Positions 1 to 43,170 of a stretch of DNA of 43,170 nt are shown here, piece by piece (positions within the stretch are counted from its first letter, which is position 1; each line of letters starts with the position of its first letter). The notes below the pieces were generated by a model. That model saw only the letters and a list, made by a program, of their open reading frames with translations, had not been told where the DNA came from and made no database searches. This DNA is from a virus, in the IMG/VR virus record IMGVR_UViG_3300037193_001703, positions 1 to 43,170 of that record. One strand, 5' to 3'. The translations under genes and the position numbers were made by a program.

Positions 1-43
1 GCCCTTTCGGCTTCGGCAGGATCTGCAGGACGGCGGCGGTCAT
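1..43 (-). CDS. Small early ORF downstream of cro, cut by the window edge
   Basis: An ATG at 43 overlaps the cro stop codon in the ATGA style seen throughout this genome, and a good Shine-Dalgarno (GGAGG) lies 4 nt upstream of it. Only 14 codons are inside the window (MTAAVLQILPKPKG). If the two window ends are joined as a circle, the frame continues for 14 more codons from 43170 and stops at 43127, overlapping the start of the replicative ATPase by 8 nt, giving a 28-residue peptide. Small proteins with similar starts are common after cro in phages, but no function can be assigned. If the genome is not closed exactly here, the protein could be longer. Confidence 0.5.
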   Translation of the reverse strand, partial: MTAAVLQILPKPKG

Positions 44-300
44 GCTGCCTCCGGCTCACGCCGGGCGAAGTCGTGCACCGGTCGACCCTCCGGGTGCGGC
101 CAATCCGGGTCCGCAACGCGCGCCCACTTCACGTCCGGGCGCAGGCGCTCGCACGGCCAGTCGGGCTTTCCGAGTTCGATCGCAGGGCAGCGCTCAGGCG
201 GGATGCGCCCATTCCAACCGATGACGGTTGGCACCTTCACGCCGGCCAGGCGGGCAACGGCGGTGGGCCCGCCGAGAGCCTTGATGAGGTCGTCTTGCAT
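40..300 (-). CDS. Cro-like repressor, YdaS family
   Basis: An 86-residue DNA-binding protein, divergent from the repressor gene at 376. It carries the recognisable YdaS/P22-Cro pattern: an N-terminal helix-turn-helix segment (GGPTAVARLAGVKVPTVIGW, about residues 9-28), then IPPERCPAIE and LRPDVKW. By family it should be the Cro that switches the phage to lytic growth by binding the operators between it and the repressor gene. An in-frame TTG at 309 would add three residues, but ATG at 300 fits the family start. The proposed promoter (-35 at 332-337, -10 at 309-314, minus strand) puts the transcript start at about 300-302, so the mRNA may be leaderless. Its stop overlaps the next minus-strand start. 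Confidence 0.85.
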   Translation of the reverse strand: MQDDLIKALGGPTAVARLAGVKVPTVIGWNGRIPPERCPAIELGKPDWPCERLRPDVKWARVADPDWPHPEGRPVHDFARREPEAA

Positions 301-308
301 GGGCGCCA

Positions 309-337
309 ATGCTAGGCGAACCTAGCGAAGCGCGCAA
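309..337 (-). promoter_or_regulatory. PR-like promoter for cro and the early minus operon
   Basis: Read on the minus strand, TTGCGC (337-332) and TAGCAT (314-309) are separated by 17 bp. The operator at 312-325 overlaps the -10 by 3 bp and the operator at 335-348 overlaps the -35. The second early promoter at 2219-2247 has the same 3-bp operator/-10 overlap, which supports this otherwise weak -35 match. Confidence 0.6.
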
Positions 338-373
338 GGTATGCCTAGCGTTGTGCCTTGTAGGCTCTCCTAG
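312..373. promoter_or_regulatory. Three-operator immunity region (OR-like)
   Basis: Three copies of a 14-bp dyad with consensus CTAGG-N4-CCTAG lie between cro and the repressor gene: 312-325 (perfect), 335-348 (CAAGG in the left arm, one mismatch) and 360-373 (GTAGG in the left arm, one mismatch). Their starts are 23 and 25 bp apart, about two helical turns. The third ends 2 bp before the repressor ATG, so its occupation should block the repressor's own expression, as lambda OR3 does. The same dyad recurs at 2206-2219 and 2231-2244. Confidence 0.85.
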
Positions 374-375
374 TT

Positions 376-996
376 ATGCAACTTAAGGCACGTCTTGAGG
401 CGGCACTCGCCCGCAAGCCGACCCGCCCAGCCGACCTGGCGCGGATCGCGCGCGTGTCCACCGCGTCTGTCGCTGGCTGGTTTAAGGACACGAAGTCCTT
501 GAAGTCGGAGACTGCTCGGCTTCTTGCCGACTACTTCGGCTGCGATCGCGATTGGCTCGGCTCCGGCCGAGGGTCGCCAGGCTGGCGCACGCCGCAACTC
601 GGATTGGTGGACGAGCTCAACGAGGCTCTGTCGCTCCAGCTGCCGGCCGTGATGCCGGCTGATCCCGCTCAGATCGCCATGGCGATCGGAGACTTGATGC
701 GCGGGTTCGACCAGGCGATCCGCGAGGCGGCGGGGCCGCTCTTCAAGCTGGCGGCGATCCAGCCGGACCGCGCCGCAGAAGTGGCCTTGTCGCTGACTGC
801 GCTGCTGCAGAACGCGGCGAACGATGACGCGATTGCCTCACCGATGGCGCCGCGCGAGGCAGAAGCGATGGCGAGGCGATCTCCAGGGCTTTCACCGGCT
901 CCGGAATCGCCATTGCGACCAGCGAAAAGCCCTGCACGCCCATCAACGAGCAGTGCACCCGCGCCCACTGAAGCTTCTCGGAAGGGACGCGGATGA
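376..996 (+). CDS. CI-like phage repressor without peptidase domain
   Basis: A 206-residue protein with an N-terminal helix-turn-helix (about residues 18-40: ADLARIARVSTASVAGWF, then SETARLLADYFGCDRDWL), typical of phage CI/Xre repressors. No S24/LexA-type autoprotease domain is visible; the middle looks helical and may be an oligomerisation domain. It sits next to the three operators and diverges from cro, so it is the likely lysogeny repressor. From about nt 862 onward the frame loses the G/C-rich third positions of the rest and becomes Ser/Pro/Ala-rich, and it overlaps an opposite-strand gene, so the last 45 or so residues may be a late extension. Lack of a cleavage domain leaves the induction route open. 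Confidence 0.8.
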   Translation: MQLKARLEAALARKPTRPADLARIARVSTASVAGWFKDTKSLKSETARLLADYFGCDRDWLGSGRGSPGWRTPQLGLVDELNEALSLQLPAVMPADPAQIAMAIGDLMRGFDQAIREAAGPLFKLAAIQPDRAAEVALSLTALLQNAANDDAIASPMAPREAEAMARRSPGLSPAPESPLRPAKSPARPSTSSAPAPTEASRKGRG

Positions 997-1345
997 TTCC
1001 CGGCACGATGCCGGCGGCCGGCGAGCCGCGCATCGCGGCCTCCACGGCGCTGATGTTCGTGCAGGCCAGCAGCACGCGACGCCCCAGCGTGAGCGTGTAC
1101 CCATCAAGCCTAGCGTCGCGCGCGAAGTGCGCGATCAGCAGGTGCAGCCGCTCGTACGCCTGGGCGGTCAGCGTGCCGTCCAGTTCGATGCAGGCCCAGC
1201 CGTCGCACGTCGTGACGCGCGCTGCAGCTGGGCCCAGGTTCCATTGGTCGTTCTCGATCACGAAGCTCTCCGCGGGGCGCTCGACTGGCCGCTTGGTGGT
1301 GGAAAGCAGTTGCCATGGGCTCATGATGCGAGGCCGGTAGCTCAT
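743..1345 (-). CDS. Unknown immunity-region protein, convergent with the repressor gene
   Basis: A 200-residue ORF not recognised as any family. Its first 160 or so residues look protein-like (mixed polar and hydrophobic, G/C at third positions), for example the segments VTTCDGWACIELDGTL and AYERLHLLIAHFARDARL. The last 45 residues, in the part antisense to the repressor gene, look like a frame shadow. The 3' end overlaps the repressor ORF by 254 bp tail to tail. Start ATG 1345 was taken; ATG 1324 is an alternative, and neither has a clear Shine-Dalgarno. Lying in the immunity region and reading toward cI, it could be a lysogen-expressed accessory gene, such as superinfection exclusion or regulation. 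That is only inferred from position. Confidence 0.55.
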   Translation of the reverse strand: MSYRPRIMSPWQLLSTTKRPVERPAESFVIENDQWNLGPAAARVTTCDGWACIELDGTLTAQAYERLHLLIAHFARDARLDGYTLTLGRRVLLACTNISAVEAAMRGSPAAGIVPGIIRVPSEKLQWARVHCSLMGVQGFSLVAMAIPEPVKALEIASPSLLPRAAPSVRQSRHRSPRSAAAQSATRPLLRRGPAGSPPA

Positions 1346-1373
1346 GGCGTGAGCGAGCAGAGGGAGGATTTGG

Positions 1374-2129
1374 ATGAAACGCGCATTGCTTGTGACGGTG
1401 GCCGTAATCTCGCTGGCGGGTTGCGCAGCGCGGCGGCCGAATCCTGTGGCGGAAATGGGGTTTCAGCCTATGGCCGCGCGCGTGGAGGACTCGAAGCTTC
1501 CCGCCGTCGGCGTCGTGGCGACAGCCACCGTCGGCTCGTCCATGGTCAGTTCCGCGCGACTGTCGGTCATCGACGCAGTGCAACTGCCGGCCGGGTTACG
1601 GGTCGACGAGGTCTACGCGCCTGATCCCACCGTCTGGCGATACCAAATCAACATCCCGCCCGGCACGTACAAAGCCAACCTGAAGGATCGCTTCGGCGCC
1701 ACCTACTTCAACTTCGGCCGGCAGTCGGTGGCATGGGTGACCGGCGGCAAGGTCTCGCACTCCGAAGCGGTAGTGGCGAACCTCAAGTTCCATCAGTCTG
1801 GCGGCGGGCCGATCTTCGAATGGGCGGTGCCTGGATCGGGCGAGGTGACCAGGGTTGAGCTACCCGCTACCGGGATCGTCCGCGCACCGTCGCAGGAGAC
1901 GGCGGCGGATGGGTTCAAGCGTGAACTGATTTACACAGGGCGAGCTGGCAACGCGGTGAGCATCCTCTACCGGGAATTCGTGAACGACATGGCGCGGCCG
2001 GCCTTCTCCCAGCAGCTGCAGTACGACGTGGGCGCGGACCCTGTCATCGGCTACAAGGGCGCGCGTTTCGAGGTGCTCCGCGCGGACAACATCGGGATCA
2101 CCTACCGGGTGTTGTCGCAGCTCGACTGA
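1374..2129 (+). CDS. Lipoprotein, probable lysogenic conversion gene (moron)
   Basis: A 251-residue protein with a clear lipoprotein signal: MKR start, hydrophobic stretch, lipobox LAGC with the modified cysteine at residue 17. The mature part is not recognised; it has a Gly/Pro-containing PPGTYKANL segment and no membrane helix. A Shine-Dalgarno (GGGAGG) lies 7-8 nt before the ATG. The gene stands alone between the repressor region and the second early promoter and is followed by an intrinsic terminator at 2152-2177. That arrangement is typical of phage cargo genes expressed in the lysogen. A membrane-anchored product would fit surface change or superinfection exclusion, but neither is shown by the sequence. 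Confidence 0.8.
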   Translation: MKRALLVTVAVISLAGCAARRPNPVAEMGFQPMAARVEDSKLPAVGVVATATVGSSMVSSARLSVIDAVQLPAGLRVDEVYAPDPTVWRYQINIPPGTYKANLKDRFGATYFNFGRQSVAWVTGGKVSHSEAVVANLKFHQSGGGPIFEWAVPGSGEVTRVELPATGIVRAPSQETAADGFKRELIYTGRAGNAVSILYREFVNDMARPAFSQQLQYDVGADPVIGYKGARFEVLRADNIGITYRVLSQLD

Positions 2130-2151
2130 AGCTCAGCCGACCCGCCTGACG

Positions 2152-2177
2152 AGCCCGCCGCGCGCGGGCTTTTTCTT
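2152..2177 (+). terminator. Intrinsic terminator after the lipoprotein gene
   Basis: A perfect 7-bp stem, AGCCCGC (2152-2158) with GCGGGCT (2164-2170), has a 5-nt loop and is followed by a T-rich run (TTTTTCTT). It separates the lipoprotein transcript from the early promoter 40 bp further on. Confidence 0.9.
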
Positions 2178-2205
2178 GCCCGCCGAATGCTGGCATCGCG
2201 TTTTG

Positions 2206-2247
2206 CTAGGCACACCTATTGACAGCAAAGCTAGGCACACCTAGTAT
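2206..2247 (+). promoter_or_regulatory. PL-like early promoter with two repressor operators
   Basis: A consensus -35 TTGACA (2219-2224) and a -10 TAGTAT (2242-2247) are 17 bp apart. A perfect CTAGG-N4-CCTAG dyad (2231-2244) fills the spacer and covers three bases of the -10. A second dyad with one mismatch (2206-2219) ends on the first base of the -35. These are the same sites as in the cro/repressor region, so CI and Cro should shut off the + strand early operon from here. The promoter reads into the gene at 2274 and the recombination operon. Confidence 0.88.
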
Positions 2248-2273
2248 TCCCTCCATCCCACACGGAGAGACGC

Positions 2274-2570
2274 ATGCCGCAGACCACCATCGCACCAGCC
2301 GCGCCAACGGCGAAGTGCTCGTACTCCGCCGCCGGCACGTTCGGCCACGAATGCGGCCGACCTGCCGTAATCGCAGGTGCCAAGCCCAGCGACACCGGCG
2401 TGATCGGCGGCGTGTTCTGGAACCTCCGCTGCGCCGACTGCCAGCGGCTCCCTGGCCGCGACAACTGGGGCATCACGCACTGGGAGACCCTGGACGCCGC
2501 GAAGCACGTCAACCGCTGGGACAACGCCGCGCCCGTCGACGAGTGCGCGCACTACCGCTCGGAGGGTTGA
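2274..2570 (+). CDS. Small early protein with paired cysteines
   Basis: First gene of the + early operon, 98 residues, with a Shine-Dalgarno (GGAGAG) before the ATG. Four spaced cysteines (in KCSYSAAGTFGHECGRP and LRCADCQRL) suggest a metal-binding fold, and the C-terminus has another Cys/His pair. No family is recognised. Its position immediately after the repressed PL-like promoter means it is among the first phage proteins made on infection or induction, where host-takeover proteins are often encoded. Confidence 0.75.
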   Translation: MPQTTIAPAAPTAKCSYSAAGTFGHECGRPAVIAGAKPSDTGVIGGVFWNLRCADCQRLPGRDNWGITHWETLDAAKHVNRWDNAAPVDECAHYRSEG

Positions 2571-2573
2571 GCG

Positions 2574-2909
2574 ATGTTCGGCACCCCCGACACCGCGGCC
2601 GCCCTGGCCGCCACGATGGACACCGTGCGGCAGGCCACCGCGCCGCGCCACTTGCTGAACCCCGCCGTGGTCAGCCTGCGCCGCCGTCTCGAAGCCTGGG
2701 AACTCGCCCACCTCCGCCAGCACGCCGCCGAGCAGGCCGAGCGCATCGAACAGCTGGAGCGCGAACTGCGCTGGGCCGACGACAGCGCCGACATGTGGCA
2801 GCGCACGGCCGAGGCGGCGCAGGAGCACCTCGACGGCGCGCACATCGGCATCACGGTCGAAGGCGCCGTCGGGATCGTGGTGGACGACGCGGTCTGGAGC
2901 CCGTCATGA
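2574..2909 (+). CDS. Small early coiled-coil protein
   Basis: A 111-residue ORF starting 3 nt after the preceding stop, with GGAGG 7-8 nt upstream. Residues about 35-85 (RRRLEAWELAHLRQ and RIEQLERELRWADD) form a charged helix with heptad-like leucines, so a coiled coil is likely. No enzymatic motif is seen. The stop overlaps the next ATG (ATGA), indicating translational coupling. Confidence 0.75.
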   Translation: MFGTPDTAAALAATMDTVRQATAPRHLLNPAVVSLRRRLEAWELAHLRQHAAEQAERIEQLERELRWADDSADMWQRTAEAAQEHLDGAHIGITVEGAVGIVVDDAVWSPS

Positions 2910-3151
2910 GCACGGCACTCGACAACCGCTTCTACCGCGAAGCACCGCACACACCAGGACGGATCTGCCACCGGTGCGAGGGCTTCTGCCTGCATCCCGC
3001 TGATCCCCTGCGCGCCGCCGCCGAGCAGTTCCGCGACCAGGTGCTGGCGCTGGCCGCGCAGATGGACCGCGAGGGCAAGCCGCGCACGGCCTGGGAAGTG
3101 CGCCGCGCGCTGGAGCCGCTGATCGACGCGCTGGAAGGGGGTGCAGTGTGA
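2906..3151 (+). CDS. Small CxxC protein
   Basis: An 81-residue ORF beginning at the ATG that overlaps the upstream stop by 4 nt; the longer open frame upstream of this ATG is a shadow of earlier genes. The motif RICHRCEGFCLHP near residue 20 gives three cysteines and a histidine, a possible small zinc site. The C-terminal half is helical (AAAEQFRDQVLALAAQMDRE). Function unknown. It is coupled to the following gene by a GTGA overlap. Confidence 0.7.
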   Translation: MSTALDNRFYREAPHTPGRICHRCEGFCLHPADPLRAAAEQFRDQVLALAAQMDREGKPRTAWEVRRALEPLIDALEGGAV

Positions 3152-3399
3152 AGCGCTCCTACCCCATTGCCCTGCGCGACCAGCCCGTCACCGACGTGGC
3201 GCCGCTGGACGTCAGCCGCTTCCCGCCGAGCACCTTCGGCGACGAGTGCGCCATCGAGGGTCACGTCACGCCTGCCAGCTACGAGGACGGCCTCTGCCCC
3301 GAGGACGACCCCTGGGTGGTGCTGGCCACGCTGATCGGCGCCATCGCCGGGATGCTGCTGTCGATCGCCTTCCCGAACGGCTTCCAGGTCCTGCCGTGA
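3148..3399 (+). CDS. Small membrane protein
   Basis: An 83-residue ORF with GTG start overlapping the upstream stop (GTGA), preceded by a strong GGAAGGGG-type Shine-Dalgarno. A single hydrophobic segment near the C-terminus (VVLATLIGAIAGMLLSIAF) is a likely inner-membrane helix, leaving an acidic N-terminal part outside it. Early phage single-span proteins can act in superinfection exclusion or host inhibition, but this one is unassigned. Confidence 0.7.
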   Translation: MKRSYPIALRDQPVTDVAPLDVSRFPPSTFGDECAIEGHVTPASYEDGLCPEDDPWVVLATLIGAIAGMLLSIAFPNGFQVLP

Positions 3400-3554
3400 C
3401 GCTGGACACCACCCGCCGCTATCCGCGCACCGAGCGCGAGGCCTTCCGCCCGCTCCAGGACACCGGGCTGTCGGGACCGTACCTGCGGCCGGGCCTGCTC
3501 GCCTTCCTCACCCGCGCGCTGCGCGCGCTCCTCGCACCGAAGGGACCGAAGTGA
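3396..3554 (+). CDS. Very small basic early protein
   Basis: A 52-residue ORF with a GTG start in a GTGA overlap with the previous stop; its own stop overlaps the GTG of the nuclease gene, again GTGA. It is Arg-rich in the first half and has a hydrophobic and basic C-terminus (LLAFLTRALRALLAPKGPK). The precise overlaps at both ends are the main support that it is translated. No function is recognised. Confidence 0.55.
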   Translation: MTLDTTRRYPRTEREAFRPLQDTGLSGPYLRPGLLAFLTRALRALLAPKGPK

Positions 3555-4369
3555 ACACCGCAACCATCGAGCGACCGCTCGTCTTCATCCGCGCCAGCTC
3601 GCTCGCCGAGCTCTTCGACTGCCCTGCCCGCTGGCAGGCGAAGTACCTGGACGGCAAGCGCCTGCCGCGCTCGGCGGCGGCGCAGCTCGGCACCGCCGTG
3701 CATGCCGGTACCGCGGTCTTCGACGCTTCCCGCCTGCCGGGTGGCAGCCCCGTCACGGCCAACGACGCAGCCGGCGCCGTGGTCGACGCGATCAACCGCC
3801 CCGAGGATGACGTCGACTGGGACGACACGAACCCGCGCGAGGTCGAACGCATCGCGCTGGCGCTGCACACGAAGTACTGCGCCGACATCGCGCCGAAGCA
3901 GACCTATCTCGGCGTCGAGATCCTGTGCGAGCGCCTGGAGCTGCCGGAGCTGGGCATCGCGCTGACCGGCACTACCGACCGCGTCCGCCGCACGCCGCGC
4001 GGCCACGGCATCAGCGACCTGAAGACCGGCGGCAAGGCGGTCGGCACCGATGGCAAGGCCGTCGTGCAGGGCCACGGCGCGCAGCTCGGCGTGTACGAGC
4101 TGCTGGCCGAGCACGCGATGGGGCTGCCGATCACCGAGCCGGCGCAGATCGTCGGCATGCAGACCGGCAAGACCGCTGTCGCGCAGCGCGTCGGTACCGC
4201 CGAGGTGCCCGACGCACGCGCGGCGCTGGTCGGCACTGAGGAATCCCCTGGCCTGCTCGAGCACGCCTCGCGCCTCATCCACAGCGGCGCCTTCTACGGC
4301 AACCCGAAGAGCTACCTCTGCTCGGCGCGGTACTGCCCGAACCACCCGACGTGCCGCTTCAAGGGCTGA
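3551..4369 (+). CDS. Cas4/RecB-like PD-(D/E)XK exonuclease with probable Fe-S cluster
   Basis: A 272-residue nuclease that probably resects DNA ends for phage recombination. Visible motifs: GTAVHAG (residues 47-53, the RecB-family His), Asp143 in LTGTTDRV, Asp156-Leu-Lys158 in ISDLKTGG, and the QLGVYEL motif after it, which together match the RecB/Cas4 nuclease core. Cys24 in FDCPARW plus Cys257, Cys262 and Cys268 at the C-terminus match the one-plus-three cysteine layout of the 4Fe-4S cluster in Cas4 and AddB. It starts with GTG in a 4-nt overlap. The next gene is a candidate annealing protein, so the pair may be an exonuclease/annealase unit like lambda Exo/Beta. It is not part of a CRISPR locus here. 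Confidence 0.85.
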   Translation: MNTATIERPLVFIRASSLAELFDCPARWQAKYLDGKRLPRSAAAQLGTAVHAGTAVFDASRLPGGSPVTANDAAGAVVDAINRPEDDVDWDDTNPREVERIALALHTKYCADIAPKQTYLGVEILCERLELPELGIALTGTTDRVRRTPRGHGISDLKTGGKAVGTDGKAVVQGHGAQLGVYELLAEHAMGLPITEPAQIVGMQTGKTAVAQRVGTAEVPDARAALVGTEESPGLLEHASRLIHSGAFYGNPKSYLCSARYCPNHPTCRFKG

Positions 4370-4420
4370 CCGTCAGACGCTCACTTCAAACGTCATCACC
4401 ACACGAAGGACCAACGATCC

Positions 4421-5482
4421 ATGGCAACCGCTCAACTCGCCCAGCTCCGCGCCGGGTCCGCTGATCCACTGCAGGCGCTGCTGGCGCAGCCGCACATGTC
4501 GAACTTCGAGCCCGAGGTGTGGCACGCCATGCAGGAGCGCGACAGCGCCCTGGTGCGCGACGAAGTGATGCACGGCGTCGCCTCGCGTGCGTTCGTCTAC
4601 GACTTCAGCATCAAAGGCACGCGCGTCACCGGCGTGTCGGTGATCGGTGCCCGCGAGCTGGCGTCGCAGTACAAGGGCATCAAGTCGCGCATCGTGGCCA
4701 CGGTGGAGAAGCGCGGCGCGCTCTTCATCTTCCGCACCTTCAGCCCGCTGTCCATCGAGACCCGGGTGCTGCACGAGCTGGCCGACGAGACCGACTTCTA
4801 CGAGTGCGTCATGGAGGTGCAGGACATCAAGACCGGCAACTCCATCGAGGTTCGCAAGAAGGAAACGAAGGTCGAGACGAAGCGCGACGGCGGGACCTTC
4901 GAACGGCCGCACTACGACGTGATCGCCGAGAGCAAGGCGTTCCGCAACGGCGTGCTGTCGCTGCTGCCGCAGTCCGTGATCCAAGCCTTCAAGGATCGAT
5001 GCCTGAAAGCCGGCGACGCGTCGCAAGAGGCCACGATCGACCAGCGGCGTGCGCAGGTCGCGGCGTTCGCGGCGCGGCAGGGCATCGCGATCAGCCGCCA
5101 GGCGCTGGCGGACCTGTCCTTCGCTGAGCTCGACGGCTTGGGCGGCGCGGCGCGCGAGAGCGTCGAGTCATTCAAGCGCTCGGCCGCGGCGCTGGGCCTG
5201 ACCGGTGGCGTTGATGCCGGCACCGGCGAGATCCGCCCGACGGCGCCATCGCCTGCTCCCGCCGCGGCAGCACCAGCAGCGCCAACGCCCGCACCAGCAG
5301 CGCAGGCCCAGCGCCAGCAGCAGACCGCCGAGTCGAAGAAGGCCGACGACTGGGCGCCCAGCGAGGAAGAGCAGGCTGCCATCCGCGAACGCGAGATGCG
5401 CGAGGCCGCCAGCGAGCAGCAGGCTAGCCCGGCGCCCGCACCGGCCGGCCGCGGCCGCCGCGTGCAGACCACGGCCGAGTGA
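4421..5482 (+). CDS. Putative single-strand annealing recombination protein
   Basis: A 353-residue protein of a family I do not recognise firmly. The N-terminal two thirds is a compact alternating sheet/helix domain (FVYDFSIKGTRVTGVSVIG; RIVATVEKRGALFIFRTF; VMEVQDIKTGNSIEVRK). It is followed by AESKAFRNGVLSLLPQ, which recalls the 'K-A...A-l-R' helix of Rad52/Sak-type annealing proteins. The C-terminal 110 residues are an Ala/Pro/Gln-rich disordered tail. Being placed between a RecB-like nuclease and an SMC-like ATPase makes an annealase the best guess, but this is inference from context. A 51-nt leader separates it from the nuclease gene. Confidence 0.55.
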   Translation: MATAQLAQLRAGSADPLQALLAQPHMSNFEPEVWHAMQERDSALVRDEVMHGVASRAFVYDFSIKGTRVTGVSVIGARELASQYKGIKSRIVATVEKRGALFIFRTFSPLSIETRVLHELADETDFYECVMEVQDIKTGNSIEVRKKETKVETKRDGGTFERPHYDVIAESKAFRNGVLSLLPQSVIQAFKDRCLKAGDASQEATIDQRRAQVAAFAARQGIAISRQALADLSFAELDGLGGAARESVESFKRSAAALGLTGGVDAGTGEIRPTAPSPAPAAAAPAAPTPAPAAQAQRQQQTAESKKADDWAPSEEEQAAIREREMREAASEQQASPAPAPAGRGRRVQTTAE

Positions 5483-5492
5483 GGCGCGCGCC

Positions 5493-7277
5493 ATGAAGAT
5501 CGCGCACCTCACCGTCACGAACTTCCTCGGGGCGGCGGCCATGGACATCCGCACCGAGGCCCCGGTGCAGCTCTTCGTCGGGCGCAACGGCGCCGGCAAA
5601 AGCAGCCTGCGCGACGCCGTGGCGCTGGCCCTGACCGCCGACCTCGGCCGCGTGCACCTGAAGAAGGACGCGCAGCAGCTGATCCACGACCACGGCGACC
5701 TGGCGGACTGCCGCGTCATCACCGCCGACGGCGACGAGTACCGCTGCACGATCAGCCCCAGCGGCAAGGTGCTGGCCAAGCCGTCGCAGGACCCAGCCCT
5801 GCGCTTCGTGGTCGACGCCCAGCACTTCGCTGCGCTTGACGAGACCGACCGCCGCGGCTTCCTGCTCGACCTCATGGGCGTGAAGATGGACGGCCCGGCC
5901 ATCGTCGAGCGCCTGAAGACACGCGGCTGCAACCCGGCGAAGGCAGAGCGCGTGATGCCGCTGCTGCGCTCCGGCTTCGACGCCGCCAGCAAGGAAGCGA
6001 AGGCGCGCGCCACGGAGGCGCGCGGCGCCTGGCGCGCGGTCACCGGGGAGAACTGGGGCAGCGAGAAGTCGAAGGGGTGGCGCGCTCCGGAGCCGCCCTA
6101 CGACGCCGAGGCCGCTCGGACCCTGGCCACGGAGCTCACGCACTGCGACGTGGCCATCGAGCAGTGGCAGAAGACCATGGGCGCGATCGAGGGCGAGACC
6201 AGAGCGCGCGTCCAGCTGCAGGCCCGCCTTCCTGCCCTTCGCACGCAGGCCGAGCGGGCTGGCTCCATCAGCCAGAAGCTGGCGCACGACGAGGCGCAGC
6301 TGGCCGAATGGGAAAGCGACTTGGCGAAGACGCTGGCCGCCGCTGGCGCCGCGCCCCGCGTCGGGACCGTGCACCGGCTGGCCACGGCCATTGCGATGGC
6401 GCTGCCTGCATGGCCGGGCCAGGATCACATCGCCTCGGGCTGGCAGGAAATGCGCGAGGCCCTGGACGAATACGAAGCCGAACACGGGCCAGCCCTGCTC
6501 GGCAAGGGCGACGAGAAAGCGCGGGCCCGACTGCCGAACGTGCAGCGCAGCCGCGACCTGCTCGCGAACGCGGTGGCCAACGACAAGCGGGACCTCGAGG
6601 CTGCGCGGCGCGCCCAGGCTGAGATCGACAGCATCACGGAGCAGCTGAAGGCCGAGCAGGACACGGCCGGCTTCGAGGAAGCACACCGCCAGCTGGAGGC
6701 GCTGAAGCTGCAGCGCGCCGACTTGGTGGGCAAGCTCGACACGTTGAAGACCGCCAAGCACCAGGCCGACACGGCGCAGAAGAAGACGAAGGACGCCGCC
6801 CAACACGCAACCGACGTGGCCGCCTGGGAGGCAGTGGCCGACGCGCTGTCACCGGACGGCATCCCGGCCGAGCTGCTGGCGGAGACGCTGGGCCCGCTGA
6901 ACGACCGGCTGCAGCAGAGCTCGGCGGATTCCGGCTGGCCGCTGGTGGCGCTGGACGCCGACATGCGCATCACGTACGGCGGCCGCACTGTCGCCCTGTG
7001 CAGCGAGTCGGAGCGCTGGCGCGCGCACGCGATGTTGGCCGAGGCCATCGCCTTCCTGTCCGGCCTGCGCCTGCTGGTGTTGGACCGCCTTGACGTGCTC
7101 GACGCACCGGCGCGCGACGAGGCGCTGGGCTGGCTCGACATCCTTGCCGAGAACGGCGAGCTCGACACCGCGCTGGTGTTCGGCACCTACAAGGCCGTGC
7201 CGGCGCCCCTCCCCCCCACCATCGCCGCGCACTGGATCGAGAACGGTGTCGCCGGCCGCCTGAAGGAAGCCGCATGA
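5493..7277 (+). CDS. SMC/SbcC-like AAA ATPase
   Basis: A 594-residue ATPase with P-loop GRNGAGKSS at residues 30-38, a long charged helical middle (about residues 180-450, rich in Glu/Lys/Arg/Ala with coiled-coil character) and a Walker-B-like LLVLDRLD near 527. This order matches Rad50/SbcC/RecF-type ATPases, which act with a nuclease on DNA ends. The usual acidic residue after the Walker B Asp is Arg here. Start ATG 5493 is chosen because it follows the previous stop by 10 nt and begins the expected MKIAHLTVTNF strand; an upstream open extension is a shadow. Its stop overlaps the exonuclease start (ATGA), so the two are probably partners. Confidence 0.85.
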   Translation: MKIAHLTVTNFLGAAAMDIRTEAPVQLFVGRNGAGKSSLRDAVALALTADLGRVHLKKDAQQLIHDHGDLADCRVITADGDEYRCTISPSGKVLAKPSQDPALRFVVDAQHFAALDETDRRGFLLDLMGVKMDGPAIVERLKTRGCNPAKAERVMPLLRSGFDAASKEAKARATEARGAWRAVTGENWGSEKSKGWRAPEPPYDAEAARTLATELTHCDVAIEQWQKTMGAIEGETRARVQLQARLPALRTQAERAGSISQKLAHDEAQLAEWESDLAKTLAAAGAAPRVGTVHRLATAIAMALPAWPGQDHIASGWQEMREALDEYEAEHGPALLGKGDEKARARLPNVQRSRDLLANAVANDKRDLEAARRAQAEIDSITEQLKAEQDTAGFEEAHRQLEALKLQRADLVGKLDTLKTAKHQADTAQKKTKDAAQHATDVAAWEAVADALSPDGIPAELLAETLGPLNDRLQQSSADSGWPLVALDADMRITYGGRTVALCSESERWRAHAMLAEAIAFLSGLRLLVLDRLDVLDAPARDEALGWLDILAENGELDTALVFGTYKAVPAPLPPTIAAHWIENGVAGRLKEAA

Positions 7278-7888
7278 ACATCGCCCTCTTCTACGACACG
7301 GAGACGAGCGGCCTGCCGACCGCACGCATCCCCGACGACCACCCGGCCCAGCCTCACATCGTGCAGCTCGGCGCCTGCTTGGTCGACCTCGACGAGCCCG
7401 GTCGCATCATCAGCAGCCTCGACGTCATCGTGCAGCCCGACGGCTGGACGATCCCCACCGAGGCCTCCGATGTGCACGGCATCACCACGGCCTACGCGCG
7501 AGAGGTCGGCATCGACGAGACGATGGCGGTGCAGCTGTTCCACCGCATGTGGCAACGCGCCGCGGTGCGCATCGGCCACAACGAGCAGTTCGACGCGCAG
7601 ATCCTGCGCATCGCGATGGTCCGCCACCGGCACGGCCTGGAGCGGACCTGGAGCCTGGGCGCCGCGGAGTGCACCGCGCGCCTGGCCTCGCCGATCATGA
7701 AGCTACCGCCTACGGCCAGGATGATCGCGGCCGGCCGCAACCACCCGAAAACACCGAACCTCGGCGAGGCGTACCGCCACTTCACTGGCCGCGCGCTCGA
7801 AGGTGCGCACAGCGCCATGGTGGACGTGCGCGCCTGCATGGACGTCTACCTCGCGATCCGCGCGCTGCAGGAGCCCGCGGCGGCCTGA
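7274..7888 (+). CDS. DnaQ-like 3'-5' exonuclease (DEDDh)
   Basis: A 204-residue exonuclease. Exo I is FYDTETSG (Asp8, Glu10), Exo II is GHNEQFD (Asp107), and Exo III is HSAMVDVRA (His179, Asp184), giving a complete DEDDh set. Family members degrade DNA or RNA from the 3' end. Its start overlaps the stop of the SMC-like ATPase, suggesting a co-translated ATPase/nuclease pair analogous to SbcCD but with an unrelated nuclease. No polymerase is encoded nearby, so a proofreading role is unlikely; recombination or nucleic-acid clearance is more plausible. Confidence 0.88.
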   Translation: MNIALFYDTETSGLPTARIPDDHPAQPHIVQLGACLVDLDEPGRIISSLDVIVQPDGWTIPTEASDVHGITTAYAREVGIDETMAVQLFHRMWQRAAVRIGHNEQFDAQILRIAMVRHRHGLERTWSLGAAECTARLASPIMKLPPTARMIAAGRNHPKTPNLGEAYRHFTGRALEGAHSAMVDVRACMDVYLAIRALQEPAAA

Positions 7889-8014
7889 ACAACCGGCGGC
7901 CGCAAGCGCGGTGACCGGCGCCGAAGCCTTACCTCCCTGGCTACCGATCAGCGCCGCATAGCCCGGTTTGCGCCCGGGCCGCCGACCCTTCCACCACCAG
8001 CCCGAAAGGCACCC
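7889..8014 (+). other. Intergenic gap in the early operon
   Basis: 126 bp without a convincing gene, the largest gap in the early + operon. It contains a G+C-rich hairpin candidate at about 7960-7979 (GCCCGG with CCGGGC around a TTTGCG loop) without a T-run. It could slow or attenuate transcription or be an mRNA processing site; no promoter was recognised. Confidence 0.4.
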
Positions 8015-8641
8015 ATGTTCCAGCTCGAATCGATGACCAAGGTGCGCGTGCTCGACGTGCGCGTGCTCGCTGCGAAGGACCGCAAGCCAGACGACCCGCC
8101 CGGCGGCCAACTGCTCGTGAAGGCCTCGCTCGGTGCCGGCGCGCTGTCGATGTTCGACGGGGCCCTGCGCGGCTGGCTCTTCCGCAAGTCGAAGACCACG
8201 CCCACCGGCCAGGACAAGCTCGACGGCATGGAGGGCGACGAGCTCACCAGCATCGGCGACCACATCAAGCGCTTCCGCTGGGACTACGAGCAGACCGGCT
8301 GCACGATCGAAATCGACCACGGCACCGGCGGCAAGTCGAACCTGGTGCTGTCCGACTGCAAGGTCCACCGCGTGATGCTGAGCCCGCGCCAGGGCGGCGC
8401 CATCGAGGCGCAGTGGACGATCGACGCGCCGGGCCTGTCCACGTCCACCTGGGCGAAGTTGCCGGGCATGAAGGCGACCGAGATCCAGATGACGATGGCT
8501 GGGCCGCAGGCGGACGACACGCAGGGCGAGATCACCGACGAGCTGGCGCCGAAGCGCGGGCGCGGGAAGCCGAAGGCCACGGACGCCACTGACGAATTCA
8601 TCCGCCGCAACCAGCAGCAGGCGGCCGCCGGCGCGCACTGA
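8015..8641 (+). CDS. Unknown protein of the recombination cluster
   Basis: A 208-residue protein, not recognised. The first 160 residues are beta-rich with regular alternating strands (VRVLDVRVLAAKDRK; CTIEIDHGTGG; SNLVLSDCKVHRVML), and the C-terminus is a charged, probably disordered tail with Lys/Arg-rich (KRGRGKPKA) and Gln-rich stretches. The shape (small beta domain plus flexible tail) and location after two nucleases and an annealing candidate would suit a single-strand DNA-binding or recombination accessory role. No SSB or OB-fold signature is certain. The ATG is preceded by a weak AAAGG Shine-Dalgarno. Confidence 0.7.
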   Translation: MFQLESMTKVRVLDVRVLAAKDRKPDDPPGGQLLVKASLGAGALSMFDGALRGWLFRKSKTTPTGQDKLDGMEGDELTSIGDHIKRFRWDYEQTGCTIEIDHGTGGKSNLVLSDCKVHRVMLSPRQGGAIEAQWTIDAPGLSTSTWAKLPGMKATEIQMTMAGPQADDTQGEITDELAPKRGRGKPKATDATDEFIRRNQQQAAAGAH

Positions 8642-8650
8642 GGCCCGGCC

Positions 8651-8920
8651 ATGACGCAGCTGTCCAACGACACCGCGCGCCGCATCATCGCGCGCCTCGG
8701 GAGCGCCAAGGCCCCCGGCCCGGTCAACGGCATCCGCGCCACGCACCGTCACGACGAGGGCGCCTACGCGCGCTGCAGCTACTGCGGGCGCTACTCGCTG
8801 GACCCGGCCACGCTGGGCCATCACAAGGTGCCGGCCTGCGAGTGCGGCGAGGCGCACGGCTGGTCCGGATCGTTTCGCGTTCCGACTGAGTCGTCGCGCT
8901 GGAGTGGCCGGCGGCCATGA
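8651..8920 (+). CDS. Small zinc-ribbon-like protein
   Basis: An 89-residue ORF with a CxxC ... CxC arrangement (CSYCGRY near residue 42 and ACECGEAHG near 63) and several histidines, consistent with a single structural zinc site. It is basic at both ends. It follows the preceding gene by 9 nt and its stop overlaps the next ATG (ATGA). No more specific family is recognised. Confidence 0.7.
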   Translation: MTQLSNDTARRIIARLGSAKAPGPVNGIRATHRHDEGAYARCSYCGRYSLDPATLGHHKVPACECGEAHGWSGSFRVPTESSRWSGRRP

Positions 8921-9276
8921 GCACCCCCACCCACCGCAAACCCCTCGCGATCCCGCAGCGCGGCGTCATCAAGGGCGGCATGTGCCACGGCTGCCAGTAC
9001 CTGTTCCTTGGCTTCGCGGTGGTCGACGGTGCGCTGCGCGTGCGCGCGCGGATCTCGGCGCCGAACTGGCCCTTCCCTCACGACGGCCTGCTGACGGCCG
9101 CTCACTTCGGCAGCTTTCGCGCTGTCGTCGGCGAGCGGGCGAAGCGGCTGCCGGCCGAGCAGCTGATCACCGAGGCTTACCACTGGGCTCAGCTGCCTGT
9201 GCCGGCTTGGGGCGATCGGCATCGAACCATCCGGGCGCGGGTGCTGCGCTCGGCTACCAGAAAGGCGCGGCAATGA
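8917..9276 (+). CDS. Unknown small early protein
   Basis: A 119-residue ORF with one CxxC (GGMCHGCQYLF) and a basic C-terminus (RTIRARVLRSATRKARQ). The middle contains a beta-rich stretch (GFAVVDGALRVRARIS). ATG overlaps the upstream stop and the stop overlaps the next ATG, both by 4 nt. Function not recognised. Confidence 0.65.
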   Translation: MSTPTHRKPLAIPQRGVIKGGMCHGCQYLFLGFAVVDGALRVRARISAPNWPFPHDGLLTAAHFGSFRAVVGERAKRLPAEQLITEAYHWAQLPVPAWGDRHRTIRARVLRSATRKARQ

Positions 9277-9452
9277 CGCCCACCGAAGAACGCGCCCAGT
9301 GGCTCGTCCACGCGGCGACCCTGCGCGAGCGTGCTGATGTCGCGCGACGCGATGGCAAGACCGGCGAGGCGCGCCGGCTGGAGCTGGACGCGCGCGAGGC
9401 CGAGGCGAAGGCGGCGGCGTGCGAGCAGCGGCAGGAGGCGACGCAGCCATGA
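9273..9452 (+). CDS. Very small helical protein
   Basis: A 59-residue, highly charged and probably all-helical ORF rich in Ala, Arg and Glu. Start and stop each overlap the neighbouring genes by 4 nt. Without these overlaps it would be hard to accept; with them it is a credible small coupled gene. No function is visible. Confidence 0.55.
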   Translation: MTPTEERAQWLVHAATLRERADVARRDGKTGEARRLELDAREAEAKAAACEQRQEATQP

Positions 9453-9991
9453 TCCGCACCGCCGACATCAGCCCTTGCGGCCGCTACCGTTGGACGCTAG
9501 GCCGGACGTGGGACCAGGCGCTGCCGGTGCTGCTGGCCGTCATGTACGGGCCGGCGATGGCCGACGACATGAAGGACGACCAGACGGTCACGCTGCTTTG
9601 CGCGATCGCCGCGCACAACGGCTTCGGCGGCCTGCAGGTGGTCAACGGCATCCCGCTGCGGACAGCGGACCCGGCGCTGCAGGCGGCGATGGTCAACGAC
9701 TGGGCCAGGCTGCAGGAATGGACCGACCGTGACCGGCTGCAGGACAACCTGGCCGTGGTCAGCCGCGAGGTGGCCAAGGCCGGCGCGGTCCTGTTGGCCT
9801 GGGGCGCACTGGCCAGCCGCTGCGCGGACTGGTTCGACCTGGTGCAGGAGACGATCGCCGAGGCCATTCCCTTCGGCGTGCCGCTGTACTGCCTCGGCAA
9901 GACCGCCGCCGGCTACCCGCTGCACCCGATGGCGCGCGGGAAGCGGAAGGTGCCGAAGAACGCGGCGCTGCTGGAATGGGGAGCCTGCTGA
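9449..9991 (+). CDS. DUF1643 family protein
   Basis: A 180-residue protein matching the DUF1643 pattern: an opening CGRYRWTLGRTWD, a middle segment MKDDQTVTLLCAIAAHNGFG followed by LQVVNGIPLR, and a later AVLLAWGALA. DUF1643 proteins are widespread in phages and mobile elements and their activity is not established. The context here, a run of small nucleic-acid-related genes before the integrase, does not define it. It is coupled to both neighbours (ATGA upstream, TGATG downstream). Confidence 0.8.
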   Translation: MIRTADISPCGRYRWTLGRTWDQALPVLLAVMYGPAMADDMKDDQTVTLLCAIAAHNGFGGLQVVNGIPLRTADPALQAAMVNDWARLQEWTDRDRLQDNLAVVSREVAKAGAVLLAWGALASRCADWFDLVQETIAEAIPFGVPLYCLGKTAAGYPLHPMARGKRKVPKNAALLEWGAC

Positions 9992-10404
9992 TGCTCGCCC
10001 TGTCCATCCGTCAGCCCTGGGCCTGGCTGATCCTCCATGGCGGCAAGGACGTGGAGAACCGCGACTGGCCCACGCGCGTGCGCGGCCGTATCCTCGTGCA
10101 CGCGTCGAAGGGCATGACGCGCGACGAGTGGAGCAGCGCCTGGACGTTCGCGCACGGCAGCGGCGCGAGCCCGAAGGCGGTCGAGGCAGGGCTGACGCTT
10201 GAGACCGTGCCGCGCGGCGGCATCGTCGGCTCTGTCGAGATCGTGGACTGCGTGACCGTGTGCGCCTCGCGCTGGTTCATGGGCTCGCACGGTTTCTTGC
10301 TGGCCAATCCGCGGCCGCTGCCGTTCGTGTCGCTGAAAGGCCGGCTGGGCTTTTTCGACGTGCCGCTGGCTGCGTTGCCGGCGGAGTACCGGGAGGCCGC
10401 CTGA
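9991..10404 (+). CDS. ASCH domain protein
   Basis: A 137-residue ASCH/PUA-like protein. The hallmark is the start LALSIRQPWAWLIL, the conserved KDVENRDWPT, and RGRILVHASKG, then a strand GGIVGSVEIVDCV. ASCH domains resemble PUA RNA-binding domains and some act on RNA or modified nucleosides. The ATG at 9991 shares its A with the previous TGA stop (TGATG) and has GGGGAG upstream; an in-frame start 15 nt earlier is less likely. Phage ASCH proteins may modulate host RNA or translation. Confidence 0.85.
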   Translation: MLALSIRQPWAWLILHGGKDVENRDWPTRVRGRILVHASKGMTRDEWSSAWTFAHGSGASPKAVEAGLTLETVPRGGIVGSVEIVDCVTVCASRWFMGSHGFLLANPRPLPFVSLKGRLGFFDVPLAALPAEYREAA

Positions 10405-10646
10405 TGCCCACCCTCCGCGAATCCCGCCGCCTCAAGGCCCACGCGTCCGCGCGGCTGCAGAAGGCCCGGGCCTACAGCGAGCACATGAACGCGCTGCACG
10501 CGCTCGAAGACGAGTTCGACCACGACGACCACGACGACCGCTTCGGCCGTGTCTGCCCGGCCTGCGACGGCGACGGCGGCGACCGGTACAGCGACTACCT
10601 CTTCGAGTGCGAGCACTGCGGCGGCACCGGCCGCGAGGAGTGGTGA
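10404..10646 (+). CDS. DnaJ-type zinc-finger small protein
   Basis: An 80-residue ORF with an acidic/His-rich middle (DEFDHDDHDDRFG) and two CxxCxGxG motifs, CPACDGDG and CEHCGGTG, the repeat that binds zinc in DnaJ. No J domain is present. Such isolated DnaJ-zinc-finger proteins are common in phage early operons with no known role. It begins in a TGATG junction and ends in one. Confidence 0.75.
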   Translation: MPTLRESRRLKAHASARLQKARAYSEHMNALHALEDEFDHDDHDDRFGRVCPACDGDGGDRYSDYLFECEHCGGTGREEW

Positions 10647-10915
10647 TGAAGCCGATCCAGCACCCCACGAGCAACGACGTGCTGCGGGCTCCGCCCGGCA
10701 CCACGCCCGAAGAGTGCCGGGCGCTGTTCATCACGCGCGTGAGCTACGACCACCCGTGGGACAGCAGCCGCAGCACGCCGGGCGTCGTCAGCTATTGGCA
10801 GCCGACGCCGGAGCAGTTGGCGCTGCTGAACGCCGGCAAGCCGGTTTGGCTGTCGATCCTCGGGGCCACGCATCCGCCGCTGGCGATCGGCGTAGAAGGC
10901 GACGGGAGGCTGTGA
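10646..10915 (+). CDS. Unknown small early protein
   Basis: An 89-residue ORF starting in a TGATG junction; the frame open upstream is a shadow. It contains one aromatic-rich stretch (VSYDHPWDSSRSTPGVVSYW) and a C-terminal hydrophobic strand (PVWLSILGATHPPLAIGV). No motif is recognised. It ends in another TGATG junction with the HNH-like gene. Confidence 0.65.
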   Translation: MKPIQHPTSNDVLRAPPGTTPEECRALFITRVSYDHPWDSSRSTPGVVSYWQPTPEQLALLNAGKPVWLSILGATHPPLAIGVEGDGRL

Positions 10916-11382
10916 TGCCAATCCGCCCAGAGAACGCCGCGCGCTACCCGAAGGATTGGGCGGCCATCAGTGCGGCGATTCGCGAGCGTGCCGGCCACCG
11001 CTGCGAGTGGCGCGACGCGGCCGCCCACCGATGCGGCGCCTGCAATGGCGCGTTGGGCTATTGGCGCCGCGCCGACCTGTGGCGGCTCCCGCAGGGCTTC
11101 GACCACCTGCAGCGCACCTTGTGGCGCTGGGTGCCGCTGCCCGAGGCCCTGCGCTTGTCCGGCGTGGACAAGCCGATGACGCTGCAGGCCGAGGAAGGCC
11201 CGCTGAAGATCATCCGCATCGTGCTGACGGTTGCTCACCTCGACCACCAGCCCGAGAACCGCGACCCGTCGAACCTGCGCGCGTGGTGCCAGCGGCATCA
11301 CCTCGCATACGACCACGAACACCACCGAGCGAACGCGCAGGCCACGCGCCGGGCGCGCGCCGGCACGCTGGAGCTGTTCTGA
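10915..11382 (+). CDS. HNH-endonuclease-like protein
   Basis: A 155-residue protein whose C-terminal part resembles an HNH motif: LTVAHLDHQPENRDPSNLRA then WCQRHHLAYDHEHH, with the expected His-Asp-His, Asn-Leu and Cys/His-His elements. The N-terminal half has GHRCEWRD and RCGACN cysteines that could bind structural zinc. HNH proteins nick or cut DNA. The gene is internal to a coupled cluster, so it is likely a phage gene and not a free-standing homing element. Catalysis is plausible but not certain. Confidence 0.7.
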   Translation: MPIRPENAARYPKDWAAISAAIRERAGHRCEWRDAAAHRCGACNGALGYWRRADLWRLPQGFDHLQRTLWRWVPLPEALRLSGVDKPMTLQAEEGPLKIIRIVLTVAHLDHQPENRDPSNLRAWCQRHHLAYDHEHHRANAQATRRARAGTLELF

Positions 11383-11624
11383 TGGCTAGGACCCTCGCAA
11401 CCCGCCTGCGCGCCGCCCGCACGCTGCTGCGCCAGCACCGCGACGAGCTGATCAACAGCCACAAGGTGATGGCCCGCGGCCACCCGTGCTTCGGCCGCAT
11501 CGACCCCGACGAAGACCCGGAGGCGCTGGCTGCGGTGCGTGAGCTGGGCGAGGCCGACGCGGCGCTGACCGAAGCGATTGCGATGCTCGGGCGGGACGCA
11601 CGGAACAAGCGCCGGGAGCCGTGA
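11382..11624 (+). CDS. Small helical protein before DUF4224
   Basis: An 80-residue basic, probably all-helical ORF (RLRAARTLLRQHRDELINSH; ELGEADAALTEAIAML). It begins at a TGATG junction with the HNH-like gene and its stop lies next to the start of the DUF4224 gene. No function is recognised. Confidence 0.65.
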   Translation: MARTLATRLRAARTLLRQHRDELINSHKVMARGHPCFGRIDPDEDPEALAAVRELGEADAALTEAIAMLGRDARNKRREP

Positions 11625-11626
11625 CC

Positions 11627-11851
11627 ATGGTCGCCGACGACATCCTGCTTTCCGACACAGAGATCGAGCGCCTGACCGGCTACCGCCGGCCGCACGAGCA
11701 ATTGGCAGAGCTGCACCGCCAGGGCTTCAGCCGGGCGCGCCGCGACCGGCTTGGGCGCATCGTGCTGGAGCGCGCACACTACGAGGCAGTGGCCGCCGGC
11801 AACGTCGTGCGGCCGAAACCCCAGCTCAGGCTCCTGCACGGCAAGGCATGA
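11627..11851 (+). CDS. DUF4224 protein, candidate excisionase/integrase regulator
   Basis: A 74-residue protein with the DUF4224 pattern: ILLSDTEIERLTGYRRPHEQ, then LHRQGFSRARRDRLGRIV. These proteins are regularly found just before phage integrases and look like small DNA-binding domains, so a recombination directionality or regulatory role is the usual inference. ATG 11627 sits 8 nt after a GGGAG Shine-Dalgarno; an in-frame GTG at 11621 overlaps the previous stop but is only 2 nt from that Shine-Dalgarno. Its stop overlaps the integrase ATG. Confidence 0.75.
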   Translation: MVADDILLSDTEIERLTGYRRPHEQLAELHRQGFSRARRDRLGRIVLERAHYEAVAAGNVVRPKPQLRLLHGKA

Positions 11852-12930
11852 AGCGCGACGACATCCCCCGCGGCGTCTTCCCCAAGGGCCGCTGGTACTA
11901 CCTGGTCGTGGCCGTCGGCCCAAAGCGGGTCTGGATCAAGCTGTCGAAGATCGCAGACGGGCTGCCGGCCCTGTACATCGCCCTGGCGCGCGAGAAGGAA
12001 GCCGCCCGGGGCATCACCAACATGCCGTCGCTCGTGGCCGCCTGGCAGACGGAGGTGATGCCCGGCCGCGGCGAGAAGACGCAGACCGACGACAAGGCCC
12101 GGTGCAAGCTGATTGCCGAGGCCTTCGCCGAGTTCACGCCGGCCGACGTGGACGCCCCGGCCTGCGCCGAGTTCCTCAAGGGCTACAAGCCGAAGCCGCG
12201 CACGCACAACGCCTTCCGCTCCCTGCTGCGCGAGCTGATGCGCTTTGCTGAGGAAAAAGGCCTGCGGCCGTCCGGTTCGAACCCGCTGCAGTCGGTGCGC
12301 ACCATGAGCACGCCGCCGCGCACGCGCTACATCACCGACAGCGAGATGCGCCGCATCAAGGTGGGCGGTATCTACGGCGACGACGGCCGGCGCACGCGCT
12401 CCGGCCTGATGCTGGCCGCGCTGGTGGACATGGCCTACCTCACCGGCCAGGACATCGGCATGCTGCTGGACCTGCGTTGGACGCGTGACCCCTTCGACCA
12501 CGACGCGCCGCACGTGGCCGACGCCGGCCTCTTCTTCCGCCGCGCCAAGGTGCAGAAGACCACAGGCGCCGCGGTGCTGGTGCAATGGACGCCGCGCCTG
12601 CGCGACGTGGTGCAGCGCCTGAAGGTGATGCGCGCCGAGCGCCAGCTGAAGAAGCGGGCGACGCAGCGCGTCGTCACCGACTACCTCTTCACGACCCAGG
12701 GCGGAAAGCAGCTGACGTACAGCGGAGCCGCCTCGGCCTGGCGCCGCGCGGTGAAGCGCGCCGGAGTGCCGCGGGTCATGTTCCGCGACCTGCGCGCCAA
12801 GGCGCTGACCGACAAGGAAGAGCGCGAAGGCATGCAGGCAGCGCGCCACATGGGCGCCCACGCGACCGAGGCGCAGACCGCCGACTACGTGCGCCAGCGC
12901 GCTCCGCGCAAGACCGGCGCGACCCGCTGA
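11848..12930 (+). CDS. int: Tyrosine recombinase (integrase), missing first catalytic Arg
   Basis: A 360-residue phage integrase. It has an N-terminal DNA-binding part, a core-binding helical domain (about 60-150) and a catalytic domain (about 160-350). In the catalytic domain Lys237 (KVQKTTG), Arg316 in FRDLRAKAL, His338 and the nucleophile Tyr347 (TADYVR) are present; position 313, usually His, is Arg. The box around 198-210 reads LTGQDIGMLLDLRW, where Asp202 stands where family members have the catalytic Arg (TGQR). If the reading is right this would weaken or abolish activity. The gene ends 110 bp before the tRNA-Pro-derived core site, the usual int-attP arrangement, and starts in an ATGA overlap with DUF4224. 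Confidence 0.9.
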   Translation: MKRDDIPRGVFPKGRWYYLVVAVGPKRVWIKLSKIADGLPALYIALAREKEAARGITNMPSLVAAWQTEVMPGRGEKTQTDDKARCKLIAEAFAEFTPADVDAPACAEFLKGYKPKPRTHNAFRSLLRELMRFAEEKGLRPSGSNPLQSVRTMSTPPRTRYITDSEMRRIKVGGIYGDDGRRTRSGLMLAALVDMAYLTGQDIGMLLDLRWTRDPFDHDAPHVADAGLFFRRAKVQKTTGAAVLVQWTPRLRDVVQRLKVMRAERQLKKRATQRVVTDYLFTTQGGKQLTYSGAASAWRRAVKRAGVPRVMFRDLRAKALTDKEEREGMQAARHMGAHATEAQTADYVRQRAPRKTGATR

Positions 12931-12935
12931 AATCC

Positions 12936-13173
12936 TTCTAACCACCGCGCGCCGTGCCCGGGGAAACGATGCCGTTTTGCGCCTCGCTGCGTTAGAAGAA
13001 TCGGGCTGAAACCAGCGCCGTTGCTCGATTCTGGCGCAGCTTTGGGAGCAGTGGGTCGGACGTTCGAATCGTCTCACCCCGACCATCTAAGTGCCTGTCG
13101 CGTCGAGATTTTTCGCGATCTGGCGCCTGCTTAAAGAGCGGGCACTTTTCTAACCTGCGGCGATTCTTCTAAC
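12936..13173. other. attP: attP: phage attachment site with arm-type repeats
   Basis: The region between the integrase stop and the next gene holds a tRNA-derived core (13041-13085) flanked by four TTCTAAC motifs: 12936-12942, 12991-12997 (inverted), 13148-13154 and 13167-13173. Two of them lie in a perfect 15-bp inverted repeat, GCGTTAGAAGAATCG at 12989-13003 and its complement at 13161-13175. This is the layout expected of integrase or excisionase arm sites around a core. Only one tRNA-like copy was found in the window, and phage genes lie on both sides, so it is attP and not attL or attR. Confidence 0.85.
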
Positions 13174-13175
13174 GC
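12989..13175. repeat. 15-bp perfect inverted repeat flanking the attP core
   Basis: GCGTTAGAAGAATCG (12989-13003) and its exact reverse complement (13161-13175) sit 37 bp before and 75 bp after the tRNA-like core. Each contains one TTCTAAC motif. They are probably binding sites for the integrase arm domain or an excisionase. Confidence 0.85.
13041..13085 (+). other. 3' half of tRNA-Pro(UGG): attP core
   Basis: 45 nt read from the anticodon loop TTTGGGA (anticodon TGG) through the variable region GTGGGTC, a T-arm with TTCGAAT loop, and acceptor strand CACCCCG plus ACCA. This is the 3' part of a bacterial proline tRNA. No D-arm or 5' acceptor strand precedes it, so it is not a functional tRNA. 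On integration it would restore the 3' half of the host gene, and it marks tRNA-Pro(UGG) as the chromosomal target. The crossover lies within this segment. Confidence 0.88.
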
Positions 13176-13190
13176 CCAGACCAGCCACGC

Positions 13191-13385
13191 ATGACCCGCG
13201 ACGCCTGGATCCGCGCCTTCGTCGACGAGCTGGAGCGCCTGCGCCCGCACCTGCGGTCCGCCTTCGGGACCAATCGGGTGGTGCTGGCGCTGGCCGCTCA
13301 GGCCTACGACGAGACCGTGCGGCCTGCCGCCGCAGCGCGCGCGGTGCACCAGCGCATGGGGCCGCCTCCGAAGGCGCCGCGCTGA
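13191..13385 (+). CDS. Small unknown protein next to attP
   Basis: A 64-residue helical, Arg/Ala-rich ORF starting 16 nt after the attP inverted repeat. Its stop shares a base with the next ATG (TGATG), linking it to the following gene. In a lysogen this gene would lie at the prophage end next to host DNA. No motif is recognised and no promoter was found, so expression may come from read-through. Confidence 0.6.
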   Translation: MTRDAWIRAFVDELERLRPHLRSAFGTNRVVLALAAQAYDETVRPAAAARAVHQRMGPPPKAPR

Positions 13386-13660
13386 TGCTGGTCGACCTGG
13401 TGGTGCTGCGCCTGGAGGGCCGGAAGCGCACGCGCGAGCAGCTGGCGGCGACGCCTCCGATGCGCGTCGAGCTGACGTTCGCCGCTGGCGTGGCCACGAT
13501 GGCGAGCACAGCCACGCCGGGCGTCACGCTGCGAAACGCCCGGCTCGTGAAGATCACCTCCGACGCGTTCGTGCTCACCGGGGAGCAGGACTACGCGCTG
13601 CCGGACCGCCAGGTGATGACGCGGCCGCAGTCGTGGTGGTGTCGGCCGGCGGTGGGGTGA
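13385..13660 (+). CDS. Small unknown protein
   Basis: A 91-residue ORF coupled to the previous one by TGATG. The central part is beta-rich (MRVELTFAAGVATMAS; VTLRNARLVKITSDAFVLTG), which suggests a small barrel-type fold, followed by a short basic tail. Not recognised. It lies between attP and the end of the late operon, where accessory genes often sit. Confidence 0.6.
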   Translation: MLVDLVVLRLEGRKRTREQLAATPPMRVELTFAAGVATMASTATPGVTLRNARLVKITSDAFVLTGEQDYALPDRQVMTRPQSWWCRPAVG

Positions 13661-13691
13661 CAGCGCGCGGCGGCGGGCGGAGAATCAAGGC

Positions 13692-13895
13692 ATGGACCAG
13701 CACCAGAGTCTCGACCTACAGCGCCAAGGCGCGAACGCGCGCGCTGCTGGTTTGGACCAACTCCACTGCCCGTTCTACGCCGCGGCTCAGATGCCCGCCG
13801 TGACTGGCGAAACAGCCGAGGCATGGGTCGCGAAGGTGGACGCCTGGACCATCGGTTGGCGCATGGAAGACGCCATGCGCGGAGGCCTGAGCTAG
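13692..13895 (+). CDS. Small RMF-like protein (weak resemblance)
   Basis: A 67-residue ORF. The pattern QGANARAAGLDQLHCPFY, a spacer, then EAWVAKVDAWTIGWRMEDA resembles ribosome modulation factor and its phage relatives (G..A...G.....CPY......W..GWR.A), but with extra residues between the CPFY and GWR parts. RMF binds 70S ribosomes and promotes hibernation; a phage version could act on translation. The resemblance is by eye only. The gene ends about 120 bp before the convergent end of the late operon. Confidence 0.5.
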   Translation: MDQHQSLDLQRQGANARAAGLDQLHCPFYAAAQMPAVTGETAEAWVAKVDAWTIGWRMEDAMRGGLS

Positions 13896-13991
13896 GGATG
13901 GCCCGCGCCGGCCGTAGCCGGCACAGTGCGTCCCGGGCCAGGGCCTGGGGCAGCCGGAGACGGCGGGCCGGACACCAAGGCGTGAGCTGGG

Positions 13992-14018
13992 CGTGATCGC
14001 CCTGGCCCACCGATCACG
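13992..14018. terminator. Possible bidirectional hairpin at the end of the late operon
   Basis: CGTGATCG (13992-13999) and CGATCACG (14011-14018) form a perfect 8-bp stem with an 11-nt loop. It covers the stop codon of the last late gene and lies between convergent transcripts. There is no T-run, so it may be a weak or factor-dependent terminator. Confidence 0.4.
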
Positions 14019-15807
14019 GACGCGCATCAAGGAACGCCTTGAACGCATCCAGAAACCGCGCACCCTCTCGCGCATACCGCATGCTGTTCCGCGCCTGAAA
14101 CATCGCTATGCCGGTCAGCTGCGCCTTGCTCAGCGCCCGCGGCACCGATCCGATCCCGCCGCTCAACCAGAACTGGCACTGCTCCTCGAAGTCCATCTCA
14201 GCGATGTGATCGGCCGAGATGATCCCCCCGCCCGACGTGTTGATCTGCGCGGTGAAGCTGGGGTACTGGAATCCGCCGCCGTCACGCACGGTCCTGCGCC
14301 CGATGTCCCAGACGGACAGCCAGGCGTCGTTGCGCGCTGGCAGCCACGGAGCCGTGGCCTTGTTCCAGTAGTCGTCGGGGTGCACGCTGCAGACAACCTG
14401 CGGCGCGATCGACTCCATGCCCTGGACGAGGAAGGCGCCATCGTTCGGGTGGTGCGCGATGACCCAGGGGTAGTGCCCCCAGGGGTCGATGATGTGCATC
14501 ACCGCGCCGACGCTGGCCACGCCCTTGCCGTTTTCCGGCATGGCCGGCGTGCCGTCGCGCAAAACGCGGTAGGTGTCCACGTTCGCCGCCCCGGTGACGC
14601 TGATGGCGATGAACGCATCCCGCTTCCCGCAGGTGCCGTTGCGGTCCACGTCCACCATCACCCATGGCTGCCCGCTGGTGCTGGGCGCGGCGCGCGCCAG
14701 CAGGTTCGGGCCGACGGCCCCGGTCGCGGGGTCGACCTCGTGCACGGTGCGACGCTTCGTCATGATGCACAAGCGGCCGTCGCTGAAGTGGCTGACCCAG
14801 AAGGCCTGGCTCAGCTGGGCCACCACGCGCTTGGCGCCCGTCGCCGCGTCGATCGCCCAGATGTCGCCGGTGACGCTGTTGGCGGCGTAGAGCTGGGCGC
14901 CCACGGCGCGCACCGAATCGACTTGGCCCAGGCCCTCACACAGCACGGTCACCGTCCAGCGGGTGGTCCGGCGGTCAATCCGAAGGATGCGGCCCCGCGG
15001 GGTTTCTGGGACGAAGAAAAGCTTGCGGTCCGGCTCGTAGAACGTGAAGTCGTTCGTCCAGGAATTGGGCTCCAGGTCGAGCTTGAATGCATCCCGGCTG
15101 GACCCGTCACGCATCGCGTAGGTGATGACCCCGTGCAGCGCGATGCCGATCCACATGGGCAGGTTCGGCGACGCATGCAGGCCCGCCTCGTCCACGCGCG
15201 TGTGCCCGTGCCATGTCGTGTACGGGCTCATGATCGACTCGCCCCGAGGCCCGGGCCGATGCACCGGCGGCAGCGTGGCGTCACGCAGGCGCGCGTTGCC
15301 GTTGCTGGGGTTGTTGCCGTTGTTGCTGTAGGCGTGGATGACCTTGCCGTCGTGGATGCGCGTGGTGCCCTCGTACAGCACGGCGTCGTGACCGTAGACG
15401 TGCTTGCGAACCATGCTGGCCGGCTCGACGCCGTTCAGCGGGCGCGCGATGGTCAGCTTGTCGTCCACGAAGACGTTCCACGGCATCGGCGCCGGCAGCT
15501 TCGCGGGGTCGATCCAGTCGCTGGGGCGGCCAGTGGCGAAGTCGAGGCTGTTCTGGTGCACGCCCTTGGCTTCCATCAGGCCGGCTGGCGGAGGCGGTGC
15601 TGGTGGCGGAGGCGGCGGCGGGCTCGGGATGGGCGCGGGAGGAGGTGGCGCGGGCGGCACAGGGGCCGGTGGCGGAGACGCTGGCGGCTCTGGAGCCGGC
15701 GGCGCTGGGGGTTGCGGCGTCGGTGCGGGCGGCGCCGGCGGCGGCTCCTCCTCGTCCGCCAGTTGGATGATGAGGGCGGCGATGGCCCGGAGAACGGCGG
15801 CGCTCAT
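14014..15807 (-). CDS. Proline-rich protein with beta-propeller-like domain, end of late operon
   Basis: A 597-residue protein, last gene of the late minus operon. It has a short hydrophobic helix (AAVLRAIAALIIQL, residues 3-16), an acidic turn, a Pro/Ala-rich linker (about 21-75) and a long domain with repeated blade-like units such as GRILRIDRRTTRWTVTVL, GDIWAIDAATGAKRVVAQL and RRTVHEVDPATGAVG, typical of NHL/YVTN-type beta-propellers. The C-terminal 100 residues are a separate region (QCQFWLSGGIGSVPRALSKA). The Pro-rich spacer suggests a tethered, exposed domain. Coming after the lysis genes, it may be a cargo or virion-associated protein. Its start overlaps the upstream stop (ATGA). The function is not known. 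Confidence 0.75.
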   Translation of the reverse strand: MSAAVLRAIAALIIQLADEEEPPPAPPAPTPQPPAPPAPEPPASPPPAPVPPAPPPPAPIPSPPPPPPPAPPPPAGLMEAKGVHQNSLDFATGRPSDWIDPAKLPAPMPWNVFVDDKLTIARPLNGVEPASMVRKHVYGHDAVLYEGTTRIHDGKVIHAYSNNGNNPSNGNARLRDATLPPVHRPGPRGESIMSPYTTWHGHTRVDEAGLHASPNLPMWIGIALHGVITYAMRDGSSRDAFKLDLEPNSWTNDFTFYEPDRKLFFVPETPRGRILRIDRRTTRWTVTVLCEGLGQVDSVRAVGAQLYAANSVTGDIWAIDAATGAKRVVAQLSQAFWVSHFSDGRLCIMTKRRTVHEVDPATGAVGPNLLARAAPSTSGQPWVMVDVDRNGTCGKRDAFIAISVTGAANVDTYRVLRDGTPAMPENGKGVASVGAVMHIIDPWGHYPWVIAHHPNDGAFLVQGMESIAPQVVCSVHPDDYWNKATAPWLPARNDAWLSVWDIGRRTVRDGGGFQYPSFTAQINTSGGGIISADHIAEMDFEEQCQFWLSGGIGSVPRALSKAQLTGIAMFQARNSMRYAREGARFLDAFKAFLDARP

Positions 15808-16103
15808 GGCGCACTCGCGGCGCGGGCAGGCCGCGCAGGTGCTGGCTCTGCGCGCACGGTGACGACGCAGTCCGGCCCGATCGACACCTCGCCGGCCGGC
15901 ACGGTGGCGCGGTCGAGTTGCACGTAGGTGACGGTGCCGCGGCCCCAGGGGCTGTTGACGATGGAGCAGCTGGCGGTGGCGCTGCGGTCGCTGGCCAGCG
16001 CCTTCAGCTGCTCCGGCGTCATCTTCGTGGGGTCAGCTGGGGTGGTGGCGGCGCAGGCAGTGAGCAGCGCCGCGGCGGCGCAGAGGGTGGTGGTCAGCTT
16101 CAT
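15804..16103 (-). CDS. Small lipoprotein of the lysis cluster
   Basis: A 99-residue protein with a signal peptide and lipobox LTAC (Cys17). The mature part carries TPADPTKMTPEQLKALASD and a beta-rich section with two cysteines (ASCSIV; PDCVVTV), ending in an Ala/Pro-rich tail. It lies directly after the endolysin (start overlaps its stop in ATGA), where an outer-membrane spanin subunit is often found. It is not nested in an Rz gene and lacks the usual Pro-rich short Rz1 form, so spanin function is only a possibility. Confidence 0.75.
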   Translation of the reverse strand: MKLTTTLCAAAALLTACAATTPADPTKMTPEQLKALASDRSATASCSIVNSPWGRGTVTYVQLDRATVPAGEVSIGPDCVVTVRAEPAPARPARAASAP

Positions 16104-16606
16104 GAGGCCTCCAGAGCGTTGAGAGCGACACGGCGAATCCAGCCCCGGCCGTACGTCGGCCAGGCATCCGCCTCGGTGAAGTGCAGGTTGCGCAGCGCGT
16201 CGTACCGGCGCAGCACGCGGTCGATGGGCATGCCGGCGATCGACATCAAGGTCTGAGGCCCGATCGAGCCATCCTCCTCGGCGCCCACCGCACGCTGCAG
16301 CATCCGCGCCGCGGTGCCGGGCCCGCTGTTCACCGCGAAGTCGAACAGCGGGAACTTCAGCTCCTCCGGCACCTGGTCGCATCCAGCCGGGGCCCAGTAC
16401 TTCGCCCGGTAGATGTCGCGCGCCCGGTCCAGCGTGATCGCCTTGATGTCGAGCGTGGGGAACGCCGCGGCGCTGATCCCGTACTTCGTGCCGCGCAGCT
16501 GGCCGACGCCAATGCGGCCGCCCGTCCAATTGCCGCGATCCTTGGGCGAGTCGTCGAACTCGCCTTCGTTGCCGATGAGGCGCGCGAAGCTGTCAACGAA
16601 GTTCAT
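16100..16606 (-). CDS. Endolysin, glycosyl hydrolase family 108
   Basis: A 168-residue muralytic enzyme. The N-terminal IGNEGEFDDSPKDRGNWTGG and GTKYGIS match GH108 endolysins, with Glu14 the likely catalytic acid. The C-terminal half (FDFAVNSGPGTAARMLQRAV and DGSIGPQTL) matches the peptidoglycan-binding part usually fused to it. There is no signal peptide, so release depends on the holin-like proteins upstream. It overlaps both neighbours by 4 nt. Confidence 0.92.
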   Translation of the reverse strand: MNFVDSFARLIGNEGEFDDSPKDRGNWTGGRIGVGQLRGTKYGISAAAFPTLDIKAITLDRARDIYRAKYWAPAGCDQVPEELKFPLFDFAVNSGPGTAARMLQRAVGAEEDGSIGPQTLMSIAGMPIDRVLRRYDALRNLHFTEADAWPTYGRGWIRRVALNALEAS

Positions 16607-16851
16607 GGCGATGTCTCCCCGCGCACCTCTTGCCCCGGCGCGTCGTCGTCGAAGTCGGGATCCGGCCCCGCCGATGGCAGCACCGGCAGCGGTGAGCCGA
16701 GCGGCACCGCCGGCGGCGGCGTGAAGAATTCCTGCATCGACCGGTGCGCGTCGCGCTGGCGCTTCAGCGAATGGATCACCAGGCCCAGCGCCTCGATCTG
16801 CACCTCGATGGCGTCGGCCAGCGCCTTGTGGTGGCGAGCTTGGTTACTCAT
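16603..16851 (-). CDS. Small unknown protein of the lysis cluster
   Basis: An 82-residue ORF: a helical N-terminal half (ADAIEVQIEALGLVIHSLKR) and a Pro/Asp-rich C-terminus. No membrane segment or signal is seen, so it is not a holin or spanin. It sits between a holin-like membrane protein and the endolysin with 4-nt overlaps at both ends, and may regulate lysis. Confidence 0.65.
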   Translation of the reverse strand: MSNQARHHKALADAIEVQIEALGLVIHSLKRQRDAHRSMQEFFTPPPAVPLGSPLPVLPSAGPDPDFDDDAPGQEVRGETSP

Positions 16852-17198
16852 GGCTGCCGCTCACTTCGGACGACATCGAGGTCGACGAAGTCGCTGGCGC
16901 GCCGCTCCGGCGTGTGCACCTTCGTGCCGCGGCCTCGCCAGACCCAGCCCATCACCACGATCACCATGCCGGCGTTGATCAGCAGCTGGGCCCGCGTCAG
17001 CGCGATGGCGTCATAGCGGTCGATGCCGTCGAAGGTGAAGAAGGCGTGCGTCGCGAACCCAACCGACAGGAGGATGAGCCCGACCTTGATCACCATGCCG
17101 TCGCGCACGCGCTGCGACAGGCAGGCCCAGCCGGTGCCGAGGGACATCAGGCAGCAGACGACGGTGTTCACGTTCGTCCAGAGGTCGTCGAAGTTCAT
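16848..17198 (-). CDS. Membrane protein, holin-like
   Basis: A 116-residue protein with about three hydrophobic segments (NTVVCCLMSLGTGWACL; VGLILLSVGFATHAFF; LLINAGMVIVVMGWVW) and a charged C-terminal tail. Size, topology and position two genes before the endolysin fit a holin or antiholin. It overlaps the preceding small membrane protein by 4 nt; the pair may be holin and antiholin, and which is which cannot be told. Confidence 0.7.
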   Translation of the reverse strand: MNFDDLWTNVNTVVCCLMSLGTGWACLSQRVRDGMVIKVGLILLSVGFATHAFFTFDGIDRYDAIALTRAQLLINAGMVIVVMGWVWRGRGTKVHTPERRASDFVDLDVVRSERQP

Positions 17199-17518
17199 GG
17201 TGGCGGTGCCTTCCGGTTGAACCAGGCCGCGATCAGCTGCCCGACGCCGCCAGCCTTGATCCAGCGCGCGGCTTCGGCAGCCACCGACAGCCCGAACATG
17301 CCGACGGCAAAGGCGGCGAACGCCTTCATGCCGGCCGGCTCGATGCGCAGCCATTCGGTCAGCGCCGGGGTGATGTAGCCGGCGCACAAGCCGCCGCACA
17401 GCACGTTGAATGCGCGCTCGCGCCAAGTGGCGCCGGGCGCGAATGCGAGGCCCACGAGCGCGCCGAGGCCGCCCGCTATCCAGGGGCTGCGCAGTACGCG
17501 GTCGGGGTCGATTTCCAT
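17195..17518 (-). CDS. Membrane protein, probable holin
   Basis: A 107-residue protein with several hydrophobic stretches (WIAGGLGALVGLAFAPGA; FNVLCGGLCAGYITPAL; AFAAFAVGMFGLSVAAEAA) and short charged ends (ARWIKAGG ... FNRKAPPP). This is the layout of a phage holin or the related membrane protein family encoded before endolysins. It opens the lysis cluster, right after the tail genes. Confidence 0.72.
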   Translation of the reverse strand: MEIDPDRVLRSPWIAGGLGALVGLAFAPGATWRERAFNVLCGGLCAGYITPALTEWLRIEPAGMKAFAAFAVGMFGLSVAAEAARWIKAGGVGQLIAAWFNRKAPPP

Positions 17519-17527
17519 CCCTTTCTC

Positions 17528-17815
17528 CTATCGTTCGATTACGAGCAAATGCAGCGTCCGGTCGTCTTCGCGGCCTTCTGTGGTCGTGACGTGGCACGTA
17601 ATGCCAAGGCGCACCGCGGACTCGCCCTCGGGGATGACTTCGCCCACGCTCATAAACGCCGTCACGACTGCCTCGTCGCGGCTGTGGCTCACGATCGTCA
17701 CGCCTGTCGGTGGCGTCAGCGAGTAGCTTGCGATTGAGTCACCCTCGACCAGCCAGTTGGTCCAATCCCAGCTGTAGTCGAGCACCGCCTGCGGGTCGTG
17801 CTTGTATGTCGGCAT
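17528..17815 (-). CDS. Small Ig-like virion protein
   Basis: A 95-residue protein opening with KHDPQAVLDYSWDWTNWLVEGDSIASY, then strands GVTIVSHSRDEAVVTAFM and HVTTTEGREDDRTLHLLV. This pattern is common to small phage Ig-fold proteins encoded near structural genes, thought to decorate heads or tails. It is read from the late operon just after the alanine-rich repeat protein. Which virion part it binds is not known. Confidence 0.7.
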   Translation of the reverse strand: MPTYKHDPQAVLDYSWDWTNWLVEGDSIASYSLTPPTGVTIVSHSRDEAVVTAFMSVGEVIPEGESAVRLGITCHVTTTEGREDDRTLHLLVIER

Positions 17816-17818
17816 GCG

Positions 17819-19564
17819 TCAATTCCTCGTAATCTGCCAGGCGCGAATCTCACCCGGCACGAGCCATGTGCGCTCCGGTGGCGCGGGCTCCAGGTCGGCG
17901 GCTGGCGACAGCGTGGCGGTCGCGGACAACCCGGCGGCTGCACCGATCGCGGAAGCGGCGAAAGACGCGCCGACCAGGATCTGCGGCGACCCCAGCCCAG
18001 CGGTGCTGCTGATGCTGGCGGCCGTGATCGCGGAGCCGCCCAGCGTGGCGCCGGAGCTGATGCCGCTGGCGGCAGCAATCGCCGAGCCGGTGGTGCTGCC
18101 AGTCAGTGCGGAAGCCGTTGAGGCGCCTGGCGCGGCCGTGATCGCCGCGCGCACCGTTGATGCGCCGGCCGCCTGGCTCGCGGCGGCCACGCCTGCCGTT
18201 GCTGTGATTGCGGCTGCAGCGCTGGCCGCTCCGATCATGGGAGAGGTCGAAGCGATGCCGGCTGCGACGCCGATCGTGGAGCCGGTGCCGGCGACACCGG
18301 TCATCGCCGATGCGGTCGACACGCCTGCGGCCGCAGAAAGGGCAGCCGTTGCGGTCGAGGCTCCCTGCGCCGCGGAGGCTGCAGAGGCGCCAGCGGCAGC
18401 AAAGAAGGCGCCGGCCGTTGTCGCCGCGCCGGCCATGGCGCTGGCCGTCGCCGCCCCGGTCGCTGCGGTGATCGCCGAGCCCGCGGCGTTGCCGCCTTCG
18501 AGCGTCTGAGCAGTCGCGACACCCGCTGCCGCAGTCAATGACGCGGCAGCGGAGGATGCGCCGCTCAGCGCTGCCGCGGTGGCGGCGCCAGAAGCTGCTG
18601 AGGCCGTAGCAACCGCGACCGCCGCGGCGGTCAATGGTGACGCTGTTGCTGCGCCAGCAGCAGCCACCAGCGCCGCAGTCGTGGCGCTCGTGCCGGCCAG
18701 CGTGCTCGCCGCCGCAGCCCCTGCACCAGCAGAGATTGCCGCGGCCGCGGTGCTCGCTCCACTCAGCGTCGCCGCCGTGCCTGCCCCTGACGCCGAGGCT
18801 ATGGCCCCAGTATCTCCCCCGCCGCCAGCGCTGACAGGCACCCAGATCCTCTGCGGTTCGAACAACGCATTCCAGGCATCCGCGAGTCCGCCGAACCGCT
18901 CGGCCACGTCGGCTGCGCTCATGCGGCGAGCGGCTACCGCGCCTGCGTGGAATCGAAAGTTCGGCGTCCCGCCATTCCAGAAGGCGGACCTGAGCAGCGC
19001 GCCGGTGTTCCGCTGAATGGATCCAGTCTGAGCCGCCGAGGCTACCTGCGCGCCATTGAGGTACAGGCGAATGTTGTTGTCGCCGTCGCCATAGGTGGCA
19101 ACCCAGACCTGAGGCCCAGCAGTCGCCACCCACTGGCCGCCGGATGTTGCTGCCGCAATGCCTGACGACCCGTTGTGAATGAAGAAGTTGAGCTGAGTGA
19201 AACTGCTGGCGCCCTCGTAAAAGCCCCAGTTGTAGGCGCCGCCCGTGGGCGCGTGCTCGCCCCACAGGAAATCGCTGTTCAGGGCGATGTTGCCGAGCTT
19301 CTCAGCGATGAGCACGGCGGTAATGCCGGTGCTTATGCCTGGCACCATTTCGCCGGTGGTGACCTGCGATCCGGCCGTAACGTTCACGCCAATGCCGGCG
19401 GGGCCTGATTCAAACTGGCGAGTGCCGGTTGCAAGACTCGCCCCGCCTGCGACGAGATCGCGCGTCGTGATGCAGGGTGCGTAGACACGCTGCCACCCGG
19501 CGCGCACCGTGGCGGCAGTGTGCGGCTGCTGCCGCCACGGGAGAAGGCGCTCGCGGACTGCCAC
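17819..19564 (-). CDS. Tail-associated LamG protein with 14 alanine-rich 22-residue repeats
   Basis: A 581-residue protein. Residues about 30-235 look like a LamG/concanavalin-type beta-sandwich (GGAYNWGFYEGAS; VWVATYGDGDNNIRLYLNGA; TPNFRFHAGAVAARRMS). A Gly-rich hinge (245-250) leads to about 14 tandem copies of a 22-residue Ala/Ser/Thr/Gly-rich unit (254-560), then a distinct C-terminal tail, APPERTWLVPGEIRAWQITR, resembling segments that end many phage structural proteins. The layout suggests a carbohydrate-binding head, a repetitive fibrous shaft and an attachment tail, so a tail fibre or side appendage is likely. Homology to named fibres is not evident. Confidence 0.75.
   Translation of the reverse strand: MAVRERLLPWRQQPHTAATVRAGWQRVYAPCITTRDLVAGGASLATGTRQFESGPAGIGVNVTAGSQVTTGEMVPGISTGITAVLIAEKLGNIALNSDFLWGEHAPTGGAYNWGFYEGASSFTQLNFFIHNGSSGIAAATSGGQWVATAGPQVWVATYGDGDNNIRLYLNGAQVASAAQTGSIQRNTGALLRSAFWNGGTPNFRFHAGAVAARRMSAADVAERFGGLADAWNALFEPQRIWVPVSAGGGGDTGAIASASGAGTAATLSGASTAAAAISAGAGAAAASTLAGTSATTAALVAAAGAATASPLTAAAVAVATASAASGAATAAALSGASSAAASLTAAAGVATAQTLEGGNAAGSAITAATGAATASAMAGAATTAGAFFAAAGASAASAAQGASTATAALSAAAGVSTASAMTGVAGTGSTIGVAAGIASTSPMIGAASAAAAITATAGVAAASQAAGASTVRAAITAAPGASTASALTGSTTGSAIAAASGISSGATLGGSAITAASISSTAGLGSPQILVGASFAASAIGAAAGLSATATLSPAADLEPAPPERTWLVPGEIRAWQITRN
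17885..18805 (-). repeat. Tandem 66-nt (22-residue) coding repeat, about 14 copies
   Basis: The encoded repeat consensus is approximately [AS][IL][TS]AxxGxATA[ST]x[LM]xGAxxxxx, with Gly at positions 7 and 16 and a hydrophobic residue at 2 and 14. Copies are degenerate at DNA level but keep the period almost exactly; one copy near the end is 21 residues. The antisense strand also stays open because of the periodic composition. Confidence 0.8.
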
Positions 19565-19573
19565 GGCCTATGC

Positions 19574-19963
19574 TCAATAGACGAAGCTGTCGCCAGTGCA
19601 CTCGACGGTGACGCTCTGCCCCGTATTGCCGACGAACTCGATTTGGACGTAGGCGATCTCTGGCCCGAAGCGGTAAGTCCCGCGCGTGATCAGGCTGGCC
19701 AGCGTGCCGCCGCCCTGTTCGAAGACCTGCTTCCAGTCGTCATCGCCAGTGCCTTCGGCCGCGGCCCCTGGCATGCTGGCTTGCTTGCGGGCCACCATGA
19801 CGCGTGCGAGGCACTGCAGGGTTGGCCCGGTCCCGCCGTTGGTCATGCGCCAGCGGATTTCGCCCCCATCAGCAGCCGAGACATCGAAGCGCCCGCGCGT
19901 CGTGCTGCCGGCAGTGTTGGCCGCACTCGAAACGAGCACGGCAGCGGTCATAGTCTTGGCCAT
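19574..19963 (-). CDS. Putative tail-tip structural protein
   Basis: A 129-residue protein, beta-rich and Gly/Thr-rich (SSAANTAGSTTRGRFDVSA; ITRGTYRFGPEIAYVQIEFV), not recognised. It lies in the late operon between two tail genes with 8-9 nt spacing. Composition and place suggest a small virion protein such as a baseplate or fibre-associated subunit. Confidence 0.65.
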   Translation of the reverse strand: MAKTMTAAVLVSSAANTAGSTTRGRFDVSAADGGEIRWRMTNGGTGPTLQCLARVMVARKQASMPGAAAEGTGDDDWKQVFEQGGGTLASLITRGTYRFGPEIAYVQIEFVGNTGQSVTVECTGDSFVY

Positions 19964-19971
19964 GGCCTACC

Positions 19972-20574
19972 TCACGCGGTCCAGATGGACCCGTCGTCAC
20001 GAAAGATCAGCACCGCGGCGTCGTGGTCCGTAACCTCGCCCTCGAACGTCATCGCGCGAGCCGTGACGCCGCCGGTCGTATCGCTGCCTTGAGCAGCGGC
20101 GGCAAGCATCACCTCAGCCCGCGTGCCAGGTCGCACGCACTTGTTCAGCACGTTCACGCCTGATGCGCCGCCGGGCTGCATCGCTGCCCCATCGGCGCCG
20201 GTCGGCACCTGAATCACTGCGTCGCGAAGCGAGCTGCGCACGGTGACCGGCCGGCAATCCAGGTGCTGGCGCGAAAGCACGAAGTTCTGAAGCACCATGA
20301 GTTTCGTCTGCGCGTACAGGGCGCGAGCGTTCAGGCGCAGCAGTGAGTCCGTGGCTGCATTGGTCTGCAGGACCTGGTCGTTTGGCGTGTAGCGCGACTG
20401 ATCCACCGCGTCGAGGATCTCGACTGTGGGGACGTCGGTACGCCAGACATTGGCGCCGCTTTCTCCGTTCAGATACGCCCGCAGGCCACTCGCACCGTCC
20501 GCAACGAAGAATGCCGCGGCAGCGGGAGTGGCGAGGCAAATGGCGCGAAGCGCCGTGATCTGGGTGGGTGTCAT
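19972..20574 (-). CDS. Putative tail protein
   Basis: A 200-residue protein of unknown family. The N-terminal part (TPTQITALRAICLATPAAAA; ADGASGLRAYLNGESGANVW) recalls small phage proteins found with tail-fibre genes. It has alternating strands and an acidic C-terminus. It sits 4 nt after the preceding tail gene. A role in the tail tip is inferred from location only. Confidence 0.65.
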   Translation of the reverse strand: MTPTQITALRAICLATPAAAAFFVADGASGLRAYLNGESGANVWRTDVPTVEILDAVDQSRYTPNDQVLQTNAATDSLLRLNARALYAQTKLMVLQNFVLSRQHLDCRPVTVRSSLRDAVIQVPTGADGAAMQPGGASGVNVLNKCVRPGTRAEVMLAAAAQGSDTTGGVTARAMTFEGEVTDHDAAVLIFRDDGSIWTA

Positions 20575-20578
20575 GGGC

Positions 20579-21016
20579 TCAGTCCTCCGTCACAACCTGG
20601 CCCGCCGTCAGCCTCGGCGTGACGCCGTTGCCGCAGACGATGTTCGGGCTGATCGCGCCCTTGTAGAGCAGCGTGCCAGCGCCAGAGGCCTCAGCGCCCA
20701 GGCCCCAATGCGTCGCCGTGCCGCTGCCGCCTGTGCCGGCCGGAAACACGACATCAGCGTCGACAGCGACCGCGTTGCCGGTGACAGTCCAGCCGGACGA
20801 CGAGCGAGCCACCGCCACTCGCGCATAGCTCGTGTACGTGATCTCGTTCGTGGTCTGGTCGCCGGCCTCGCCGGGGTCCGCGGTGTGCAGGCTGAAGTAC
20901 AGGCTGCCGGCAGTCGAACTACCGCGCAGGCCGGTTGCATCCCCCACGTTGGCGATGTTCGCGTTCTCGAACAGGTGCTGCAGGAATGCAGTCTCGAAGG
21001 CATTGGTCTTGGACAT
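20579..21016 (-). CDS. Small phage tail fibre-like protein
   Basis: A 145-residue protein resembling the small tail-fibre family found in many siphophages: FLQHLFENANIANVGDATGL, SLYFSLHTADPGEAGDQTT, NEITYTSYARVAVARS, then THWGLGAEASGAGTLLYKG. The beta-rich pattern is well conserved by eye. An AAGGAG Shine-Dalgarno lies 8 nt before the ATG, stronger than those of most neighbours, suggesting high expression. Confidence 0.8.
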   Translation of the reverse strand: MSKTNAFETAFLQHLFENANIANVGDATGLRGSSTAGSLYFSLHTADPGEAGDQTTNEITYTSYARVAVARSSSGWTVTGNAVAVDADVVFPAGTGGSGTATHWGLGAEASGAGTLLYKGAISPNIVCGNGVTPRLTAGQVVTED

Positions 21017-21060
21017 GGTGGTCGCTCCTTTTGGGTGCTGGGGTGGTGCTGGGGGTGGTG

Positions 21061-21888
21061 TCAGGTCAAAAGCGGCGCGCCGCCGTACTCTTCGAGCGCG
21101 AGGGTGATGCCCTTGTGCTGCCAGAACGCGTAATCGAACTTGCCGAGCGCCTTTTGCAGCGCCAGGAAGCCGTACTGCTGCAGGGCGGCGCGGTTGAAGC
21201 GGTGCGGGACGTAGACCAGCTCGCGAGCGGTGGTGTGCGTGAACTGGATCTCGTGCAGCAGGCTGGCCTCGGCGTAGGTCAGCGCGGCGAAGTTCAGGGT
21301 CGCGGCCCGCAGCGGCGGCACTTCGTCGATCCACGGCGTGCCGGTCTGCGTGCGCTCGACGACGCTGAGGCTGGGCATCCAGTCGTCGTCCAGCTTTGTC
21401 GGCGAGATCGCCGGCACGAACATCGGCCCCCAGAAGGGGCGGCTGATCTGGATGTAGCCGGCGGGGTTGCTGGTGTCGCTGATGCTGACCCGGATGTACT
21501 GCGCGGTGATCTCAGCGGGGAAGACCACGAAGATGCCGTAGTGGTGGCCGGCATAGCCGCCGACCTGCGGCGTGAATGGCCGCGCCGAGAGCACGCCGCT
21601 GTCGGCGGCATCGCTGGCACCGAGGGTCGTCCCGGCCTGCACCCTGATCGTGCCAGCGCTGCCGATGTTGCTCGCCGGGATCAGGAACACGCGGCCCGTG
21701 ACCGGCGCGGCGAAGCTCATGTCGAAGGTGCTGTCCGCGGCCGCCGCGGTCACGCTGCGTGCGACGCTCGCGAGCGAGGCGTAGACGCCTTGCATCGCGG
21801 CCAGCGGGAACCCGACTCGCCAGGCGCCGCCGGACAACGTCGCGTCGTCGAGGCGGTTGCTGTAGCCGATGCCGATGCTGCTTGCCAT
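21061..21888 (-). CDS. Putative tail-tip protein
   Basis: A 275-residue protein, not assigned to a family. It contains strands with Trp/Phe/Tyr (GYIQISRPFWGPMFVPAIS) and a C-terminal segment (QQYGFLALQKALGKFDYAFW) like those in phage distal tail or baseplate components that follow the tape measure gene. It is separated by 44 bp from the next gene and by 7 bp from the LamG gene before it. Confidence 0.65.
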   Translation of the reverse strand: MASSIGIGYSNRLDDATLSGGAWRVGFPLAAMQGVYASLASVARSVTAAAADSTFDMSFAAPVTGRVFLIPASNIGSAGTIRVQAGTTLGASDAADSGVLSARPFTPQVGGYAGHHYGIFVVFPAEITAQYIRVSISDTSNPAGYIQISRPFWGPMFVPAISPTKLDDDWMPSLSVVERTQTGTPWIDEVPPLRAATLNFAALTYAEASLLHEIQFTHTTARELVYVPHRFNRAALQQYGFLALQKALGKFDYAFWQHKGITLALEEYGGAPLLT

Positions 21889-21895
21889 GGCTGTC

Positions 21896-22558
21896 TCAGG
21901 TCAGGGGTGGCGTCGGCGGCGTGAACGAGGCGGTGTAGAGCGCGACGCCGTTGGTGATGCGCCACTCGTCCAGCCTGCCTTTAATCGAGATAAATGTTGG
22001 GCCGCCAGCGTAGTAAGCAGCGGCGTTACTGCCATGCGTGAAAGATACGATCGATGTCGAAACGTGAACTCCATTCAGGAACAGCCGCCACGTATCGCCC
22101 TCCTTTGTCAGGGCCACGTAATACCACACACCGGCAGTAATTGCGCCATTGGATGAATTTCCGCCGCGCGACAGAACCGCGCCGGCAGTATTCGCCGAAA
22201 TGAATGCCTGTTGATTCGATGGGATGTCAGTCAGATTGAAGATCAGTCCAATTCCTGGGACATCCAGCGCGTCCACCTTAAACCAACCTTCAACCGTAAA
22301 GTCACCATTGATCTTCAACAGCTCGCTTGCCGGAGATTCGACCCGATCACCATTTCCATCAAATACACCGGATGCCCCGCCAGACACGAAATCGGCCGTG
22401 CTGATCTTCGCGTCGCCAACAGCCGTCATGGCGAATGCGTTGGCCGAGCTGTCGATGAACGAGGTCGAGTTGTTCTCGCCGTCGAAGTGCAGCAGCAGGG
22501 TTGCAATCGACCCCGGCGGCTCTACTGTTTCGCTGCCACGGAACTCAAGGTAGTTCAT
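21896..22558 (-). CDS. LamG/concanavalin A-like domain tail protein
   Basis: A 220-residue protein with a clear LamG-type layout: LLLHFDGENNSTSFIDSSAN, a central GDFTVEGWFKVDAL, WYYVALTKEGDTWRLFLNG and a closing RLDEWRITNGVALYTASFT. Such lectin-like domains bind glycans and are common in phage tail tips. Its base composition is visibly more A+T-rich than the neighbours (for example 21975-22400), which points to later acquisition. It overlaps the upstream 658-residue protein by 4 nt. Confidence 0.85.
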   Translation of the reverse strand: MNYLEFRGSETVEPPGSIATLLLHFDGENNSTSFIDSSANAFAMTAVGDAKISTADFVSGGASGVFDGNGDRVESPASELLKINGDFTVEGWFKVDALDVPGIGLIFNLTDIPSNQQAFISANTAGAVLSRGGNSSNGAITAGVWYYVALTKEGDTWRLFLNGVHVSTSIVSFTHGSNAAAYYAGGPTFISIKGRLDEWRITNGVALYTASFTPPTPPLT

Positions 22559-24531
22559 TCGAGCACCAGGAAGTTAAGCACCAGCTCGACAGCGGTGCCG
22601 TCGCCGACCTGTGTGGCGAAAACCTCGACCTTCGAGCCCTTCAGGATCTCGAAGAGCGCCAGGTTGTCCATGGTCCCCGGCGCGCTCTTCGTCTCGGTGT
22701 TGGGGACCTCCAGTAGCGTGCTGAAGGCGGACACGCCGTCGATGTGCACGTCGATGGTGAGCGTGTCGCCGGAGGCCTGCGCGGTCGTGAGTCCGGCCTC
22801 GATGCCGCACAGCAGCACGTCCTTGCCCCAGTTCGGGATCGTGCGCAGCAGGCCCTCGGCGATGGGTGTGGTCGCGTCGCTGCATGCGACCGTGTTGACG
22901 GTGTGCTGGTGCACGTTCTTGCCGGAGCCGCGGGCCAGCGAGGGCCCTGGCGTCGCCGTCGTGGCGTCGTCCACCGAAGTCAGCACCACGTCTTCTGCCG
23001 CGACCTCCGAGAAGTGCGCCCAGATACCGAAGCGGATCTGCCGGCCGATCTGCCGGTCGATGGCGACGATGCGGCCCTTGCGTTCGCCGGCCATGCCCAG
23101 CCGGGGGCCGGTGAGCGTGACCTTGTCCATCAGCTGCAGCGCGGCAGCCTCAGGCGTGTCCCGCGCGATGCCGACATACCAGACCGCGACGCCGCCGAAG
23201 AGGCCGAGCACTTTGCCTGCGAACTCTTCGCGCGCCGCCGGGTCGCCCGCGAAGTGGTTGGCCTGGATCTCGATCGTCAGGGACTCGGCGTGCTTGTCCT
23301 CGGAGAGCACGGTGGCGGCCTCGCCGACGAAGCTGGTGAGCCAGTTCTCGCGGGCCAGCATCTCGGCCGCGGCGCCGTCCAGGTTCGGGATGCCGGCGAG
23401 CTGTCCCTGCACCGTGGCCCCGGCGTTGACGCGGACCTCGTAGAAGCGGCGGTCGAAGGCATCGGGCGTCTCCACCGACCAGTTCTTCGAGTTGTCGCCG
23501 TCGTCGTAGAAGACGAAGTCGGTGTCGTAGTCGTCGGACGAGGTCGGCACGATGTAGCGCTGCCAGAGCTTGTCATCCGCGCTGAAGCCGATCAGCGACA
23601 GGTGCGCGCGGGCCATGTCCTCGAGCACATCGGCGAAGGTCTCGGTCTCGATGCTGCGTGAGCCGACGCTGAGGTCGACGCTGCCTGCGGCCATCGGGTC
23701 GGCGTCCGTGACACCGGCCATGATCGCGAACTCGGTGAGCGTGATCGTGGGGCTGTTGGCGACGTAGCGCAGCTCGGTGTAGACCTTCGAGCCGAGGCGG
23801 ATCCAGAGCCCTTCGTTGATGGGGTCGCCGCTGCCGTCGTCATACCACCAGCGATAGCTCGCCGGGTTCACGGTGCCTGACGTGAGATCGGAGCGGCTGG
23901 AGGCCTCGCCCTGGTTCGTGAGCAGCCGGCCGCCGTCGGTGACGTAGTCGATGTCGGTCGGCGGGTTCAGCTGCACGAACCATTCGTTGCCGCCCTCGGC
24001 GAACTCGAACGGGGTGATGAGGATTGGCGCCGGCATGCCGGGCGTGCCGAAGCGGTAGGGCCGGAAGCGTCCGCCGGCAGCCTCGTTCAGCGCCCAGTCG
24101 AAACCCAGCTTGCAGACCCTGGCCGCGAACAGCGCATCGCGCCCGCGCAGCTTCAGGATCATCTTCGATGGTTCCTGCGGCGTCTGCGGCGTGAAGCGCG
24201 GCGTGCCCTCGATGTAGGCCACGAACTCGACCGTGGTGAAGTCGCCCGGGAACGTGCCGCCCGCCGGGCCGCGGTAGCAGGTCACGGTGCCGCCGCTGAC
24301 CGCGATGCCGAGCAGCGCGCTGTCGAAGCGGCCGTCGGCGTTGCTGTAGACCGCCTCGCCGAGGTTGCGCGCAATGAGGCCGGGCCGTGGGCCGTTCGGG
24401 AAGGCCGACAGGCGGATGGCGCCGGGGTCCAGCAGCAGCGCCGGCACGCCCACCAGCGGGCCGGTTCCGACCTGCATCGTCGGCGCACCAGGCGTCTCGA
24501 TGACGTGCACGAAGACATCGCGGCGCGCCAT
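22555..24531 (-). CDS. Large tail-tip (hub-like) protein
   Basis: A 658-residue protein directly after the tape measure gene, with a TGACCATG junction. The first 450 residues contain mixed beta segments (FTTVEFVAYIEGTPRF; RDALFAARVCKLGFDWAL; VTLTGPRLG), and the last 100 (HTVNTVACSDATTPIAEG; LTIDVHIDGVSAFSTLLEV) look like a separate beta domain. In siphophages this slot holds distal tail or hub proteins. It is much shorter than lambda gpJ and no M/L/K/I homologues follow, so the tip is of another type. Confidence 0.7.
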   Translation of the reverse strand: MARRDVFVHVIETPGAPTMQVGTGPLVGVPALLLDPGAIRLSAFPNGPRPGLIARNLGEAVYSNADGRFDSALLGIAVSGGTVTCYRGPAGGTFPGDFTTVEFVAYIEGTPRFTPQTPQEPSKMILKLRGRDALFAARVCKLGFDWALNEAAGGRFRPYRFGTPGMPAPILITPFEFAEGGNEWFVQLNPPTDIDYVTDGGRLLTNQGEASSRSDLTSGTVNPASYRWWYDDGSGDPINEGLWIRLGSKVYTELRYVANSPTITLTEFAIMAGVTDADPMAAGSVDLSVGSRSIETETFADVLEDMARAHLSLIGFSADDKLWQRYIVPTSSDDYDTDFVFYDDGDNSKNWSVETPDAFDRRFYEVRVNAGATVQGQLAGIPNLDGAAAEMLARENWLTSFVGEAATVLSEDKHAESLTIEIQANHFAGDPAAREEFAGKVLGLFGGVAVWYVGIARDTPEAAALQLMDKVTLTGPRLGMAGERKGRIVAIDRQIGRQIRFGIWAHFSEVAAEDVVLTSVDDATTATPGPSLARGSGKNVHQHTVNTVACSDATTPIAEGLLRTIPNWGKDVLLCGIEAGLTTAQASGDTLTIDVHIDGVSAFSTLLEVPNTETKSAPGTMDNLALFEILKGSKVEVFATQVGDGTAVELVLNFLVLE

Positions 24532-24533
24532 GG

Positions 24534-27500
24534 TCAGGCCCTCGCCGTTTCGCGGGCGGTGAGCCGTTGCTGCTGGGCGCCCTCACCCAGCGCCGACTTC
24601 ACGCCATGCAGCGCGGCAATGCTCTGCGCGTGGCCGGCTTGGCCGATGCCGGCGATGGCGTTGAGCACAGTCGTTTGCCGCTTCAGCTCCGCGTTCTGCG
24701 CACGCAGTTCGGCGACCTGCTGCTGCAGCAGCTCGACCTGGCGGTCCGTCCCGGTGGTGGTCACCGTCAGCAGCGGCGTGAGGTCGATCACCTGGCCGCC
24801 GCCGGTCTTCGGTGCGCCGCTCAAGCCGCCGCTGGAGCCGGCCGGGCCGTCGACAAAGGTCACGTCGCCCGGCTTCGATGCGGCGGCCGCGGCGGCACCG
24901 CCGACCGTGGAGAGCGCCAACGCGTCGAGGTCGCCGATCACCTTGTCGAAGATCGCGGCGTAGGCACCGCTGCTCGCGTACGCGCCCTGCGCCTCCTGCA
25001 GCAGCGTCTGGGCCACGTTGGTGAGGTCGCCGCGGGCTGTTTCGTCGCCTGCCTTGGCCTTGGCCAGCGTGGTGTCGTACTGCGCCTGCGCGGCGGCCAG
25101 CTGCGCCTCTTGGCTGAGCGGCGACAGGTCCGACGACTTCAGCGAGCCGGTGAACTTGGTGAGGTCGGCCGCGAAGCGCGCCAGCTCGTCGTCGGTGCCG
25201 TGGATCGCCTCCTGCAGCTGGTCCCACAGCGGCAGCGCGTCCAGGATGGCTTCCTTGCCGTCGATGCCGACGGCCTGGAACAGCGCCAACACGTCTGCCT
25301 TCGTCGCGCCAAGGATGTTCGACGCACTGACGTCGAGGCCGCCGGTGGCAAGCACCTCGCTGATGCGGCCGGAGAGGTACCCGGTCAGCTCGGCACCCTC
25401 CAGGAACTGGCTGGCAACCGAGTCCACGCGACCCGACACGTTCTGCCAGCGCGCTGCAGAGTTGGCCGCGTCGATCGCTTCGTAGATGAACTGCTTCGTC
25501 TGGGCAAGTGCGGGGTTCAGCAGGCGCAGCGCTTCGAGTTCGCGCTGGTGCTCCAGTGCGGTGGCCGCGGCTTCGTTGCCCAGGGCGCGTTGAAGCTCGA
25601 TCTGGAGATCCAGCTGCCGATCGGCCAGCGCCGCGGCCGCTTCGGCGGCATCGTCCTTCAGGTCGGCCAGGGCGCCGGCGGCCTGCACCACCGCGGTCTT
25701 CATCTCGATGCTGTTCGTGCCCACCGCGACGACCGACCGCGCGAAGGCCTCGATGTCTTCCTTGGAGGCCCCCATGAGCTGCTCGACGCTGAAGGTGAGG
25801 CCTACCCCTTGGAGGTCGCCGGAAATCGCCGCGTAGGCCGACGTGGTGCGTTCGGCGGGGGTTTGGAACTTGGGGAGCGCGCGATCAATGGCCGTGTTGA
25901 GCCCGGCCCGCAGGTTCTCCGACCGCTGCGCGACCTGGTCGAAGGCGCCGCCCAGCGCGATCAGTGCCGTAAAGGCGGCTCGCCCGGACTCGGTCGCAAG
26001 GTCCTGCCCAGTGACCAGATCGCGGTATGCATCGCGCGCGGTGTCGGCGCCGTCGGCCACGCTGGGCATCGTCAGGCCCAGCTGCGTGAACGTCTTCGTC
26101 AGCTGCCCGGTGAGCCGATCGACCTTCTCCTGCTCGGTGTAGAACGCGTCGTAGAAGGCGCTGGCGGCGCTGGTGAGATTCGAGACGCTGCCGTCCTTGT
26201 CACCGAACCGCGCCGCCAGGTCGATCGCCGAGCCCGCGCCGGTGACCGACGAGGCCAGCGTGTTCGCGCCCAGCTGCTCCAGCACGTTGTTCACGCCGAG
26301 CAGAGCACCGCCGACGCGCTGGATGGTTTGCGTGACCGTCTCGCCGTAGCGCTGCAACGGCTTGATCGCGGCCTCGTAGCCGCCCATCAGCGCGTCGCCG
26401 TACTTCCCGAGCGCCTCGGTGATGGCGGTCTTGTTCTTCTCCGCGTCGTCGCCCAAGCTCACGCGGATGTCGGTGGTGATGCCGGCCAGCTGCTCGGCGG
26501 GCAAGCCCAGGGCCTCGCCGTACTTCTTCGCTTCCTTCAGGATCGCGGCCGCGGCGTCGTCGAGGAACATGTCGACCGACTCGGGCACGGCCTGCGTGTC
26601 CGTACGGCGCTTGTCGGACCTGAACCAGCCGCCCTTCTCCAGGATGTCGGCGTAGGCCTCACCGGAGAACTGGCCGCCACCGATCGTGCCCTGCACGCCG
26701 GTGTCCGTGACACGGGGTGACGCGCGACCGAAGAGCTTTGTGTAGACCGCGCCGCCGCCCCAGATGTTGGCCGCACGGTCGCTCATGCCGCCGATCTTCA
26801 GCAGGTCTGTGAACGTGGACTCGGGCGAGTACCGGAACGCGCCGGTCAGGTTCTCGTTGTTGTAGCCGGCCTCCCAGGCGCTGCGACTGCCCATCCAGGC
26901 GGCGACGAATGCGGCCGCGTAGAGCGTCCACGCCGAGGCGCCGGCGCTGGCGCCTGCCCCGCTCGCGGCCTGGCCGCCGGCCACGGTGATGCCCTCACCG
27001 GCGGCCTGAGAAGCGAACAGCGTCGCGGATTCGCTCGCAGCGAGCGATGACGCCGAGGTTCCAACGCCGGCCCACGATCCATTCGAGGCAATCAGCGCGC
27101 CAAGGCTGTCCCCGCCTGCCGCTCCCACCGCGTTGGCGTACCCCAGCGACACGCCGGACGCGCCGGCGGTTGTGCCGGCGCCGAGGTAGCTGGCAAGCGC
27201 GTTCACGCCACTGCTGTAGCCCGTGCCGGCCTGATACAGGCTCACCAGCGTGTTGGCGTTGTTCAGGCCCGCCGCCGCAGCGCTTGCGCCGCCGCCCGAG
27301 GCGCCGCCTGTCACGAAGGAAGCGATAGCGCCGGAGACAGGAGCCACCACCGCCTGGATGATCGGCCGCAGGATCAGCGTGCGGAAATAGCCCTTGAGGT
27401 AATCGGCTGCGCTCTTGCCGCCTTCCATCAGCGCATCGGTGAGGGACTGGCCGATCTGGTCGTTGGTCTTCTTCCACTCGTCCAGATAAACCCGCGTCAC

Positions 27501-29270
27501 AGCAGCGGCTGACGCGCGGGCGGCAGCGGCGCGTGCTTCGGCCGACAGCGTCTCGCGCTGCTCGAACGACAGGCCCTCGGTGCGGTTGATCCGCTCCAGC
27601 TCCTTTCGCAGCGCGATCTCGACGCGCAGCTTTTCGAGCGCCACACCGCGGGCCTGATCGGTGGCGCCGATCATCCTGGCCTCCAGCTCCAGCATGGCGT
27701 TGGCGTCGTCGATGGCCTGCGCGTAGTCCCGCACCGCATCGCGCGCCGAGCTGTAGGCCCGGGCGAACTGCACGTTCAGTGCGTCGATGGCGGCTTGGCC
27801 GTCTGCTGCTTCGACGCGGTAGGCCTCCTCCGCCGCCCTCTTCCTCGCGTAGATGGCCTCGGCGACCTGGTACTGCACCGCCTTCTCGGCGTTGCCGATC
27901 TCGATGGCCTTCGCGTGGTACTGGCCCTGCAGCGACGCAACCTGCGCGTCGCTGTCCATCTTCGACTGCGCCAGCTTGATGCTGGCCCCGATCGCGGCCT
28001 GCTCGGCCTTCAGCAGCGCCACGTTCTTCGCGCCGGTCTGCTCGATGGCCTCGATGGGGCTCAGCAGGCCGCGCTTGGCCTTGCTCTGGATCGCATCGAT
28101 CTCGCCGCGGATGGTGGCCGACATGGCGGCATAGGCGGCCTGCGCGTGTGCCGCCTGAACGTCCAGCGCGCGCCCCACACCTTCGATGTGCTTCTTCGTC
28201 GCGTCCGCGGCCGCCTGCTGGGCGCTGGCAGCCTCGCGTTCCATGTAAATCTGCTGGCGCAGCTCTTCCACGCGCGCGCGCATCGCCTCGCGCCGCGCAT
28301 CGGCCCGCGTTGGGTCGGTGCCACGGCGAGCGGCAGGCGCGTCCGCGAGCGCCTTCTCGGCGGCGGCCAGCTGCTCCTCCAGCGACACCTTTCTCCCGAT
28401 GCCGAGCATCGCGTCCCACGCGTCGGATGCGGCGCTCTTGATCAGGCGCCAGCCTCGTTCGATTCCGCCCAGCTGCGACTCCAGGTCGGCGGCCCGGGTT
28501 TTCAGCGCGTCGGCATAGGCGGCCTGCGCGACCGCGGCGGCCTCCGTGGTCTTGTGCTGCAGCTCCAGGGCGCGCACCTGGTCGTACACCGCTCGCGTCA
28601 GGAAGTTCTCGGCTTCGTTCAAGCGCACCAGTGCGCTCAGCGGCGCGCGGCCGAGGTCCTCGAACTTCTTGGCGGTGGCCTCGACGGCAGCCCCGCCGGC
28701 CCGCTCGAAGCGGATGGCTGCGTCGGCAGCCTTGGCCAGGCTGCCGGCGCTGACCTGGCCGGTGCTGGCCAGCAGCGCCAGCGCTTCTGCCGCCTTTGCC
28801 TGCGTGCCGACGACGGCGTCCTGCGCTTTCGCCAGTTCCTTCAGTTGCCCCGTGGTGGTGCCGGCAGCGTTGCCGCTGAGGATCAGAGAGCGCGCATACG
28901 CGTCGTTTTCAGCGGCGCCCTGCTGGTACGCCAGCGCAAGAGCTCCAGCGCCAGCGGCCAGGCCACCGATGGCCGCGATGGTCGGCGTAATGGCGGATGT
29001 GAGCGTGCGAAGTGAGCCGGAGAGGCCACCCTGCATCGAGGACAGCTGAGAGCCCTGCTGCAGCAGCGCCGTGAGGATCGGCTGCCCGCCCTGGACCTGG
29101 ATGAAGAAGTCCTGGAACTGGGCGCCAATCTGCGCGATGCCGGGCCCGCCGGTGCCGACCTTGGCGGCGGCATCGCCCACCTTGCCGATCGCAGTGGCGG
29201 CCGCGTTCGCGCCGGCTTGCACCTGCGGCACGCCATCGAGGTTTAACTTGATGCGGATCTGGTCAGTCAC
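24534..29270 (-). CDS. Tail tape measure protein
   Basis: A 1578-residue protein that sets tail length and is threaded through the tail tube. The start (TDQIRIKLNLDGVPQVQAGA; then IAQIGAQFQDFFIQVQGGQP and LLQQGSQLSSMQGGLSGS) matches the lambda gpH-like prophage tape measure family. It is followed by hydrophobic helices (about residues 95-115) and long Ala-rich coiled-coil regions. It begins with GTG overlapping the end of the T frame by 8 nt, as in lambda. Its size predicts a tail of roughly 200 nm or more by the usual length ruler, which is an estimate only. Confidence 0.93.
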   Translation of the reverse strand: MTDQIRIKLNLDGVPQVQAGANAAATAIGKVGDAAAKVGTGGPGIAQIGAQFQDFFIQVQGGQPILTALLQQGSQLSSMQGGLSGSLRTLTSAITPTIAAIGGLAAGAGALALAYQQGAAENDAYARSLILSGNAAGTTTGQLKELAKAQDAVVGTQAKAAEALALLASTGQVSAGSLAKAADAAIRFERAGGAAVEATAKKFEDLGRAPLSALVRLNEAENFLTRAVYDQVRALELQHKTTEAAAVAQAAYADALKTRAADLESQLGGIERGWRLIKSAASDAWDAMLGIGRKVSLEEQLAAAEKALADAPAARRGTDPTRADARREAMRARVEELRQQIYMEREAASAQQAAADATKKHIEGVGRALDVQAAHAQAAYAAMSATIRGEIDAIQSKAKRGLLSPIEAIEQTGAKNVALLKAEQAAIGASIKLAQSKMDSDAQVASLQGQYHAKAIEIGNAEKAVQYQVAEAIYARKRAAEEAYRVEAADGQAAIDALNVQFARAYSSARDAVRDYAQAIDDANAMLELEARMIGATDQARGVALEKLRVEIALRKELERINRTEGLSFEQRETLSAEARAAAARASAAAVTRVYLDEWKKTNDQIGQSLTDALMEGGKSAADYLKGYFRTLILRPIIQAVVAPVSGAIASFVTGGASGGGASAAAAGLNNANTLVSLYQAGTGYSSGVNALASYLGAGTTAGASGVSLGYANAVGAAGGDSLGALIASNGSWAGVGTSASSLAASESATLFASQAAGEGITVAGGQAASGAGASAGASAWTLYAAAFVAAWMGSRSAWEAGYNNENLTGAFRYSPESTFTDLLKIGGMSDRAANIWGGGAVYTKLFGRASPRVTDTGVQGTIGGGQFSGEAYADILEKGGWFRSDKRRTDTQAVPESVDMFLDDAAAAILKEAKKYGEALGLPAEQLAGITTDIRVSLGDDAEKNKTAITEALGKYGDALMGGYEAAIKPLQRYGETVTQTIQRVGGALLGVNNVLEQLGANTLASSVTGAGSAIDLAARFGDKDGSVSNLTSAASAFYDAFYTEQEKVDRLTGQLTKTFTQLGLTMPSVADGADTARDAYRDLVTGQDLATESGRAAFTALIALGGAFDQVAQRSENLRAGLNTAIDRALPKFQTPAERTTSAYAAISGDLQGVGLTFSVEQLMGASKEDIEAFARSVVAVGTNSIEMKTAVVQAAGALADLKDDAAEAAAALADRQLDLQIELQRALGNEAAATALEHQRELEALRLLNPALAQTKQFIYEAIDAANSAARWQNVSGRVDSVASQFLEGAELTGYLSGRISEVLATGGLDVSASNILGATKADVLALFQAVGIDGKEAILDALPLWDQLQEAIHGTDDELARFAADLTKFTGSLKSSDLSPLSQEAQLAAAQAQYDTTLAKAKAGDETARGDLTNVAQTLLQEAQGAYASSGAYAAIFDKVIGDLDALALSTVGGAAAAAASKPGDVTFVDGPAGSSGGLSGAPKTGGGQVIDLTPLLTVTTTGTDRQVELLQQQVAELRAQNAELKRQTTVLNAIAGIGQAGHAQSIAALHGVKSALGEGAQQQRLTARETARA

Positions 29271-29706
29271 GGCCTAGCGCTCCGAAGTGCTTCGCGCATT
29301 GGCGTCGGTCGCGCTCGGCGCGGACCTTGGCGTTGATCCAGGCGCGTTCCATGGCGCAGACATCGAGGAAGGCGGCCTCGCGCTGGTCTGGCGGCATTGC
29401 GGCGAAGACAGGCGAGGCCCGCACGCCGGCGTAGTCCAGGCCTGTTGGCAGCCCGGCAGGTCCGTACCGAAACTGCGTCTCGACGCCCAGGAACAGCTGC
29501 AGGGCCGGTTCGTGCTCGGGCCAGAGCAGGAACTCATCCGGCTCTTCCGCGGCGACCCTGGCCTGCTCAGCCAGCAGCAGCGCAGTGGCGCCCTCCTGAA
29601 CCGGCGGCTCCTCGTCGTCTGGGGCGTCATCGCGCACGGACTGCTGCTCATCTGGCGCCCCTTCTTTGAACGCGCCGGCCGCCAGCAGCTCGGCCAGCGC
29701 GGTCAG
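29263..29706 (-). CDS. Tail assembly chaperone T segment, expressed by -1 frameshift from G
   Basis: An open frame of 147 codons with no good start of its own, rich in Glu/Ala (ALLLAEQARVAAEEPDEFLL), ending just inside the tape measure gene. It lies in the -1 frame relative to the preceding G gene, whose last codons form the slippery heptamer G-GGA-AAC right before its stop. Ribosomes that slip would make a 268-residue GT fusion, as in lambda, where GT binds the tape measure protein and G alone is made in excess. The open frame continues upstream antisense to nothing but G itself. Confidence 0.85.
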   Translation of the reverse strand: MTALAELLAAGAFKEGAPDEQQSVRDDAPDDEEPPVQEGATALLLAEQARVAAEEPDEFLLWPEHEPALQLFLGVETQFRYGPAGLPTGLDYAGVRASPVFAAMPPDQREAAFLDVCAMERAWINAKVRAERDRRQCAKHFGALGRD

Positions 29707-30068
29707 TTTCCCGACTTGGCCTTGATCCCCGTGGCCGAGAGGTACCCGCTGTAGACCAGCCCGGGCGTGCTCGGGAACACGCTGTAGACCGCCGCGAGTG
29801 CCTGCGGCCCGGAGGCCGGCGGCGCGCCCGTGTCCACGTCGACCAGCGGACATTTCAGCTTGCCGTCCTCACCCGACAGCCACTTCAGCAGCCGCGCCTC
29901 GGCCATCTTGGTGAGGAAGTCCCCGACCGTGACGCCGCTGCCTTCGCCAGGCAGCGCAACGCGGGTGGCCTCGACGCGGAAGCCGACCTCGACCGTTTGA
30001 TCCTCGGCCGTGAAGCTGAACTCCACGTCGAAGTGCACCTTGTCGGAGACGACGAGCTTGTAGGGCAT
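29703..30068 (-). CDS. Tail assembly chaperone G
   Basis: A 121-residue protein between tail tube and tape measure genes (YKLVVSDKVHFDVEFSFTAE; VGDFLTKMAEARLLKWLSGE). Position, size and the frameshift site at its end identify it as the gpG-type chaperone that helps assemble the tape measure before tube polymerisation. An AAGGA Shine-Dalgarno precedes the ATG. It ends with TGA immediately after the slippery AAC codon. Confidence 0.85.
   Translation of the reverse strand: MPYKLVVSDKVHFDVEFSFTAEDQTVEVGFRVEATRVALPGEGSGVTVGDFLTKMAEARLLKWLSGEDGKLKCPLVDVDTGAPPASGPQALAAVYSVFPSTPGLVYSGYLSATGIKAKSGN
29706..29712 (-). promoter_or_regulatory. Programmed -1 frameshift slippery site GGGAAAC
   Basis: On the minus strand, frame 0 reads TCG GGA AAC TGA. 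The heptamer G-GGA-AAC is a canonical X-XXY-YYZ site: tRNAs on GGA and AAC can re-pair with GGG and AAA in the -1 frame, continuing into the T frame. It differs only in the last base from the lambda GGGAAAG site, and the G stop codon follows directly. Confidence 0.9.
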
Positions 30069-30078
30069 GCGGCGTCCT

Positions 30079-30723
30079 TCAGGCAGCGACGAAGCTGGTG
30101 GCGCGACCGATGAACAGGAACGCGATCTTTCGCTGCACCACCGGCTGGTAGTCGGCCTGCTCGGACGCCCAGACGTAGCCGTAGCCGTACTGCACGGCGC
30201 CGCCCATGACGAACTTCATCGCCTTCGGCGTGCGGGCGCGCGAAGCGGCCAGCAGCGCCTGCTGGTCGGTGCGCGACTGGTCGAAGCCCAGGCTGCAGCG
30301 CCAGCGCGAGGCGGTCTCGCCGTTCGGGATGTCGATGTCCCGGAACTCGTCCCACGGGCTGATCGTTTCGAACTTCGGCTCGCCACCCTCCGAGCTGGCC
30401 TCGAGGATCTGGCCGATCTTCGTGCCGAAGGTGATCTCGTACGAAGTGCCGGTGTCGCCCGTGGTCGGGTTCATCGTGGTGTCGGTGGAGCTGTAGCCGG
30501 CCATCGTGAAGGTGTCAGTCGTGACGGCCGACACCTGGGCGATGACGTTGTTGAAGTCGCTCCAGGCCTCCATCAGGAGCAGCACCGGGTCGCCATTCGT
30601 GTAGCCGTGGGCGGTGCTCGTGAAGACCACCGGATTCGCGTTCGTCGCGCTCTCGATGGCCTTGCTGGCGGCGCGCGCGCTCTCCAGGTAGACCTGCGAG
30701 CCCTTGGTGAGGATGTAGGACAT
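30079..30723 (-). CDS. Major tail tube protein
   Basis: A 214-residue protein in the gpV position, upstream of the G/GT chaperones. It begins MSYILTKGSQVYLES and contains long beta strands (NPVVFTSTAHGYTNGDPVLL; VIAQVSAVTTDTFTMAGYSS), consistent with a siphophage tail tube subunit. The strong Shine-Dalgarno (CCGGAGC, 9 nt spacing) fits a protein needed in many copies. Confidence 0.85.
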   Translation of the reverse strand: MSYILTKGSQVYLESARAASKAIESATNANPVVFTSTAHGYTNGDPVLLLMEAWSDFNNVIAQVSAVTTDTFTMAGYSSTDTTMNPTTGDTGTSYEITFGTKIGQILEASSEGGEPKFETISPWDEFRDIDIPNGETASRWRCSLGFDQSRTDQQALLAASRARTPKAMKFVMGGAVQYGYGYVWASEQADYQPVVQRKIAFLFIGRATSFVAA

Positions 30724-30764
30724 GTGGTTGCTCCGGTGAGGTCAGGTGCTGGGCCGTCGCGCGC

Positions 30765-31001
30765 TCAGGCCGCGGGCTTCTTGGGGGCGTCGGCCGCGGC
30801 TGGCGCTGCCGGCGTAGCGTTGGCGGCAGGCTGTTCGACCGCGGCCCACGAGTCGCTACTCGCGAGCAGGACCTTCGCCACCTTTTCGGACACGTGCAGC
30901 ACCTCGCCGGGCTTCACGATGACCCCGTTGTGCGCCACGGGCTGCTTCGCGGTGATAGCGACCGGGGAATGCTTCGTCGCGGGGTTCAGGATGGTGGCCA
31001 T
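30765..31001 (-). CDS. Small tail-region protein (DUF7210-like)
   Basis: A 78-residue protein with the short pattern VAHNGVIVKPGEVLHVSEKVAKVLLASSDS and an Ala/Pro/Lys-rich C-terminal tail. The pattern, a compact beta unit before a charged low-complexity tail, also occurs in the head gene at 31816, so the two may be related. Its role is unknown. A GGAG Shine-Dalgarno precedes the ATG. Confidence 0.65.
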   Translation of the reverse strand: MATILNPATKHSPVAITAKQPVAHNGVIVKPGEVLHVSEKVAKVLLASSDSWAAVEQPAANATPAAPAAADAPKKPAA

Positions 31002-31023
31002 GGTCTGTCGCTCCGTTTGGGGG

Positions 31024-31491
31024 TCAGAGGGTGGTGGTGGGGTCGGCCCCCGGGGTCATGTAGAGGGCATCGAAGACCTGCAGGCCGCGGCGGATCGGCT
31101 GGTCGGTGCCGTTCTCGTCGTCGGCCATGTAGCCGGCCAAGGTGAGCGACTTCACGCCCGGCAGCTCGCCGTTGGCGGCCGCAGTCAGCAGCGCCGCCTC
31201 GACCTCTGCGACCAGGTCGTCGCGGGCGCCCTGCGGATCCGCGCCGCCCTTGATCTCGGCGATGACGACGAAGCGGTAGTGCCGCTCCACGTCGCCGTCC
31301 AGGCTGATCTCGCGTTGGGATTCCGTCAGGCTGCCGTCGCTGAAGCGGGCGCCGTAGTCCTCGACCAGCAGCGACTTCGTCACCGGCCGGTCGCTGAACG
31401 GATGCTCGGCCACGTTGCTGCCGGCGGCCGTGCGCGCGTCGCGCAGCACGTCGACGGCGGCCTGGCGGATGAGCTTGCGGGCGTGGGCCAT
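31024..31491 (-). CDS. Tail terminator, lambda gpU-like
   Basis: A 155-residue protein: an opening helix AHARKLIRQAAVDVLRDARTA, then VAEHPFSDRP and the RHYRFVVIAEIKGGADPQGA region with alternating strands. Position between the FII-like head-tail joiner and the tail tube gene, and the general fold pattern, fit gpU, which caps the tube and joins it to the head. It starts 4 nt after the previous stop. Confidence 0.7.
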   Translation of the reverse strand: MAHARKLIRQAAVDVLRDARTAAGSNVAEHPFSDRPVTKSLLVEDYGARFSDGSLTESQREISLDGDVERHYRFVVIAEIKGGADPQGARDDLVAEVEAALLTAAANGELPGVKSLTLAGYMADDENGTDQPIRRGLQVFDALYMTPGADPTTTL

Positions 31492-31495
31492 GGCG

Positions 31496-31792
31496 TCAGG
31501 TCGTGAGCTGCAGCGGCAGCGTGATGAGGCCGGTGCCGTCGCGCTCGGGCTGGCGGACCTCGTAGACCGCGATCTCGCCCTGCAGGTCGGGAGGCGCCAC
31601 CAGCGTGGAGCCCTCCTCGACGTAGGGCACCGCGGCTTCCGGGCACGTGAAAGACGGCTTGGTGCCGGCGATGCCGTCCACGGCCGAGTAGCCACGATCG
31701 AGGATGCCGGCGACGGCCTGGCCGTCGATCTGCACCTCGGTGGCGTGCTCGTTCTTGTCGAAGAACACGCTCAGGTCCTCGGTCATGGGCAT
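31496..31792 (-). CDS. Head-tail joining protein, FII-like
   Basis: A 98-residue protein resembling lambda FII: MTEDLSVFFDKNEHATEVQI, QAVAGILDRGYSAVDGIAG, then KPSFTCPEAAVPYV and GEIAVYEVRQPERDGTGL. FII-type proteins form the ring at the head connector to which the tail attaches. ATG 31792 is taken; ATG 31786 is equally possible. Confidence 0.78.
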   Translation of the reverse strand: MPMTEDLSVFFDKNEHATEVQIDGQAVAGILDRGYSAVDGIAGTKPSFTCPEAAVPYVEEGSTLVAPPDLQGEIAVYEVRQPERDGTGLITLPLQLTT

Positions 31793-31815
31793 GGCGCGGC
31801 CGCTCGCTTCGCGCG

Positions 31816-32154
31816 TCAGGTCTTGCCGGGCTTCGAGGCCTTGCCGTCGGCGGCCAGCTGAGCGGCGGCTTCGGCTTCAGCCTTGGCGCGGGCGTCGGCC
31901 TCGGCCTGCGCTTCGCGCGCGGCGGCTTCCTCGGCGTCGGCCTTCTCGCGCGCCTTGGCGGCGGCGGCTTCGCGCTTGGAGGCGGCCTCGCGAGCCGCTG
32001 CGACGTTTGGCGTGGCAGCCGAGCCGGAGGCGACCAGCTGAGCGGCGGCCTTCTCGTCGACCGTGAGCTCGTCGCCCTCTTCGAAGACCTCGCCGTTGCG
32101 ATGGATGGTCGTCAGCGAGATGAGGGCGATCAGCTTGGGCTTGGTGGTTGCCAT
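31816..32154 (-). CDS. Head-region protein with Lys/Ala-rich coiled coil
   Basis: A 112-residue protein: a short domain (IHRNGEVFEEGDELTVDEKA, then AQLVASGSA) like that of the gene at 30765, followed by a 60-residue Ala/Lys/Glu/Arg helix (about residues 50-105) that is very likely a coiled coil. It sits where lambda encodes FI, a DNA-packaging accessory factor, and the Ala/charged helix is reminiscent of FI-type proteins; this link is inference. Shine-Dalgarno AGGAG is clear. Confidence 0.65.
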   Translation of the reverse strand: MATTKPKLIALISLTTIHRNGEVFEEGDELTVDEKAAAQLVASGSAATPNVAAAREAASKREAAAAKAREKADAEEAAAREAQAEADARAKAEAEAAAQLAADGKASKPGKT

Positions 32155-32189
32155 GGTGGGCTCCTGAAGAGGTTGAGCTGCGCCAGCGA

Positions 32190-33146
32190 TCAGCTGACGG
32201 CGTCGGTGATCAGGTAGCCGGCCGTCGCGCCCACGAGGTAGGGCTTGCGCGCGTCGGTGTACGGGTAGTACCAGGTCTTCGAATTCGGATCCCAGTACGC
32301 CTGCTCGGCGAACGGGTAGCCGTTGAGCTGGTACGTGTAGCCGAAGCTGGGCGAGCCCATTTCCGCGGCCGACGCCGGCTGCGTGTAGGCCAGCAGCGCA
32401 TGCTTGCCCCACACGTCGGCGAAGGTCGGCGCCGTGGCGGTGCCGGTGTTGTAGACCGCGCGGCCGACGACGATCTGGTCGACCTCGAACAGCGCTTGCA
32501 GTTGCTGAATCGTGGCGGGCGGCCGATCGCTGGCGGTGCTGAGGCGGTCCAGCACCTTCGGATGCGATCGCAGAGCGGTCAGCACCTTCGGGCCCAGCTC
32601 CAGGACGTTCGGGAAGTAGCCGATCTTGGCGCGGATGGCTTCCTTGCCCGTCTCGATGTCCGTGAACGGATCGCTGTCCGTGTGCACCACGTTCCACTGG
32701 TCATTGCCGGACAGCGTGACCTTGTTGCCGGCCGGGTAGTTGGCGGCCGTCGTGGCAAGCGTGGCGGCCTCCACCTCGCGCTCCAGCTCCATCATGTTCT
32801 GGACCTTGCGGATCGCCATCGCGCCCTGGTTCAGGTTCGGCACGGCCTGCGCCTCTTCCATCAGCTCGCGCGGCACGGAGCCTTCGAGCGAGTAGTCGAC
32901 CAGGCTGAAGTCGCCGCTGGCGTAGCCGAACTGAACCCGTTTCGTGTTGGCTCCGGGCGCGCGCTTGCTGTTGATCAGCATGAAGTCCTCGGCGCCGAAA
33001 CTGAGGATCTTTCCGGCCCGGGCCCCCACCGAAACGCGCGGGAACAGCACGTCGGCCACCGCCGCCTGCGGGCTGCGCCAGCCCCGCGCAACGGTGGTCA
33101 ACATCGGGTCGATGACCCGGGCTTGTGCGGTGGTCTGCTGGGCCAT
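32190..33146 (-). CDS. Major capsid protein
   Basis: A 318-residue protein in the gpE position, between the decoration protein and the head-tail joiners. It opens with RVIDPMLTTVARGWRSPQAA, then LFPRVSVGARAGKILSFGAE and NTKRVQFGYASGDFSLVDYS, which resembles the lambda-E/HK97-fold capsid family. The length is normal. The strong ACGGAGC Shine-Dalgarno 9 nt upstream of ATG 33146 suits a highly expressed gene. Confidence 0.88.
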   Translation of the reverse strand: MAQQTTAQARVIDPMLTTVARGWRSPQAAVADVLFPRVSVGARAGKILSFGAEDFMLINSKRAPGANTKRVQFGYASGDFSLVDYSLEGSVPRELMEEAQAVPNLNQGAMAIRKVQNMMELEREVEAATLATTAANYPAGNKVTLSGNDQWNVVHTDSDPFTDIETGKEAIRAKIGYFPNVLELGPKVLTALRSHPKVLDRLSTASDRPPATIQQLQALFEVDQIVVGRAVYNTGTATAPTFADVWGKHALLAYTQPASAAEMGSPSFGYTYQLNGYPFAEQAYWDPNSKTWYYPYTDARKPYLVGATAGYLITDAVS

Positions 33147-33189
33147 GTGGCTGCTCCGTCAGGTGATCGAAATCGGTGGTGGGTGAGCG

Positions 33190-33537
33190 TCAGGCGTTCG
33201 GGATCAGCAGGACCTCGATGAGGTCACCGTCCGCTGCAGCGGCGGTCAGCGCTTGCGCGACCTTCGTGTTGGTGCTGTCGTGCGCGACGACCTTCCCGGC
33301 CGCATCCACCTTGCAGGCGCCCTTGACTGCGATCGCACCGCCGGCTTCGACGATTGCCGTGCCGACGCAGTCGACCGTGAGCTGGTCACCGCTGACGCCG
33401 GCAAAGCGCGTGACGCCGAGAGCCGGGCCGCCGGCAGCGGGATAGGTGCCATCCGCCTCGACGAAACGATTAGCGGCGACAGTGGCCGCGGCCTGGACGG
33501 TCAGCGAGACGACCGCGTAGCTGCCAAGCATTCCCAT
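33190..33537 (-). CDS. Capsid decoration (cement) protein, DUF2190-like
   Basis: A 115-residue Gly/Ala/Val-rich beta protein (GDQLTVDCVGTAIVEAGGAIAV is the core pattern; then AAGKVVAHDSTNTKVAQALT and GDLIEVLLIP). This is the DUF2190 pattern of phage capsid cement proteins. It lies between the protease/scaffold and the capsid gene, the slot of lambda gpD, and should stabilise the expanded head. A GGAG Shine-Dalgarno precedes ATG 33537. Confidence 0.82.
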   Translation of the reverse strand: MGMLGSYAVVSLTVQAAATVAANRFVEADGTYPAAGGPALGVTRFAGVSGDQLTVDCVGTAIVEAGGAIAVKGACKVDAAGKVVAHDSTNTKVAQALTAAAADGDLIEVLLIPNA

Positions 33538-33572
33538 GGTGGGCTCCTAGGTGGTGAAAGGTGCGTGTGCGA

Positions 33573-33971
33573 TCAGCCGGCGTAACCCAGGCGCTGGGCG
33601 GCCAGCAGCGGGTCGATGCCTTCCTTGGCGGCGAGCGCCGCGACCTCGTCGGCCTTCTGCTGCTCGGTCTTCTCGCCCTTCGGGTCGACGGCCTTCGTGC
33701 CGGCCGTCTTCACTGGATCCGGCGCCTCTTCCGCGCTGGCCTTGGCCGCCGCGTCGAGCTTCTTGCGCTCGGCCGCATTGACCTGCAGCGCGGCGTCGCC
33801 GGGGCTGGTCTTGCCGTCGAACTTCAGCGACGCGATCAGCGCCTCGTGGCCGGGCAGCACGGCGTTCTCTACGCCCTGGATGCGCGCACGCTCCTGCTCG
33901 GCGCCGAGCGCGATGAGGGCTTGTGCAGCTTCCGGCGACTCGGCGCGGATCTGCTCGACGGTTTGCGGCAT
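33573..33971 (-). CDS. Nested scaffolding protein (Nu3-like), internal start
   Basis: Within the protease gene, an in-frame ATG at 33971 (residue 298) is preceded by CCGGAG with 8 nt spacing, as good a Shine-Dalgarno as those of the capsid and tail tube genes. The product would be a 132-residue, highly charged helical protein equal to the C-terminal domain. Lambda makes its scaffold Nu3 in the same way from within C. It should be made in excess of the protease and help assemble the prohead. Confidence 0.75.
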   Translation of the reverse strand: MPQTVEQIRAESPEAAQALIALGAEQERARIQGVENAVLPGHEALIASLKFDGKTSPGDAALQVNAAERKKLDAAAKASAEEAPDPVKTAGTKAVDPKGEKTEQQKADEVAALAAKEGIDPLLAAQRLGYAG

Positions 33972-34862
33972 GGTGATGACTCCGGAGGTGGGTTGCGCGC
34001 TGGCGCGGGTGCCGCGCGAGGACGGCCGGGACTTGTTGAGGTCGGTGATGAGTGCGTCGAGCGACGTGATGCCGTCGACCAGGCCGGCGGCCACGGCTTG
34101 GCGGCCGCGGAACACGCGGCCATCGGCCATGTCCTGCAGCACCTTCTCTTCGGACACGCCGCGGTGCTTTGCCACGGCCTCGACGAAGAGCGCATAGACG
34201 TAGTCGACGTCGTCCTGCAGCGTCTGGCGGCCGGCGTCGGTCAGCGGGCCGTACATGCTGGCGCTGCGCTTGAACTTGCCGGCGGTGATCTCGGTGGTGC
34301 GCACGCCCTCGCGGGATTCGGCGACCGACACGTCGACGTGCTTCACCACCACGCCGATCGAGCCGACCTGCGTGGCGTTGTCGACCGCGTAGGCCTTGAA
34401 GGCGGCGGAGCCGATCCAGTAGGCCGCGGAGCACATGCCGCCGTCGGCCAGTGCCACGATGGGCTTGCGCTCGCGCGCCGCGAAGACGGCGTTGGCCAGC
34501 TGCTCGGTGCCGTCGACGGTGCCGCCGGGGCTGTCGATGGCCAGGATGATGGAGTGCGCCTCGTCGTCGTCCAGCGCCTGCTGCAGGTCGCGCGCCATCA
34601 GCTGCATGGAGCTGCCGCCGCTGATCGACATGAACATGTTCATGCGCTTGGCGAGCACGCCCGTGATGGGCACGACGGCGACGCCGCGGTCGACGGTGTA
34701 GCGGCGCTGCTCGTTCTGCAGCGGCCGGCCCAGGCGGGCCTCCATCGCTTCGAGGTCGACCTTCTCGCCGCGCGCGTGGCGTGCCGCGATCTCGTGGATC
34801 GTCAGCAGCATCTCGGGCTGGATGGCCCAGGGCGCGTTCAGTGCTTGAAGGATGGTCGACAT
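33573..34862 (-). CDS. Head maturation protease (S49 / SppA-like) with C-terminal scaffold domain
   Basis: A 429-residue protein like lambda gpC. The protease part (about 50-280) has SIILAIDSPGGTVDG, the catalytic Ser145 in GGMCSAAYWI and a probable Lys196 in ITAGKFKRS, the Ser-Lys dyad of S49/SppA peptidases. After a Ser/Pro-rich linker (about 275-297), the last 132 residues are charged and helical (EQERARIQGVEN; AAERKKLDAAAKASAEEA), the scaffold. That part has its own start at 33971. It processes the scaffold and portal during head maturation, by family knowledge. Confidence 0.9.
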   Translation of the reverse strand: MSTILQALNAPWAIQPEMLLTIHEIAARHARGEKVDLEAMEARLGRPLQNEQRRYTVDRGVAVVPITGVLAKRMNMFMSISGGSSMQLMARDLQQALDDDEAHSIILAIDSPGGTVDGTEQLANAVFAARERKPIVALADGGMCSAAYWIGSAAFKAYAVDNATQVGSIGVVVKHVDVSVAESREGVRTTEITAGKFKRSASMYGPLTDAGRQTLQDDVDYVYALFVEAVAKHRGVSEEKVLQDMADGRVFRGRQAVAAGLVDGITSLDALITDLNKSRPSSRGTRASAQPTSGVITMPQTVEQIRAESPEAAQALIALGAEQERARIQGVENAVLPGHEALIASLKFDGKTSPGDAALQVNAAERKKLDAAAKASAEEAPDPVKTAGTKAVDPKGEKTEQQKADEVAALAAKEGIDPLLAAQRLGYAG

Positions 34863-34907
34863 GTGCAGCCAAATCGAATGGCTGCGCACTCTATGGATTC
34901 GACCCGC

Positions 34908-34926
34908 CGGAAATAACGGGGGATTT
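34908..34926 (-). repeat. 19-bp gene-junction element, copy 1
   Basis: On the minus strand this reads AAATCCCCCGTTATTTCCG, beginning at the last base of the portal stop codon and lying in the 63-bp gap before the protease gene. An 18/19-identical copy follows the stop codon of the gene at 36834. It is A+T-rich at one end and has a C-run, unlike the surrounding coding DNA. Confidence 0.8.
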
Positions 34927-36551
34927 CAGGCCGGCGCCGGCGCAGGGGTTGGCGCCTTCCCTGCAGGCGCGGCTGGTTTCGGCTGCTCGCCGGGCACGGT
35001 CAGGCCGGCGTCGCGCCTGGCCTTGGCCTCGCGCAGCGTCTGCTGGTGCTTGGTTTGCCAGTCGATGCCGTCGTGCAGGATGCTTTCGGCTTCGAGCGTG
35101 CTGATGCCCAGCGCCACCCTGCCCTCGGCGGCCTCGACGTCCTTCGTGGGGTCGATCGAGCCGGGCCCGTCGCCCACCCACTGCGCCTTGCACCAGGCGG
35201 CGCGCCGCACCTCGTCGGCGAAGAAGCCGGGCGCGGCGATGCGGCGGTTGGCGACCTCGTCGGCGAGCCACAGCTCATAGATCGGCTGGCAGAAGTACGT
35301 GGCCAGCCAGTCGCGCCAGCCGATGAAGTACTTCCAGGCCATGAGCAGCGCGCCGCGTGCGGCGCTGTAGCTGCTCTGGTAATGCATGATCAGGACCTCG
35401 TACGGGATGCCGATCGCCATGCCGATTTGGCGAATGCACGAGGTCACGAACGGGTCGAACTGCGCGTTCGGTCGCGCCGGATTGACCTCGATGGGCTCCT
35501 CGCCCGGCAGCAGGTTGACGACCTGGCCGCCCTCCATTTCGCCGGACCACTTCGAGGCGTTCGCGACCGAGGCCTCGACCAGCACCTTCTGAGCGTCGGT
35601 TTCGAACATGTCGGCGAAGGCCTTCGGGTCCATGCGCACGAACACGCTGAACAGGCTCGACGTGACGGCCGCGGCCAGCTCGCTCTCGGTGTAGCGCGAG
35701 AGCTGCTTCAGCGGCTCGATGACAGGTGCGAGGATCGGCACGCCGCGGCGCAGCCCCGGCCGCGTCACGCGGTAGAGGTGCAGCACGTTGCGCCGGCCCG
35801 ACGCGCTGCGGGCCTCGCGCCTGGTCCAGGTCAGGTCCGTGACGTTGTCGCCGGGGTGCCGGTTCGTGAAGTGGTAGGCCACCGCCTCACCTGTCTCGGC
35901 GTCGTGGTCGATGCCCTCGGTGCGCGTCTCGGTGTCGGCCTCGCGGCCTGGGTTCGAGCAGAAGTCGGCTTCGAGCAGCTGCACCGCCAGCTTCCTGCGG
36001 CCGCCGACGCCGCGCGGCACCATCGGCGTCAGCGCGAAGACGTCGCCGCGCACCATGGTGCTGCGCAGCGTCAGGTCCTGCAGGCCGTAGAAGTTGAGCT
36101 TGCGCGCGAGATCGCAGTCCACCGACTCGCTCCAGGCGCGGAAGCGTCGGCGCGTGTCGGTTTGCCAGGCCTCGCGCTGCTCATCGGACAGGCCGAGGAA
36201 GGCGCCGTCGATCTGTGGGTTGCAGGACAGGCCGGTGCCGACCGTATGCAGCGCGGTGGTGTTGATGACGCCGGCGGCCACCGGCGCGTTGCGCTCCAGG
36301 TCCGCTGCGCGCTGCCGCAGCATCGGCAGGTCGGCGATGACGTCCGTGGCTGGCGAGCCTGCCGTGGTGCGCCACGAGGTGAGCGACGCCTTGTCGATTC
36401 TGGCGCCGGCGTAGCCGCCGGCCAGCGCCAGCGCGCCGCGGGCCTGCATGCGACGGATCGCCGTCTTCGGCGCCACGTAGGCGATGAGCTTGTCGAGCAG
36501 GTTCTGTGGTGCGAAGAGGCCGGGCGGCACCAGCGGCGGGTTCTGCGACAT
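34926..36551 (-). CDS. Portal protein, lambda gpB family
   Basis: A 541-residue portal protein forming the DNA entry ring. Recognisable parts are AARGALALAGGYAG-type N-terminal sequence, SPATDVIADLPMLRQRAADL, ERNAPVAAGVINTTALHTVG, SESVDCDLARKLNFYGLQDL, then MAIGIPYEVLIMHYQSSYSA, the most conserved box of lambda-type portals. The C-terminus is Pro/Ala-rich. It is followed by the protease/scaffold gene and preceded by the gpW-like gene, the standard lambda order. Confidence 0.93.
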   Translation of the reverse strand: MSQNPPLVPPGLFAPQNLLDKLIAYVAPKTAIRRMQARGALALAGGYAGARIDKASLTSWRTTAGSPATDVIADLPMLRQRAADLERNAPVAAGVINTTALHTVGTGLSCNPQIDGAFLGLSDEQREAWQTDTRRRFRAWSESVDCDLARKLNFYGLQDLTLRSTMVRGDVFALTPMVPRGVGGRRKLAVQLLEADFCSNPGREADTETRTEGIDHDAETGEAVAYHFTNRHPGDNVTDLTWTRREARSASGRRNVLHLYRVTRPGLRRGVPILAPVIEPLKQLSRYTESELAAAVTSSLFSVFVRMDPKAFADMFETDAQKVLVEASVANASKWSGEMEGGQVVNLLPGEEPIEVNPARPNAQFDPFVTSCIRQIGMAIGIPYEVLIMHYQSSYSAARGALLMAWKYFIGWRDWLATYFCQPIYELWLADEVANRRIAAPGFFADEVRRAAWCKAQWVGDGPGSIDPTKDVEAAEGRVALGISTLEAESILHDGIDWQTKHQQTLREAKARRDAGLTVPGEQPKPAAPAGKAPTPAPAPA

Positions 36552-36554
36552 GGG

Positions 36555-36788
36555 TCAGCCTCTCGGGACGACGACGCGGTTGCGGCCGAGCGTGCTGGTG
36601 CCGAGGGTCTCGGCACGCGCGTTCCAGGTCTTGATGCCTTCCTGGATCTCGGCCAGGTTGGCCCGGCGCAGCTCGCGCTCGCCCTGCGGCGTCTGGATGC
36701 GGTAGGACTGGCCCGCCAGCACCGCGGCCTCCGCGGCCAGGTAGAGGGCGAGCTGGGCTTCGGCTTGAGCGAGGGTGATTCCGGCCAT
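36555..36788 (-). CDS. gpW-like head-tail joining protein (DUF6148-like)
   Basis: A 77-residue protein of the pattern ITLAQAEAQLALYLAAEAAV, GQSYRIQTPQGERELRRAN, LAEIQEGIKTWNARAETL, that is two helices around a small beta hairpin, as in gpW. gpW binds beneath the portal so that tails can attach. It lies directly before the portal gene as in lambda, 3 nt from its start. Confidence 0.85.
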   Translation of the reverse strand: MAGITLAQAEAQLALYLAAEAAVLAGQSYRIQTPQGERELRRANLAEIQEGIKTWNARAETLGTSTLGRNRVVVPRG

Positions 36789-36816
36789 GGGCGCGCAGGA
36801 TAGGCACCGCCGCGGG

Positions 36817-36835
36817 CGGAAATAACGGGGGGTTT
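36817..36835 (-). repeat. 19-bp gene-junction element, copy 2
   Basis: On the minus strand this reads AAACCCCCCGTTATTTCCG, starting inside the TAA stop of the gene at 36834 and lying in the 45-bp gap before the gpW-like gene. It matches copy 1 (34908-34926) at 18 of 19 positions. Confidence 0.8.
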
Positions 36836-37091
36836 AGCGCCGCAGCAGCCGGTACATGGTCTCGCGCACGCTGTCGGTGGCCACCGCCTCGCGCGGCGCC
36901 GGCGCGGCTGGCGGCCGCCCGACGTTGCCCGTCATCGTCTTCCAGACCTGCACGCGCTGCCCGCCCCATTCGGCCCGGATCTCGACCTCCACGGCCAGCA
37001 GCACCGCCTCGCTGATGCCGGGCATCGCCGCGCGCACCTGGTCGAGCGTGGCCCGCACGATGTCGCGGCGGTCGTGGTCGGCCACGGTCAC
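36834..37091 (-). CDS. Small protein after terminase, Mor-like motif
   Basis: An 85-residue protein starting with GTG in a GTGA overlap with the terminase stop; no other well-placed start is seen. The segment MPGISEAVLLAVEVEIRAEWGGQRVQVWK resembles the region of Mor-family phage activators that ends in a GG-aromatic strand, and such proteins are often annotated near terminases. The Mor DNA-binding helix-turn-helix is absent, so a transcription role is doubtful. It ends at the 19-bp junction element. Confidence 0.6.
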   Translation of the reverse strand: MTVADHDRRDIVRATLDQVRAAMPGISEAVLLAVEVEIRAEWGGQRVQVWKTMTGNVGRPPAAPAPREAVATDSVRETMYRLLRR

Positions 37092-39094
37092 CGCCCCGCG
37101 CGCTGGAAGCGCGCCATGTTCGTGAGGCCGCTGATCTTCGGCGCCAGGCCGGCGGCCACCACTTCGGCGCCCTTCGGCTTCGCCGGTTCGGCCTTGACCT
37201 CTACCGGCCGCACCAGCGCCTCGCGCCGCGCCCAATCGCCATCGCTCCAGCGGTCGATGCCGGCCCAATGCGCCGCGGCCAGCGCGTACACCGCGCAGTC
37301 GAGCCCCTCGTTTCGCTTCCCCGGCGGAAGGATCCACTCCAGCCGCGGCCGACCCTTGACATAGCGCGTCACCAGGCGCTCGGACGTGATCTGCTCGAAC
37401 TCGTCGGCCGGCAGTCGCTTCGAAAGGTGCACATAGCCCGGGCCCGGAGCAATGACGCGCAGGCGGCCGTAGATCTCGGCCTTCGCGGTGTCGGTGCCGA
37501 TCTCCCACAGCTTCACGCCCTTCGGGATCTTCTGGCCGCGCCAGTTCACCTCCACGTCCTTCGGCTTGCCGACGATCGGCTTGCCGGCGACGCTGGCGCC
37601 CTTGACGGCCAGCACGTGCTCGGCCTGGTGCTCGCGGCAGTAGGCGTAGACGGCCTGCGTGGAGTGGCCGTCGCCGGAGTCGACCATGGTGGCCAGCAGC
37701 GGGACCTGCGCGCCGGCCTCGTTCAAGATCGGCGTGCGGCGGTACTCCGTGAGCTGCGCCCAGGCGCTGCCCTTCTCGCTCTCCGGCCGCGTCGGGTCGC
37801 CGTAGAAGACGGCGCGGTCAACCAGCTGCCGCTCCATCCCGCGAGCCCAGCTGTAGAGGCGCGCCTCGATGCGGTCGCGCTGCACGTCGACGCCCAGCGT
37901 GAGCACGCAGCCGACGATGACGACGCGCAGCGGCCAGTCGCCGGCGCGCTTGCGCAGCGCGTGCTGGTCAGCGCGGTCGCCCTGCTCTTCGAAGGTCTCG
38001 GCCAGGCGCGTGTTCACGAAGACGCGCAGCAGCGACACGTCGCCCTTGGCCACGGCCTGCATCGCCTCGTACCACTCCAGCGCGATCTGCTGCCACGACA
38101 GCCAGCCCAGCGGCGAATACAGGCCGTTGAGGTGGAAGCCCCGCACCTTGCCGCCGCGCGCGCCGGGCTTCTCCGCGACCCACACGCCGCCAGCCAGCAT
38201 CGCGCGCTTGTGGTGCTCGCGGATCTCGCAGCCGCCGGCGACGCAGACGTAGCGCACGCTGCTGGGCACCGGCGCGCCGGCCGCGTCCTTGTCCCACTTC
38301 AACCCGTGGTGCTGGTCGGCGCCGAACTCCAGCGGCTGATAGGTGCCGCAGTGCGGGCACGCGACGTGGTACCGGCACTTGTCGGAGGCCTCGAACGCTG
38401 CCTCGATGCGGCTGAAGTCCTTCGTGGTCGGCGTCGAGCTCTTCAGCCGCTTCTTGCGCGCGAAGGTGGTCTGCCGGGCCTCGGCCAGCTTGCCGGGGTC
38501 GCCCTCCCCGTCGACGTCCAGCGGGAAGTTGTCGATCTCGTCGAGGTACAGGTCGCGCACCGGCGTCGAGCGGAGATCGGCCGCGCTGTTGGCGCCGGCG
38601 ATCACCAGGATGCCCCCGTCGAATTCCTTCAGCAGCGTGGTGTTGGCCTTGTCGCGCGAGCGGTTCGACGCGACCTTCTCGGCGAGTTGCGGGCTCTCGG
38701 TGAGCAGCGGCGCGATGCGCTGCCGGCTGTTGCGCTTGGCCACCGTGTTGGTGGGCCACACGATCATCACCGGGCCCGGGTTGGTGCCGATCGTGGCGCC
38801 CAGGCAGTTCAGCATGACGGTGGTCTTCGAGGTCTGCGCGGCCCACATCAGCACCACCTCTTCGACGGTGCTGCGCGCGCTCATGCAGTCCTGCGGCTCC
38901 TGCGCGTAGGGCGTGCGGTCGATGCGGTACTGGCCCGGCTCCGCGCTCTCGCTCGGCCCAAGGTACCGGTTCTTCACCGCCCATGCCGTGACGGTGAGCC
39001 GCGGCGGTGGCGTCATGAACTCGCGCAGCAGCTCGGCCGCGAGCGCGCGCGATTCGGCTTCGAACGAAGTGACGACGTCGGCCTCGGCAAGCAT
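37088..39094 (-). CDS. Terminase large subunit, lambda gpA family
   Basis: A 668-residue packaging motor and nuclease. The ATPase part has a P-loop-like WAAQTSKTTVML (residues 84-95), PGPVMIVWPTNTVAKRNS and Walker B LYLDEIDNF (Asp185, Glu186). A zinc-ribbon-like CPHCG ... CVAGGC follows at about 225-270, and the nuclease part begins at TLGVDVQRDRIEARLYSW (Asp in VDVQ). All are typical of the gpA-type terminases that cut cos sites. ATG 39094 lies in a TGATG junction with the small subunit; a GTG one codon earlier is the alternative. Confidence 0.95.
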   Translation of the reverse strand: MLAEADVVTSFEAESRALAAELLREFMTPPPRLTVTAWAVKNRYLGPSESAEPGQYRIDRTPYAQEPQDCMSARSTVEEVVLMWAAQTSKTTVMLNCLGATIGTNPGPVMIVWPTNTVAKRNSRQRIAPLLTESPQLAEKVASNRSRDKANTTLLKEFDGGILVIAGANSAADLRSTPVRDLYLDEIDNFPLDVDGEGDPGKLAEARQTTFARKKRLKSSTPTTKDFSRIEAAFEASDKCRYHVACPHCGTYQPLEFGADQHHGLKWDKDAAGAPVPSSVRYVCVAGGCEIREHHKRAMLAGGVWVAEKPGARGGKVRGFHLNGLYSPLGWLSWQQIALEWYEAMQAVAKGDVSLLRVFVNTRLAETFEEQGDRADQHALRKRAGDWPLRVVIVGCVLTLGVDVQRDRIEARLYSWARGMERQLVDRAVFYGDPTRPESEKGSAWAQLTEYRRTPILNEAGAQVPLLATMVDSGDGHSTQAVYAYCREHQAEHVLAVKGASVAGKPIVGKPKDVEVNWRGQKIPKGVKLWEIGTDTAKAEIYGRLRVIAPGPGYVHLSKRLPADEFEQITSERLVTRYVKGRPRLEWILPPGKRNEGLDCAVYALAAAHWAGIDRWSDGDWARREALVRPVEVKAEPAKPKGAEVVAAGLAPKISGLTNMARFQRAGR

Positions 39095-39561
39095 CACAGC
39101 ACCCCGCTGATGCGCTCGAGCAGCAGGTCGACCTCGTCCTGCAGCAGGTCGTGCACCTTTGCCTCGTCCTGCTCCTGCGCCAGGACCGATTGCAGGCGCA
39201 CCGGCAGCTGCAGCAGCGATTCGCGCAGCGTGGAGAGGTGGCGGGCCAGCTCGGCTCGCACGGTGTCGCGGTGCACCAGCACCTTGCGGCGCTCCAGCAG
39301 CGCCAGACGCGCCGTCTCGACGTCGATCTGCTCGCGCTGGGTGCGCGCGACCTGGTAGGGGTCAGCAGCGGCGCGCTTCTCGGCCGCCTGTGCCTTCCGC
39401 AGCTCCGGCCGCGCGCGCAACCGCACGTGGGCCTTGTGCCATGCGGCCGCGGCCTCCAGCGAATCGGTCGGCATGCCACGCCCCACCAGCCGCGAAACCT
39501 GCGGCTGCTTGATGCCGAGGTGCGTGGCGATGTCCTTTTGGGTGGGGCTGCTGCATGCCAT
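39094..39561 (-). CDS. Terminase small subunit, Nu1-like
   Basis: A 155-residue protein directly before the large subunit. The N-terminus is a winged-helix-type DNA-binding segment (QKDIATHLGIKQPQVSRLVG), followed by charged helices (QIDVETARLALLERRKVLVH and the later leucine-rich DEVDLLLERISGVL). This matches Nu1-type small terminases that recognise the cosB region. The stop overlaps the large-subunit start. Confidence 0.88.
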   Translation of the reverse strand: MACSSPTQKDIATHLGIKQPQVSRLVGRGMPTDSLEAAAAWHKAHVRLRARPELRKAQAAEKRAAADPYQVARTQREQIDVETARLALLERRKVLVHRDTVRAELARHLSTLRESLLQLPVRLQSVLAQEQDEAKVHDLLQDEVDLLLERISGVL

Positions 39562-39765
39562 ATACCGGTTTTCAGCGGCCAGCCACTAGCGAAAAGGCGG
39601 GGCCCGAATCACCCGCGGTTTTGAGCCCTCCAGAAGGACCCTTTTTTTTTCTCATGCTTGTGCCATGCCGCGATTTTTTCGCCCATGGTTGCGCGCTCTT
39701 TTCGAAATTGGAGCAATACCAGCACGTATGGACGACGCCCTTACAAGATTCGCTGCGCCGCACCA
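39562..39765. other. Putative cos region (non-coding, A+T-rich)
   Basis: 204 bp between the gpZ-like gene and the small terminase gene, the place where lambda-type phages carry cosQ-cosN-cosB. It is less G+C-rich than anything around it and contains a run of nine T's at 39643-39651 and another of six at 39674-39679. The only minus-strand ORF across it (about 65 codons) has codon use unlike the neighbours and no recognisable product. The exact cut sites cannot be read from the sequence. Assignment rests on position and terminase type. Confidence 0.5.
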
Positions 39766-40530
39766 TCACGAACCCTTCGCCATGAGCCGCGCCGTCTGCT
39801 CCGCAATGGCCCTGCGCACATTGACCGAAAGGCGCTGCTCTGCAATGCGCCCGGCAATTGCGTCGAATGGGAATCGCGGGCTATATCGAGGCGGTGCGGT
39901 GAATATCACGACGGGCGTGACATTGCGTCCAATGAACTCACGCTGATAAATGCCAGGCGGCCCACCCTTGCGCCCCTTCTTCACGAAGAAGCGCCCACCG
40001 GCTTTCTTCTGCGCGGCGAGGCCCTTGGCACCGAACGCCATATTGCGGTTGTGCCCCGCCGTCAGCGTGATCCGCAGCTGCGACAGGATCTGGATGATCT
40101 GCCCGCGGTCCATGTTGCCGTGGGCGTCGAGCTTGGCGCCCTGGCCGGGAACGGCGAAGCGGCCGAAGGGCAGCACACCAGCCTTGCGAAGAGCCTTCTC
40201 GAACCCCTTGCTGCGACGCGCACCGCCGCGCACTTCGGGCAGTAGGTACTTCGTGGCCGGGATGCCCAAGCGAGAGGTGGCGTACTCATCCTTGAAGAAC
40301 ACCTCAGCCTCCAGCTTGTCGGCGCGTGCGGTGCGCACGAAGAGGCTGTTGATGGTGTAGGGCGTGGGCCTGTCGAAGACGCGCGGCAGCTCAGCCTGCA
40401 CGCCGGCCTTGACCTCCACCGCAGTGCGCGTGAGTGCGGTGGCCAGCGTGGCCGCCATCCTGCGGTCGCTGAAGCCGCGCAGGCTCTGCTGCGTTTCCTT
40501 CAAGCCTTCGAGGATGGCGGTCACCTTCAC
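39766..40530 (-). CDS. Minor tail protein Z-like, located upstream of terminase
   Basis: A 254-residue protein with the gpZ-type core AVEVKAGVQAELPRVFDRPT-PYTINSLFVRT, then LEAEVFFKDEYATSR and AKYLLPEVRGGARR-like basic stretches, ending with a basic C-terminal part (FFVKKGRKGGPPGIY; FDAIAGRIAEQRL). In lambda Z lies between FII and U and helps complete the tail; here it precedes the terminase genes, away from other tail genes. The 3' third is less G+C-rich than the rest. Confidence 0.75.
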   Translation of the reverse strand: MKVTAILEGLKETQQSLRGFSDRRMAATLATALTRTAVEVKAGVQAELPRVFDRPTPYTINSLFVRTARADKLEAEVFFKDEYATSRLGIPATKYLLPEVRGGARRSKGFEKALRKAGVLPFGRFAVPGQGAKLDAHGNMDRGQIIQILSQLRITLTAGHNRNMAFGAKGLAAQKKAGGRFFVKKGRKGGPPGIYQREFIGRNVTPVVIFTAPPRYSPRFPFDAIAGRIAEQRLSVNVRRAIAEQTARLMAKGS

Positions 40531-40545
40531 GGAATGGGCCCCTGG

Positions 40546-40908
40546 TCAGCCCTGGGGCTGCTCGCCGCCGCCCTCGCCGGGGGTGGTGTTCGGCACGATG
40601 TCCGCCAGTGCACGTGCACGGGTGCGGATGTCGGTGAGCAGGGCCTCGTTCTCCGGGGTCAGGTTGCCGGCGTTGGCCAGCTGGTCCTGCAGGCCCTGGA
40701 TCTTGTCGGCGATCTCGGTGCCGGCTTCGTTCAGCGCATCGCGGACTTCGGTCAGCGCCTGGTTGGTCTCTTGCTGGTTCATGGTGATGAGGCCTTTCAT
40801 GGCTTCGATGGATGCGGACAGGGCCGCGATGGAAGCGAGAACACTGGCGGTGCTCTCGCAGGGATGGAAGTAGTGGTCGTGGCGGTGGTGGAACTCGAGC
40901 AGCGGCAT
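40546..40908 (-). CDS. Small early protein, His-rich start and coiled coil
   Basis: A 120-residue protein with a histidine-rich beginning (EFHHRHDHYFHPCE), which may bind metal, and a helical remainder with heptad-type spacing (LTEVRDALNEAGTEIADKIQ; GLQDQLANAGNLTPENEAL). The tail is Gly/Glu/Gln-rich. AAAGGAA lies 7 nt before the ATG. An internal ATG at the MNQQETNQ segment could yield a shorter form. Function unknown; expressed between replication and packaging genes. Confidence 0.65.
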   Translation of the reverse strand: MPLLEFHHRHDHYFHPCESTASVLASIAALSASIEAMKGLITMNQQETNQALTEVRDALNEAGTEIADKIQGLQDQLANAGNLTPENEALLTDIRTRARALADIVPNTTPGEGGGEQPQG

Positions 40909-40919
40909 GGCCGTTCCTT

Positions 40920-41327
40920 TCAGTGGATAGCGGCGCCATCGCCCAGCCGGGCCAGGCACAGCACGACGACGTAGAGGTGGGCGCTGTCGCGCTTCAGGCG
41001 CTCCAGCGGCAGGCTGCCGTGCAGCGTGCGGACAAGGCGGTGCATCGCCGTGTAGCCCACGCTGCGCAGGGGATGCACCAGCTCGGCCGGCATCACGCCG
41101 GTGCGGGCCGCATGGCGGAGCAGCACGACCGCGGCTTCACCGGGCAGCAGGGCCTGCTCGGGAGCTGGGTCACCGAAGGCGACGAGCAGGCGGCGCAGCT
41201 TGTCCAGCAGGGCCGGGCCCGTGGCGCCGAGCTCCAGCGCGAAGAGCATCGCCTTCGCCGCGGCGTCGATGTCTGCGACGTTCGGGCCCGGCGACAGGAA
41301 ATAGCTGATGTCGGCGACGCTGCTCAT
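40920..41327 (-). CDS. Unknown protein between RusA and packaging genes
   Basis: A 135-residue, Leu/Ala/Arg-rich helical protein (AAAKAMLFALELGATGPALL; LLVAFGDPAPEQALLPGEAA; SVGYTAMHRLVRTLHGSL). It is coupled to rusA by a 4-nt overlap. In lambdoid phages the equivalent place often holds the late regulator or an antitermination protein, but nothing here resembles Q. Left unassigned. Confidence 0.65.
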   Translation of the reverse strand: MSSVADISYFLSPGPNVADIDAAAKAMLFALELGATGPALLDKLRRLLVAFGDPAPEQALLPGEAAVVLLRHAARTGVMPAELVHPLRSVGYTAMHRLVRTLHGSLPLERLKRDSAHLYVVVLCLARLGDGAAIH

Positions 41328-42001
41328 GCTGCGGCCCCGAGCAGGTCCAGCTGCGGCCGCTCGACCTGCAGCTGCTCCACCGTGACGACGACGCGGGCGC
41401 CCTCCTCGTCTGGCTCCATGCGCTCGGACGAAAGGCGCCGCACCCACGCGTCGTCTTCGAACAGCACGCCCTTGAGGCTGTCGAGCAGCACCTTGTTGGC
41501 GTTGTCCAGGTCGATGCACTGCACGCTGTCGTCCCAGGCCGCGCCCAGCTTGCGCTGGCGGGCCTTGAAGTCGAGCGGCCGATGCGGGTAGAGCTGCACG
41601 GTGATGGCAACGCGGCCGGGCAGCGGGTGGTACACGCCCACGCCGATCGCGATGTCCAGCACCGTCTTGCGGTAAGCCTTCGCCTCGCTCGTGACGTAGA
41701 CGATGGGCATCGGCTTGCCGCGCACCGGCATGACCCGCGAGGCCCAGTACCGGTTGGCGCTGATGGGGTACGGGAGGATCAGCTTCTTTGTCCCACCCGC
41801 GCGAGGGACTGGGATGGACGCAGCGCCAGCGGAGTCCTGTCCCTGTCCCGCTTGTCCCACTGTCCCGCTTTGTCCCACCCGGTTTTGTCCCCCCGGGACA
41901 ACCGGGACATCCCAGACGGAGTCTGGGCGCGCGCGCACGAGGTTGTCCCGGTCGTTTGTCCCGGTGTTTTGTCCCGATTCGGCGATTTTTTGTCCCGCCA
42001 T
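41324..42001 (-). CDS. rusA: RusA-like Holliday junction resolvase with iteron-encoded extension
   Basis: A 225-residue protein whose RusA domain starts near residue 74 (LILPYPISANRYWASR) and carries the acidic active-site set in QCIDLDNANKVLLDSLKGVL (Asp164, Asp166, Lys170) and EDDAW (Asp183, Asp184). RusA cleaves four-way junctions to free branched DNA for packaging. E. coli RusA has only about 120 residues; here the first 73 form a low-complexity Gly/Gln/Val/Pro/Thr extension (SGQNTGTNDRDN; VGQSGTVGQAGQGQ) that is simply the translation of the TGTCCC/GGGACA iterons. ATG 42001 lies 2 nt after the replicative ATPase stop. Confidence 0.9.
   Translation of the reverse strand: MAGQKIAESGQNTGTNDRDNLVRARPDSVWDVPVVPGGQNRVGQSGTVGQAGQGQDSAGAASIPVPRAGGTKKLILPYPISANRYWASRVMPVRGKPMPIVYVTSEAKAYRKTVLDIAIGVGVYHPLPGRVAITVQLYPHRPLDFKARQRKLGAAWDDSVQCIDLDNANKVLLDSLKGVLFEDDAWVRRLSSERMEPDEEGARVVVTVEQLQVERPQLDLLGAAA
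41789..41996. repeat. Iteron array of 13 TGTCCC motifs, candidate replication origin
   Basis: TGTCCC starts at 41789, 41838, 41844, 41853, 41861, 41871, 41886, 41944, 41957, 41970 and 41991; the inverted form GGGACA starts at 41895 and 41904. That is 13 copies of a 6-mer in 208 bp. A 7-bp palindrome arm pair (TTGTCCC / GGGACAA around CCC, 41885-41901) and a second dyad (CCCAGAC-GGA-GTCTGGG, 41911-41927) mark the middle. The array lies inside the rusA N-terminal extension next to the replicative ATPase gene, like the iterons inside lambda O. Confidence 0.75.
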
Positions 42002-42003
42002 GG

Positions 42004-43134
42004 TCAGTCCTTTTTGAGGGTTATGACGATGCCGGCGGCCACCTCGATGTAGCCGTGTTGCACCGCCCAGGCCTTCGCGCGGTTGAACACGCGCTTGCGG
42101 CTTTCGGGGTTCTCGATGCCGCACTCGTCGCCGAAGACCTTGCGCAGTTCGGACTCCTTCATGCCGTTCTGCACGAGCGTGAGCAGCAGCTGGTTCTTGC
42201 CGACGCGTCCGGCCTTGGCCTCGACGCGCATGGCCTCCTCGACCTCTTCGGCGCTGGTGAGGTGGCGAGCCACCAGGGACGTGACCTCGTCGCCGTCCTC
42301 GTCGGTGCCGAGCCGGAACTTGCTGAGCGAGAAGGTGACGTCGTCGAAGGTGTCGCCGTCCTTCTGCTTGCTGCAGCTGACGGTGGCCAGCATTTCCTTC
42401 TCGTCGCGGAAGACGCCCAGCAGGAAGTCGACGTTGCCGCGGATCGCGCTGGAGCCGCGCGGCCGCTCGGTGGCCATGTGGCCGCTGTGGTGCAGCACCA
42501 GCACGGCGCAGGACCACAGCGCGCGGAAACGGGCGCCCAACTCGCGCAGGTACGCGGCCACCTCCGCGGCGCTGTTCTCTTCGCCTGCAAAGGTCTGCGA
42601 CAGCGTGTCCACCACCACGAGCGCCGGCGTCTGGCCGATGGCCTGGGCCGCGTCCACGACGCGCCAAGCCTCGCTGCCGAGATCGACAGCCACGGGCACG
42701 ACGGTGAAGAGCTGGCGGATGTCGCTCCAGCGAAGATTGCGGGCCCGGTGCCACGCGTCGATGCGCGGCCAGAGGCCGGTGCCGCCCTCGGCGGCGATGT
42801 ACATCACGCTGCCCTTGTTCGTGCGCCTGCCGAGCCATGGCAGGCCGTGCGCGACGTGCAGCGCGGCGTCCAGGGCGATGAAGCTCTTGAACGTGCCGGA
42901 GCCGCCGAACAGCATGCCCAGGCTCTCGGCCGGAACCACGTGCTTGATGAGCCAGCGGATGGAGTGCGAGGCCTCCTGCAGCGCGTCCAGGCGCAGCAGC
43001 GGCACCCGGCGGTCAGGCAGCTTGCGCTGTTGCTCGCGCTGCAGCTCGGCGAACTTCTCTTCGACGTCCGACAGCAGCGTGTCTACGGGCACGCTGGTGC
43101 CGTTGAACGCCATGGTGGCGATCTCGTCAGTCAT
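42004..43134 (-). CDS. RepA-like replicative ATPase (hexameric helicase type)
   Basis: A 376-residue ATPase. Walker A is FGGSGTFKSF (residues 76-85), Walker B ALVVVDTLSQ (171-180), and a later VLVLHHSGHMATERPRGSSA is the conserved sensor-type segment of the RSF1010 RepA/KaiC-like ATPases often encoded by phages and plasmids. The C-terminal 100 residues are charged and helical and may bind DNA or the iterons. It is the first large gene of the early minus operon and should drive replication. ATG 43134 is chosen because it begins a normal MTDEIATM sequence; the open frame continues to the window edge without a better start. Confidence 0.85.
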   Translation of the reverse strand: MTDEIATMAFNGTSVPVDTLLSDVEEKFAELQREQQRKLPDRRVPLLRLDALQEASHSIRWLIKHVVPAESLGMLFGGSGTFKSFIALDAALHVAHGLPWLGRRTNKGSVMYIAAEGGTGLWPRIDAWHRARNLRWSDIRQLFTVVPVAVDLGSEAWRVVDAAQAIGQTPALVVVDTLSQTFAGEENSAAEVAAYLRELGARFRALWSCAVLVLHHSGHMATERPRGSSAIRGNVDFLLGVFRDEKEMLATVSCSKQKDGDTFDDVTFSLSKFRLGTDEDGDEVTSLVARHLTSAEEVEEAMRVEAKAGRVGKNQLLLTLVQNGMKESELRKVFGDECGIENPESRKRVFNRAKAWAVQHGYIEVAAGIVITLKKD

Positions 43135-43170
43135 CGAGATGACGCGGCGCAGGATGGAGCGGCTGCGCAC

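Follow-up and report, generated by a model that had tools for sequence, protein, structure and literature searches.

A GGGACA iteron array behind a RepA-like ATPase gene as a candidate phage replication origin, with NNNACA counterparts in many related phages

The window, meaning the whole stretch of 43,170 bases analysed here, is an IMG/VR virus record that also encodes tail, portal and terminase genes. At one end it carries a RepA-like (AAA_25) replicative ATPase gene (42004..43170, minus strand; PF13481, E = 5e-33) that runs off the contig at its 5' end, followed on the same strand by a gene for the Holliday junction resolvase RusA (rusA, 41324..42001), in which the Pfam RusA domain begins at residue 77. 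An iteron array (41789..41996, minus strand) of 13 exact TGTCCC/GGGACA copies, with homologous arrays in relatives, starts 7 bp after the ATPase stop codon. Eleven copies are direct, reading GGGACA on the coding strand and TGTCCC on the plus strand (at 41789, 41838, 41844, 41853, 41861, 41871, 41886, 41944, 41957, 41970 and 41991), and two are inverted (41895-41900 and 41904-41909). On the minus strand, four direct copies come first; after them come an alternating GC tract, a dyad, the two inverted copies and the remaining seven direct copies. A first-pass annotation of this DNA had named the neighbouring gene as a RepA-like ATPase and had described thirteen hexamers in 208 bp against roughly 0.1 expected, eleven pointing one way and two inverted. 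The Pfam match agrees with the former, and our recount gives the same orientations, with the inverted pair and the dyad between direct sub-arrays, and 13 copies against 0.093 expected (P ~6e-24, or ~5e-21 after a rough scanning correction). The entire record holds 23 copies, including these 13, and GGGACA is its top-ranked hexamer for clustering. Residues 2-71 of the RusA N-terminal extension are the translated array, and the direct copies are spread over every reading frame (3, 1 and 7 copies), so the conserved thing is the DNA and not a peptide repeat.

The core dyad, CCCAGAC-N3-GTCTGGG (41911..41927), is evident in the sequence and has counterparts in relatives (CCCTCCTAAAGGAGGG and similar dyads). 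Its spacer on the minus strand is TCC (CCCAGAC-TCC-GTCTGGG), and an A and then the two inverted iterons follow. Adjoining the dyad is the alternating purine-pyrimidine tract CGCGCGCGCACG (41928..41939), which is kept in part of the window's clade, where a CGCGCGC-type tract and a C-stem/G-stem dyad precede the inverted iterons (for example CTCGCGCGCGCACGCCCTCCTAAAGGAGGGA). Across the window GC skew is weak, and it does not help to place an origin.

The ATPase core belongs with the RecA-like AAA_25 proteins, and its nearest folds are DnaB, RSF1010 RepA and Rad51 (Foldseek). A complete relative (L127, 93% identical) consists of a DnaB N-domain, AAA_25 and a C-terminal winged helix, and some ATPase relatives carry an N-terminal Prim-Pol. 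In the window, AlphaFold models and Foldseek place a C-terminal winged-helix domain at residues 303-387 of P0002 (42007..42261, minus strand), with predicted helices at residues 325-332, 338-348 and 354-370 and predicted strands at 374-377 and 380-383. The third of these helices (42058..42108, minus strand) is the predicted recognition helix, on the evidence of AlphaFold and covariation, and it opens with residues 358 and 359 (42091-42096, minus strand), which covary with the iteron motif. Pfam has no match for this domain, either in the window or in L127; a sequence comparison with the PDB found no credible relative, and Foldseek returned generic winged-helix matches only, none with E < 0.1. 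Guided by the models, we propose the domain as the one that binds the iterons.

The overall comparison took in more than 100 related phages. A pattern scan of viral contigs for GGGACA arrays beside related ATPases gave at least about 20 loci, a set selected for the motif, and relatives were therefore gathered by protein alone. When 12 diverse ATPases were aligned, no part was sufficiently conserved to scan a database with, and narrower ATPase alignments were used; one alignment behind the protein search was built from array carriers. The protein-only set comprised 93 non-redundant loci among the matches listed, and its counts are those of samples. An array was called where at least five copies of one NNNACA hexamer lay between -150 and +600 of the ATPase stop (750 bp). 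Such an array was found at the ATPase stop in 71 of the 93 loci among the matches listed, compared with 11 of 1224 control windows of equal size taken elsewhere in these loci. Among these 71 (again among the matches listed), GGGACA accounts for 35, GTGACA for 19, CGGACA for 5, GCGACA for 3, CCGACA and GTTACA for 2 each, and the rest are five single cases; the median start is 3 bp past the stop, with a span of about 150 bp and 9 copies. The array may lie in the ATPase 3' end, in the intergenic region or, as in the window, in the next gene, and the sole gene common to the loci is the ATPase, which was also the search query. A clear NNNACA array is absent from about a quarter of the relatives among the matches listed, some of which have other repeats and some none, and no array was seen in phages of Mycobacterium, Gordonia, Caulobacter and Shigella, whose ATPases are more distant. 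The motif is not confined to the window: GGGACA, GTGACA and other NNNACA arrays occupy the same place in many phages. The first-pass annotation had also named relatives without TGTCCC clustering as evidence against an origin; several relatives are literally of this kind, but in them the locus is occupied by a GTGACA array.

Further repeats were seen in individual phages. At L285 and L286 the hexamers CATACA and CAGACA (14 copies each) lie downstream of the ATPase gene. In MW202711 (L273) ten GGGACA copies are found not at the repA stop codon but about 1.2 kb downstream of repA, past several small reversed genes. In Burkholderia phage BcepGomr (L280) an AT-rich repeat, AAAATAAAT, replaces NNNACA downstream of gp62, and a hairpin, CCCCTTTAGGGG, also lies 3' of this RepA-like helicase gene. 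GGGACA clusters in other gene neighbourhoods as well. Within about 600 bp 3' of VapE-type primase-helicase genes there are 14-24 copies (L261-L265, L269 and L270), mostly inside CTGGGACA; the VapE C-terminus is unlike the AAA_25 one, and this is seemingly an independent second use of the hexamer. In a set of related phages (L008, L042, L044, L061, L066, L068, L077, L095 and L103) GGGACA arrays adjoin what is probably a small terminase gene, into whose 5' end they partly extend, and may be a packaging site and not an origin. A group of low-G+C phages (33-38%; L027, L029, L038, L071, L081, L090 and L100) has a six- to eight-copy GGGACA cluster adjoining conserved small genes.

A strict core-element pattern, written after the arrays had been inspected, matched 13 of 36 arrays and 4 of 811 control windows. 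The element is present among GGGACA and GTGACA carriers alike, so the dyad is kept while the iterons switch; L141 and L164, for instance, have the dyad and GC tract in common and differ in iteron and helix. With the iterons masked, palindromes were found in 29 of the 71 arrays compared with 167 of 1784 controls (among the matches listed), and G+C drops by about 9 points where the arrays begin.

The iteron motif varies together with the predicted recognition helix. In a comparison of GGG with GTG carriers over 336 columns that ignored kinship, residues 359 (p = 4e-8) and 358 (p = 5e-8) ranked top. In carriers of GGG, position 359 is Lys or Arg and position 358 mostly Lys; in carriers of GTG, 359 is mostly Gln and 358 Arg. 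Kinship was controlled with a tree that left the C-terminal 95 residues out, on which the motif changes at least 12 times; nine independent pairs associate Gln-359 with GTG by 8:0 with one tie (p = 0.008), and in the tree-controlled scan of 1270 column-residue traits residues 358/359 take ranks 1-4 and residue 362 takes rank 5. Arg at helix position +2 was considered as a reader of the ACA half (raw p = 1e-7) and was rejected, its 3.4:0 independent pairs not being significant. GTGACA in place of GGGACA is seen at L128 and L130 (62% identical ATPases). L177 and L224 also differ in motif. Their ATPase cores are 98-100% identical, but the C-terminal domain and array show a steep drop in identity and a change from GGGACA to AGCACA; identity recovers downstream.

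The helix rule as coded was applied to a held-out set of 26 further non-redundant loci among the matches listed, and was right in 6 of 19 cases for GGG and 2 of 3 for GTG. All correct predictions have a canonical helix; they include Rhizobium phages 16-3 and RHph_X2_25, which have an Arg-Gln helix and GTGACA in 15 and 16 copies, respectively, and one locus (L287) from a contig that the pattern scan had already covered. Among the misses the helices are non-canonical (KKLWWRV, SDKRKRWKE and the like), and these loci have other motifs (TCTACA, GTCCGA) or no clear array. The canonical-helix condition was set after the misses had been seen, and the held-out test is therefore supportive, not strict. 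A GTCCGAA array at the same place accompanies the helix SDKRKRWKE in L312, L324, L327, L347 and their relatives, and forms a further motif class. The pairing of array and ATPase is strongly supported.

Phage iteron origins are marked by closely packed, short direct repeats next to a replication gene, and the window has such repeats. Our reading of the comparison, with a probability of about 0.8, is that the array is the core of a replication origin and that the GGGACA copies are binding sites for the C-terminal winged helix of the adjacent ATPase. The ATPase would be a RepA/DnaB-like ring helicase, its DnaB-type N-domain being judged from the complete relative. The direct repeats would be docking sites for its C-terminal domains, as would the inverted pair next to the GC tract and dyad. 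These domains would bring helicase rings to the DNA, which the rings would open at or near the array. Initiator and helicase would thus be one protein, and the dyad is perhaps a priming or melting site. The sequences themselves show the array, its fixed position behind the ATPase stop in most relatives, the conserved dyad and the covariation. Direct binding and origin function are what we infer here, as are the order of loading, the opening, and the roles of the dyad and GC tract; the covariation ties the ATPase domain to the array and does not imply that replication starts there, and the array may instead be a loading, copy-control or operator site. An iteron origin with the ATPase C-terminus as a possible binder had already been put forward in the first-pass annotation, and this part gains strong support from the comparison; the points that change concern RusA, the 135-residue protein and the uniqueness of the motif.

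The main competing explanation is that the ATPase C-terminal domain binds the array as an operator, copy-number or incompatibility site and that replication starts elsewhere. The covariation suits any DNA-binding role, and the array does lie past the ATPase gene, where the next gene begins. We nevertheless consider a regulatory site unlikely: the array comes after the ATPase gene rather than before it, its 9-20 copies, core dyad, GC tract and G+C dip are more origin-like than operator-like, and the proposed binder is a replicative ATPase. The SaPI and SCCmec helicases, which have the same layout, also bind iterons at known or putative origins (PMC7581432).

It seems very improbable that another protein (a host factor, RusA or the product of the 135-residue gene) binds the array and that the ATPase merely travels with it. 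GGGACA arrays adjoin VapE-type replication genes with unrelated C-termini, so GGGACA by itself does not identify its reader, but a host factor would leave the motif shifts that track ATPase residues 358 and 359 unexplained and would not account for close relatives with different motifs. As for the two genes of the window, rusA had been described as hosting the array and the 135-residue protein as a possible binder. Of the 93 relatives among the matches listed, 10 have a RusA core like the window's and one has the 135-residue protein, and the array tracks the ATPase stop, lying elsewhere in intergenic DNA or the ATPase 3' end. RusA is thus incidental and the 135-residue protein is not a general binder; both were rejected as general readers on these counts, and the two genes are bystanders. 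Chance, an effect of composition and a peptide repeat rich in glycine can all be dismissed, in spite of local Gly-Gln/Gly-Thr repeats in the RusA extension, in view of the clustering statistics, the three frames and inverted copies, the control-window survey, and the similar arrays that relatives carry at the same place outside rusA.

Iterons lie inside the O gene in phage lambda, and in satellite phage P4 the alpha protein unites helicase, primase and C-terminal winged-helix origin binding, with short iterons. P4 alpha is mentioned as a fused helicase-primase initiator in PMC7145576; it resembles the proposed system in these traits and differs from it in helicase family and motif. The lactococcal TP901-1 and Tuc2009 replisome organizers have sites inside the initiator gene (as cited in PMC8965321). 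These systems and lambda O resemble the window in having iterons within the coding region of a replication module. Their sites lie in the initiator's own gene, whereas here the array follows the ATPase gene and is in the next gene, rusA, by accident; the proposed initiator is also, unlike theirs, a ring ATPase.

The closest layout is that of SaPI Rep/ori and SCCmec Cch2, with iterons directly 3' of the helicase gene. In PMC7581432, the C-terminal domain of SaPI Rep is described as recognising iterons directly 3' of its own gene, which unites helicase and initiator in one protein as proposed here for the ATPase; the repeats bound by Cch2 also lie downstream of its gene, and this protein is discussed with the D5 helicase family (PMC7581432). 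The window's protein is AAA_25/RepA-DnaB-like (PF13481), and would be SaPI-like in its working without being a member of the D5-like family; it also differs in its phage carriers and in a hexamer with a lineage-specific first half. RSF1010 RepA (1G8Y, 1NLF) is similar in the core of its helicase ring, with Foldseek TM-scores of up to 0.71 on the target. It relies on a separate protein, RepC, to melt the origin at which it is loaded (PMC8965321), whereas the ATPase described here has a winged helix fused to it. In pRN1 the minimal replicon extends 166 bp past the end of the replication gene, and ORF904 has primase activity (PMC4234260); needed DNA 3' of the replication gene, and the Prim-Pol of some relatives, recall our loci, but pRN1 is an archaeal plasmid with one large stem-loop and no recognised iterons (PMC4234260). 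A search of the open literature found no relevant paper linking TGTCCC, GGGACA or GTGACA to an origin, iterons or phage.

On balance, we favour the view that these loci represent a family of phage origins that is widespread and apparently undescribed. In such a family a RepA/DnaB-like ring ATPase would have its own origin-reading winged helix, a simple NNNACA code would relate helix to iteron (Lys-Lys type to GGG, Arg-Gln type to GTG), and domain plus array would form an exchangeable cassette. If so, the replication origins of many uncultured and cultured phages, including Rhizobium phage 16-3, could be located from sequence, and the reader of the origin would be named, with two residues expected to set its specificity. 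A ring helicase would then find its origin without a separate initiator, and origin and reader would be exchanged naturally as a module.
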